This document shows positions 1 through 42,368 of a stretch of DNA of 42,368 bases, in pieces (position 1 is the first letter of the stretch; every line of letters begins with the position of its first letter). Origin of the DNA: a virus. The stretch is from positions 1-42,368 of the IMG/VR virus record IMGVR_UViG_3300041407_000034; one strand, 5' to 3'. The notes beneath the pieces were generated by a model that saw only the letters and a program-made list of their open reading frames with translations, made no database searches and had not been told where the DNA came from. A program made the position numbers and the translations under genes.

Positions 1-98
1 AACTGTTCGCGGATCGCGGCGCGGAGAGATGGTGCCTCGCCCAACCACTGGCGGCGCAGAGCCTGGGCGTTGATCTTGTTTGCGGTACGTCGGGTCAT
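1..98 (-). CDS. Truncated second copy of the small gene at 42160-42339
   Basis: Bases 98 down to 1 repeat the first part of the 59-residue gene whose full copy lies at 42160-42339. It begins MTRRTANKIN and is cut by the window edge. It is a product of the linear representation, not a second gene. Confidence 0.85.
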   Translation of the reverse strand, partial: MTRRTANKINAQALRRQWLGEAPSLRAAIREQ

Positions 99-127
99 TG
101 GTAGTGCTCCATTGAGATATTCCAGCA
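1..127. repeat. Terminal direct repeat, left copy (assembly overlap)
   Basis: These 127 bases are identical to the last 127 bases of the window. The repeat falls inside a small coding sequence rather than at the gene-free stretch near 5.4-6.0 kb where a T7-like end would be expected. A length of 127 equals a common largest assembler k-mer, so I read it as the overlap left when a circular graph is written out as a line. It shows that the contig closes on itself. Confidence 0.95.
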
Positions 128-153
128 GAAAGCCCGCAACTAGGCGGGCTTTC
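128..153 (-). terminator. Terminator-like hairpin at the end of the early block
   Basis: A perfect 10-bp stem (GAAAGCCCGC against GCGGGCTTTC) encloses the loop aactag. It lies 20 bases past the stop of the 173-667 gene and just before the small gene that spans the contig join. Read on the minus strand, the 3' arm ends in CTTTC and is followed by only a weak U-tract, so termination may be partial. Partial read-through would be needed, because the replication genes and the RNA polymerase gene lie downstream. Confidence 0.7.
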
Positions 154-172
154 GACTTGACGTACTCGCGGA

Positions 173-667
173 TTACTCGGCGATAGCTACTTCTGGTTGC
201 GACAGGTACGCGTCGACGTCGGCTTGGTCTTCGTCGACCACTACGGCCTCGACAACCTGCGGAACGACTTCGGTAACCTGACCGACGGAGAGTACAAAGG
301 TCATGGTGTCGAAGCCGGTACCGGTTTGAATCTTGATGAGCTTGCCTTTCGCTTCGTCTTCGACGACACCCAGCACGACGCCTTCCAGGTTCTGGGCCTT
401 CTCACCCTTGCCCACGGTGGCCTTCACGGTGTCACCGGCTGCGACATTGGCGACGCGTTGGATGGCTTCCAGGGCGGTGACGGCTTCGGTGTACTCGGCG
501 GTCTTGGTGGTGATGAGGGCGTGCAGTGCCAGGACCTTGGCTTCCAGCTTCTGGGTGGCGGTCAGGACAGGCTTCGGTGCAGCGGCAGCACCTTCACCAC
601 CTTCGGCAATAGCGTTCATCAGCATAGCGGAAGCGAAGAAGGAGAAACGGTTCAGGGAAGTGCGCAT
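173..667 (-). CDS. Hypothetical early protein, 164 aa
   Basis: I do not recognise a family. The start is well supported, with GGAG eight bases before ATG. After a short N-terminal stretch and an Ala/Pro linker (about residues 24-33) comes a helical segment at about 35-72. A beta-rich region follows (about 75-135) that begins AAGDTVKATVGKG, with the regular valine/glycine spacing of a small barrel (KOW- or SH3-like by eye, not proven). The last 30 residues are acidic and valine-rich. It is the last gene of the early block and is followed by a terminator-like hairpin. The 133-base gap upstream holds a palindrome that recurs at 40064-40081, so this gene may be regulated separately. Confidence 0.8.
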   Translation of the reverse strand: MRTSLNRFSFFASAMLMNAIAEGGEGAAAAPKPVLTATQKLEAKVLALHALITTKTAEYTEAVTALEAIQRVANVAAGDTVKATVGKGEKAQNLEGVVLGVVEDEAKGKLIKIQTGTGFDTMTFVLSVGQVTEVVPQVVEAVVVDEDQADVDAYLSQPEVAIAE

Positions 668-772
668 GGTGTAGCTCCAATCAGGTTAGGGCGTATGCCC
701 GAAGAAAGTGTACAGCGGTGTAGCAATCGTGTTTGAACCGAGTGGCCCGTATGGGCTTACCTTAGCTCAATG

Positions 773-790
773 GTGTTAACGCCTTAACAC
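773..790. promoter_or_regulatory. Palindrome GTGTTAACGCCTTAACAC, possible operator (copy 1)
   Basis: A perfect 7-bp inverted repeat around CGCC, in the only sizeable gap of this part of the early region, upstream of the 173-667 gene. An element identical at 16 of 18 positions lies at 40064-40081. Recurrence in two intergenic gaps suggests a protein binding site or an RNA processing stem. The winged-helix protein at 40081-40533 is a candidate partner by inference only. Confidence 0.45.
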
Positions 791-800
791 TAAGCGGCAT

Positions 801-947
801 TTACTTAGTTACCTCCTTGTGAGCGTCGAGAGATACGTTCGAGTCGTGCAGTTCAACAGCAGTTGGGACATACACGTCGATGTTGATCGGTTGGTACACG
901 CAGCCAGTCAGGACAGCTGCGAATACAGCGATAGCGATTGCTTTCAT
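801..947 (-). CDS. Small lipoprotein, 48 aa
   Basis: A short gene with a clear lipoprotein signal. MKAIAIAVFAAVLTGC has a lysine after the start, a hydrophobic stretch and the lipobox LTGC with the acceptor cysteine at residue 16. The mature part is 33 residues, with a YQPINIDVYVP segment and a charged C-terminus. It starts two bases before the stop of the 33-residue membrane gene upstream and ends in TAA at 801-803. It is not at the usual spanin position, since Rz/Rz1 lie near 6.6-7.0 kb. It may be an early envelope protein, for instance acting in superinfection exclusion. That role is inference from the lipobox and the early position. Confidence 0.75.
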   Translation of the reverse strand: MKAIAIAVFAAVLTGCVYQPINIDVYVPTAVELHDSNVSLDAHKEVTK

Positions 948-949
948 GG

Positions 950-1051
950 TTAGAACCCCAAGCCTTTAGCGATTAATACAGTGATGCCGGTACCAACCAG
1001 CACCGCAGAGGATGAGCACAGGCCGAGGCCTAGCAGGCGCCACCAGTTCAC
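950..1051 (-). CDS. Tiny membrane protein, 33 aa (GTG start)
   Basis: The frame opens with GTG inside the stop of the upstream gene (GTGA overlap) and ends in TAA at 950-952. The product begins MNWWRLLGLGLCSSSAVLVG and continues into TGITVLIAKGLGF. It is one hydrophobic membrane span with an aromatic/arginine N-terminal flank. Tight coupling to the gene before it and the lipoprotein after it supports translation. A pair of a one-span protein and a lipoprotein recalls envelope-acting cassettes, but I cannot assign a function. Confidence 0.65.
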   Translation of the reverse strand: MNWWRLLGLGLCSSSAVLVGTGITVLIAKGLGF

Positions 1052-1431
1052 GAGGCACACCGGAAGTTACGGCCCTTGATGTGGTAGCCCTCAGCGGCTG
1101 CTTTGTCTTCCACCCAGGTGGCACGCTCGCCGATGTGTGGCACGTCCTGTACAGCGTAGTCGTGCTGCTTCTTCAACAGCGTGACCTTGCGTTCGGTGCA
1201 GACATGGACGCAGGCGTTAACCTGGAGCGTGGCGAGCATGTCCTTGACGCCTTCGGTCAGGGCGTCGGCTTCGATCACGTACACATTGTCGCGGTTGCCG
1301 TGAAGCTCGTTGCCCTTCACGTAATGACGTAGGCCAGCACTGGCGAGTGCAGCGCGTTCGGCTTGCCCGTCCTTCATACCGAGGGACAGCAGGACAAACG
1401 CGGGAAGTTTAGTACTTACGATGCGGGACAT
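1048..1431 (-). CDS. Hypothetical early protein, 127 aa
   Basis: I recognise no family. The ATG start lies three bases after the stop of the upstream basic protein gene. The product is soluble and mixed alpha/beta. It has a hydrophobic N-terminal stretch (PAFVLLSLGM), a central VYVIEADALTEGVKDML segment and a Cys/His-containing core (NACVHVCTERK, HIKGRNFRC) with three cysteines, so metal binding is possible but unproven. The stop TGA overlaps the GTG of the next gene. It belongs to the short early operon 1934-801. Confidence 0.75.
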   Translation of the reverse strand: MSRIVSTKLPAFVLLSLGMKDGQAERAALASAGLRHYVKGNELHGNRDNVYVIEADALTEGVKDMLATLQVNACVHVCTERKVTLLKKQHDYAVQDVPHIGERATWVEDKAAAEGYHIKGRNFRCAS

Positions 1432-1433
1432 GG

Positions 1434-1655
1434 TTAGGTTCTCATGCTTAGAAGAAGTGCGCGAGCAGCCTTGGCGCTCGCTACATTAGGTTGTTCAGTG
1501 GTGCGGAGCAACTCCACCTGCTTAACGACTCGGGCCTTTGCAGCAGCCTTCCGTGTCTTCTTGCGGGCTTTACTCGCTCGGCTCAACCGCGTCGGGCCGG
1601 CCAAGTTCACCGCCTCAGCGATACAGCTCGGCGGCGTCATTAGGAAGTACTGCAA
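1434..1655 (-). CDS. Small basic early protein, 73 aa (TTG start)
   Basis: TTG is preferred because GAGG stands seven bases before it, while the internal ATG five codons later has no ribosome site. The stop of the preceding gene touches this start. The middle of the protein is strongly basic (SRASKARKKTRKAAAKARVVK), consistent with nucleic acid binding or with a small host-takeover factor. No domain is recognised. Confidence 0.65.
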   Translation of the reverse strand: MQYFLMTPPSCIAEAVNLAGPTRLSRASKARKKTRKAAAKARVVKQVELLRTTEQPNVASAKAARALLLSMRT

Positions 1656-1934
1656 TTAGTAGCCTCGTACATGGCGTATCTTGGTGTTAATGCCAGCAGC
1701 TTTGCACTTACCCCGCGCCTCTCTTGAGCCGCTCGGGAACCATGCGCCCTTAGATGTAGCGCTCGGGTCCACGTCGCTGTGCATCAGTCTGCTTTCGCGA
1801 TAGGTCTTACGCGCCTCGGGACAGTTCGATACTGTCCACTCAGCAATAAGGCGTTCGCGCTCGGCTACCTGCGGCTGCTTAATGCTACCGTCCTTGTTGC
1901 GCCCTCTAAGGAACGCCGCCAGATTCTTAGACAA
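1656..1934 (-). CDS. First gene after the tandem host promoters, 92 aa (TTG start)
   Basis: The reading frame begins with TTG behind a weak GCGGGG ribosome site, and no ATG or GTG fits. The product is basic (SKNLAAFLRGRNKDGS at the start, RGKCKAAGINTKIRHVRGY at the end) with a tryptophan/serine-rich middle. It is the first gene downstream of three strong sigma70 promoters and a structured leader, the slot that T7 fills with its earliest host-takeover gene. No sequence family is recognised, so takeover or anti-defence roles are guesses from position. Confidence 0.65.
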   Translation of the reverse strand: MSKNLAAFLRGRNKDGSIKQPQVAERERLIAEWTVSNCPEARKTYRESRLMHSDVDPSATSKGAWFPSGSREARGKCKAAGINTKIRHVRGY

Positions 1935-1957
1935 CTGATACCCCGCTTATGTGTGCT

Positions 1958-2007
1958 GGTTACATTCTAAAAGCAACTGCTAGTGCAGAGGTCTTTAGGA
2001 TGTAACC
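1958..2007 (-). promoter_or_regulatory. Long imperfect hairpin in the early leader
   Basis: The arms GGTTACAT and ATGTAACC pair over eight bases. After one mismatch, CTAAA pairs with TTTAG. The top holds a smaller CTGC-ACTA-GCAG stem. Together they form a two-tier hairpin of about 50 bases that ends 23 bases before the TTG start of the first early gene. No U-tract follows, so it looks more like an RNase III or stability element than a terminator. T7 early mRNAs are cut at such sites. Confidence 0.5.
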
Positions 2008-2251
2008 GGAGGGCTACCTGTCCGCATAGTAACTGCGTTACGTTGGTAGCGACTCTCGGTCACAACCCGTAGGTTCCCACTCATCCCGTGGACGGCTACG
2101 GCCGCTCGTTCCCCTGTTTTAATGGCGCGGGGATCTCAGTGCACCTGAAACCATTTAAAGCTGGCTCTCATCCACTTTGTTACTCAGCCTTGCACGTCGG
2201 TGGCTAGTACCTTTAGAGCTGGGAAGTTCGTCCCCGTATTCCATGTTCCGT
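2008..2251. other. Gene-free leader of the early operon
   Basis: Between the third host promoter and the hairpin at 1958-2007 I find only very short frames without ribosome sites. On the minus strand it contains small stems, such as AACC-TACG-GGTT with a UNCG-type loop and GTAAC-GCA-GTTAC near 2029-2041. It is best read as a structured 5' untranslated leader. Confidence 0.5.
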
Positions 2252-2279
2252 ACTTTACAGCATTTGTTCAGCTTGTCAA
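2252..2279 (-). promoter_or_regulatory. Host sigma70 promoter, third of the tandem set
   Basis: Minus strand TTGACA (2274-2279), 16-base spacer, TAAAGT (2252-2257). The bases just before the -10 (ATGCTG) match the other two promoters of the set. It reads into the 1934-173 early genes. Confidence 0.75.
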
Positions 2280-2286
2280 CCCTACT

Positions 2287-2339
2287 CGTTACATCCGCTC
2301 AGGTTAACCGCCCTAGCCTACCCGTGACATCCGTTCAGC
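2287..2339 (-). repeat. Two 22-base direct repeats between host promoters 2 and 3
   Basis: On the minus strand, CTGARCGGATGTMACGRGTA occurs at about 2318-2339 and again at about 2282-2303, 36 bases apart, followed by GG in both. The downstream copy abuts the -35 of the third promoter. Position and spacing suggest a binding site for a regulator of early transcription, or duplication together with the promoters. Confidence 0.5.
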
Positions 2340-2354
2340 TAGTCTGTGCCGCTC

Positions 2355-2382
2355 ATTCTACAGCGTTTGTTCCGTGTGTCAA
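2355..2382 (-). promoter_or_regulatory. Host sigma70 promoter, second of the tandem set
   Basis: Minus strand TTGACA (2377-2382), 16-base spacer, TAGAAT (2355-2360), with ACGCTG directly before the -10. It has the same architecture as its neighbours about 150 bases upstream and 103 bases downstream. Confidence 0.8.
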
Positions 2383-2505
2383 TCCCTTTGTTTTCGACTT
2401 CCTTATCAACACTTGGCACCCGTAGGATCGCATGTCAGAAGCTACTTACTCCAGGCAACTCCGCAGCACTTGCCGTTAGGTTCGTGCTGCTTCGTTGTGG
2501 TGCCC

Positions 2506-2533
2506 ATAGTACAGCGTTTTAACTTGCTGTCAA
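2506..2533 (-). promoter_or_regulatory. Host sigma70 promoter, first of the tandem set
   Basis: Minus strand TTGACA (2528-2533), 16-base spacer, TACTAT (2506-2511), with ACGCTG before the -10. The -35 overlaps the last codons of the 32-residue membrane gene. This cluster plays the part of the T7 A1-A3 promoters. Confidence 0.8.
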
Positions 2534-2617
2534 CACCATAAACACAGTGCACATAAACAATCCTATACACAGCCCGCCTACTACACCTATAAGGATCGCC
2601 AACAGCAGGTCGTCCAT
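2519..2617 (-). CDS. Tiny membrane protein, 32 aa
   Basis: ATG overlaps the stop of the upstream gene (TGATG), and TAA at 2519-2521 closes the frame. The product starts MDDLLLAILIGVVGGLCIGL and continues FMCTVFMVLTAS. It is almost entirely hydrophobic after two N-terminal aspartates, so one membrane span with the N-terminus probably outside. It is translationally coupled to the 188-residue gene. The first tandem host promoter overlaps its 3' end. Function unknown; it is not in the lysis cassette, so I do not call it a holin. Confidence 0.65.
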   Translation of the reverse strand: MDDLLLAILIGVVGGLCIGLFMCTVFMVLTAS

Positions 2618-3183
2618 CACGCCACCAACTTCAACTCAGGCGGCGCTTTCTTCACGTACTGGCTGAGCAGCTTCTGCAAGGCGGTATCCAGGGCGGCTTG
2701 TGCTACGTCGTCCAGGGCGAGGCGTACGGCGTACAGGTCGTGCAACAGTGCGCCAGTGAGGTGCCCAGGTTGCGTCACTGTGACACCTGCAAGTGCAGGC
2801 TCCGCTGGCTTCTTCTTAGGGTTCGCGTTCCGTACTTCTTTGATGGCGTTCCTGAGAGCTTCCATGTCCTTGCACGCGCCGACGTCAATGTGCATACGGA
2901 ATCCGGCGCGTACTGTGCTCACGTACACCTTGATAACTGCTGGCGCTGGCACATCACCAGGAACAGGGCGGCCCATGCGCTGGGACCATCCGTTCTTAGC
3001 GTACGCCTGGGTGACGAGGAGGTCGAAGTGGTGTAGGTCTGTGGTCTTGGTAGAGCGCACGGTGTCGAGGATGCCAGAGGCAATCGACTCGGAGGCAGCG
3101 TGGGCTTTCAGAAGGGAGGCGAGGACACTAGCGAGGTCAGCAGGGCGTTTAGCGCGAGGCTTGGCTGGGGTCTTGGTAGGCAT
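2617..3183 (-). CDS. Hypothetical early protein, 188 aa
   Basis: Start ATG at 3183 is chosen because GGAG lies eight bases upstream. An ATG 11 codons earlier lacks such a site. The N-terminus is a basic Pro/Ala/Lys arm (PTKTPAKPRAKRP), followed by a helical region at about 15-55, a central mixed region with VIKVYVSTVRAGFRMHIDVG at about 85-103, a second Lys-rich linker, and a C-terminal helical part. The arm is typical of nucleic-acid-binding proteins. No family is recognised. It is the last larger gene of the first early operon, coupled by TGATG to the 32-residue membrane gene. Confidence 0.75.
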   Translation of the reverse strand: MPTKTPAKPRAKRPADLASVLASLLKAHAASESIASGILDTVRSTKTTDLHHFDLLVTQAYAKNGWSQRMGRPVPGDVPAPAVIKVYVSTVRAGFRMHIDVGACKDMEALRNAIKEVRNANPKKKPAEPALAGVTVTQPGHLTGALLHDLYAVRLALDDVAQAALDTALQKLLSQYVKKAPPELKLVA

Positions 3184-3235
3184 GGCTGAATCTCCGTAAG
3201 GGTGTGCGGTGTGCACACCCTAGAGATTAGTCCGG

Positions 3236-3457
3236 CTACTTGGTTTTGCAACTACCGTCTGTCTTCTCACGTCGGAGCTGCTCGTCGACCGCTGTACCTA
3301 AGCTACCACAGCGGATGGTGCAGTACGTGGGCCCATTCTTAGGCAGTGGTAGGGACCATCCGTGTGGGCCGTACCCGGGCTCTACACCGGGTGCCTTCCA
3401 ACCCTCAGCGAGCAGCCAGTCCTCCAACCGCCGCTGGATGCGTGCAGCCCTGCTCAT
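3236..3457 (-). CDS. Hypothetical early protein, 73 aa
   Basis: ATG at 3457 overlaps the stop of the preceding gene as TGATG, which fixes the start. The protein opens with a basic helix (SRAARIQRRLEDWLLAEGW), then a Gly/Pro-rich segment and a C-terminal charged tail with two cysteines. The helix followed by a compact Gly/Trp segment could form a small nucleic-acid- or protein-binding module. I recognise no family. Confidence 0.7.
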   Translation of the reverse strand: MSRAARIQRRLEDWLLAEGWKAPGVEPGYGPHGWSLPLPKNGPTYCTIRCGSLGTAVDEQLRREKTDGSCKTK

Positions 3458-4020
3458 CACCAGCGCTCCTTGCGGTACCACGGACGCGGTTTGCGTTTCG
3501 ACGAGCCGGGAGTACAGGCCCACCCTGGACCGTGCTCCACCTCATCCAGGATGAGTACGTCTGCACGTTTACCTGCGTACAGTGCACCGAACATGCGGCG
3601 CTTAGCCTCCACCCGGTCGACACCCTGCGCATCCGCCGCGCACTGGTAGATGTCGTGCCCTCGTCCGTGTGGTGCACTCAGGGCCTGCATGATCCGCCGA
3701 GAGTCCACGGTGTGGCGCGGTATCTGTTGGAGGTTCGGCGTACTGCTACGCACGGTCGCGCCGTACGCCACACCATGCCCTTTATCCGGCGCCGTCACGA
3801 GTATTACATCCAGCATGCGTACGACGGTGTACCCGTCTGCCTCCAGGATGGCTACCGCGCGCTCTGTGGCCTCAGCAAACTGACGCTGGGCTGCGATGTA
3901 CTGCGGGATACTGCACGACATATCGACGCCCACTACGGCCCGCTCACGGTCCTCTAGCTTGGCATCGCAATGTGCCCGGTTCAGCTCGTCACACTCACAA
4001 TGACTGCACTTGCAACCCAT
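3457..4020 (-). CDS. Orphan protein with family A DNA polymerase motifs but no palm motif A or C, 187 aa
   Basis: Residues 91-102 (RSSTPNLQQIPR) match the conserved NLQxIP segment of family A polymerases. Residues 108-119 (SRRIMQALSAPHG) resemble the stretch that follows it. Residues 123-150 resemble the fingers: DIY for DIH, then an O-helix with R136, K140 and F144 at the spacing of T7 polymerase R518, K522 and Y526, ending ALYAG. The palm motif A (DYSxxE) normally between these blocks is absent, and so is motif C (HDE). The N-terminus has a cysteine cluster (C3, C5, C8, C10) that may bind metal. The genome also has a complete polymerase at 32931-35264, so this is a second, catalytically incomplete relative. 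Polymerase activity is very unlikely. Nucleotide or template binding is possible. Confidence 0.75.
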   Translation of the reverse strand: MGCKCSHCECDELNRAHCDAKLEDRERAVVGVDMSCSIPQYIAAQRQFAEATERAVAILEADGYTVVRMLDVILVTAPDKGHGVAYGATVRSSTPNLQQIPRHTVDSRRIMQALSAPHGRGHDIYQCAADAQGVDRVEAKRRMFGALYAGKRADVLILDEVEHGPGWACTPGSSKRKPRPWYRKERW

Positions 4021-4022
4021 GA

Positions 4023-4547
4023 TTAATACCCTGCCCAGTTACGTAGCTCTTGGTAGTCGGTGAACTCTTGTGTCGAGTCTATATCCGTGTCGTGGCGCAC
4101 CTGGACGCGCCACAGGCCGTGACTCACTGAGGTAGCGCCTATGTACCAGTCATGCTGCTTAGCCCATCGTATCTCCGCTGTAGTCAGGCCAACAGCGAGT
4201 ACAGGCGAGGTGCACTTAGGGCAGCTGGGTTTGCCGCCTACACCGAACAACTCCTCCGGTGTGTAGTCACCCGAGTTCAGCATAGCCGTTTCAGCTGGCG
4301 TTGGTTTACAGCACGGCCGCTCCCACTTGCACATGCTCTCCGCTACCTGCTCACCAGGAACCGCAGGCATCACGTACAACTCAATGCGTACCGCTGCTGC
4401 GCCCTGTACGGCGCCCTCAACGGCTTTAGTGTAATCAGCGAGGCCCTTGCGTACATCCAGGTACTCACGTTGTGCTAGCGAGCCGTCAGAGGCTTCCAGC
4501 TCCAGGATGTACCGTTGGGTGTTGGGTACTACAGTTGGTTCGATCAT
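4023..4547 (-). CDS. Hypothetical zinc-ribbon-like early protein, 174 aa
   Basis: Start ATG at 4547 has GGAG at good distance, and the longer frame would run back over a promoter. Residues 1-65 look alpha/beta. Then come two cysteine clusters, CKWERPCC and CPKC (about 40 residues apart), consistent with a zinc site. The C-terminal third is Trp-rich and beta-like (LWRVQVRHDTDID). No catalytic motif is recognised. A sigma70 promoter at 4574-4601 sits directly upstream, so this and the following genes may be expressed very early. Confidence 0.7.
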   Translation of the reverse strand: MIEPTVVPNTQRYILELEASDGSLAQREYLDVRKGLADYTKAVEGAVQGAAAVRIELYVMPAVPGEQVAESMCKWERPCCKPTPAETAMLNSGDYTPEELFGVGGKPSCPKCTSPVLAVGLTTAEIRWAKQHDWYIGATSVSHGLWRVQVRHDTDIDSTQEFTDYQELRNWAGY

Positions 4548-4573
4548 GGGAACTCTCCAGGGTTTGTGCTGGC

Positions 4574-4601
4574 ACTGTACCAACACGGTGTAATATGTCA
4601 A
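4574..4601 (-). promoter_or_regulatory. Host sigma70 promoter upstream of the 4547 gene
   Basis: Minus strand TTGACA (4596-4601), 16-base spacer, TACAGT (4574-4579), 27 bases before the start codon at 4547. The 16-base spacer is the same as in the three promoters near 2.2-2.5 kb. Confidence 0.7.
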
Positions 4602-4792
4602 GCCCACCAGTCCTGATCGAACGCATCACCTCGGCGGGCGTACATCAACAGGACGCCATGACCGAACCGCACATCCTGGACCACCGAGGCGCTACGCTTG
4701 AACGTAAAGCCCGGTTTAGCGTACCACTGGCGCTTACGCGCAGCTGCCTCCTGCCACTGCGCACGACTCTGCCTATCCATCGCCGAGAGCAT
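4598..4792 (-). CDS. Small early protein, 64 aa
   Basis: ATG at 4792 overlaps the preceding stop (TGATG), with GGAGG seven bases before it. The product is basic in its first 30 residues (MDRQSRAQWQEAAARKRQW), then GFTFKRSASVVQDVRFGHGVLLMYARRG and an acidic, Trp-rich end. No family is recognised. Confidence 0.7.
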   Translation of the reverse strand: MLSAMDRQSRAQWQEAAARKRQWYAKPGFTFKRSASVVQDVRFGHGVLLMYARRGDAFDQDWWA

Positions 4793-5088
4793 CACACATC
4801 CTCCAGGTTAACGTCCAGGGCAGCTGCGAGTGCAACAGTCTCGTCGTTGTACGTTACACCAGGACAGATGTACTCCCGTTCGCCCTCTACCAACAAATCA
4901 AGCACAGCACGAGCAAACGCTGGGCTCATCTTGATACCACCAGTCGCATCACGGTACACATCCGGCACTGGTACCGCTTGAGCAACACGCACAGGAAAGC
5001 TATGCACTGTATCCTGCCTACGCTGCACAGCCTGAGGCGCACCTGCTGCGTCGAGTACCTTGTTCAACCAATCCTTAGCACGTTCCAT
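4792..5088 (-). CDS. Hypothetical early protein, 98 aa
   Basis: The start ATG at 5088 overlaps the stop of the 85-residue gene (TGATG). The N-terminal helix (ERAKDWLNKVLDAAG) is followed by a central segment and a C-terminal part (SPAFARAVLDLLVEGEREY, NDETVALAAALDVNLEDV) that is helical and acidic. No known domain is recognised. It is the second gene of the first early operon. Confidence 0.7.
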   Translation of the reverse strand: MERAKDWLNKVLDAAGAPQAVQRRQDTVHSFPVRVAQAVPVPDVYRDATGGIKMSPAFARAVLDLLVEGEREYICPGVTYNDETVALAAALDVNLEDV

Positions 5089-5345
5089 CACTGATCCTCT
5101 CTGTCCATTTGATTCATGTACGCTGTGAGCCACTGCACCGCTCGCTTAACCCTATGCGGCGTAGGCTTGAGTACTATGTACCTCTCGTACCGCAACCCAG
5201 CACGGTACACCCACACCGACATTACCTGTGTTGCTTTACATGGGATGCACACCCATTGACGCACAGCCTTGCGAGTACACACTACCACCTCACCGTACCC
5301 AGGAGCACCATCGCAAGGCGGAACCCACCACTCCGTGTACTTCAT
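5088..5345 (-). CDS. First gene of the leftmost operon, 85 aa
   Basis: ATG at 5345 is preferred. An AGGAG lies 11 bases upstream, and a longer frame would run through a phage-type promoter at 5363-5380. The product has an N-terminal MKYTEWWVPPCDG, one CIPC pair near residue 33, and a basic C-terminal half (RYERYIVLKPTPHRVKRAV). With only one CxxC, a metal site would need a dimer or other ligands. It lies behind overlapping host and phage promoters. Function unknown. Confidence 0.7.
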   Translation of the reverse strand: MKYTEWWVPPCDGAPGYGEVVVCTRKAVRQWVCIPCKATQVMSVWVYRAGLRYERYIVLKPTPHRVKRAVQWLTAYMNQMDREDQ

Positions 5346-5362
5346 GTCTATACCAGCTCCTA

Positions 5363-5380
5363 TACCATTACATGTGACAT
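5363..5380 (-). promoter_or_regulatory. Phage RNA polymerase promoter, leftward, at the start of the early region
   Basis: Minus strand ATGTCACATGTAATGGTA, one of five copies of the same element. It ends about 18 bases before the start of the 5345 gene and is followed by TAGGAG. Recurrence in front of gene blocks, and a match in size and layout to T7-type promoters, support the call. Confidence 0.7.
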
Positions 5381-5391
5381 CTGGAGATAGC

Positions 5392-5420
5392 ACTATGCCT
5401 TGGTAGTCTTAATGCGTCAA
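5392..5420 (-). promoter_or_regulatory. Host sigma70 promoter upstream of the first operon
   Basis: Minus strand TTGACG (5415-5420), 17-base spacer, CATAGT (5392-5397). It lies immediately upstream of the phage-type promoter, so the first operon could be read by both polymerases in turn. Confidence 0.5.
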
Positions 5421-5457
5421 CACCATGTGAACTGTTCAATAAGTAACCACATCCTAG

Positions 5458-5475
5458 TTGTCACATATAATGGTA
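5458..5475 (+). promoter_or_regulatory. Phage RNA polymerase promoter facing the plus strand
   Basis: Plus strand TTGTCACATATAATGGTA matches the other four copies at nearly every position but points the opposite way to all genes. With the leftward copy at 5363-5380 it forms a divergent pair about 77 bases apart. Transcripts would run into the gene-free 5.48-6.0 kb stretch and then antisense to the last late gene. Confidence 0.65.
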
Positions 5476-5591
5476 AGAGCGAAGCGGTAAGAGCTAACGC
5501 AGTGCTCGGACGGTTGAGCGATCACCAGTGGTGAACCCTGTAAGGAGAGGGCGGAACCGGAGCCCTGCTCTCCACGTACGGAAGGGAGTGG

Positions 5592-5632
5592 GATAGGAAA
5601 CAGATAGGAGATTGATAGGAACACTGATAGTG
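5592..5632. repeat. Helically phased GATAGGA repeats
   Basis: GATAGGA occurs at 5592, 5603 and 5614, with a degenerate GATAGTG at 5626. The spacing is 11, 11 and 12 bases, one helical turn each. T7-like genomes carry arrays of short repeats just inside their terminal repeats, so this may mark a genome end or a phased protein-binding site. Confidence 0.6.
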
Positions 5633-5759
5633 AGTAGTGGCGTACACGTAATGGGCTGAGTGCAAAAAGGTATGCCACCACGCACGCGCTGTGAACCACA
5701 GACGAAACCCTGTGACGAAGTGAGGCGGTAGCCGAACGAGACAGAATGACAGATGGTTG

Positions 5760-5788
5760 TTGACAGCCTTGCCGCACTGAGGTACACT
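5760..5788 (+). promoter_or_regulatory. Sigma70-like promoter facing the plus strand
   Basis: Plus strand TTGACA (5760-5765), exactly 17 bases, TACACT (5783-5788). It faces away from all genes and lies in the gene-free stretch. With no gene downstream on this strand it would make only non-coding or antisense RNA. Confidence 0.4.
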
Positions 5789-5790
5789 GG

Positions 5791-6009
5791 TCAACGTAGA
5801 GAACGGAATCTCCCGGCACTTCCTCCTGGCAGCTCCAGACACCTAGGGCTACGGGGAAGACAGCCGTGATCGGGGTCGGAGAGGTTGCCGCACGAGGTTA
5901 ACATATTTCGGTGCCTATGGAACTCCACATCCAGCCCAACACGACTTAGGCAAACCCACCAGGATACCACGAGGGCACCCTGGGTTGTCAAGTACCGCAG
6001 GTCGATTCC
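5791..6009. other. Gene-free stretch after the last late gene
   Basis: I see no gene here. On the minus strand an imperfect hairpin (AACCC and AGG against CCT and GGGTT with a 3-base bulge, about 5955-5988) follows the stop of the last late gene by about 22 bases and could slow transcription, but it has almost no U-tract. Together with 5421-5790 this is the best candidate location for the physical ends of the packaged DNA. Confidence 0.35.
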
Positions 6010-6327
6010 TTACGAGGCAGACAGCACGATGCCAGTAACCACACCGTTCACGATGGTCGCAGTAGCGAACGTACCTGTACCAGTGACAGCACCACACGGG
6101 AACTTCACAGCAGTGGTAATCAGCTTCTGGTTCGAGGCAATCGCGGAGGTGATACCAATAGCAGCCAGGGCAGCAGCAGTTGCGGCGCCCAGTGCTTCTA
6201 CGTCAGCGTCGTTCGATACACCCGAGAGGTTGAACCCTTCGCGAGAGGCTTGGGTACCTTTCGCCAGTTTATTTGCAGCAGTGTTCACGGCTACGCGTTG
6301 CGCGCCAGTGCTCGATGCGTAAGACAT
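6010..6327 (-). CDS. Last late gene, 105 aa, possible virion protein
   Basis: A strong AGGAG stands about six bases before ATG. The protein is small, Ala/Thr/Val-rich and mostly uncharged (for example AIGITSAIASNQKL and GAVTGTGTFATATIVNG). That is typical of surface, decoration or fibre proteins rather than enzymes. It follows the spanins, in the slot of phiKMV gp48/gp49. Strong ribosome site plus late position suggest an abundant structural or accessory protein. No family is recognised. Confidence 0.75.
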   Translation of the reverse strand: MSYASSTGAQRVAVNTAANKLAKGTQASREGFNLSGVSNDADVEALGAATAAALAAIGITSAIASNQKLITTAVKFPCGAVTGTGTFATATIVNGVVTGIVLSAS

Positions 6328-6369
6328 ACAGTTCTCCTAGAACGGGCGACCGTAGCCGCCCTATGGGTA

Positions 6370-6561
6370 TTAAGTGTTCAGTGGTGCCAGAGCAGTGACA
6401 GCCGCAGCTACCAATGCGTCTACCTGGGCAGGACGACCGGATGCGAGCTTCGTTGGTTGCTCGGAGTTCTGGTTGAACAGTCGCAGGGTGAGTTCCAGTG
6501 CATGCACAGCGCGGTACGCTGTCTCTACTTGAACCTTGGTTGCAGATACGATTCCAGCCAT
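6370..6561 (-). CDS. Small late protein, 63 aa
   Basis: A strong AGGAG precedes ATG and forms part of the Rz1 stop region. The product is helical and Ala/Leu/Val-rich, with a central NQNSEQPTKLASGRP loop. It pairs with the 105-residue gene downstream, 42 bases away. No domain is recognised. A virion-associated or late accessory role is inferred from position and ribosome site strength. Confidence 0.7.
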   Translation of the reverse strand: MAGIVSATKVQVETAYRAVHALELTLRLFNQNSEQPTKLASGRPAQVDALVAAAVTALAPLNT

Positions 6562-6566
6562 GGGTG

Positions 6567-6821
6567 TTACTCCTTTACGTCGTGGGTGGGTGTTAGCCCG
6601 TTAATTGCATTGCAGTGTTCCAGCGCCGTGTAGTACGCACTGAGCCCTTCCGCGTACCCGCCGTTAGTCGTTAGATCAACGTACGGGTGTTCACACGGGA
6701 CGAACTCAGCGACACTTGAGACGCTTGCACAGCTCGTCAGCGACAGGAGCAGGAGCAGCGGTATCAGCCCACTCCTTGCTCCCGGCCAACGCCTTACGCA
6801 GCTCGCCTTGTGCCTTGTCAC
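6567..6821 (-). CDS. Rz1: Outer membrane spanin subunit Rz1 (lipoprotein), 84 aa
   Basis: GTG start inside the Rz gene in another frame, the classic Rz/Rz1 overlap. A positively charged N-terminus is followed by LIPLLLLLSLTSC, a lipobox with the acceptor cysteine at residue 31. The mature lipoprotein (about 53 residues) would sit in the inner leaflet of the outer membrane and join the C-terminus of Rz across the periplasm. The pair fuses the inner and outer membranes in the last step of lysis. It is longer than many Rz1 proteins and not strikingly proline-rich. Confidence 0.85.
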   Translation of the reverse strand: MTRHKASCVRRWPGARSGLIPLLLLLSLTSCASVSSVAEFVPCEHPYVDLTTNGGYAEGLSAYYTALEHCNAINGLTPTHDVKE

Positions 6822-6999
6822 GTTCTCTCTCCACCGCCAGGACAGCGGTCTGTATACGGCCTGTGCGCTCCTTGGAAGCCTTTAGTTCCAAGGCTAGACC
6901 ATCGGCTCGCTCTCCCTCCGTCGAGGCCCTGGACCACCCATAGGCAGCCAGAACCACCAGGAGGAGGATTACCAGCCATGTCACAAGTCGCTCACGCAC
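6706..6999 (-). CDS. Rz: Inner membrane spanin subunit Rz, 97 aa
   Basis: GTG start with GGAG eight bases upstream. An N-terminal membrane anchor (about residues 6-21, LVTWLVILLLVVLAAYGW) is followed by a charged helical region (about 30-75) typical of the periplasmic coiled coil of i-spanins, and a Cys-containing tail. Its 3' half overlaps Rz1 by 116 bases in a different frame. It directly follows the endolysin gene. Confidence 0.88.
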   Translation of the reverse strand: MRERLVTWLVILLLVVLAAYGWSRASTEGERADGLALELKASKERTGRIQTAVLAVERERDKAQGELRKALAGSKEWADTAAPAPVADELCKRLKCR

Positions 7000-7478
7000 A
7001 GTGTGTACTCCTTGTACCTACGGTTCTCAAGGCCCCGTACAGGCTTACCCTGCACTGTTGCCTTGAACCCCTTGGACACGCCCAGCTTGCCGCGCCAGGG
7101 TGCTGTGATAGCTTGGCAGGCCCCTTGCCAATCCTTAGCCGCTAGGCGGTCGAGGAACAGTTTGTGGGGCTTACCCGGCGCCTGGGTGTTGAACTGTACC
7201 GATACCATGGCCGCCACCACGGAGGCAGGCGCCCCAGCGGTGTACGGCTTGATTGCTTGCACGTACCTGTCTACGGTTCGCAGTAGGTCTACATCGCACT
7301 CGCGCACGCTGTAGCGCGCCTTAGGGATGCCTACCGTTTGGCCGTAACACCATGTGCTTACGCCACCGATGTCGTCATAGGGTACAAGTCGAAGCTCCTC
7401 TACCGGCCCCAGGAACAGGGACGCGGAGAGTAGGGCACCAGTCGCGCCCAGGTTAACCAGTCGGTTTCGTAGTTGCAT
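6981..7478 (-). CDS. SAR endolysin, GH24 muramidase, 165 aa
   Basis: Cleaves the glycan strands of peptidoglycan. The segment EELRLVPYDD followed by IGGVST aligns with the T4 lysozyme active site and gives the triad E27, D36 and T42. The N-terminus (LGATGALLSASLFLGP) is a weakly hydrophobic Gly/Ala/Ser-rich span of the signal-arrest-release type, as in phiKMV gp45. The enzyme would therefore be exported by the Sec system, tethered inactive, and freed when the membrane depolarises. Length fits the family. Overlaps the holin gene upstream and Rz downstream. Confidence 0.92.
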   Translation of the reverse strand: MQLRNRLVNLGATGALLSASLFLGPVEELRLVPYDDIGGVSTWCYGQTVGIPKARYSVRECDVDLLRTVDRYVQAIKPYTAGAPASVVAAMVSVQFNTQAPGKPHKLFLDRLAAKDWQGACQAITAPWRGKLGVSKGFKATVQGKPVRGLENRRYKEYTLCVSDL

Positions 7479-7656
7479 TCTGAGCCGCCTTGCGCTGTGC
7501 GAGGATGTCAGTTACTGCCTTGTAGATTTGCAGACCTACAAGAACACCGGTCATGATCGCTACAACGGTCTGGATAGGGACACCTGCAAGCCATACGCCC
7601 AGGTACCCTACGGAAGGGCTCGCAGTAGCGGCCCGGTCGAGAATCACATCCTTCAT
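7453..7656 (-). CDS. Holin or pinholin, 67 aa
   Basis: Small membrane protein between the large terminase and the SAR endolysin, the holin position in phiKMV-like phages. The ATG overlaps the terminase stop as TAATG. Residues about 17-46 (LGVWLAGVPIQTVVAIMTGV and onwards) make one long or two short membrane spans, followed by a charged tail (RKAAQNATTKPTG). Next to a SAR endolysin a pinholin that only depolarises the membrane would be enough. Which type it is cannot be told from sequence. Confidence 0.82.
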   Translation of the reverse strand: MKDVILDRAATASPSVGYLGVWLAGVPIQTVVAIMTGVLVGLQIYKAVTDILAQRKAAQNATTKPTG

Positions 7657-9443
7657 TACATACCCCTGCGCCTCATGGCACGGTGTGAACGCTTCGTGGT
7701 TGTTTGGGAGGTCTTACGGGAACCGCTGCCGAGTGGGTCGTTCATGAAGTCCTTGACCTCTGATGCCTCTCGCTTACGCTGCTCTAGCTCCTCGTCAACG
7801 ACCAGGAAGCCTACAAGCTCACGTACCAGTGCTTCCACAGCATCCAGGCGGTCGTCCTTCTCAAGTGACCCCTTGTCTGTGGTGATACTGTGCAGCTGGT
7901 GGAAGAACGAACGCGTGGCGCGCTTGTCTACCGGGTACTGCTTGAGCATCTCCAGGTCCATGTCGAAGGCAGCCTTGTGCACCACCATACGGTGACGCTG
8001 AATGACCGGCCGGAGCGTATCAATGATGCGCTTCTCCTTCTGCCCGCTCGCCCAGCGCTCATCAACACCGACACCCGTAACCCTGCGTTTGCCGGTTACC
8101 TCGTCGATACCGTTGAAATAGTTCTGAATGAGCTTCGTCACAGCACCTGCGCCCATGTTCCGCTCAACGAGCACCACACGGACCTTGAACTGTATAACTA
8201 GCGCGACCAGCTTCTCTAGGTTGTCCTCCGCGAAACCACCACGGAAGCCACCCACCGCCAGGAGGTGAACATACGGACCACACACACCGCCGATAGCAAA
8301 TGCCAACTCGTCACCACCGTCCGACGCAGGGTCGACAGTCATGGTGATGGACTGCACAGGGCAGAACGCTTCGGAGATGAATGCAGGTAGATGCAGCTCA
8401 GCCTTAGCTAGTGGGAACTCCTTCGGCACATCCATACGCAGGCGCTTGTCAGCAGCCCACGAGAGACGTTCCGGCACCATGTCGGTACTGAAATCGCCGA
8501 AGATCAAATCCCGGAGTTTCAGCTGTTGACGCATAGCGTCGGACAGCGTAGTATCCAACATGAATTGGAGCTGAAAGCCCTCCGGTCCTTGGTCAAGTTC
8601 CTTCTTACAAAGGTCGTCCTCCGTGTACCGGTCAGGGTCAGTACTCCAACCACGCGATCCGTCGAGGCCACGCCCAGAGCGACACGCGTCGCCCAGGACT
8701 TCCAGGCGCTCGCGGATACTAGGTGCAAGGTGTTCGCCGTAGCGCTCCTCCTCCTCAGCGGTGGGGAAGCGGCCCGGCCAGATGCGTACCTCATAACCTC
8801 GACGGGGTAGCCCGTTGTAAATGGACTCCCGCGTCTGCGGGGTGCCCAGGTACATGATACGACCGTGCGTCACGATAGAGGAGAACTCCCGGGACAGGAG
8901 CGCAATGTGCTCTCGCCCAGTAGCCGTCAAGCCGTTCTTAGTTGTCTCAATGTCATCGGGGATGAGGATGTCGGCGCGGTAACCCTGCAATGAGCCAGTG
9001 AGGCCCAGGCAGTTCACCGACGCGGACTTCTCAACGCCACGCAGGGACCAGTGCACGTCGAACTCAAGGTCAGATGTACGGTCCCCAGCAGACTTCTCAG
9101 GACGCAAGTAATCCAGAATGGACCACTGCATAATGAGCCGCTTCATGAGAATACCGTTCTCCTTCGCCTTATCCTCTGCGCCGGAGACGAGCATAACACG
9201 TACGCTCGGGTTTTGGATCAACGACCACACACCGTATAAGCATGCTACGGTTGATTTGGCCTCGCCTCGTTGGGCTTGGACCATTTGCTCTGCGGGGCCG
9301 TACTGCATGAACATAGCCATGTCGGCCTGCATCCATGTTAGTGTGAAGCCCAAGTACTCCATAGCGTCGCGACAGAAGTCGACGAACTCGGGGTACATGT
9401 CTCGCATGAGCTGAGCTTTAGCCCAACGTTGACGATTGTCCAT
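7656..9443 (-). CDS. Large terminase (packaging ATPase/nuclease), 595 aa
   Basis: Motor that pumps concatemeric DNA into proheads and cuts it. Walker A-like QRGEAKST at residues 58-65 and Walker B ILIPDD with D163/D164 form the ATPase. The C-terminal half has the nuclease signature TVDPASDGGDE (about residue 368). Length and layout match the T7 gp19 family. Eight bases separate it from the small terminase gene, and its stop overlaps the holin start. Confidence 0.95.
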   Translation of the reverse strand: MDNRQRWAKAQLMRDMYPEFVDFCRDAMEYLGFTLTWMQADMAMFMQYGPAEQMVQAQRGEAKSTVACLYGVWSLIQNPSVRVMLVSGAEDKAKENGILMKRLIMQWSILDYLRPEKSAGDRTSDLEFDVHWSLRGVEKSASVNCLGLTGSLQGYRADILIPDDIETTKNGLTATGREHIALLSREFSSIVTHGRIMYLGTPQTRESIYNGLPRRGYEVRIWPGRFPTAEEEERYGEHLAPSIRERLEVLGDACRSGRGLDGSRGWSTDPDRYTEDDLCKKELDQGPEGFQLQFMLDTTLSDAMRQQLKLRDLIFGDFSTDMVPERLSWAADKRLRMDVPKEFPLAKAELHLPAFISEAFCPVQSITMTVDPASDGGDELAFAIGGVCGPYVHLLAVGGFRGGFAEDNLEKLVALVIQFKVRVVLVERNMGAGAVTKLIQNYFNGIDEVTGKRRVTGVGVDERWASGQKEKRIIDTLRPVIQRHRMVVHKAAFDMDLEMLKQYPVDKRATRSFFHQLHSITTDKGSLEKDDRLDAVEALVRELVGFLVVDEELEQRKREASEVKDFMNDPLGSGSRKTSQTTTKRSHRAMRRRGM

Positions 9444-9451
9444 GTGGTTCC

Positions 9452-9736
9452 TTAGCTGTACAGTGCCCTGATGTCAGAGTCTGCCAGTTTGACCGATTCA
9501 AGGGCCTTGTTCTGGCGGGTCTTCCGAGCCTCTTGGAACTCGTTGCGGAGCTTCTCCAAGTCGTCGGTGTCAGCAGGGTCACAGGTTACTGAGTTGTCCT
9601 TGAGGAACTTTGCAATAGCCGCCTTATCAGCAGCGGGTACAGGGATTTCATTGTCCCTGTACCACTTCATCTCAAGCAGCATCTGCTCCGCGAGGAACTC
9701 GTGCAGTTCACCCAAGGCGGACTGTTTAGCCGCCAT
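9452..9736 (-). CDS. Small terminase, 94 aa
   Basis: Short, helical, charged protein directly upstream of the large terminase, with AAGGAG before ATG. The N-terminal two thirds are helical (SALGELHEFLAEQMLLEMKW) and the C-terminal part is Lys/Arg/Asp-rich. It corresponds in size and position to T7 gp18 and phiKMV gp41, which recognise DNA and regulate the motor. Confidence 0.88.
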   Translation of the reverse strand: MAAKQSALGELHEFLAEQMLLEMKWYRDNEIPVPAADKAAIAKFLKDNSVTCDPADTDDLEKLRNEFQEARKTRQNKALESVKLADSDIRALYS

Positions 9737-9745
9737 TTTAACTCC

Positions 9746-12004
9746 TTATACTGGGGTGTACGTGGTCGTGCCTGCCGAGTCGACCCACACGTCGCCGGGT
9801 GCTGGCCCCGTCGCGTAGTACGGTTTTTTCGGACCTGTGTTGTACACAACACGACCGGCGTACTTACCCACGGTATTGACGCGGTGACTGATACTGTTCA
9901 TGTTCGCAGCGATGAACACCGACTCGAACGTAAAGGCAGTATCAGAAGTAATGATGCTGTAGCGCGTTGGCGAACGGATTTTAGAGCAATCACCTACAGT
10001 CACGCCGTTCATGAAGTTCACTTTCAAACCGGGCATGTTAGGGGCGGTGATCGCTCCCGGCTCTACTGTGAGGGTGTCCGCAGGTGTAACGGCGCCACTG
10101 GCAAGTAAGGATACAGCCGCCTGTGCAGCACTTGAGTTATCAATCGACTCGACCGCCAAGAAGCATTTACCGGCAAGGTACTTGAGAACCACACTCTCGT
10201 TAGCCTGCCCAGAAGCCTTGAAGCCCCGTATATCGAAGTTCGTGTCCGGTAGGCCACTTACAGCGGCGTTCGCCATACCCACACCGAAGCCGACGACCTC
10301 AACATTACGCCCCTTGATATCGTCACCACGTAAGGTCAGGCCCGTCCGTGGGTCAGTGAAGCCAGCCCGAACTACAATGTTGTTCAAGCGGGTCTTCTTA
10401 CCGTAGATTGTAACCGGCCCCGTGATTGTGCCGCCCGTAAGTTCCAAGCCGGACACGTTAGCGTTCCCACTGTACACAGCTAAAGCGGTACCAGATGCGA
10501 TTAGCTTGTTATCAGCTAAGGTGCAATCAGTCGGGGCGGTAATTGTGTTGTCTGAGTGCTCAACACGTACGGCGTACCCAGTATCTGCGCGCATAGTGTT
10601 ACCACGGACATGTGCGTTAGACGTACCACTCTCAAGGGTTAAACAGCTAAGTGCGTTTGGGACACCCTCCGAGATAAGGTGGTTATCTGTAACCCAACCG
10701 GTGTTAATTGCCTCAAGCTTGAACAGCTCACTGTTCGTCACGTTGGCGGACTGTAGCGCCTTGGCGTAGTTGTTGTGTAACCGCACCCAATCGCTCGTCA
10801 AGTACTTAGTGATAAACGCCAAGTGGTACGTAAACATACGGTTGTTGTGGACGGTAATACCCTGGGATCGATAGTTACCAATCAGGGCGTAGTTCACAAA
10901 CTCCGCAAGTTGGGTCGCGGTGAACTTACAGTACCCTACTTCACTCAACATTGCTGTTTGTGCAGCGTCGGTCATATGCCCCGCAGTGACGTAGTTCCCG
11001 CGAGGGGTATCCTTGTGGAAACACAAGCGCTCAAGGGTGTTACCCAGTCCCAACAGACGCACAGTGGCGGAGTCGCCGATAACGAATGTCGATGCATCCT
11101 TACCCGCACCACGTAGAGTAATACCACCCCGCAAGGTGAGTCCGTCGTTGATTAGGAATCGACCTTTAGGTGCCTCAAGAATACCGCCCTTGAGGGTGTT
11201 CTCATGGAACAGGTCATAAGCTTCGTTGATGTCGGCGGAACAGTCGTACGTACTAGTACCGTTCTGCATGGCCTCGTGCTCAGTATCCGGGACGATGCGG
11301 AACAGGTTCACCGGCTCCCCGGCCTTCATGTCACTGACTGTCTTGATGTACGTCGCAGCAAACGGATCATGCCAACCCACCATAGCGGAACCCTTTGTGG
11401 GGTCCACGCCGTTGGCAAGGTCAATCGCTAGCTCGGCGGCCGAGCCACTAGCGGGCGCGACTACGACTGGGTTACCGGACACGTCGAAGCTGAGTACCTT
11501 ATTAGCGCGGGCTGCCGCGCTCGGTAGTGCGGGGATTACCGCGTCAGTTGAAGGAACACGCACGGCCCGCTGCATGTTCGCTGCTACAGAGGCAGCGTCA
11601 GCAGCAGCGGATACAGCTGCCGCTTGTGCCAGGGCCACGCCCTCCAGTGCCTCGTCGGCAGTGTCGCGAATCTCGTTGAAGTCGCTTAGACCCTCTTGAA
11701 AGGCGAACAGCAGTTGCTCGTTGTTCTCGTCCACGTAGCGTGGGAGGAACGGCACACCACCTGCGAACTTGTGCAGGGGGACAATAGCGCGGGTATTGCG
11801 GTACAACCGTACGACGGTGGTTGGTGCTGGCGCGGTTACAAGTTGCACTGAGCTACCGGAACCGGCTAACCAAGTGAACGGAACATTAACGCCGTTAACA
11901 CTAACGAACACCTCAACCCTACTCAAGTAATCCCAAGTAAGGTTGAAAATGCGGGTAACACCATCGCCGATGTATTCATTGAATACTACCGGGATTTGTG
12001 CCAA
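9746..12004 (-). CDS. Tail fibre/tailspike with T7-fibre-like N-terminus and beta-helix body, 752 aa (TTG start)
   Basis: Starts at TTG: AAGGAG lies six bases before it, the preceding gene ends one base earlier, and the protein then begins AQIPVVFNEYIGDG, the tail-attachment domain of the T7 gp17 type (about residues 1-130). A helical Ala-rich neck follows. From about residue 210 a pectate-lyase-like segment (EAPKGRFLINDGLTLRGG) leads into repeats of right-handed beta-helix type with stacked Asn/Val turns. The C-terminal 50 residues look like a compact cap. Such spikes often degrade capsule or O-antigen, so a depolymerase role is likely but no catalytic residues are assigned. A phage promoter at 12617-12634 lies upstream. 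Confidence 0.9.
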   Translation of the reverse strand: MAQIPVVFNEYIGDGVTRIFNLTWDYLSRVEVFVSVNGVNVPFTWLAGSGSSVQLVTAPAPTTVVRLYRNTRAIVPLHKFAGGVPFLPRYVDENNEQLLFAFQEGLSDFNEIRDTADEALEGVALAQAAAVSAAADAASVAANMQRAVRVPSTDAVIPALPSAAARANKVLSFDVSGNPVVVAPASGSAAELAIDLANGVDPTKGSAMVGWHDPFAATYIKTVSDMKAGEPVNLFRIVPDTEHEAMQNGTSTYDCSADINEAYDLFHENTLKGGILEAPKGRFLINDGLTLRGGITLRGAGKDASTFVIGDSATVRLLGLGNTLERLCFHKDTPRGNYVTAGHMTDAAQTAMLSEVGYCKFTATQLAEFVNYALIGNYRSQGITVHNNRMFTYHLAFITKYLTSDWVRLHNNYAKALQSANVTNSELFKLEAINTGWVTDNHLISEGVPNALSCLTLESGTSNAHVRGNTMRADTGYAVRVEHSDNTITAPTDCTLADNKLIASGTALAVYSGNANVSGLELTGGTITGPVTIYGKKTRLNNIVVRAGFTDPRTGLTLRGDDIKGRNVEVVGFGVGMANAAVSGLPDTNFDIRGFKASGQANESVVLKYLAGKCFLAVESIDNSSAAQAAVSLLASGAVTPADTLTVEPGAITAPNMPGLKVNFMNGVTVGDCSKIRSPTRYSIITSDTAFTFESVFIAANMNSISHRVNTVGKYAGRVVYNTGPKKPYYATGPAPGDVWVDSAGTTTYTPV

Positions 12005-12005
12005 A

Positions 12006-15000
12006 TTACTCTCCTTTCCAAGCATCCAGCGCCATGGCGGTGCCCGGCATTGCATTCATAAACGGTAGGACCATAGTTGCGGCCTTACCGATGTCGGCGG
12101 AGCCCTCGCGGAACTCGCCGTTGAGCATCTTGTCTGCGCCGCCCAGGGCACGCGCAGGGGCGTTCATAATCCCGGTGAGGGGAACGGACATCCCAGCTCG
12201 GCCGCCAGTCAGGCCAGCAATCGACGCGGCACCAGCAACGAAGCCGAGGCCCGCTGTGTACCCGATTGCCTGCTTGGCTACGGTCTTGAGTCCTGCGTCG
12301 GTGGTGTCGAGGTCGCCCTTGCGGGCCTCGTTCAGCATCACCATAAGAAAGGTCACAGGGTACTGATACGCGAGGATCGTAGCCAAGGCGCCCACACCGC
12401 CGTTCTGCAAGGAGCCCCGGAGGGTCTTGTTATGCGCAAGCGCGACGAACGACTGGAACTGGCCCATGACTTGTCCGACCGCAGAGCGGGCGAACGAGGA
12501 ACCTTGACCGGGGCGACTGAACAGGATTACGTCATCCATCATACGAAGGGCGACGTTCATCGTTGAATCAATCTCGCTTTTAGACCAACCACCCCAATTC
12601 ATAGAGGTCGCGTTCTTACCATTGTATGTGACATTACTTGTGATTGCTTTTTGTACAGTTGCCCAGTCCAAATCCGGCGCGTATGCCTTAATCTCGGCCA
12701 GTGCTTTAGTGTCACCTTTAGCAGCGCGGGCGAACTTGTTCAAGACTAAGTTAGCATTCATACGGGCTTGGTTAGCCTGCACGTACTTCATACCGTTCAG
12801 GAACGGCACAGCCTGTTTACCGGCATGTAACAGCCGGTCGAACTTAGTATCGGAGGCAGCCAAGTTCACGTCGTGTTGACGCTTCCAAGGACGCACACGC
12901 ACGTCGCGGGATAAGTCCAGCTGGAGCACGGTGCTAAGCTCGTCCGCAAGGTCCGGGTTCGTCTTGGCGTTGTGCAGGATTTGCTTAATCCCGGGGAACG
13001 CCTTCATGAATGCCTTCCCTGTCTCGACGAAGCCGTGCCGGGCGGCCAGGGTACTGTACTCGGCTACCTGCCACAGCCCGGAGCCTGATAGCATGGTAGC
13101 ATCAGCCATAGCCTTGACGCGTTGGGCCACCGGGCCGAGCACGTTCTGCGGTGGACGGTTACCGGTGAAGTCCCCGATGAGCCCTTCCAGCTGGTCCATA
13201 AGCTCGTTCTGTTTGGCCTGCGGTAGCTCCTTGAGCGTCTCCATGTAGTTCCGCTTGAACGCCTCCAACCCGGCGTCGTCACCCGCTACGCCGGACTTTG
13301 CCAACGCCGCACGACCCGCCATGCTGGAGGTGTAGTTCTCCATGACACGGTCCAGGTCAGTGTCGATAAGGTCTGCCATACGGTATGTGTTCCCGTCAGC
13401 TGCCTTAACACTTGTGGTCATGTCGAAGGACAGGCGGTGCTTGCCGTACTTGGTGGTACCCTGGTCGCTGGCCTTCTGCTCAATCTTGAACATTAGACTG
13501 TCGATCTTACCCTGGGGCATATTCGACGCTTCCATAGCCTCGCGCAGGAACTGCGTGTCCGTCTTACCCAGGCCACCCAGGAAGTCCGAACGCGTACCGT
13601 GCGCCTTATCCTTCACACGTTGCAGCAGGGCTGTAGCGATGGCATCGGCATCGTTCGCGTCAATCCCCTTGATACCCGACAGTGCCGCCTGTGCAATGAG
13701 GCTACGTGGTAGGCCCGGCTGTGCGCGCTCCATGCCCTGTACGAGGGACTCGTTCCAGCTCCGGTGGAAGTACCCGGGCTGTGGGGTGAAGTTCTCGAAG
13801 CCACGCACACCTGCATCTCGTGCGCGTTCGCCGATAGCTGCGTGGATACGGTCGGACTCGTCCGCTAAGCGCTTGACCAACGGGTTAGCGCCCGGTGGGT
13901 TGAACACGTTCCCGAACTTCTGCCACTCGTCATTACGGCGCAGTAGCTCCTCAGACACGAGCTTGTTCATGTCGTCGCGGGCGGTACCGTACTTCCCAGA
14001 GAGGTCGAGCTTGCGGGACACGAAGGACCAGCCCTGCTGCTCACGTAGCCCCGCCTCCAAGATATCGTCGTAGGACTTCATGAACCCATCGAACTCGTTA
14101 GAGAATCGACGGTAAAAGCTCGGGGCGTTATCATTCAAGAGGGTCGCGCCACGGCGCACAGGGTCGTCCATCAAGGGCTTGATCGCCTCGGCGGAGTCCT
14201 TGGTAGCGAACATGAGCTTGTCCGTCTCGGACGTGAAGTCATTCACAAACTTGGCGACCTTGCCGTCAGTGCCCGGGATACTCACCCGACCTAAGCCGTT
14301 GAAGTTCCCACCACCAGCGATGCGGCTTGCACCAGCCCCACCGAACAGTGCCATAGCCCCACCAGTCAAACCAGCGTTCAGAATGTAATCAAACCCGGTA
14401 ACGGACTTACCCGCAACGTCCGCCGCTCCAGTGAGCGCTGTACCTGAGAGGGCGCCGAGTGTACCCGACGCGAGGCGGCCGAGTGTAAAGCCGCGAGCTG
14501 CACCAAAAGTAGCGAAGTCCGTAAGCAGGGTGACAGGGTCGAGGACCCCGGATGCGATAGCGTATCCACCATGGCGGTTCAGAATCTCCTGGTTGTTCTG
14601 GTGCTGCATCAGTCCCTGGGCCAGCTCAAGCTGGTCCTCGGCCGTACCAGCGGAACCCAGGAGTTCCAGATTACTCTCGGACTGTTCGATACCCATACGG
14701 GTAATCAAGTCCTGCGCCCGGCGCGCACCCTGGAAGGTTGGGTCGAAGTCTGCGTACTGCTGGTTGTAGCTCCGCTCCATTGCCTCGGCGATGTACCCGG
14801 TGTATGACTCCTCAGCCGCTGCCTTGATCTTATCGCCCAGGCTGTCGTTAGCCTCCGCGAGCGCGGCTTGTACTGGCTGCTCCTGAATCTGCTGGTACTT
14901 CTGTGCAACAGCGGCGCCAGCGGCGCCCCCGTCCACGTCCGTGATATCAGCGTTCAGGCCCGTAGGTGCTTCCGGCGTAAGGGCCTTCTGCAACTCGTCT

Positions 15001-15041
15001 AGCGGCACCTGATTGGCGCTTTTGACTTCCAACGAACCCAT
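12006..15041 (-). CDS. Internal virion protein D-like (ejectosome), 1011 aa
   Basis: Third of three consecutive internal virion genes and counterpart of phiKMV gp37 / T7 gp16. Very long, Ala/Gly/Leu-rich and largely helical. Near residues 168-235 are Gly/Ala-rich stretches (GFTLGRLASGTLGALSG), and near the C-terminus more Gly/Ala segments that could insert in membranes during ejection. No transglycosylase motif is seen at its N-terminus, unlike T7 gp16. The lytic domain is in the neighbouring protein instead. Strong AGGAG before ATG. A phage promoter lies inside its 3' part. Confidence 0.85.
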   Translation of the reverse strand: MGSLEVKSANQVPLDELQKALTPEAPTGLNADITDVDGGAAGAAVAQKYQQIQEQPVQAALAEANDSLGDKIKAAAEESYTGYIAEAMERSYNQQYADFDPTFQGARRAQDLITRMGIEQSESNLELLGSAGTAEDQLELAQGLMQHQNNQEILNRHGGYAIASGVLDPVTLLTDFATFGAARGFTLGRLASGTLGALSGTALTGAADVAGKSVTGFDYILNAGLTGGAMALFGGAGASRIAGGGNFNGLGRVSIPGTDGKVAKFVNDFTSETDKLMFATKDSAEAIKPLMDDPVRRGATLLNDNAPSFYRRFSNEFDGFMKSYDDILEAGLREQQGWSFVSRKLDLSGKYGTARDDMNKLVSEELLRRNDEWQKFGNVFNPPGANPLVKRLADESDRIHAAIGERARDAGVRGFENFTPQPGYFHRSWNESLVQGMERAQPGLPRSLIAQAALSGIKGIDANDADAIATALLQRVKDKAHGTRSDFLGGLGKTDTQFLREAMEASNMPQGKIDSLMFKIEQKASDQGTTKYGKHRLSFDMTTSVKAADGNTYRMADLIDTDLDRVMENYTSSMAGRAALAKSGVAGDDAGLEAFKRNYMETLKELPQAKQNELMDQLEGLIGDFTGNRPPQNVLGPVAQRVKAMADATMLSGSGLWQVAEYSTLAARHGFVETGKAFMKAFPGIKQILHNAKTNPDLADELSTVLQLDLSRDVRVRPWKRQHDVNLAASDTKFDRLLHAGKQAVPFLNGMKYVQANQARMNANLVLNKFARAAKGDTKALAEIKAYAPDLDWATVQKAITSNVTYNGKNATSMNWGGWSKSEIDSTMNVALRMMDDVILFSRPGQGSSFARSAVGQVMGQFQSFVALAHNKTLRGSLQNGGVGALATILAYQYPVTFLMVMLNEARKGDLDTTDAGLKTVAKQAIGYTAGLGFVAGAASIAGLTGGRAGMSVPLTGIMNAPARALGGADKMLNGEFREGSADIGKAATMVLPFMNAMPGTAMALDAWKGE
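12617..12634 (-). promoter_or_regulatory. Phage RNA polymerase promoter inside the internal virion gene
   Basis: Minus strand ATGTCACATACAATGGTA, identical over 18 bases to the two copies at the RNA polymerase 3' end, with TA before and AGA after. It would boost transcription of the tailspike, terminase and lysis genes that begin about 610 bases downstream. Confidence 0.75.
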
Positions 15042-15049
15042 GTGAACTC

Positions 15050-17653
15050 CTATCGTGTAATGCGGGTCCCCGAAAAGTGGGGAGCCATGCGTTTAATGAA
15101 CCACTCAACACGGTCCGGGGTTTGCGACGCCCAATCACTCGACCGGACTTCCTTAGTAAACTCGTTCCAGTCCTGATTGCGGATCGCGTCTGCGGTCTTG
15201 GTATGCTTCGCCAAGCCCTCGGCCCCTAATTGGAACACAGCACCGGACAAGCCCGCAAGTGCGCCTGGGTCAACGACCCCGAGCTGGCGGCCAATCTGGG
15301 TACCCTGCTGCATAGCGTCGTCGGTGTCCTCGCGGAACCACTGCTCGGCCTGCGCACGGCTAATCTCGTCGCCTTCCTTCATGGCACCCGTGACGTTGTG
15401 CCCTACACCCACAGCCAAACCGTTACGGTCCTTGTACACCTTGAGGCGCAGGCCCTCCATACCGGTAAGCTCCTTGCGGAACGTGTACGCTTGGCGCACT
15501 GGGATACCGTACGAGTTCCCGCCGTCGATCTTGAACGGACCACCGTCCATCTCAATGGCTTCGCCGAAGTGTGCGCGCTGCGCCTCCTCCATGACCTTGG
15601 TCTGTTCATCCTTGATGCGCTTACCTACGGCAGTGGGGTCGACAACGGAGCGCTGTACCACCTGCCCGCCCGCGTTGAGCTGGATGTTCTCCAGTCGCCC
15701 GGTGGCGCGGTTGAAGGTGAAGGACGACTCGAAGCCGTCAGCGGCTGGTGGGTAATCCTTAGAGAGTACCTCGCCGATGGCCTGCTTGTTGTTCGTACCG
15801 AACACCTGCTCAACCTGTACGCCCCGGGGCAGGATCAACCCACGTCGAGACTCACCGGTACCAAATACCCCGGACTCGCCTACCTGGATGGTGCGGGCTT
15901 GTACGTTCGCTACAGCCAAGTCCAGCGCTGCGTCCTCGTTCAAGCCCATGTTGTCGCGGTTGCTGGTGATGTTCCCCAGCTCGTCCGTGAGGGCGGTTGC
16001 GAGGTTCACTTGGTGAAACGAGTTCGTGGACAGGTTGGACTCACCCCGGAGGAAGTTCCCGATGCGCCCTGTGACACCGCTGTACGCCTCAGCGCTCACG
16101 CGGTCCATCAAGGTCTTGCGGAAGGTCTGGGTTTTCAAGCCCTGCTCCAGCGCGTCCAGCTTGGCGAACGCCTCCTTGTTAACCGCGTACTCCTTGATAG
16201 CCTGGGCAGGTGCTACACCGTTCTCCTGCTGTTTCAGGACGTACGCCATAGTAGCCTTAGTGTCCTCTGGCATGGCACCTAACAGCACCGCACGGGCGCC
16301 TGGGTTCTTCTGCTCAGCCGCGACGAGGGAGGTGGTCACACTGTTCAGGGCGTCCACGAGGTCGCCGGGCAGCTGCTCACCAGCAGGGGTCGCGGCGACA
16401 GAACGCAGAGCCTGACCGATGGTGTCCCCGAAGGACTTCGGCATTTGGCCGATGTCGAGGCCCACGGACATACCGGTCTGGATACGTTGAGCTAGGGGCA
16501 CACCAGCCGCAGCTAGTTGCTTGTCCACGGCCTCGATACCCTCAGCACCCGTGTACCCGAGCTTAGCCAGGGCAGTCAGGTCACGGTTACCTACAGCGAC
16601 AATAACTGCCTTCTGGTCGTCTTGGTTTGACATGCCGGTCAGGAAGGACTTACGCAGGCTCATTGCCTGCTTCGTGTTCATCCGGCCGTTAGTCACCTCG
16701 TTGGTGATATACGCGTCCACCTCCTCGGCGGTCTTCTTACCCTGGCCCAGGTCGAACTCAAACTGTGCGTTCTGCTCGACGACACCCAAGGTATCCTGCG
16801 CACTGGTACGGGTAGAGGATTCGCGGATAGCGGAGTCCAACGCCTTCCGGTCGTCGAAAGCCATATCGTTCAAGAACCCACCGTCCCGCAGCTTCTCGAC
16901 TACACCGCGCTGGTCAGCGTTCACGAGCGCGCCCAGGTACTGGGTACTGATCTTGTCGCGCATCTCGGCCGGGAGCTTATCGCTCGTCTTGAGGTCGCGA
17001 TACAGCAGCGCAGCGCGTTCGGTATTGGCGCTGTACAGGATAGGGTCGCCCGCAGAGTCCGCGAGGTCGGTAATGAGCTGGTTCCCTTGGGCCAAGTACC
17101 GCTTGGCACCTTCGGCGATAGACCACTGCTGATACGCACCAGCCTGCTTGGTAAACAGGGTGCGCTCCATGGCCTCTTGGGAATTCATCGCCTCTACTTG
17201 CCCCTTGGCGGAGAGGGTGCTGAACTTACTGGTAAAGGTACTGGCACGCTGTTGGACGAGCTTCCCGAACTCCACAGGGGACATGCTCTGCCCCTCCTTG
17301 GCGATAGTCGCCTGGAGTTCGCGGGCCATGTTCGCCTGCTCGATGCGGTAGTCCTCATCCTGGTACCCGCCGTTAACGAACGGGCGACTAAAGATGTCCC
17401 CGTCTACAGCGTCCTGGGCTTGGCCTGCCATGCGGGCACGCTTGCCATCCAGGTAACTCTGCTCCGCCTCTGCGGCGATTGCCCGGCCGGTAACTTGTTG
17501 GGCTACGTTGATGAGTCCGTCCAGGGCTTGGGTACCCACAGACGGCCCCGTGTAATCTGACTGCTGCACCTTACCGGCGCCGAGTTGGGTACCCTGCGCA
17601 ATGCGCATGCCTTGTGGCTGTAGCCTGAACTCTTGTGTGTTGCGGTCTACCAT
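15050..17653 (-). CDS. Internal virion protein C-like with C-terminal lysozyme domain, 867 aa
   Basis: Counterpart of phiKMV gp36, an ejectosome protein that carries a muralytic domain at its C-terminus. The first 700 residues are helical. From about 720 the segment EGLRLKVYKD (E733, D742) matches T4 lysozyme almost residue for residue and is followed by NGLAVGVGH. The T4 threonine (T26) is replaced and one residue is missing there, while the catalytic Glu and Asp remain. It would open a local hole in the cell wall during DNA entry. GGGGA precedes ATG. Adjacent genes encode the other two internal proteins. Confidence 0.9.
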   Translation of the reverse strand: MVDRNTQEFRLQPQGMRIAQGTQLGAGKVQQSDYTGPSVGTQALDGLINVAQQVTGRAIAAEAEQSYLDGKRARMAGQAQDAVDGDIFSRPFVNGGYQDEDYRIEQANMARELQATIAKEGQSMSPVEFGKLVQQRASTFTSKFSTLSAKGQVEAMNSQEAMERTLFTKQAGAYQQWSIAEGAKRYLAQGNQLITDLADSAGDPILYSANTERAALLYRDLKTSDKLPAEMRDKISTQYLGALVNADQRGVVEKLRDGGFLNDMAFDDRKALDSAIRESSTRTSAQDTLGVVEQNAQFEFDLGQGKKTAEEVDAYITNEVTNGRMNTKQAMSLRKSFLTGMSNQDDQKAVIVAVGNRDLTALAKLGYTGAEGIEAVDKQLAAAGVPLAQRIQTGMSVGLDIGQMPKSFGDTIGQALRSVAATPAGEQLPGDLVDALNSVTTSLVAAEQKNPGARAVLLGAMPEDTKATMAYVLKQQENGVAPAQAIKEYAVNKEAFAKLDALEQGLKTQTFRKTLMDRVSAEAYSGVTGRIGNFLRGESNLSTNSFHQVNLATALTDELGNITSNRDNMGLNEDAALDLAVANVQARTIQVGESGVFGTGESRRGLILPRGVQVEQVFGTNNKQAIGEVLSKDYPPAADGFESSFTFNRATGRLENIQLNAGGQVVQRSVVDPTAVGKRIKDEQTKVMEEAQRAHFGEAIEMDGGPFKIDGGNSYGIPVRQAYTFRKELTGMEGLRLKVYKDRNGLAVGVGHNVTGAMKEGDEISRAQAEQWFREDTDDAMQQGTQIGRQLGVVDPGALAGLSGAVFQLGAEGLAKHTKTADAIRNQDWNEFTKEVRSSDWASQTPDRVEWFIKRMAPHFSGTRITR

Positions 17654-17666
17654 TGTGTTCCCCTTT

Positions 17667-17690
17667 GCAGGCGGCTTGATTGCCGCCCGC
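17667..17690 (-). promoter_or_regulatory. Intergenic hairpin between internal virion genes
   Basis: A 9-bp stem with one wobble (GCGGGCGGC and GCCGCCTGC on the minus strand, loop AATCAA) fills the 57-base gap. No U-tract follows, so an mRNA stability or processing stem is more likely than a terminator. Confidence 0.4.
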
Positions 17691-17710
17691 GATACTACAG
17701 GTGATGTGCT

Positions 17711-18247
17711 TTACGTACCAGCACGAAGGGAGCCGAACTTAAACGCCTCAGACATGTACGCGGACCCCGCCGCCATCAGCCCGTTCAGTAACGGGGACTG
17801 CTGACCCAGGGTTGGGTCCGTCCGGCCCTGTAGACTGTTGATGGCTGAGACGGTCAAGTCGCGGAGGCGGTTCGACAAGTCGTACTCCGATGTCTCGAAG
17901 TTCTGCACAGTCGTTAACTTAGCGTCGTACAGCTCGCGGTCGATGTCGTCCAGCACCGCGTCGACGGATGCACCTTTGACCTGGGCTGCGGCGGCCTGCG
18001 CCTCGCCCTGACCCTTGGCGCGAAAGGCTTCCTTCTCGGCGGACTGCATTTCCTTCGCAGCCTGTACGCGCAGTTGCCCGTGCTGCACCATCAAGGCACT
18101 CACGTTCTGCGCGTTGTTCGAGAGTGTTTCCAGGTCAGCAGAGTACCGGACTTTGTTGTCCGCCTTAATCTGCTTCACCTTCTCCTTGTTCTCGATACCC
18201 GTCTTGATGCCCTGGAGCGCCGCCGTAGCGGCTAACATCCAAATCAT
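17711..18247 (-). CDS. Internal virion protein B-like (gp14 type), 178 aa
   Basis: Size, position after tail tube B, and composition fit T7 gp14 / phiKMV gp35. A hydrophobic N-terminus (MIWMLAATAALQGI) is followed by a long Lys/Gln/Ala-rich helical region (about 20-130) and a short Gly/Ser-rich end. In T7 this protein forms the outer membrane channel during DNA ejection. GGAGG nine bases before ATG overlaps the end of the upstream gene. Confidence 0.88.
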   Translation of the reverse strand: MIWMLAATAALQGIKTGIENKEKVKQIKADNKVRYSADLETLSNNAQNVSALMVQHGQLRVQAAKEMQSAEKEAFRAKGQGEAQAAAAQVKGASVDAVLDDIDRELYDAKLTTVQNFETSEYDLSNRLRDLTVSAINSLQGRTDPTLGQQSPLLNGLMAAGSAYMSEAFKFGSLRAGT

Positions 18248-18250
18248 GGC

Positions 18251-20599
18251 TTACGCCCTCCGGAATCGTTGATGGTAACGGAACCCGTACTCGATGCTAC
18301 GAATGTTCAGGTCGTAGTAATCATCGGTAAGGAGCCGCAGTTTAGCGGTGCGCATGTCCACCCGGGCCGGGATGGTTACCGTCTCCGTGTCTGCCAGGGG
18401 CAAGCCTGCGCCCAGTTGCTGGGAGTACAGCCGCATCGGAGTAGTCTCGGTGTTACCCGTCTGCCGCACAGCATCGCCCACGGTGTACACGAACTGCCCA
18501 GTGTTAGCGACAGAGACACGGTACCGGTGCAGGACGCCCCGCGTGGTAGTGATGGCTACGCCCTTCGCGTCCTTGATAACCGGCGAGGTTGGTTCAGCGA
18601 GCGACTGGTACTGGTACCCGACGACGTACACTTCTCCTGGGAGCGCCTCCGGGATGTCGAGGATTTGACTCCCACCACTCGGGGTGCTGCTGAACACCTT
18701 CTGTCCGAGGTACGCGTTCTCGCCTACGATCTTGAAGGCGCGTAGGTCGGTACCCATCGTCATGGTCACTGCTGGTACCGTGAGCACACCAGCCGTGCTA
18801 CAGGTGCTCTCGACGTAGTAGTCCAGGCGAGGTACTGTTGGGGAGATATCCCCGGCGCCACGTTGAAGGTCGATACGGCAAATCACCAACCGACCGGCTA
18901 CCCCGAACAACGTAACCAGTACGTCACCCGAGAAATACGCGTCGATTACCGGCCATGCGAACTCCCACTTGTGCCATGCGCTGTGTACCTTCTCAGCGGC
19001 GGACCACAGGTACTCGTGCACTAACAGTTCGTTGGGTTCGGCGGTACCACACACCATAATGTTCGACGTGGTACTGGACACCATGAAGCGGAACGGTCCA
19101 CGCACATACCGTGGGATGTGCGACGTTACGTCGTCCGCTACGTACTGACTGTCAGCGTACTGCGACGGCACCATCTCGTGCGCACCGACGTATCCCAGGG
19201 AGCGTGGGGCACCGAAGAAGATCGACCGGCCCGACGCTGTAGGCTCGGCGTTGGTGTCTACCTCATACCGAGTCATGAGCGCGACGTTTGCTGTCCGTGG
19301 GGTCACCAGTGAGCCGCCCGGGATAATCCCCTGGTACCGCTTGGAGAACATCACGAGGTCTTTGTTAAAGTTCACCGCGTATTCATACGGTGCCGTGAGG
19401 CTACCCTGCGCGGCTACTTCAATCGGGTCGTTATCCGCCACCAGTGAGAGCGTGCTACGGAACCAGCGCAGTGGGTTGTCGCTGGCGGATAGGCAGGCGT
19501 ACTCGTTCGAGAGGAACACCAGACGACCTTGGAACGCGGCCATGCCGGTGACGCCATCGGTCGCGAACTTCAAGAACGGGTTTGACTTGCTGTCACCAGC
19601 TGCCCGACGCTCGTACTGCGGCTGGTCGAGGGTATATGTCCCGTCGATGTTCCGCACAAGCCGTAGAGGCATGTTCGACAGGCGCTGCATATCCTTCCAG
19701 TCGGTGTCCTCCGTCCATACCTTGCGTGCGTCGTCGTACCGGTAGTACGTCTTCACGTTCGAGGCTCCGGTACCGATGATAACACCATCGGAGAACGGGA
19801 GGCGGGCAGGTAGCTCAGCCGGGTCGCGGATACTCATCGCGTTACTGGTGCGGATGTAATTCGACCCACTCACACTGGAGATAGTCGGCTGTATGCCGGT
19901 GGGGTTCGTCGCTACGCTCACGTACGCGCCCGCCTGCCCCAGGACAATACCACCGGTACCGAGGGCAGGCCACGCCGCGTTCGCCAAGGTGACGAGCTGT
20001 GCGGCAATGTAGTCAGGGGTAGACTTGTCCGCGTCACCTGCGGTCTGCCCGTTCGGTGTGGTGTACGTCACGTCTACAGAGGCGCCAGTGAGGCGGTTTG
20101 TGCAGGTCACGGTGTACGGCTTGGAGAACGCACCGGTGACGATGTAGAAGTACCCACGGCTGTTAGGGTCCGGGTACAGGGCCTTATCCGGCGCGTCCTC
20201 AATCGTTGGCTTCTGGTTCACGTTGCAGATGAACACGGCGTCGTTCAAGGTCACGAGGCGCAGGGAGCGGGCCACCGCGTCCACGAGGTACGTGTTTGAG
20301 AACGTACCCAGGATGGTGCCGGAGTTCTCCTCTACGACGCGCAGGGTACCCGTCCCGCTGTCCACTACGATAGACACGGCTACGCCGCCCATGTCGGTGT
20401 TGTACTGCTTGACCTTGTTGGTGGCACTGAACGTGCCCAGGTCGGCCACGACACCCACGGACGCACGTCGACGGAGGCCGCCCACGAGGTCCGATGTCAT
20501 GTTCACCTGTGCCTCTAACTGCCCTGGAAGGCGGTCTTGGGGTGCTTGTTGGCTTACCCCAAACAGGAGGTTCTGGTAAGCGCTCTCATTGTACGCCAT
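18251..20599 (-). CDS. Tail tubular protein B (tail nozzle), 782 aa
   Basis: Matches T7 gp12 / phiKMV gp34 in length and position, and in its N-terminus (YQNLLFGVSQQAPQDRLPGQ), a conserved opening of this family. The rest is beta-rich, consistent with a propeller-like nozzle. Six copies would close the distal end of the short tail. Its ATG overlaps the end of tail tube A behind GAGG. Confidence 0.95.
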   Translation of the reverse strand: MAYNESAYQNLLFGVSQQAPQDRLPGQLEAQVNMTSDLVGGLRRRASVGVVADLGTFSATNKVKQYNTDMGGVAVSIVVDSGTGTLRVVEENSGTILGTFSNTYLVDAVARSLRLVTLNDAVFICNVNQKPTIEDAPDKALYPDPNSRGYFYIVTGAFSKPYTVTCTNRLTGASVDVTYTTPNGQTAGDADKSTPDYIAAQLVTLANAAWPALGTGGIVLGQAGAYVSVATNPTGIQPTISSVSGSNYIRTSNAMSIRDPAELPARLPFSDGVIIGTGASNVKTYYRYDDARKVWTEDTDWKDMQRLSNMPLRLVRNIDGTYTLDQPQYERRAAGDSKSNPFLKFATDGVTGMAAFQGRLVFLSNEYACLSASDNPLRWFRSTLSLVADNDPIEVAAQGSLTAPYEYAVNFNKDLVMFSKRYQGIIPGGSLVTPRTANVALMTRYEVDTNAEPTASGRSIFFGAPRSLGYVGAHEMVPSQYADSQYVADDVTSHIPRYVRGPFRFMVSSTTSNIMVCGTAEPNELLVHEYLWSAAEKVHSAWHKWEFAWPVIDAYFSGDVLVTLFGVAGRLVICRIDLQRGAGDISPTVPRLDYYVESTCSTAGVLTVPAVTMTMGTDLRAFKIVGENAYLGQKVFSSTPSGGSQILDIPEALPGEVYVVGYQYQSLAEPTSPVIKDAKGVAITTTRGVLHRYRVSVANTGQFVYTVGDAVRQTGNTETTPMRLYSQQLGAGLPLADTETVTIPARVDMRTAKLRLLTDDYYDLNIRSIEYGFRYHQRFRRA

Positions 20600-20600
20600 A

Positions 20601-21155
20601 TCAGGTCCTCAGGCTCTGCCGCCACCGCTGGACTTGCTTGCGGGTACGGCTGTTTTGTTTACGGGAGACTGTGTGGTCCCCGTTCATCTGCCGCACGAAC
20701 TCCCCTACACGCGCTAGGAGGTCCTTCGCCACGTCGTCCGTACCGATGTCGGATACGTACGTGTCGTACGCTGCGGTGTACGCGATGGCGTACTGGGCCA
20801 CCTCCGGGAGGTCCTCGAAAGGTACGTCCAGGATCAGTCGGCCGGGTACTGAGGTACCGACGAATGTCGACCCAGTGTCAGTCATACGCACGGAGCGCCC
20901 GACCCAGGTGTACGTGTCACCAGCCGGGAAGAACTTCAATGTGTCCTCAGGGACAGGCACGGTGCCGTCGACCTCCGGTTGTAGCGTGTGCTCGTAGTAC
21001 GTATTGAACCAATACCCCTCAGAAAGCAGGCGGATGCGTGCTTCCTCCAGCGCAGGGAGTGCGATGGTCAGGGTGCTGTACTGCTCGTCAATACTAGTGA
21101 CGGGGATTTCCCCTATCTTACGCAGGACGAGGTTTACCGCTTCGAGTAAGTTCAA
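20601..21155 (-). CDS. Tail tubular protein A (gatekeeper), 184 aa (TTG start)
   Basis: The longer GTG frame begins inside the terminator hairpin and is not credible. TTG at 21155 has GGAG eight bases upstream and opens MNLLEAVNLVLRKIGEIPV, the conserved start of the T7 gp11 family (LLEAVNxVLRxIGE). Twelve copies would form the ring between portal and nozzle. Directly followed by tail tube B. Confidence 0.93.
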   Translation of the reverse strand: MNLLEAVNLVLRKIGEIPVTSIDEQYSTLTIALPALEEARIRLLSEGYWFNTYYEHTLQPEVDGTVPVPEDTLKFFPAGDTYTWVGRSVRMTDTGSTFVGTSVPGRLILDVPFEDLPEVAQYAIAYTAAYDTYVSDIGTDDVAKDLLARVGEFVRQMNGDHTVSRKQNSRTRKQVQRWRQSLRT

Positions 21156-21171
21156 AGCAATTTCTCCAGAC

Positions 21172-21210
21172 CAAAAAAAGCCCACTCACCGGGTTAGGGT
21201 GAGTGGGCTA
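21172..21210 (-). terminator. Strong terminator after the capsid gene
   Basis: Perfect 12-bp stem (AGCCCACTCACC and GGTGAGTGGGCT) with a 7-base loop, followed on the minus strand by seven T residues. It sits just past the capsid stop. In T7 the main terminator for the phage polymerase occupies the same place after gene 10, keeping capsid mRNA more abundant than tail mRNA. Confidence 0.93.
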
Positions 21211-21214
21211 GGGA

Positions 21215-22207
21215 TTACGCGATGGTTACTTCCACCGACGCAGCGGCATCAGGACGACGCTGACCGATGTTGTAGGACTGGAAGGTATCCAGGACCCACG
21301 AGAACTCGCGCTTGTCTTCCCAGTAGTCGCCGGTCAGTGCATGCACTTGCGCGGTAACGAGGGTCAACGACGGGATCAGGGTAATCATCCGGCGCTTCGC
21401 CTGGGTGGCGGTCATGTTGAACGCGGTACCCAGTGGGTTGTCGGTGATAGCAGCAGTCACGACGCGTGGTGTCTCAACGACCTTCACACCGTTCAGGATT
21501 GCGATACGCGAGCGAGCGTAGTCGTTCACACCGCCGAGCGCTTGGTACTCGACGTTCATCAGCTTCTTGTGTTCCAGCAGGATCGTGAAGATACCCGGGT
21601 CCACATAGGTGACGGCCTCGGAGTACACGCGGTCGCCCAGGTCGCGGAGAATCAGCTTCTCGATGCCCTTACGGTGCGCACGGACCAGCAGGTCTGCGTC
21701 CGCTTCGCCGGTTGCGGCGGTACCGGTGATGGTCACTTGATCCAGGATGCCGTCGTGGAACGAGCCTTCCAGGCCAGCTGGGACAACGAAGTCGGCGCAC
21801 TTGGCCGCTTGGATGAGGCACGCTTGGTCGAACTGCTTCGCCATTGCGGTACCGTCCAGCTCTGCAATCTCCTTACGGTATTGCAGGTCAGTGGTCCAGT
21901 CGTCGAACTTGTCGAACTCATGGCGCAGGTACAGCACGGTGTCCACGGTCAGGTTGAACTTATCGTTCGTAACGCGGGAGTTCACCAGCGCTTGGCCCGA
22001 CTTACGGCCGCCCACCTTCACGTCGCCGAAGCGATCAATGCGGGCGACGTTGGTACCACGCAGGTTCCGAATGTTCATCACGTTCGCCAGCTGCGAGCTG
22101 TACGCGAAGGTCTTGTCCACGATACCGAGGTGTTCTTCGATGTGGATGTCCACATCAGAGTTCGGGCCGCCCCACTGTGGACGGGTCAGATCAGTCAATA
22201 CAGTCAT
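21215..22207 (-). CDS. Major capsid protein, 330 aa
   Basis: HK97-fold capsid protein of the T7 gp10 / phiKMV gp32 type, judged by place between scaffold and tail tube, length, and the family-like opening (DIHIEEHLGIVDKTFAYSSQ, then MNIRNLRGTN). Strong AAGGA before ATG. A terminator follows, and no frameshifted long form is evident. Confidence 0.95.
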   Translation of the reverse strand: MTVLTDLTRPQWGGPNSDVDIHIEEHLGIVDKTFAYSSQLANVMNIRNLRGTNVARIDRFGDVKVGGRKSGQALVNSRVTNDKFNLTVDTVLYLRHEFDKFDDWTTDLQYRKEIAELDGTAMAKQFDQACLIQAAKCADFVVPAGLEGSFHDGILDQVTITGTAATGEADADLLVRAHRKGIEKLILRDLGDRVYSEAVTYVDPGIFTILLEHKKLMNVEYQALGGVNDYARSRIAILNGVKVVETPRVVTAAITDNPLGTAFNMTATQAKRRMITLIPSLTLVTAQVHALTGDYWEDKREFSWVLDTFQSYNIGQRRPDAAASVEVTIA

Positions 22208-22303
22208 TGTATATCCTTAAAGCGAATGGGTTGGGTTGTACTACGGGCACAGCGAAGCGCTAGCAAGGGTCGCAGCTAGTGATATTCCCGACGCTTCTGG
22301 GTG

Positions 22304-23212
22304 TTACAAGCCTTGTTGCATACCTAACTGACGCTGGGAGCGCAGCTTCTGGTACTCGGCCTCTGGCAGGTTACGGGCGCTAATCGCCTTGATGTAATCC
22401 GCTTTCGACAGACCTTGTTGGGTACCGGGTTGACCGAGTGCTGGGGCGTTGTGCTGTACGCGGATACCCGCCTGCGTCGCAAATTGCAAAACTTGCTTTG
22501 CAGCGTGTTCCACCTTGGTACGGACGCCAGAATCAAACAGCTCTTTCATAAGCCGCTTGTCAGCTGGGCTACCCTTCTCGTTGAAGGCTGCCATTGCGGA
22601 ATCCCACTGCGCTTGCCCACCGGCCATAGTCATTACTGACTGAATGGTCTGGTCGGCATACTGCGTAGTGTACGCCAGGATACCCTCGGCGGTCTTGATT
22701 ACTGCGTCGGCACCATCACCTAGCACTTCCTTCAAGTACGCACGGTCAATGAATCGGGCGTCGCCCTCCTCTGCTGCGTTACCGAAAGCGCGGGTGGTGT
22801 CAATCTTTTTGTCGGCACAGATACCGTCGAGGTACGACACGGCGGCGGACAGGTTAGGGTCCTTGGACAACTCACCAACCATCGCCGTGACAGAACTGGA
22901 TTGCACAGCCTCCGCTGGCTTCTCCGCAGGAACCGGCACGGGCTCCAGGGCTGCAATAACTGGCAGGGCCGCTGCGGGAGCGGCTGCTGCTGGTTCTGCA
23001 TTTGGTTGGCTTACGTGCGACAGCATCGGGTTTACCGGTGCTGCCACGGGCTCGCTTGCGACCACTGGTGCCGGGGCAGCTTGTGGCTGCGTAACCGGGC
23101 CTTGGTCGAATGGAGTTACAGCCGGAGCTGGTGCAGCCGCTGGGGCTGGTTGAGCTGCGGCTGCTGCACGGCCTGCGAGGCCAGCGGGGAGGTTCTGTAC
23201 GTTACCAGTCAT
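22304..23212 (-). CDS. Scaffolding protein, 302 aa
   Basis: Located between portal and capsid as T7 gp9 / phiKMV gp31. The first third is extremely Ala/Pro-rich (for example AAAAQPAPAAAPAPAVTP), a flexible low-complexity arm. The C-terminal two thirds are helical and charged, ending near KLRSQRQLGMQQGL, the part expected to bind capsid subunits. It would fill the prohead and leave during maturation. Confidence 0.92.
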   Translation of the reverse strand: MTGNVQNLPAGLAGRAAAAAQPAPAAAPAPAVTPFDQGPVTQPQAAPAPVVASEPVAAPVNPMLSHVSQPNAEPAAAAPAAALPVIAALEPVPVPAEKPAEAVQSSSVTAMVGELSKDPNLSAAVSYLDGICADKKIDTTRAFGNAAEEGDARFIDRAYLKEVLGDGADAVIKTAEGILAYTTQYADQTIQSVMTMAGGQAQWDSAMAAFNEKGSPADKRLMKELFDSGVRTKVEHAAKQVLQFATQAGIRVQHNAPALGQPGTQQGLSKADYIKAISARNLPEAEYQKLRSQRQLGMQQGL

Positions 23213-23215
23213 GGG

Positions 23216-24772
23216 TTACCCTAGTTGTTGGATGTTCTGCGAGACTTGCCCGGCAATCTGGGCCTGTTGGTCCATGAGGGCACCTGCTGCCTGTTCCTGC
23301 CTTGCTGCTGCGTCTTGCTTGGCCTTCGCCTCGGCTGCGAGTACCTCCGGGTCCTTGAACAACTTCGACGTGTCGACGGAGCGGGAGTTATAGAACAAGT
23401 CCATAAGCTTCTGCGGGTCCATGCGGGTATCGAGTTGTGCCAGGGCCGGGACGACCACTGCGGCCTCCTGCGTTGCGGCCAGAAGGTTCTGTACCGCCAC
23501 GGCTCGGCTAAGCGCCTGAGTCCCCGTGATAACGGTAGGCTTGTACAATCGGTTGACCAGCCCAACCATGAGCTGTTCGGACACTTCGGACATCGTTAAG
23601 TACGCGAGTGGGGTCTGCAACGACTCTGCAAGGAGCGAGTACACGCCTCCTAAAGCCGCCTCAGCCTCACGGGCTAACGCTCGAATCTCCTCAGCGGTGA
23701 CACGTTCTGCGTTCCGGGTGTTGCCGGTGTACATGAACGCTTGGCTCAGCCTTGAGATAACTTCTCCCAGGGACTCACGAACGGCCGCGATCTTGTTGTA
23801 ATCACCACGCTCATAGGACGTAATACCCGCAGTCTTGCCGCGTACAAAGTCGCCTGTATCGGCTTCCTGGTACTCGTCAATCACGCCACCGGCCGCCTCG
23901 TCAACGAGGTTAAGCAGTGACAGTGCTTCGAGTTCGTACAAGCCCAACTGCTCGGACACTAGGGACAGCTTCGCAAAGTCGCCGGTAAAGTCTTCAACAA
24001 GCCCTGTACCATAATGCGAACCATCGTCCAGGTTCCAAGTAGCGAGAATCCAGGGCGAGAGGTGTTCCGGGTACGAGGATTCTGGGCCGACACGAATGCC
24101 GCCTACCTCGTTCCACACGACCACTCGGGGATTCACAGCGCCCGGTTGTTTCTCAATCACCGTAAGGTAATCGACTTGGCTATCCGGTTTCATCTTGCCC
24201 GGCTGCTTGGCCTCATAATCGGCCTGCACATTCTGAGGTAACTCGTCGAACTGGAACAGCTGCTTGAGGACAACACATCGCCACTCACCAGTTGCCGTAC
24301 GACGTACCACGAAGGAGCGCAAGGACCAGATAACGAACTTGGCGGTAACTGGGTCACGGTACGCCAGCGCATTGCCGGTAACGATCAGGAGCTTAACTAG
24401 GCGGGTGAGCTTCGCGAGTGCTCCGTTCAGGAACAAGCGCTCAGCTGCCTCCCGGTCAATAGCCGCAAGCATACTCGCCAACTGCTGGTCGTCGATGTTC
24501 TTCTCGTCCGCCGCAGCCTGGAGGCCCTTAGTTATCTGGTTCTTGAAGAACGGGATACCGGTAGGAAACAGCGCCGCGACGAGCTTGGAGGACAGGTTGT
24601 TCAGGAACACTGCGCCAACGGATTGGAAGTCGTGCTCCAGCTGCTTCGGTCCTTTCTGCAAAGGGTCCACGAAGACAGTAGGGTTAGTGAACCGGGCAAA
24701 GTTCTCACACTTACGTATGATGTTCTCGTCCCGGTACTGGCTCCACAGTTCCGACGCGGTTGGCTTCTTCAT
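23216..24772 (-). CDS. Portal (head-tail connector), 518 aa
   Basis: T7 gp8 / phiKMV gp30 family by length, position and sequence (SELWSQYRDENIIRKCENFA near the start, VGAVFLNNLSSKLVAALFP about residue 53). Twelve copies form the vertex through which DNA enters and leaves. The C-terminal 40 residues are Gln/Ala-rich. Its start overlaps the upstream stop as TAATG. Confidence 0.95.
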   Translation of the reverse strand: MKKPTASELWSQYRDENIIRKCENFARFTNPTVFVDPLQKGPKQLEHDFQSVGAVFLNNLSSKLVAALFPTGIPFFKNQITKGLQAAADEKNIDDQQLASMLAAIDREAAERLFLNGALAKLTRLVKLLIVTGNALAYRDPVTAKFVIWSLRSFVVRRTATGEWRCVVLKQLFQFDELPQNVQADYEAKQPGKMKPDSQVDYLTVIEKQPGAVNPRVVVWNEVGGIRVGPESSYPEHLSPWILATWNLDDGSHYGTGLVEDFTGDFAKLSLVSEQLGLYELEALSLLNLVDEAAGGVIDEYQEADTGDFVRGKTAGITSYERGDYNKIAAVRESLGEVISRLSQAFMYTGNTRNAERVTAEEIRALAREAEAALGGVYSLLAESLQTPLAYLTMSEVSEQLMVGLVNRLYKPTVITGTQALSRAVAVQNLLAATQEAAVVVPALAQLDTRMDPQKLMDLFYNSRSVDTSKLFKDPEVLAAEAKAKQDAAARQEQAAGALMDQQAQIAGQVSQNIQQLG

Positions 24773-25167
24773 TAGATGTTAAGTCCTAACGAGGAGGCCA
24801 CACCGCCCACCGGTTTCTTCTTCTTCGTGTCCTTGGCAGAGGTTGCCAGAGCATTCGCTGTACCACCGACTTCCGTGTCCGGGACGTTCTCCAGGGAGAG
24901 GTCCACGTTAGCGTTGTTGTTGTTCGTCTGGAGCTGCATGTTATTCGCCTGGGCAGTCTTGTTCAGATTGTCCAGTAACTCTTGCTGCTTACGCTGCGCC
25001 TCGGCCTCTGCGTTCTTCGCGTCAGCCTTTGCACCGCTCCAATCGGTCCCCAGGAATTGGTCAGACAAACCGTCTGCGTACTCGTTGAGCACACCAGCGC
25101 CTAGTGGGTCCCACTTCTCAGTGATCTTTTTGGCTTTCTTGATAAGCTTTTTAACTTTCTTGGCTAT
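24772..25167 (-). CDS. T7 gp7.3-like virion/tail assembly protein, 131 aa, probable ATA start
   Basis: The N-terminus AKKVKKLIKKAKKITEKWDP and the end KKKKPVGGVASSLGLNI resemble T7 gp7.3, a small virion protein of the tail and adsorption apparatus. No ATG, GTG or TTG exists at the right place. The only sensible start is ATA at 25165-25167, six bases after GAGGTG and overlapping the TAG stop of the acetyltransferase gene (ATAG). Any later standard codon would remove the conserved Lys-rich start. The middle is Gln/Asn-rich. It is followed at once by the portal gene. Confidence 0.85.
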   Translation of the reverse strand: MAKKVKKLIKKAKKITEKWDPLGAGVLNEYADGLSDQFLGTDWSGAKADAKNAEAEAQRKQQELLDNLNKTAQANNMQLQTNNNNANVDLSLENVPDTEVGGTANALATSAKDTKKKKPVGGVASSLGLNI

Positions 25168-25592
25168 GGTACACCTCGATTCCGCACTTGGCGGTAAGTC
25201 GTCGTGTACTGCCCCACACCTTGACGGTGGGTGTACGCAATGACAGGTAGCTGCCACTCCCGCGCTTGACGGAATGCCCATTTCATGAACTTGCGACCTA
25301 CAGCGCCCCGGTACTCGGGAAGTACGTAATTCCACATAACCGATAGTGCTGGCCCTACGTGTATGTCGTCATCTGCGGCACACACGGTACAGCCCACTAC
25401 TCGGTTGTTGTCGACGGCGATGAATTCAACCCTGTCGCAGGACTCCGTGCATTCAAGCATTCGTTCCCGGACTGTCTCGTAATCGCCACCCCAGTTCATC
25501 TCAGCAAGCTCCGCTCGTGCAGCATGCAGTAAGTGCACGATGTACGTCGGGCTGCCGGCCTTGCAATGATGGATCAACGTATTAACGCTCAT
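25164..25592 (-). CDS. GNAT-fold acetyltransferase, 142 aa
   Basis: ATG at 25592 has GGAG eight bases upstream. Residues 91-110 (LPEYRGAVGRKFMKWAFRQA) are the acetyl-CoA binding motif A of GNAT enzymes (R95, G96, G99, R100), preceded by a beta strand ALSVMWNYV. The length suits a minimal GNAT. Similar genes sit between RNA polymerase and portal in phiKMV-like phages. The substrate is unknown; modifying a host or virion protein is possible. Its TAG stop overlaps the next start. Confidence 0.85.
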   Translation of the reverse strand: MSVNTLIHHCKAGSPTYIVHLLHAARAELAEMNWGGDYETVRERMLECTESCDRVEFIAVDNNRVVGCTVCAADDDIHVGPALSVMWNYVLPEYRGAVGRKFMKWAFRQAREWQLPVIAYTHRQGVGQYTTTYRQVRNRGVP

Positions 25593-25785
25593 CGCGGAGG
25601 CTCCGCTGTCTGGTAAACCCAATATTAGAGCGTACTGCCTCTACTACTGCGGTGGCTCCAGCAGCGTACTGAATCTCAGACAAGGTGTGCTTAGGTTGGA
25701 TCACCATTACTGGGAATACCTTCACTAAGTACTTGTACTGTTCTTCTGTAAAGGTAGGGATAGAATTACTAGTCTTTTCTTGCAC
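25582..25785 (-). CDS. Small conserved-position protein after RNA polymerase, 67 aa (GTG start)
   Basis: Two in-frame GTG codons are possible. The second (25785) has AAGGGG at proper distance. The product contains FTEEQYKYLVKVFPVMVIQP and a helical end. It occupies the slot of phiKMV gp27. It lies just behind a phage promoter, so it is the first gene of the main late transcript. No biochemical role is recognised. Confidence 0.75.
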   Translation of the reverse strand: MQEKTSNSIPTFTEEQYKYLVKVFPVMVIQPKHTLSEIQYAAGATAVVEAVRSNIGFTRQRSLRDER

Positions 25786-25808
25786 TCTCACCCCTTACCC
25801 TCTCTCTC

Positions 25809-25826
25809 TACCATTGTATGTGACAT
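25809..25826 (-). promoter_or_regulatory. Phage RNA polymerase promoter downstream of the polymerase gene
   Basis: Minus strand ATGTCACATACAATGGTA with TA before and GAG after. It lies 86 bases downstream of an identical element and just before the ribosome site of the 25785 gene. The tandem pair feeds the structural operon. Confidence 0.8.
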
Positions 25827-25841
25827 TAGGTTTCGACCTCT

Positions 25842-28277
25842 TTAACAGAAGAAGAACTCAGACCGCAACACACCGGAAAGGTCTAAATTACCTCTACCAT
25901 TGTATGTGACATTAAGCCCGAGCTGCTCAGCTAAGTCGTTCAGGTGGTCCTTGCCTTCGTACATGTGCACGAACGCTGCACGGATGTGCTCTTGCATTGC
26001 GTCAACATCGCAAGGATGTGTGCCGAAACTATCGTGGATACACACCATGTCCAGTTCATCGTGCTGCATACGCAACGCTGTGAACCCTAAGTGCGCGGCA
26101 TCCAGGCTGTGCACGAAGTTCGGCGCTATTGCGTTCTGCATGCGCTGCGGCTTCGTTACATCGAGTTGCTTGTACATCACGACGTACTGGACGCCACACG
26201 ACCGCACTCGTACCCGTTCCTGCTCCTGGTCCGGGTAGTCGTGGTTCACGAACATACCGATAGGCGTGCAGTACTGCGCCGGGTGTTTACGGTCCAGGTG
26301 ACGCATGAGGTCCTTGAGCCAGCGCATAGCCTTAGCCGCCAGCGGTACGGTGTCCTCAATCGCCCGGAATATCAATCGTGTCAGGTACCCTGCCATCTTG
26401 CCAGCCGATACACCACGCGCCTTGCTGTCCCAGCTGTGCTCGTCCATGAGGTGGATCATGAGCCCGCCCGACACAGACATGTGCGTCGCACCGTACACGT
26501 ACGTCATCACAGGTGACTTCGCCATGTCCCGCGTTACGCCAATCTCTAGCCAGTACTTAGCCATGAGGTTATCCCCCAGCGCATCCTGCTGCACCCGCTC
26601 CAGTACAAGGTCCGCGACTCGACGGTAAATGTCCGCCTTCGCCTCCCCGCCCGGGGTGAGGTTCACGTACTGCCCGCCGATCTCATCACGTAGCATGGCG
26701 GAGAAATGCTGCAAGCCGGAGCATGTCGCATCCATGTGCACCGGGATACCCGACTCGTACGTCTCTGGGCTCCCGCTATCGAACGCTGCCTTGAGGTCCA
26801 TAGCCGCAGCGATTGCACAGAATGGGCTATCCGCCTGCTGGTAGATGTTCGAGTGCTCGGGGCATTCCAACCCCTCAGCCAACTCCTGCCAATGCTCACG
26901 CGTCCACTCAGCCCGCTTCGACATCTTGGGTTTGTCCACCCCGAAGCAGTTCGCAATGTGCACCTGCAACCAGAACACCCCACGAGGCCCTAGCGCCTTC
27001 TTACGGGCGAACTGGATAACAGCCTTGGCTGCGTCGCTCCCTTGCGGGTTCGGCGTGCCACGGTAGTACCAGCGACCCCTGGAGTCAATGAACACCGGGA
27101 AGTACGAGTCGCGCTTGGCGCAGCGGTTCACGTTCTTCACAAAGCTGGACATCTCCCACACCGTACTGCGGTGCACCAGACGCTGCTCGTGCCAATCCAC
27201 CATCCTGTGCTTCCACAGGAAGAACGTCTCAAGGTCGTCCTCGGAGGCCGTCAGCTTCGTCCAGGTGTCCGGGAAGGGGAACACCGGCTTAGTCGGTGCC
27301 TCTAGCTTGACCATCTTAAGCGCCCCGCCACCGGCCTGCCAAACACGTTGTACGTGCTCGAACACAGCCGGGTTCATACGGTACGGGATGGACTGCAAGT
27401 AGTTCGCGATCTTGTACACCTGTGGCATGTTCTTCTGACTACACGCCTCACGGTACGCCCTGTGCCGCCCTCTGCGCACCTTACGGGTCGAGATAAGCGG
27501 GAACCTTACCTGACGGCGCTCTGTGAGGAATCCGCCGCCGCTGGTGGCTTCCCAGGGGATTGGCGGTACCATCATGATGCAGTCAGTCGGCGCGGCAAAG
27601 CGCTGCATGTCCGTGGTGTCCAGCAGGAAGTCCCGTACAGGCTCCGTCAGGACGTATTCCACGAGGTGCCCGCGCTTATTCGTGCCGCGCTTAATCTCGA
27701 CCAGCCCGGCGTCCATACAGGCTTGGAGCCCGTGCTTGCCCAGGTGCGCTAACTCCGACTCCCCGAGCTGCTCGTCGTACAGCCCGTCTAGCACGTTCTT
27801 GACGACGCGGCTAAGCGTCTTCTTGATGTGCACCGGGCTGGAGACGTTCGCCTTGCTGAGACGCTTCATGGCCTCCGCGTAGTACTCGGGGTTCACCTGC
27901 TCCGCGTCCCGTACCTGTATCTCGCGCACCCACTCCCTGCCGATGTTAACCGCCAGGGTCTGGAACGTAGTGTACGTGGTCCGGTCTTGAAGCACACGCG
28001 CTAACGTGGTCCGTAGGGCAATGACTGCGGCGACATCCGCAGGGACACGACGCAACCACCCCTTGAGGTGTGCGCCGGGGCCTCGCGATACCTTTGCCTG
28101 CTCCGCTGCAATGTAGTCCCGGACATCCCCGAACATACGGGCTATCAGGGCCTTGCTACGCGGGAGCTTGTCGATGTCCCCACGGGCTACGATGTCCGCA
28201 TGTTCGTTAATGGCATTGGTCGCGGCGATGTGGTCGGCCGAGACTTCCAGTTCTACTTGCTGCGCAGTCAAATCCAC
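25842..28277 (-). CDS. T7-type single-subunit RNA polymerase, 811 aa (GTG start)
   Basis: All catalytic motifs are visible: motif A HMDATCSGLQHFSAML (Asp at about 516), motif B RDMAKSPVMTYVYG (Lys at about 587, then the Tyr), motif C IHDSFG (Asp at about 749), and the C-terminal foot ending RSEFFFC like T7 FAFA. The region before NAIAPNFVHSLDAAHL, equivalent to the T7 specificity loop, differs from T7, in line with a different promoter. GTG has AAGGG six bases upstream. Its place next to the structural genes, not at the early end, is the hallmark of phiKMV-like phages. It implies that host polymerase must first traverse the replication genes. Confidence 0.98.
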   Translation of the reverse strand: MDLTAQQVELEVSADHIAATNAINEHADIVARGDIDKLPRSKALIARMFGDVRDYIAAEQAKVSRGPGAHLKGWLRRVPADVAAVIALRTTLARVLQDRTTYTTFQTLAVNIGREWVREIQVRDAEQVNPEYYAEAMKRLSKANVSSPVHIKKTLSRVVKNVLDGLYDEQLGESELAHLGKHGLQACMDAGLVEIKRGTNKRGHLVEYVLTEPVRDFLLDTTDMQRFAAPTDCIMMVPPIPWEATSGGGFLTERRQVRFPLISTRKVRRGRHRAYREACSQKNMPQVYKIANYLQSIPYRMNPAVFEHVQRVWQAGGGALKMVKLEAPTKPVFPFPDTWTKLTASEDDLETFFLWKHRMVDWHEQRLVHRSTVWEMSSFVKNVNRCAKRDSYFPVFIDSRGRWYYRGTPNPQGSDAAKAVIQFARKKALGPRGVFWLQVHIANCFGVDKPKMSKRAEWTREHWQELAEGLECPEHSNIYQQADSPFCAIAAAMDLKAAFDSGSPETYESGIPVHMDATCSGLQHFSAMLRDEIGGQYVNLTPGGEAKADIYRRVADLVLERVQQDALGDNLMAKYWLEIGVTRDMAKSPVMTYVYGATHMSVSGGLMIHLMDEHSWDSKARGVSAGKMAGYLTRLIFRAIEDTVPLAAKAMRWLKDLMRHLDRKHPAQYCTPIGMFVNHDYPDQEQERVRVRSCGVQYVVMYKQLDVTKPQRMQNAIAPNFVHSLDAAHLGFTALRMQHDELDMVCIHDSFGTHPCDVDAMQEHIRAAFVHMYEGKDHLNDLAEQLGLNVTYNGRGNLDLSGVLRSEFFFC
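25895..25912 (-). promoter_or_regulatory. Phage RNA polymerase promoter inside the 3' end of the polymerase gene
   Basis: Same 18-base element as at 25809-25826, lying within the last 25 codons of the RNA polymerase gene. Three copies in the genome are identical over 20 bases. Confidence 0.78.
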
Positions 28278-28286
28278 GAGGAACCC

Positions 28287-28487
28287 TTAGAACGTAGTGT
28301 TGTAGTCGGCGCTGATATCGGCCATTTGCGTAAGGGTAATTGCGCCCTCGGACAAGGCGCTCTTAGCCTCGGCCAAAGTAACGTCCGCTGCTTCGCGGTT
28401 GCCGGTGTCGATGGCTGCTGTCATGTCGTTAGACAGCTGTTGGAACACAGTGCGCACAGCGCGGGTAGCTTGATCCAGTTTGGACAT
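28287..28487 (-). CDS. Small acidic helical protein, 66 aa
   Basis: ATG with GAG upstream. The product is a helical, Ala/Thr-rich acidic protein (LAEAKSALSEGAITLTQMAD) with no known motif. It lies immediately upstream of the RNA polymerase gene, nine bases apart. A role linked to DNA metabolism or transcription is guessed only from position. Confidence 0.7.
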   Translation of the reverse strand: MSKLDQATRAVRTVFQQLSNDMTAAIDTGNREAADVTLAEAKSALSEGAITLTQMADISADYNTTF

Positions 28488-28492
28488 AGTGT

Positions 28493-28972
28493 TTACTCGT
28501 TAACAGTAGGGATGTGGTCTAGCTGTGCCAGGAACAGCGCGTTCGTGGCGATGTGTGCCCGGTGCGGCAAGCCTGACTCGTGGTCGTGCGTCTCGCCCCG
28601 GGCCAGGGCGTTCTCGTGCCGCTGCATCGCTGCGCGGTACCGGCGCTTGGCTTCCGGGACCTCCTTCCAGGAGTTTGGCTTGTAGCCCTTGCCACCCTTG
28701 CCGTACACATCGAGCGGGCCAGCAGCTACGGCCCAGCTCAATACCTTCACGACATCAAGCAGCGCCTCCGGCATACCCGACATAAGCAAGTCGAAGTCCG
28801 GCTTGCCTGCGTCGGCCTTAAACGCCTGCGCAGGGATACCCGGAGGGTTCGCTATCGCGCCAACCGGTGGGCGTAGGTTCAATGTTGCCGGTACCTTGAC
28901 CGCTGCACACTGTGGGCACGGGTGGCTGGATGAGGCGTGTTGCATATGCTGCTGGCAGTACCACGACTTCAT
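28493..28972 (-). CDS. dATP/dGTP diphosphohydrolase-like (DUF5664) protein with N-terminal zinc site, 159 aa
   Basis: The segment from about residue 52 (ADAGKPDFDLL) through ALLDVVKVLSWA, YGKGGKGYKPNSW, RRYRAAMQRHENAL and HDHESGLPHRAHIATNALFL matches the pattern I know for DUF5664, the dATP/dGTP diphosphohydrolase N-terminal family found in many phages. The Glu/Asp/His positions fit an all-alpha NTP pyrophosphatase. An extra N-terminal CxxH...CPQC (C6, H9, C19, C22) probably binds zinc. No adenylosuccinate-synthase-like PurZ is present, so a diaminopurine genome is not indicated. It more likely adjusts nucleotide pools. Confidence 0.7.
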   Translation of the reverse strand: MKSWYCQQHMQHASSSHPCPQCAAVKVPATLNLRPPVGAIANPPGIPAQAFKADAGKPDFDLLMSGMPEALLDVVKVLSWAVAAGPLDVYGKGGKGYKPNSWKEVPEAKRRYRAAMQRHENALARGETHDHESGLPHRAHIATNALFLAQLDHIPTVNE

Positions 28973-28973
28973 A

Positions 28974-29960
28974 TCAGTTACTCAGGGTTGCTTTACGGAC
29001 GGCGGTACTGTTCTTCGTATAGCGGCCTCGGGAGTAACCGTGGCAGCCACCGCAGAGGTACAGTTCGTACTTGCCAGATTGGGTGTAGCTAAAGCCGTCT
29101 TGGGTGAGTTCATGCGACCCACACTTAGGGCAGGCCATCTTATCGCTGTCGTTGTACACGGCGACGTTCGGGTGACCGACATACCATGGGCGCAGCTTGA
29201 TGTACAACTCCTCCATAGACGTTACGTCCGGGATGTTGTACTCCTTCATTTCGTCCCAGGCTTCCGGGTTGCCCTTCATGCACTCAGCCCACAGCATAAA
29301 GCCGGGGAACTTCGCATGCTTCGACTTTGCAGTCTCCGTCAGGCCCGCCGTCTCGCCGGTCATCCACTCCAGCTTGTTGCTGGTGAACATGAACTGCTGG
29401 CGCGCCATCAAGAGCGTGTCGATTACCTTGTACGGTCGTGGTGGGCGGAAGCCTGCCATGACCAACCGGGCTTGAATCTTAGGCATGTCGAAGCGCTTGC
29501 CGTTCTGCCCGATAACGATGTCCGCCTCGTTCAACAGGTCCCACAGGGGCTGCATCAGCGAACTGTCATCGTGCGGGGTGTCCCGGATGTCGTGGTAAAT
29601 AATCTCCGGCTCATGCAACCACTTGGCGCAGAAGGACAGGATGTTCCACTCACGGGCAATCTGGTTCAGGCCCACGTTCTGCTTCCACAGGGACCACACG
29701 TACGCCATTACAGGCGCCGTCTCGATGTCGATCAGCAGTACGCGAGGGCCGACGCTTGGGGCTACCTTGGGCTTGTGCGCCTTCGGTTCGTGCAGCCCCA
29801 ACTCAATCAACCACGCCCGGGCCAACTGACGGGACACCTTGACGCCTTTAAGCCAACCGAGCTGCCGCGCAGTGTCTTTTACGGAACCATCCGCCAGCTC
29901 ATAGGCGTTCGTGATATCGCCATTCGTGAACTGGGAACGTATAGGGGAATGCTTGCTCAT
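28974..29960 (-). CDS. DEDD-family exonuclease (RNase H-like) with C-terminal zinc ribbon, 328 aa
   Basis: The N-terminal 60 residues look like a helix-turn-helix (ELADGSVKDTARQLGW). The nuclease domain has ExoI LLIDIETAP (D78, E80), ExoII IVIGQNGKRFDMPKI, and ExoIII in the YNIPDV region. C277, C280, C303 and C306 form a zinc ribbon (ACPKC, LCGGC). The combination suggests a sequence- or structure-guided nuclease in recombination or host DNA turnover. The start overlaps the endonuclease VII stop (ATGA). Equivalent genes occur in phiKMV-like replication clusters. Confidence 0.85.
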   Translation of the reverse strand: MSKHSPIRSQFTNGDITNAYELADGSVKDTARQLGWLKGVKVSRQLARAWLIELGLHEPKAHKPKVAPSVGPRVLLIDIETAPVMAYVWSLWKQNVGLNQIAREWNILSFCAKWLHEPEIIYHDIRDTPHDDSSLMQPLWDLLNEADIVIGQNGKRFDMPKIQARLVMAGFRPPRPYKVIDTLLMARQQFMFTSNKLEWMTGETAGLTETAKSKHAKFPGFMLWAECMKGNPEAWDEMKEYNIPDVTSMEELYIKLRPWYVGHPNVAVYNDSDKMACPKCGSHELTQDGFSYTQSGKYELYLCGGCHGYSRGRYTKNSTAVRKATLSN

Positions 29961-30604
29961 TTGATACCTGCAAAGGACATGGATTTGACTTTAGCGGTCG
30001 CACGCTTGGCGGCTGCGGCTGTGTTACGTTTGACGCGGGCGGCTGCCTGCCTTTCCTCAGGCGTCTTGTGCCCCGGGTACATGTACCCAGTGCCTGGACG
30101 CTTGTAGTACTCCAGCAGGTTCTCCAGCCAAGGTACGATCAACTCGTAGCTCATGCCTTTAGCACCCCAGCGCCCGGCCGCATTAGCGACCTTGCCTTCT
30201 GCGGCGTTACAACTACGGTGCAACACACCCCGCACCTCGCCCGACTCGTGGTCATGATCGACGCAGCCCTCCTTGAGGATGCGTAGGTCAATTGGGCGTT
30301 GACACAAAAGACACAACCCGTCTTGATCCTTCAAGAGCTTAACGGTCATGGCTTTCATGTTCGTGCGTGGTATCTTTTTCAGCGGCCTGTCCGCGCCCTC
30401 TGCTCGTACCGCTGGAGCTTTGCAATGAACAGGCGGCGCGATGGTCGCAGCGAGTCCAGGTGGTGGAGTCCCAGACAAAGCGTAATCAACTCCCGCTGGG
30501 GGTTCCGATTGCGGCGCGGTTGGTTGTTGAACGGGAGGGCCTGCCGCCACGTTCGCGCAATGCGGGAACGGTAGCCCCGGGAGCTTGGGTAGTTCATTCA
30601 TCAT
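29957..30604 (-). CDS. Recombination endonuclease VII-like nuclease, 215 aa
   Basis: HNH-type endonuclease VII fold: GLCLLCQRP (C98, C101), VDHDHESGEVRGVLHRSCN (residues 115-133) with catalytic His and Asn and further Cys. It resolves branched DNA such as Holliday junctions before packaging. A disordered Pro/Ala-rich N-terminal arm of about 75 residues precedes the domain, unusual for the family, and a basic Ala/Lys/Arg-rich tail ends it. GGAGG upstream of the ATG lies in the 3' end of the exonuclease gene. Confidence 0.92.
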   Translation of the reverse strand: MMNELPKLPGLPFPHCANVAAGPPVQQPTAPQSEPPAGVDYALSGTPPPGLAATIAPPVHCKAPAVRAEGADRPLKKIPRTNMKAMTVKLLKDQDGLCLLCQRPIDLRILKEGCVDHDHESGEVRGVLHRSCNAAEGKVANAAGRWGAKGMSYELIVPWLENLLEYYKRPGTGYMYPGHKTPEERQAAARVKRNTAAAAKRATAKVKSMSFAGIK

Positions 30605-31553
30605 CCTCTGGCTCCTCCTGGTCCTTGAGCCGGATGGCTAGGACCTGCTGGTGGTAGCCGTGCAAGTCGTCCACCCACTGACGCAGGTTAGGCACGAGGT
30701 CCAGTTCCGTCAGGTACCGGTACGCGCTGTCCTCCTGCCCGCGCCGCAGCCACATCATCTCAGCCTCGGCCAATGGGTTCTGACCGGCGCGTCCATAAGC
30801 TGCGAGTACAGCGTTCGCTGCCTCGTGCTCACACTGCACACCCTGGAGGAAGTCCAACGTACCACGCTCTGCGATGAGCTTACCGTCGAGCTTGGTAAGG
30901 CCACGCACACGGTCTGCGCTGTCCCCCATGAGCATCTGTGCCCAGAAGAACTTGGTACCGTGCCCGACCACCTTGAGCTTCCCTGCTGGCGTGTGGTCTT
31001 CACCAATCCAGCCGAAGCGGTTGTCCAGGTAGTCCGTGCAACCGGTCTTCACTTCAAAGTACGGCCCCGGGGTGAGGCGCATGTCCTTGTCTTCCGACCA
31101 GACCACGCCGTCATCCATGAGCCGTACCGCGTCCATGATGATGCCGTCGTCGGCCTCCCAGTAGTTGTGTAGCTCGCACCACCACTCAGGTGGTAGCTCG
31201 CCCGTCTCACGTTGGAGTGAGTCGTACACAGCTTGCCGGAGGGGTTCCAGGAGTGGCGGCTTAGGCGAGCTGCCCCGCTTGTCCTGGTACACCCAGTGTG
31301 ATGGGTACAGCTTGCGGTTCGCCTTCTTGCTGCCCTTGGCGGTGAGGTGTATCCGAACGTCTGAGCAATTCGTAAGGTACTGAATCTCCAGCACGATTTG
31401 CACGAACCGGCGTAACGCCGTTGGCAAGGTCTTCGCTGTGGTGCAGGCCCGATAACACGGGCCGTCTCCGTCGAGGATCAGTGTACGAGAGCCGGGCGGT
31501 TTCGGATCGAACTGAGCGGGCAAGCCGCTCAAGTCCCGACCCCTCCAGACCAT
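30594..31553 (-). CDS. 5'-3' exonuclease (FEN-like), 319 aa
   Basis: Metal-dependent flap-type nuclease, probably removing RNA primers and degrading host DNA, like T7 gp6. Motifs: LILDGDGPCYRA (D28, D30), WEADDGI, SEDKDMRL, and MLMGDSADRVRGL, the helix-hairpin metal site. ATG at 31553 is chosen because it overlaps the upstream stop as TGATG. A GTG one codon earlier is possible. It ends in an acidic run (DQEEPEDDE). Confidence 0.93.
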   Translation of the reverse strand: MVWRGRDLSGLPAQFDPKPPGSRTLILDGDGPCYRACTTAKTLPTALRRFVQIVLEIQYLTNCSDVRIHLTAKGSKKANRKLYPSHWVYQDKRGSSPKPPLLEPLRQAVYDSLQRETGELPPEWWCELHNYWEADDGIIMDAVRLMDDGVVWSEDKDMRLTPGPYFEVKTGCTDYLDNRFGWIGEDHTPAGKLKVVGHGTKFFWAQMLMGDSADRVRGLTKLDGKLIAERGTLDFLQGVQCEHEAANAVLAAYGRAGQNPLAEAEMMWLRRGQEDSAYRYLTELDLVPNLRQWVDDLHGYHQQVLAIRLKDQEEPEDDE

Positions 31554-32542
31554 CACAGACCGGGGATGCCCGCCAAAGCAGGGAGGCCCGGCATGATTGG
31601 CATAGCGACGACTGAGGCAACCACCTCAACCGGGCTTGGGTTAACAACCGGGGTACCACCGTCGAACGGGATATCCGGCACCGCAGGAGTGCTTGGCACA
31701 GCTGGCACACTAGGTACCGCTGGGACAGCAGGAACGCCCGGTACAGCGGTAGTCGCGTCTGGGTCAGTGTCACCTTCAACGCCGCCGCCGAAGTCCGGCA
31801 GGGCGCCGCCCAGGAGTTGCTCCAGCATCGAGCCACGGAAGTTCAGCGCCTCCAGGCACTTCGCCTGCATGAAGTTCTTCGACTTCCCGTCGTCGTTCTT
31901 GCCGTCGATGAACAGGCTGTCCCAGTCTTCCTGGGTTGGGCTGTCCCACAGGAACATCTGGTACGCTTCTTCTGGCGCTTCCGGGATGTTGTACGGCTGC
32001 TTGGTCATCGGGCAATGCGGTGGAAGGATGCCCTTCCAGTCGATTTCGTTGTACGGCTTACTGTCAACCTTGGTGCCCTTCTTCACGAGGATAGGCACGA
32101 GGAACGCATCGCCGATGAACTGCCCGAAGTTCTTCGCCAGCCCCTTGTAGTTCAGCTTGTCGAAAGCAATCTTGGACTTCGACTTCTCGTTGTTGCCAAG
32201 CTTCAAGTCGAAGCTGTTGATGATCGACGGTACCGCCACGCCTTCCTTGATGCTGTGGTACAGGTTGCCCTCCTGGCCTGGGTTGGCCGGGTCTGCGTCG
32301 CCCCACAGAGCGAAGCCGATACGCACAACCGGCGCAGGCTGCTTCACGGTGCCTTGGTACTCGTTCGGGTGGTTGCCGAACTCAATGTAACGCACGAGGC
32401 GACCGTACGCCATACCGGCAGGCAAGAGGCGGCGACCTGCGCCACCCTTGCTAACTTCGGACATATCAATCTGAGTAACCGCCGAGTTCTGCTCAGCGGC
32501 TGCTTTCATACGTTGGATGCGGGTCATAGTTGCTTGGGTCAT
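31553..32542 (-). CDS. Replication-cluster protein with Pro/Val-repeat tail, possibly ssDNA-binding, 329 aa
   Basis: Between DNA polymerase and 5'-3' exonuclease, where phiKMV-like phages have a conserved protein of uncertain role. Residues 1-260 form one alpha/beta domain (LVRYIEFGNHPNEYQG, FGQFIGDAFLVPILVKKG). Residues about 266-292 are repeats of xVP (AVPGVPAVPAVPSVPAVPS), followed by a hydrophobic Pro-rich end. Position suggests a DNA-binding or recombination mediator role, perhaps the functional SSB. I cannot show an OB fold by eye. Confidence 0.65.
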   Translation of the reverse strand: MTQATMTRIQRMKAAAEQNSAVTQIDMSEVSKGGAGRRLLPAGMAYGRLVRYIEFGNHPNEYQGTVKQPAPVVRIGFALWGDADPANPGQEGNLYHSIKEGVAVPSIINSFDLKLGNNEKSKSKIAFDKLNYKGLAKNFGQFIGDAFLVPILVKKGTKVDSKPYNEIDWKGILPPHCPMTKQPYNIPEAPEEAYQMFLWDSPTQEDWDSLFIDGKNDDGKSKNFMQAKCLEALNFRGSMLEQLLGGALPDFGGGVEGDTDPDATTAVPGVPAVPAVPSVPAVPSTPAVPDIPFDGGTPVVNPSPVEVVASVVAMPIMPGLPALAGIPGL

Positions 32543-32592
32543 GGGTAAACCTTGAGTCTTTGAAAGGGAGGTATAACGGGTTCAGATGGATA

Positions 32593-32934
32593 CTAGAACG
32601 GGATATCATCGTCGAACGGGTCGAGGGCTTTCGGGCCGCCGATGAGGGCGTACAGCGCGTCCCGCTCAGGGCCGGGGAACAGTCCTGTGATGGCGCCGGT
32701 AGGGTCCTGGAGCGCGGCCAATGCGTCGTACAACGCCTCGTACCGCGCAGTGTCTGGGTGCGGGGTGTCGTCCTCTCGCACAATGCTGATGAGTTCCGCG
32801 TATACGGCGATAGTTTCGCCGTTCTCGTCCCGCAATTGCCACACACGAGGGGCGATGTTCTCGACATAAGCAACGTCGGTGTGGGTCGTTGTCTCTACGT
32901 CGCCCGCGACGTGGTATTGAACTGTGTATTTCAA
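32593..32934 (-). CDS. Small protein ending in a perfect SSB-type C-terminal tip, 113 aa (TTG start)
   Basis: TTG overlaps the DNA polymerase stop, with AAGGAAG eight bases upstream. The first 55 residues look like a small beta domain (KYTVQYHVAGD, VWQLRDENGETIAVYAE), then two helices. The last residues, DPFDDDIPF, reproduce the tail of bacterial SSB (DFDDDIPF), which binds the many SSB-partner proteins. The body does not look like a normal SSB OB domain and is short for one. It may be the phage ssDNA-binding protein or a mimic that recruits or blocks host repair and replication proteins. Confidence 0.75.
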   Translation of the reverse strand: MKYTVQYHVAGDVETTTHTDVAYVENIAPRVWQLRDENGETIAVYAELISIVREDDTPHPDTARYEALYDALAALQDPTGAITGLFPGPERDALYALIGGPKALDPFDDDIPF

Positions 32935-35264
32935 TGGATTACTTCCTTGGCGTACATGGATGGTCCGGCCTCAGCAACTGCTGGGAATGGTACGTGCGAG
33001 ATGTTGTACCCCAGCTCACGGGACATATAGAGCGGTGCGTCCTCCAATATCGCTTTAGCAGCGAGGCCCACTTCGCGGAACACATCTTTGTGACAATCGA
33101 AGTACAGGGCGTCGTGCACGTTGTTAATAATGAAGAACTTCTTGAGGAACTCCGGGTGCTGAATAGCCCAGCGCATTACACGCCCGGCGCTCAACGTCAT
33201 GAGATACCCCGCCTCACCTTGGCACCAGTAGTTGGCGATTTGCGTAGGCTTGTAGTCCAACTCACGGCGGCGTGTCTCGGCGTTCCACACGTCGAACTGA
33301 CGGAAGCTGTAGCACGTCCCGCCGTCTGCTTGGTACCAACCACGACGGTACACGCGGAAGTTACCCACGTCGTCCTGCTCACGGCACAGACCCTTGGCGC
33401 TATTACCCGTCTTCACCACTTCCTGGTACACCACGTCCCGGAACGCAATAGCGCGAGGGAACAGGCGTGCCTCAGTAGCCAGGAACTCCTCGGCGTACTC
33501 CAGCGCAACACCAGTAGCGAACGCAATACCGTGCGCGGAGGCGCCGTACTGCGCAGCAAACGACGGCGGCTTGATGTCCGTCCGCATCTGCTTGTACGCC
33601 TTGTGGTCTGGGTGGCTGTGGTTCGTGCACTTCTCAAGCACCGACTCGTACGACTCTTTGAGCTTCGCAGCAAGGCGGATGCAGTGCATGTCATCGCCGT
33701 TAATCAAGTGCTTCAACAGCGCTTGGTCACCGGACAACGCAGCGAGCATTACAACTTCCAGGGCGGAGTAATCCACCTCGATAATCACACCGTCGTCGCC
33801 GAAGCGGGAGGTGAACATCTGCTTGACCTTAGACGTACCGTCCCGGGGCAAGTTCTGGAGGTTCGGGTTACTGGACGACAGGCGCCCGGTAGTGGTGGCG
33901 CAGGTGTTCAAGCTGTGATGGATAATCCCATCCGGCCCGACGTACTGCAACATCCCTTTAGTCTTCTTGATAGAGCCGTCAGGGTTGTACTCGTGCGAGA
34001 TGTAGTACGTCCCGTTGTCCTTGTCGAGCTGGGCCTTGCGGTTCAGGAGCTTACCGGCTGCGAAGCCGTGTACCGCCAGAGCCTCAAGTACCTCCTTGCT
34101 CGTACCAAACACCGGAGTACCACACGGTAGGAATCGCTTCCCAACGTACTCACCGTTCCGCCGTGCGTTCGGATCAAAGGCGAACTTCTCAGCCAGGACC
34201 TTGGGCATCTTGTCTATAGGTAGCAGCCCGGGGAACTTGAACGTAGTGTCTGCCCACTTGGTCTGCGGCGTATCCGTCACGACCTTATGCGGCTTCAACT
34301 GCCCCTTGTTCTTACCAGCGCTGTACCGGTCGCACGGACCAAACTCACAGCAGGCTGTCTCGAAAGTCTCGGCGGTCATACCCTCTACCGGGAGATAGAC
34401 CTGCCCGAACTTGTAGTAGTCCTGCTTCTCGTACATGACGTTGCCATCAGCGTCTGTACGTGGCACACGGTGCTGGTACTTCACCTCCCCACCGAACAGT
34501 AGCGCCGACATATGGAAGTCCGAGCCCCAGTTCCACTCGAAAGTATCAGGGAGTGCAGGCTTGAGGCCCTCAATCTGGGCATCGATAACGACCAGTTCTG
34601 CGAGCTGCTCTGCATGGTTCTTCTGCGCCACCTGCTGGTTCACGTACAACCCAGCAGCCTCACAGAACGCGAAGCACACCATACCCTCGCAACGCTCCAG
34701 GAACATGCGCCACATGCCCATTTCAACGAGGTATTTCATTTGACCGTAGAAGCACTTCCCAGTGTTCTCAATGTCGCCTGACGGCCCCATGAGGTACTCG
34801 TACAACAGTGCCGGGTCGATGTCGGCGGTGAGCACACCGCGTTCCCACTCCAGCTTAACGGCGTCCACCTTAGGCGTACCACCGTGCTTTTGTGCAACCT
34901 CGTTAAGTGCTGGATACGTCCACGTCTGGTGACTACACAGGTACTCAGCCAGCTGTGTACACAGCACACGGCCACCACGCTTGAGGAACTTCAACAGTTC
35001 TGGTTGATAACGGGTGATGAACCATGAGAGTTCGTACATGGCGTTGTGACATACAAGGATGTCCACGCCGTCCAGGTTAAACCACGCCGGGTCGTCGGCT
35101 TCCTCTCGGTTGTTAAACCGGATGCTCTGCCCTTCCCCCTGCACGCCGTCCACGTCGTCGCGCCAACCGGCTAGGACGATGTAGTTATCTGGGCAGTGCG
35201 CGGAGGCCATGGCGCCGAGGTACGGGTGGTTCTGCGTTTCAAGGTCGAGGATACGCGTCCGCAT
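32931..35264 (-). CDS. Family A DNA polymerase with 3'-5' exonuclease, 777 aa
   Basis: T7 gp5-type replicase. The proofreading domain starts at the N-terminus (RILDLET, D7 and E9; DILVCHNAMYELSWF as ExoII). The polymerase domain shows SSNPNLQNLPR, motif A VIIEVDYSALEVV (Asp at about 497), a fingers region ending PPSFAAQYG, and motif C NVHDALYFD (about 717). Motif A reads DYSALE rather than DYSQIE. The length is close to the 800-residue phiKMV enzyme. TAATG joins it to the gene before, and its stop overlaps the SSB-tail gene. Confidence 0.97.
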   Translation of the reverse strand: MRTRILDLETQNHPYLGAMASAHCPDNYIVLAGWRDDVDGVQGEGQSIRFNNREEADDPAWFNLDGVDILVCHNAMYELSWFITRYQPELLKFLKRGGRVLCTQLAEYLCSHQTWTYPALNEVAQKHGGTPKVDAVKLEWERGVLTADIDPALLYEYLMGPSGDIENTGKCFYGQMKYLVEMGMWRMFLERCEGMVCFAFCEAAGLYVNQQVAQKNHAEQLAELVVIDAQIEGLKPALPDTFEWNWGSDFHMSALLFGGEVKYQHRVPRTDADGNVMYEKQDYYKFGQVYLPVEGMTAETFETACCEFGPCDRYSAGKNKGQLKPHKVVTDTPQTKWADTTFKFPGLLPIDKMPKVLAEKFAFDPNARRNGEYVGKRFLPCGTPVFGTSKEVLEALAVHGFAAGKLLNRKAQLDKDNGTYYISHEYNPDGSIKKTKGMLQYVGPDGIIHHSLNTCATTTGRLSSSNPNLQNLPRDGTSKVKQMFTSRFGDDGVIIEVDYSALEVVMLAALSGDQALLKHLINGDDMHCIRLAAKLKESYESVLEKCTNHSHPDHKAYKQMRTDIKPPSFAAQYGASAHGIAFATGVALEYAEEFLATEARLFPRAIAFRDVVYQEVVKTGNSAKGLCREQDDVGNFRVYRRGWYQADGGTCYSFRQFDVWNAETRRRELDYKPTQIANYWCQGEAGYLMTLSAGRVMRWAIQHPEFLKKFFIINNVHDALYFDCHKDVFREVGLAAKAILEDAPLYMSRELGYNISHVPFPAVAEAGPSMYAKEVIH

Positions 35265-35488
35265 TAGTGACCTCTGAGGATTTGACGGAAGCGCCGCACA
35301 GCGGCGCGGTAGTTCCGGTGCTGGGTTACCGTTACGTAAATGTCTGAACGGTCAGCATTCCAACGGTGTACGCGCAGCATCCCGCTAGCGTGGGCACTAC
35401 CGAACAACCCAAAGGGTGTCCACTCCTGGGTGCCGAACGTGCGTGGTGCGCCGTCGTTACGGATGTCTTCCAGAACGTACTGCTTCAC
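35264..35488 (-). CDS. Small protein upstream of DNA polymerase, 74 aa (GTG start)
   Basis: GTG overlaps the previous stop (GTGA) and the TAA stop overlaps the polymerase ATG. The product is basic at the end (NYRAAVRRFRQILRGH) with a Gly/Phe-rich middle (TFGTQEWTPFGLFG). It has no recognised family. Tight coupling to the polymerase suggests a replication accessory. Confidence 0.7.
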   Translation of the reverse strand: MKQYVLEDIRNDGAPRTFGTQEWTPFGLFGSAHASGMLRVHRWNADRSDIYVTVTQHRNYRAAVRRFRQILRGH

Positions 35489-35775
35489 AGAGCCGCCTTC
35501 ATAACCATGTCAGTGACACCCCGCGCAACAACGCGGGGGAATTCTTCGCGGACGTACTGGTCGTAGAACTTACCGCCTGGGTCGCGGAAGTAATCGAGTG
35601 GGAAACACTCACGATACCCGTACCGCTGGCGACGGTGGATCACGTCACACGTTACCTCCACATGTCCCCAGTTACCGGGCGCTGTGTCTACGCGGACCTC
35701 GGCACTGTCGTACAACGCACGCAACTGTACGCCGACGCTGTGTTTGATAGCATCCGCAATCATTGAAGGGCTCAC
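35485..35775 (-). CDS. Hypothetical protein, 96 aa (GTG start)
   Basis: GTG at 35775 has GGAGG nine bases upstream and overlaps the preceding stop. The internal ATG four codons later lacks such a site. The product is alpha/beta with a basic RRQRYGYRE segment and a KFYDQYVREEFPRVVARG helix. No domain is recognised. It belongs to a run of three small genes between ligase and polymerase. Confidence 0.7.
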   Translation of the reverse strand: MSPSMIADAIKHSVGVQLRALYDSAEVRVDTAPGNWGHVEVTCDVIHRRQRYGYRECFPLDYFRDPGGKFYDQYVREEFPRVVARGVTDMVMKAAL

Positions 35776-36017
35776 GGCAACATACCTCCGGGTTTAGTCC
35801 ACCACAGCGTTACGCCGGGCAGTACGTTAATGCACAGGCGCTTATGCGCTGGGCTGTAATGCGCACCAACCCACAGTGCGTTCTTGTTCAACAGTAGGCC
35901 GACGCAGTGGTACATAGCCTCGCGTGGTTCTGTCTGGAAGTACGGGTGTATGCGGACAGGTGTACAGAAGCGTTCAGATTCGTAGCGGTACAGGAAGAAC
36001 TCAAGCAGTCGTTTCAC
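35772..36017 (-). CDS. Hypothetical protein, 81 aa (GTG start)
   Basis: GTG overlaps the ligase stop (GTGA) behind GGGTAAAGGC. A basic N-terminal helix (KRLLEFFLYRYESERF) is followed by a mixed region with one Cys/His cluster (MYHCVG, AHYSPAHKRLC). No known family. Confidence 0.7.
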   Translation of the reverse strand: MKRLLEFFLYRYESERFCTPVRIHPYFQTEPREAMYHCVGLLLNKNALWVGAHYSPAHKRLCINVLPGVTLWWTKPGGMLP

Positions 36018-37063
36018 GCCTTTACCCCTGGATGGGAATCCAAATCACGGAAGCGAATAAAGCGCGGGTGCCGGAGGGAGCCTGTCTTGGTCTTCTCCAT
36101 GGCCTTGACTTCGGCGTAACGGCCAATCAGTGGGTAGTTGTAAACGGCCTTGCAGGTGCGATCTACCTCATCTGAGGCCAACCCACGTTGATGGCACAAC
36201 CCGTCACACGGGCACATCGACGTAGCAAGCGCGGTGTACTCCGCCATCTGCTCCTGCGTCAGGCCCGTGGTGCTCACCTCGGTACCGTCCTCCAGAGCAA
36301 CGCGGAAGCCGACGATCTTACCGGCGTTCGCCTTCTCATCATCGCCCCACACATAACCCACGATCTTGCCGTCACCTTCCCAACCCGGCGCGAACTCCGC
36401 CCCGCAGCCCGGCTTGACCTTCCATGCGCCAGTGACCTTGCCGTTACGTGGCGGGCAACTAGGGTCCTTGACGACGAGCCCCTCCCAACCGAGTCGGCGG
36501 GTAGTCTCGTACACCGCCTGGAGTTCAGCCAGGGACGTTACCTTGGCGATGCTCTCAGACACCACAGGGGCGACCGTACGGCTACCTACCTGTAACGGGA
36601 AGCGGCCAACCACGTTAGCGTACCGGGCGAAGAACGGGGGCTGTGCCTCGGCCCTACAGACGCCCTGGAGACGGTCTTGGGTGAGGATGTCTAACACAAC
36701 GAACTGCGGCTCGTGCTCTTGCAGTGCTTCGTCACGGCGCAGTATGCCGCAACCTGTCTCGAAGTCCACACCCAACAGCACGACCTCACAGTCCAGGACG
36801 TGATGGTCTGCGAGGTTGTACTGGCTGAGCCAGCGTTTCTCGAAGTACTCGGCGTAGTTCACGAGCGCCGGAATCTCGATACCGGCACGGGTCAGGAAGT
36901 GCACCTTACCGGCTACCTTGAGCACATGGCAGCGCATGCCGTCGACCTTGATACCAGCCAGGACGTACCCACGCTCGGCGATTACCTTGAGGATGGCGGG
37001 CTCGCTGTAGTCAACGGCGCGGTGGGGCTTCACGGTCATGAACCGAGGTTTAACTTTCGACAT
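36014..37063 (-). CDS. ATP-dependent DNA ligase, 349 aa
   Basis: Nucleotidyltransferase-type ligase that seals nicks in replicated DNA. The adenylated lysine is K39 in IKVDGMR (motif I). LDCEVVLLGVD resembles motif III, WEGLVVKDP is motif IV and AWKVKP motif V. A C-terminal OB domain is likely. Near the end a CPCDGLCHQRG cluster is inserted before the closing residues, which is not usual for T7 ligase. TAATG connects it to the upstream gene. Confidence 0.95.
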   Translation of the reverse strand: MSKVKPRFMTVKPHRAVDYSEPAILKVIAERGYVLAGIKVDGMRCHVLKVAGKVHFLTRAGIEIPALVNYAEYFEKRWLSQYNLADHHVLDCEVVLLGVDFETGCGILRRDEALQEHEPQFVVLDILTQDRLQGVCRAEAQPPFFARYANVVGRFPLQVGSRTVAPVVSESIAKVTSLAELQAVYETTRRLGWEGLVVKDPSCPPRNGKVTGAWKVKPGCGAEFAPGWEGDGKIVGYVWGDDEKANAGKIVGFRVALEDGTEVSTTGLTQEQMAEYTALATSMCPCDGLCHQRGLASDEVDRTCKAVYNYPLIGRYAEVKAMEKTKTGSLRHPRFIRFRDLDSHPGVKA

Positions 37064-37503
37064 TAACGGATGCTCCGGGTGTTGCCTTGCATGTGGGAGA
37101 ACTCAGCGCGCAGCTTAGCGATACACTGCTCCAGCTCCTGCTCGGCCTGCTCCAGGAGGAAGTGGTCCACAACTTGAACCGTCACGTCAGCCCGCATCCC
37201 ACGCAAGCGGTCCGGCACTTCGGCCAACGAGCTAACGCCCAGGGTAACCAGACGGTCACGCACAGGTTGTGCAAGCGTCGACCGCCACAGGCTAACCTGG
37301 GATTCCATCGTACGCGGATGTACGTACACCACGACCTGCTCGCGGGTGCGTTGCGTGGTGGGTAGGCTCGGCATACAAGGACCCATACCCGCCAGCACGG
37401 CCGCTTCCAGTTGTGCGGCCAGCATGCCTGCCATGGTACGACCAGCACCACGGCGAGTGCTTGCTGTCTTGTTCGGTGTGTTTGGGTTGCACATTGGTTG
37501 CAT
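37063..37503 (-). CDS. Hypothetical protein between helicase and ligase, 146 aa
   Basis: ATG at 37503 overlaps the helicase stop (TGATG). An N-terminal basic stretch (NKTASTRRGAGRTMAG) is followed by a helical Ala/Leu-rich part, a VVVYVHPRTMESQVSLW strand region and a C-terminal coiled-coil-like helix (FLLEQAEQELEQCIAKLRAE). It might be a helicase or ligase partner. No family is recognised. Confidence 0.7.
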   Translation of the reverse strand: MQPMCNPNTPNKTASTRRGAGRTMAGMLAAQLEAAVLAGMGPCMPSLPTTQRTREQVVVYVHPRTMESQVSLWRSTLAQPVRDRLVTLGVSSLAEVPDRLRGMRADVTVQVVDHFLLEQAEQELEQCIAKLRAEFSHMQGNTRSIR

Positions 37504-38780
37504 CACGATTGGTACTCCACTTGACCGTCACGGAACTGGCAGTTAGCGCCGTCGAATACGACTTCGCCCATGCAGTGTGACTGCTTGCCGGACATGGCAA
37601 ATTTGTTTTTAGGTGTACTCAGGCCACGGAGAGACTGTGCCCGAGCGTCGTCTAGCGCACCCATCATGAGGATGATATCGGTAGCGCCTTGAATCCCTGT
37701 GCGGGAGTCCTTGAGTGCGTTGTACGGCGGGTACAGCTGGTCGCCGCCGAGGTCAGAGATTTGCACAGTACCGAAGCTAATGAAGTCGTGACGCACCGCC
37801 ATCTCGCGGATTTGAATCCACTTCTCCTCTACCTCATCCGCCTTGTTCCCAGAGCCACCTGCCCCAGGTAGACGGAAGTTCGCCACCATGTCGAAGCACA
37901 CCATTGCAGGCTTCACCGCCTCAATGACTTGTTCCAACTCTGGCAGTGTCGCGCCGTGCATATCCTTAATGCGTATCTTGTCCTGTTGCCCACCGATTGC
38001 CTTGGTGTAGTTCGGTACCAAGACGCCGGAGTTTGACATGGTGTACAGCTCGTCTACGCTACAATCTAACGCAGCCTGATACACACGGGGAATGATGCGA
38101 CGCCCACGCCCCTCGTTGTTCAACCACAGGATAGGGCGGTCAGCTTCGAAGTACTTCGGGAGCTGCGGTGCAGCGTGCGTCAGGATAGCTGCGAGTAAAG
38201 AGGTCTTGCCCTTATCGGGCCGAGCCGCTACGGCAACACTCACACCGCCCATCAAACCCTTGACGTTCTGCTGTAGCAGTAGAGTCGGGAGCTTAACACC
38301 CACGTCCCCTGCCTCATCGTCCAGGATCGACACCACATCCTCGCGGATGTAATCGTGCGCATCGGACTTGCCGCCGCGCTCCTTCGACTCCTGCACCAAC
38401 TTACCAAGCTCGTACACTAAGTGCACATCGCCACCGGCTTGGTGGCTCGCGATAACCGCAGCAGCCCGACCGGCGAAGTCTAACTCCACAAGCTGGCCGA
38501 CGATACCTGAAATCACGGATTCGTCAATTGGTTTTCGGAGCATTGCAGTTAAGCGCATCACTAGCGCCATTGTTTCGGGCGGGTAGTTCGAGCGGAGCTT
38601 AATCACCGCGTCGAGAGCATCCAGGTCGATGAACTCGTGTTGCTTGTATGCGTCCCAGTAATGCTTGTACCAGCCGAGGAGTAGTTGCGTTTCCTGCGCC
38701 AACATTGACTCAGGTACAGCGTTCAACAGCATCCGGTACTTCGCCTTATCCCTCAAGGCGTGGAGGATCGGTAACTCTAT
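37503..38780 (-). CDS. DnaB/gp4-type replicative helicase, 425 aa, probable ATA start
   Basis: RecA-like hexameric helicase with Walker A AARPDKGKTSLL at about 187-198 and a Walker B region with VCFDMVANF. The C-terminal half also has FISFGTVQISDLGGDQLYPP and GIQGATDIILMMG. The first standard codon in frame is TTG at 38756, but the frame continues upstream to ATA at 38780. That adds IELPILHA, a typical opening of these helicases. ATA lies six bases after GGGAGG and overlaps the primase TAG stop (ATAG), so I place the start there. The primase is a separate gene, as in phiKMV. Confidence 0.9.
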   Translation of the reverse strand: MELPILHALRDKAKYRMLLNAVPESMLAQETQLLLGWYKHYWDAYKQHEFIDLDALDAVIKLRSNYPPETMALVMRLTAMLRKPIDESVISGIVGQLVELDFAGRAAAVIASHQAGGDVHLVYELGKLVQESKERGGKSDAHDYIREDVVSILDDEAGDVGVKLPTLLLQQNVKGLMGGVSVAVAARPDKGKTSLLAAILTHAAPQLPKYFEADRPILWLNNEGRGRRIIPRVYQAALDCSVDELYTMSNSGVLVPNYTKAIGGQQDKIRIKDMHGATLPELEQVIEAVKPAMVCFDMVANFRLPGAGGSGNKADEVEEKWIQIREMAVRHDFISFGTVQISDLGGDQLYPPYNALKDSRTGIQGATDIILMMGALDDARAQSLRGLSTPKNKFAMSGKQSHCMGEVVFDGANCQFRDGQVEYQS

Positions 38781-39577
38781 AACACACCTCCCACCAGTTC
38801 AATCAACCGGTCTTTATGCAAGTCCTTCGGGTCGCAACCCTCGGGAGTACTTATGTTACCAACTTGAAGGCCCATACCCCGAGCCCGACGATGAACAAGA
38901 GTGACGCCAACCCGACCAGCGCTGTCGCCGTCAAGAAAAGTGACCACTCTTTGGCAACCGCTGTCGAGCAAGTCGGACAAGTGCCGCGTTCTAAGTTCGG
39001 TGCCCAGCAATGCGTGCACCTGTACGTCCGTCTGCGCATGAACTGCCCACCTCACCTTCATAGCGGATAAGTAGTCCTCGGTTAGTACAACCGTGGTAGC
39101 CGCTTTATCCAGAGGATGCGCGCCGTACTCTGGCGCAGGATAGCCGTAGCCGGTCCACTTCGGCTGCTGTCCACGGGTAGCGCGGCCAAGCCAACCAAGG
39201 CGAGTACCAAACAGCAAACGCCCTTGCTTCTCACTGTACCAAACATGTGTATCCCCCAGCATTGTCTGTCGATCAACGCCCTTTTGAAGTAGCAACTTGT
39301 ACAGCACCTCCTGCGTGTACATCGGCCACAGGGCTAAGTCCTTAGCGTCAGCAGGCCACGGCATGAACCGTTTCTGATCCGCTATCGGTGCAAGGATTAC
39401 GTGGGACTTCTCAAGCACACCGCCCTGGTGACAGCGGTAGCACTTACACCAGTACCGGTCTGGAGCGTTCCCGACGTGCAGTACCGTACCCGGCCCACAC
39501 CTATGCCCGAAACGCCCAGTCTGACCCACGGCTAACGACTTCGCATGGTGTACGAACTCGTGCGCCGGGATAGCCAT
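38777..39577 (-). CDS. DNA primase, zinc and TOPRIM domains, 266 aa
   Basis: Makes RNA primers for lagging-strand synthesis. N-terminal zinc module: C27, H34, C44, C46 and C49 in CGPGTVLHVGNAPDRYWCKC and RCH. TOPRIM motifs: VVLTEDYLSAMKV (E167, D168) and VTFLDGDSAGR (D216, D218). In T7 this and the helicase are one protein; here they are two adjacent genes with overlapping stop and start. TAATG links it to the preceding gene. Confidence 0.92.
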   Translation of the reverse strand: MAIPAHEFVHHAKSLAVGQTGRFGHRCGPGTVLHVGNAPDRYWCKCYRCHQGGVLEKSHVILAPIADQKRFMPWPADAKDLALWPMYTQEVLYKLLLQKGVDRQTMLGDTHVWYSEKQGRLLFGTRLGWLGRATRGQQPKWTGYGYPAPEYGAHPLDKAATTVVLTEDYLSAMKVRWAVHAQTDVQVHALLGTELRTRHLSDLLDSGCQRVVTFLDGDSAGRVGVTLVHRRARGMGLQVGNISTPEGCDPKDLHKDRLIELVGGVL

Positions 39578-40050
39578 TACACGAACAAGCTGGTGGCGTA
39601 CGCCCAGGCTTGCCCAAAGGCGCCATTACGGTACAGCTCGTTGCCCAGGATCAGAACGAACGCTGCACCTGCGGCCCAGCGGTTCTGGGTCAACAGCGAC
39701 TTAGCGCGGACCAGTTGTGCCGCTGCGTCGGCGTAATCATTACGCTCACGGCACAGGCTGTCCCAGTACAATTTACGGTCCGCCTTAGCATCGTGCAGGT
39801 CGTCGTACAGCTTGGTGTTCTGTTCGGTCAAGTCCGACTCACGGTCAGTGAGTTCCTTGATGCGTTGGCGGTAGTGCCCACAGTTACCGGCCAGGGTTTC
39901 GAGGCGCTCGTTCTGTTCCACGACCGTGGCATTCAGTTGGTCGTTAATACCACTGGCCCGCCTGTTCGTGAGCTTGGCTTCTGCCAACTGTGCCTTGGCT
40001 TGGCGGATCAGGGAACCCAGGGCAGCGCGGCTCTGTTGTACTTTGCTCAT
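39577..40050 (-). CDS. Coiled-coil protein with C-terminal membrane span, 157 aa
   Basis: Residues about 10-120 are charged and helical with heptad spacing (LTDRESDLTEQNTKLYDDLH). Residues about 124-140 (WAAGAAFVLILGNELY) form one hydrophobic span near the C-terminus. It would be a tail-anchored inner membrane protein facing the cytoplasm. Preceded by an intergenic palindrome and AGAGG. Position before the primase hints at membrane attachment of replication or host interference. No family is recognised. Confidence 0.75.
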   Translation of the reverse strand: MSKVQQSRAALGSLIRQAKAQLAEAKLTNRRASGINDQLNATVVEQNERLETLAGNCGHYRQRIKELTDRESDLTEQNTKLYDDLHDAKADRKLYWDSLCRERNDYADAAAQLVRAKSLLTQNRWAAGAAFVLILGNELYRNGAFGQAWAYATSLFV

Positions 40051-40063
40051 GTTGAACCTCTTA

Positions 40064-40081
40064 GTGTTAACGCGTTAAGAC
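40064..40081. promoter_or_regulatory. Palindrome GTGTTAACGCGTTAAGAC, possible operator (copy 2)
   Basis: Near-perfect palindrome, identical at 16 of 18 positions to 773-790. It fills the 30-base gap between the winged-helix gene and the coiled-coil gene, touching the stop codon of the former. Confidence 0.45.
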
Positions 40082-40533
40082 TAGTACTGCACCACGTCAC
40101 GGCCAGCGGCCACGGGCGGTACGAATTTAACCGCCGAGTGCAGGGTTACAACGTAGTTCACTACGTCAGGTGCCTGCTTGTCGATATTGGTGTTCGCGAA
40201 GTTCTGCGCGTCCGACTGCAACATGTACTTTTTATCGAACAGGGTAATGCCGTTGTCGCAGACTTGCAGCACACGGAACGGCTTCGCTGCGGGTGTTTCG
40301 TGAACGACCCGAGCCTCGGCCATCAAACGCTTGGCCTCCTCGGTCAGCGACCACAGTTGATACGCCTTACCGTCGTTCGTACTTGCCACCAGCCCAGCAG
40401 ACCGCAGGCCGATACCGACGTTACCGATAATGCTTGGGCTTACACCCAGGGCCGAGGCGAGTTGGTCGGATCGCTGGGAGCCTTTCAGCGCCAGTTGGTT
40501 AACCATGCGGGACTCGTTGGCGGACAGCTTCAT
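40081..40533 (-). CDS. Winged-helix DNA-binding protein, 150 aa
   Basis: Residues 1-75 read as a helix-turn-helix with wing: SANESRMVNQLALKGSQRSD, then QLASALGVSPSIIGNVGIGL as recognition region, and LWSLTEEAKRLMAEA. This is the MarR/ArsR-like arrangement. Residues 85-150 form a second small domain (FRVLQVCDNGITLFDKKYML). It is probably a transcription regulator, since phage repressors of early genes often have this form. The recurring palindrome directly after its stop and at 773-790 is a candidate site. ATG overlaps the nucleotidyltransferase stop (ATGA). Confidence 0.75.
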   Translation of the reverse strand: MKLSANESRMVNQLALKGSQRSDQLASALGVSPSIIGNVGIGLRSAGLVASTNDGKAYQLWSLTEEAKRLMAEARVVHETPAAKPFRVLQVCDNGITLFDKKYMLQSDAQNFANTNIDKQAPDVVNYVVTLHSAVKFVPPVAAGRDVVQY

Positions 40534-41201
40534 ACTGCGGTACTCCAGTTATAACGTACGGCGATGGATTGAATGTGAGCGACGCGGGTCGCAGTAACCT
40601 GCGTTGTACGGTTCTGGTGCAGCGTACCGGGCGGCGTGCTTCCCACGTACATCGGGGCACGGCCGGGACGGGTGATAATGTACTGGTTAATGTTGAAGTC
40701 GAACGCGTGCACCGCCTCCTGCAAGGATGTCTCCTTGCTGAACAGCAGGTCCACACCCAGGCCGGTATCCGACACGAGCTTGATAACTCGTACCCAGCGG
40801 TCGTCGGTCAAGACGTTCTGCGAGATGTCGGTAAGTGCCGTGCTGCCTTCGAACGCGATACTACCATTGCTGATGTAGTCCACGAGGAAGGTCTGCCCGT
40901 CGTGAGTAGATCGGCGGAAGTCTGCGTCGACGTTGTACCCGATAGCGTGCAGCTCGTTCAGTACGTGCTCAGCACCCTCATCCGATACGCCCAGGATGAT
41001 GACGTCCAGGTCCTTGGGGATGCCGCCCAGGGCGAAGTCACGGGCAGCGCCGCCAGCAATAGCGGCCGAGCCACCGACGTCGTGGGCAGCCTCCTGGGCT
41101 GCCGTCAACGCGAGGTACGCGTCGTGCTTAGCGCTGGTGTACGTGTGCTGCTTAATCGCAGCAGGCAGTGCTACAGCAGCGAGTTTGAATAGGTTACTCA
41201 C
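40530..41201 (-). CDS. Pol-beta-type nucleotidyltransferase, 223 aa (GTG start)
   Basis: Signature IAGGAARDFALGGIPKDLDV (residues 48-67): the GG at 50-51 and the catalytic pair D64 and D66, with a third acidic residue in GVDLLF. This layout is shared by tRNA CCA-adding enzymes, poly(A) polymerases and small NTases. GTG at 41201 overlaps the oxygenase stop. The substrate is unknown: RNA tailing, tRNA repair or protein/nucleotide modification are all possible. Genes of this kind occur in the early-middle region of phiKMV-like phages. Confidence 0.85.
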   Translation of the reverse strand: MSNLFKLAAVALPAAIKQHTYTSAKHDAYLALTAAQEAAHDVGGSAAIAGGAARDFALGGIPKDLDVIILGVSDEGAEHVLNELHAIGYNVDADFRRSTHDGQTFLVDYISNGSIAFEGSTALTDISQNVLTDDRWVRVIKLVSDTGLGVDLLFSKETSLQEAVHAFDFNINQYIITRPGRAPMYVGSTPPGTLHQNRTTQVTATRVAHIQSIAVRYNWSTAV

Positions 41202-41907
41202 AGGCTTTCGTTTCCATCCAGTACACGAGAATGTTCCGCACGCCGCGCTCCAATGGGACACCAGCGTGCAATGTGGTCTTGCCAGGTAGAACTAGCGCCT
41301 CACCTTTTGCGAGTACAGGCGCTACCGAGGTGCTCAACGGGCCGTCCATGAACATGGTCCGGCCTCCACTGTGCGTGCTCGGGTCAAGCTCGACAACTAC
41401 CGTCTGGTCGCTGTCTTGGTCGTTGTGCCATACACCTTGGAACGAACCGTTAGCGGCGTACCGAGTTAGGTGAACACTGCCCACATCCACGGGAGCACAA
41501 CCATGCACAAGCCGCAGGACATGCGCCAGGGAGCCGTGCATCAGCTCCACAAGGGCTCGGCCCAGCTGCGGGCACGTCTCGGCCAGGACACACTCGTCTG
41601 TCCTGAGTGCCGGTATCTCCTCGGCGTTCACGGTATACGGTATCAACTTCGACTCCGCCAACAGTAGATCGCAGTACACAGTCGATAGAAAAGGGACCTT
41701 GTACATCCCGGGACCAACTTGCAGGCTGCGGAGCCACTCGACCGCAGCTTGCTCGGTATCGCTCAAGCATGTCAGCACACGTTTGACATCTTGGTCCAAC
41801 GCGAAATCCCGCGACACCGCGAGCAACGTGTCGAGGTGCAATAGAAGGGTCGGGTGTAAGGCTGAACGTGCAGCCACAGCCAGTCGTGCGTCTTTTAGCA
41901 AGTGCAT
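41194..41907 (-). CDS. 2-oxoglutarate/Fe(II) dioxygenase (prolyl-4-hydroxylase type), 237 aa
   Basis: Double-stranded beta-helix oxygenase. H161 and D163 (WHNDQDSD), distal H214 (TTLHAGVP) and R224 (ERGVRNILVYW) form the Fe(II) and 2OG site, with GGRTMFMDGP and KGEALVLPGK strands between. Start ATG at 41907 has GGAG ten bases upstream. Such enzymes hydroxylate proteins, nucleic acids or small molecules. No base-modification partner genes are evident apart from the adjacent nucleotidyltransferase, so the substrate is open. Its 5' two thirds overlap another long open frame. Confidence 0.88.
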   Translation of the reverse strand: MHLLKDARLAVAARSALHPTLLLHLDTLLAVSRDFALDQDVKRVLTCLSDTEQAAVEWLRSLQVGPGMYKVPFLSTVYCDLLLAESKLIPYTVNAEEIPALRTDECVLAETCPQLGRALVELMHGSLAHVLRLVHGCAPVDVGSVHLTRYAANGSFQGVWHNDQDSDQTVVVELDPSTHSGGRTMFMDGPLSTSVAPVLAKGEALVLPGKTTLHAGVPLERGVRNILVYWMETKACE

Positions 41908-42163
41908 CGTAGCGTTTCTCCAGGCTCTCATAACGGCCACGGGTGGTGTGGAACGTACGTTCCCAATCACGCGCTATCGATTGCGCCTCTACCGTCTTAT
42001 CGATAGCGCGGACTAAGTCCGCCCGTGCTTCCTTTAGCTGCTCCAAGTGCAGACGCACCTTAATATCTGCGGAGCGCCGCATGTCGCGGCAGTACCCAGC
42101 GTACGCAAACAGCGCGATTGCAGCCAGGGTGGTACACAGGGCCAACCAACTAGCGGAACTCAT
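41450..42163 (-). CDS. Membrane-anchored coiled-coil protein with unexplained overlapping extension, 237 aa frame
   Basis: ATG at 42163 overlaps the preceding stop (ATGA) with GGAG eight bases away. Residues 5-24 (SWLALCTTLAAIALFAYAGY) are a membrane span and 28-92 a charged coiled coil, spanin-like in layout. After about residue 86 the frame stays open for another 150 codons across the start and much of the oxygenase gene, where the sequence is rich in Arg, Cys and Gly and looks like a shadow. Either the real protein has a long overlapping tail, or this copy has lost a stop, or a frameshift links it to the oxygenase. Confidence 0.6.
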   Translation of the reverse strand: MSSASWLALCTTLAAIALFAYAGYCRDMRRSADIKVRLHLEQLKEARADLVRAIDKTVEAQSIARDWERTFHTTRGRYESLEKRYDALAKRRTTGCGCTFSLTPDPSIAPRHVARGVAGFRVGPRCQTCADMLERYRASCGRVAPQPASWSRDVQGPFSIDCVLRSTVGGVEVDTVYRERRGDTGTQDRRVCPGRDVPAAGPSPCGADARLPGACPAACAWLCSRGCGQCSPNSVRR

Positions 42164-42339
42164 TGCATCCACTCCGGTACGACGGCCACGCCAGCAGGGC
42201 ACACGGTGATAACACCGTCCATCTTATTAGCGGAACGTGGGAACTGTTCGCGGATCGCGGCGCGGAGAGATGGTGCCTCGCCCAACCACTGGCGGCGCAG
42301 AGCCTGGGCGTTGATCTTGTTTGCGGTACGTCGGGTCAT
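42160..42339 (-). CDS. Small protein spanning the contig join, 59 aa
   Basis: GGAG eight bases before ATG at 42339. The product reads MTRRTANKINAQALRRQWLG, then EAPSLRAAIREQFPRSANKM and DGVITVCPAGVAVVPEWMQ. The TGA stop overlaps the ATG of the membrane/coiled-coil gene. It is basic and helical with a short hydrophobic end. The linear contig ends cut through it, so it is easily missed. No family is recognised. Confidence 0.75.
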   Translation of the reverse strand: MTRRTANKINAQALRRQWLGEAPSLRAAIREQFPRSANKMDGVITVCPAGVAVVPEWMQ

Positions 42340-42368
42340 TGGTAGTGCTCCATTGAGATATTCCAGCA
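42242..42368. repeat. Terminal direct repeat, right copy (assembly overlap)
   Basis: Exact second copy of bases 1-127. Joining the two copies gives a 42,241-base circle and restores an uninterrupted small gene that reads leftwards from 42339. Confidence 0.95.

Follow-up and report, generated by a model that had tools for sequence, protein, structure and literature searches.

How does a phage that already encodes a complete family A DNA polymerase come to carry a second, small protein with pieces of the polymerase fingers and no catalytic palm, and could that protein have a polymerase-related role? The question arises in an uncultivated Pseudomonas-type phage, represented by a 42,368-base virus record (IMGVR_UViG_3300041407_000034), the whole of which is called the window here; its genes are encoded on the minus strand. 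The DNA polymerase shares 86 to 87% identity with that of Pseudomonas phages MR5 to MR18 and phiB1_1, which belong to the Autographiviridae, Krylovirinae. The protein under study is called P0001 below, and G001 denotes record IMGVR_UViG_3300034127_000007, whose 365-aa protein (L038:1344-2441) is the only relative of P0001 found at the same locus. The genes concerned are the following.

3457..4020, minus strand: P0001, a 187-aa ORF with an ATG start, coupled on both sides
4023..4607, minus strand: upstream coupled gene, 194 aa; in G001, a module homologous to it is joined to the tail
3236..3458, minus strand: short downstream ORF, overlapping the P0001 stop codon (TGATG)
2617..3216, minus strand: the conserved early gene that comes next, 199 aa, with 77% identity to its counterpart in G001 and 52% to that in MR5/phiB1_1
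32931..35264, minus strand: full family A DNA polymerase of the phage, 777 aa, from which the P0001 piece does not derive

The ORF is real, as an earlier note made from the DNA letters had claimed, and so is its coupling to its neighbors. Reading from 4020 to 3457, it starts 2 nt past the TAA of the upstream gene (TAA-2 nt-ATG), and its stop codon overlaps the start of the next ORF (TGATG). An AAGGAG sits in the final codons of P0001 (window 3457-3475), eight bases before that overlapping start codon. The codon-position GC of P0001 resembles that of the neighboring genes.

The protein had also been called early. Past the terminase and lysis-type genes, at about 9.4 to 6.5 kb, comes a run of small genes at about 5.4 to 2.6 kb, in which the gene at 3216-2617, the anchor of the synteny, matches MR5 gp06, located at 1.5 to 2.1 kb in the MR5 genome. 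This gene order and the gp06 match would therefore put P0001 in the left-end region, presumably early; synteny with MR5-type genomes is the one basis on which it is probably an early gene. The earlier note was also right that the full polymerase lies elsewhere and has different versions of the motifs, while the distance it gave, 29 kb, is one of contig coordinates: gene order relative to MR5 suggests that the contig is a permuted circle, on which the polymerase would lie about 10.6 kb downstream. An origin of P0001 by recent duplication of the polymerase encoded elsewhere in this phage was considered and rejected, since the motifs differ. Three promoter-like TTGACA sites (10 to 11 of 12 matches) cluster on the minus strand at window 2250-2570, adjoining a stretch that resembles several Pseudomonas T7-like phages and is the left genome end in some. 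PADLOC gave no match.

Within P0001, the parts are arranged as follows.

3769..4020, minus strand: residues 1-84, the N-terminal part, with a Cys-rich start MGCKCSHCECDELNRAHC and a predicted alpha-beta-beta segment
3715..3750, minus strand: residues 91-102, motif 1 (template/primer binding), RSSTPNLQQIPR, found by Pfam, tblastn, PSSM and hhalign
3664..3714, minus strand: residues 103-119, site of the missing palm motif A region (about 30 to 35 aa relative to polymerases)
3577..3654, minus strand: residues 123-148, N-helix/O-helix core DIYQCAADAQGVDRVEAKRRMFGALY, with R136, K140, F144 and Y148
3460..3579, minus strand: residues 148-187, the C-terminal tail, sharing 62% identity with the relative in G001

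Residues 1-84 have no polymerase similarity. Farther along, RSSTPNLQQIPR matches family A motif 1 (R-L-S-S-x-x-P-N-L-Q-x-I/L-P), with a PSSM block score of 22.8 bits, and R136, K140, F144 and Y148 match motif B, the O-helix signature R-x3-K-x3-F/Y-x3-Y, at the usual spacing R-x3-K-x3-F-x3-Y. All the residues named in the earlier note (R91 to R102 as RSSTPNLQQIPR, plus R136, K140 and F144) are present, as is Y148. Motif A (DYSxxE) and motif C (HDE), each with a catalytic Asp, are missing from the translation, also as claimed; an LDEV at residues 158-161 comes directly after the O-helix, which is not the motif C position. Residues 89-118 align with a 30-residue stretch of E. coli Pol I, and where Taq has the conserved motif-1 arginine, R573, the ungapped alignment places T89. 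Residues 107-117 can be read either as the strand before motif A (E. coli alignment) or as the helix after it (hhalign, which skips the motif A region); DYSxxE is gone under both placements.

Is this homology or coincidence? The Pfam DNA_pol_A profile (PF00476) matches P0001 at residues 90-119 only (15.2 bits, E 0.011, under the curated whole-domain cut-off of 34.3 bits), and the excised polymerase segment at 18.2 bits (E 0.0013). In NCBIfam, the first half of the segment matches DNA polymerase I and the second half a bifunctional exonuclease/polymerase. When residues 91-163 (73 aa) were searched by tblastn against 50,697 phage records, the matches were mostly DNA polymerases, some by the first half only and some (Naca, Ligma and DSS3P8) by the second only; the Thonko polymerase was matched by both. 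By hhalign, a profile of eight family A polymerases aligned with residues 90-153 at 94.7% (E 6e-8), skipping motif A.

The order of the blocks adds to this. A two-block PSSM (motif 1 and O-helix, order required) was used to score 4,208 frames (550,000 aa); P0001 reached 34.3 bits, compared to 21.6 bits for the best unrelated frame, and only DNA polymerases and polymerase fragments came near or above it. T7-type RNA polymerases, which are distant relatives, scored up to 26 bits. None of 300,000 shuffled versions of P0001 reached 34.3 bits, the maximum being 27.2. Motif 1 alone is not decisive, because the VSW-3 primase gene contains a wrong frame with a similar score (11.6 bits and E 1.6e-3 with DNA_pol_A motif 1; 20.6 bits with the PSSM). 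That match, at L069:695-1255 (L053), was at one point a candidate second polymerase motif in VSW-3 and was rejected as a wrong frame inside the primase gene; it is a warning against reliance on motif 1 alone.

Structure prediction contributed little. The single-sequence AlphaFold model of P0001 (mean pLDDT 39) has helices at 120-132 and 136-148, at low confidence, and Foldseek on this weak model was uninformative, with no significant match and none in family A. A plasmid search gave only weak polA matches and nothing relevant. From the sequence comparisons, then, residues 90-153 or so are very probably homologous to the fingers of family A polymerases, with the palm missing.

Set beside known family A DNA polymerases (PF00476: T7 gp5, E. 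coli Pol I, Taq and the actinophage and roseophage enzymes), P0001 shares the motif-1 peptide SSTPNLQQIPR and the N and O helices, with the R/K/F/Y spacing and the order right; its closest matches are the phage polymerases of Thonko, Naca, Ligma and DSS3P8. It differs in having no motif A, motif C, palm, thumb or exonuclease in its 187 aa, in the replaced motif-1 arginine, and in N- and C-terminal modules of its own. Split phage polymerases, such as that of Moonbeam, with a homing endonuclease gene between the ORFs, also have polymerase domains as separate ORFs. There, however, the parts jointly make one polymerase, whereas the phage of P0001 has a complete polymerase and the P0001 piece is palm-less. 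In phiB1_1 and close relatives, the DNA polymerase gene is in two ORFs with an insertion of about 0.7 kb (MT354570.1 10244-13274; L036, L049 and L050). The family A polymerase of IMGVR_UViG_3300009504_001076 (L001:2334-4586) has an apparent intein in the O-helix motif (NFGL/CVAAGQRVLTHVG ... KIVSNC/FGMG).

The ends of P0001 match other genes. Over its first 22 to 26 or so residues, the protein resembles the opening of a different small gene in phage Misse, and this N-terminal start also has a similar stretch in VSW-3. The G001 protein joins the module of the upstream gene, as its N-terminal half, to a P0001-like C-terminal tail of 40 residues, 62% identical to P0001 148-187; the O-helix is absent, and the core is thus not kept in the sole locus relative. 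These matches (the Misse and VSW-3 start, and the G001 tail without an O-helix) therefore mark P0001, as judged from sequence, as a mosaic protein. Across this phage group, early genes swap the modules YTLELE..SEAVGSMDKW and HDWY..LRAWAGY in differing combinations (window 4023-4607, L038:1344-2441, L036:559-1329 and L039:13669-14382). A motif-1-like peptide in the G001 protein, GRWSSQYPNPANLPKDG, is suggestively placed, but we rejected it as a polymerase motif, since its 19.7 bits fall within the wrong-frame range. MR5, phiB1_1, phi-2 and G002 have no P0001 counterpart at the locus, and scans of IMG/VR and bacterial genomes with P0001, the polymerase segment, the tail and the neighbors gave no further homologue.

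For the tail shared with G001, dN is 0.40 and dS is 1.93, a ratio that suggests constraint. Part of this conservation may be that of an embedded translation signal, not of the protein, because the final 18 nt differ little between the two and include the Shine-Dalgarno-like AAGGAG for the TGATG-start ORF. For the polymerase piece, selection is not demonstrable by comparison, given that the sole locus relative is without the O-helix. The argument of the earlier note against simple decay thus holds for the intact ORF and not for the polymerase piece, since what G001 keeps is the tail.

Of palm-less homologues, which the earlier note had thought worth seeking, the locus offered none, but small phage proteins with the same core and without motif 1 occur elsewhere. 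PHROG_16320 (100 aa, no annotated function) matches P0001 residues 111-161, and by following it and its relatives, we drew up a group whose 12 members in our counts are 4MG_032, KpS11_037, Kashira_00230, CHOED_046, NVP1121O_202, NVP1264O_39, T4S1 ORF37, LAh8_133, APT65_00091, VPHG_00085, RYC VCPH_00025 and PH357. The small O-helix proteins are 50 to 157 aa long, the smallest (50 aa) being in phage 11895-B1; all are annotated as hypothetical, and Pfam has a name for none. Their phages are Vequintavirinae (4MG, KpS11, Kashira and GAP31), Vibrio phages (CHOED, 1.121.O, 1.264.O, RYC and 11895-B1), Aeromonas phages LAh_8 and APT65, Zobellviridae (T4S1 and 1.264.O) and Pseudoalteromonas phage PH357. 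The loci are L067:2510-2809, L080:974-1285, L075:941-1333, L076:1480-1734, L078:1135-1368, L079:1144-1419, L082:2504-2734, L083:2447-2818, L074:974-1369, L084:2231-2704, L085:2492-2644 and L086:2426-2614.

The core of the group has the pattern D.H...A..G..R..AK...Y...Y; all 12 members keep the D, H, A, R, A and K, and the end is Y or W. A PSSM built from the 12 members alone was run over 6,913 frames (702,674 aa). After the members themselves came family A polymerases (39.3, 29.0, 25.0 and 21.4) and then P0001 (21.3), followed by more family A polymerases and the O-helices of T7-type RNA polymerases. An unrelated position first appeared at 6.0. The core consensus matches 144 records of the phage collection, small hypothetical proteins first and family A polymerases next. 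By hhalign, the group aligned with the polymerase profile at 37.7% (E 3.4e-4) in the right register, and P0001 aligned with the group at only 28% (E 6e-4). The P0001 core is identical at up to 12 of 26 positions to polymerases and at up to 11 of 26 to the group.

In Taq polymerase, His639, Arg659 and Lys663 contact the triphosphate (PMC7155079). The small proteins keep these contacts of the fingers (H, R and K), and in P0001, R136 and K140 match Arg659 and Lys663, while the invariant H of the group is Y125. Like the group, P0001 has a free-standing, palm-less N/O-helix core in a phage that also has a family A match; unlike the group, it is more than a core, with motif 1 and an 84-aa N-terminal part. 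The group members are without motif 1 and mostly shorter, with flanks unrelated to those of P0001.

All 12 member phages have a family A match, 9 of them over the Pfam cut-off (raw counts; the 12 phages are not independent of one another), and in 10 of the 12 the polymerase has the O-helix motif. The small protein is therefore probably not a missing part of the phage polymerase. Some of the small genes adjoin replication or nucleotide-metabolism genes; in LAh_8 and APT65, the gene is flanked by a short "DNA polymerase" ORF (168 to 187 aa) on one side and a dCTP deaminase gene on the other. Those short ORFs (L083:1884-2447 and L074:453-959) are separate from the main polymerase gene and apparently encode an exonuclease part. 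For CHOED_046, AlphaFold gave a model with pLDDT 64, for which the top Foldseek matches were spliceosome-subunit chains and homeodomains (E about 1). With VIA-align, this model matched the Bacillus Pol I large fragment (Z 3.2, rmsd 3.9, 44 aligned) among homeodomains with like scores; we rejected that match as support because in its register (1-48 with 700-744) the two O-helices are not superposed. In the open literature, with most subscription journals outside the coverage, no description of a free-standing O-helix or palm-less polymerase protein was found.

How, then, should P0001 be read? One can envision that a fragment of some other phage's polymerase gene became trapped between common N- and C-terminal modules through illegitimate recombination and that the frame simply stayed open, the piece having no polymerase-related role. 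The ends of P0001, matching different genes in different phages (Misse and VSW-3 for the start and G001 for the tail), are consistent with this, as are the mosaic state of the neighboring early genes, including the upstream gene fused to the tail in G001, and the lack of P0001 at the locus in MR5, phiB1_1, phi-2 and G002. However, the piece is ordered and in frame and keeps R136, K140, F144 and Y148 although it has no close database polymerase match, and other phages conserve free-standing cores like it. We regard such a captured scrap as a strong rival reading, quite possible, with the odds somewhat against it.

It is unlikely that P0001 is instead directed at the host, mimicking the fingers of bacterial Pol I and titrating a Pol I partner, the template or dNTPs. 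A probably early position and the alignment of residues 89-118 to E. coli Pol I would fit such an antagonist, but the O-helix part is nearer to phage and actinophage polymerases, with no insert between the N and O helices, and small core proteins occur in phages with a family A match of their own. Even less probable, in our judgment, is chance or convergence, in which a helix-turn-helix-like stretch (A..xGV.R.eAK) would happen to follow an accidental PNLQxIP peptide. Wrong-frame motif-1 matches do exist, as in VSW-3, and the model of a small member weakly resembles generic DNA-binding helical folds; against this, the two ordered blocks score far above all unrelated frames and all shuffles, and the polymerase profile spans both blocks.

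The reading we prefer, at a probability of roughly 45%, is that P0001 is a palm-less fingers module acting with or on a family A polymerase. In its favor, the two ordered polymerase blocks stand far above chance and each half finds family A independently; against it, the polymerase piece has no orthologue, and Y125 and T89 replace the H and the motif-1 arginine. The small parallel proteins of other phages make such a function more plausible, and we place a polymerase-related role of P0001 in its own phage a little short of even odds. The comparisons establish the homology, the loss of the palm, the intact coupled frame and the occurrence of other small phage proteins with this core; function, partner and ligand we infer. 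On this reading, P0001 is a chimera of a Cys-rich N-terminal module, a palm-less polymerase piece and a tail common to its locus relative, in which motif 1 runs directly into the N and O helices of the fingers, and it cannot polymerize. We imagine that its likelier partner would be the phage polymerase, ahead of host Pol I, and that it might, for example, present the O-helix surface as a decoy or bind a dNTP/triphosphate or the template.

The group of small O-helix proteins is a more valuable result than P0001 itself. The most economical view of their function is that of a fingers module on its own, which would bind a nucleotide or the template, or contact the polymerase. We tentatively propose, as a possibility that falls short of probable, that phages encode a free-standing class of proteins made of the fingers N/O-helix hairpin, palm-less and with all the triphosphate contacts, found only together with a family A polymerase, that tunes polymerase activity, fidelity or nucleotide supply; P0001 would be a larger version with the template-binding motif 1. 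Should P0001 be merely a captured scrap, it still illustrates clearly how phages assemble early genes from pieces. If the fingers hairpin works alone, it would give phages a new means of regulating or mimicking a replicative polymerase and would make a minimal system for testing palm-free O-helix binding, and the "hypothetical proteins" of Vequintavirinae and of marine Vibrio and Aeromonas phages become one testable group.
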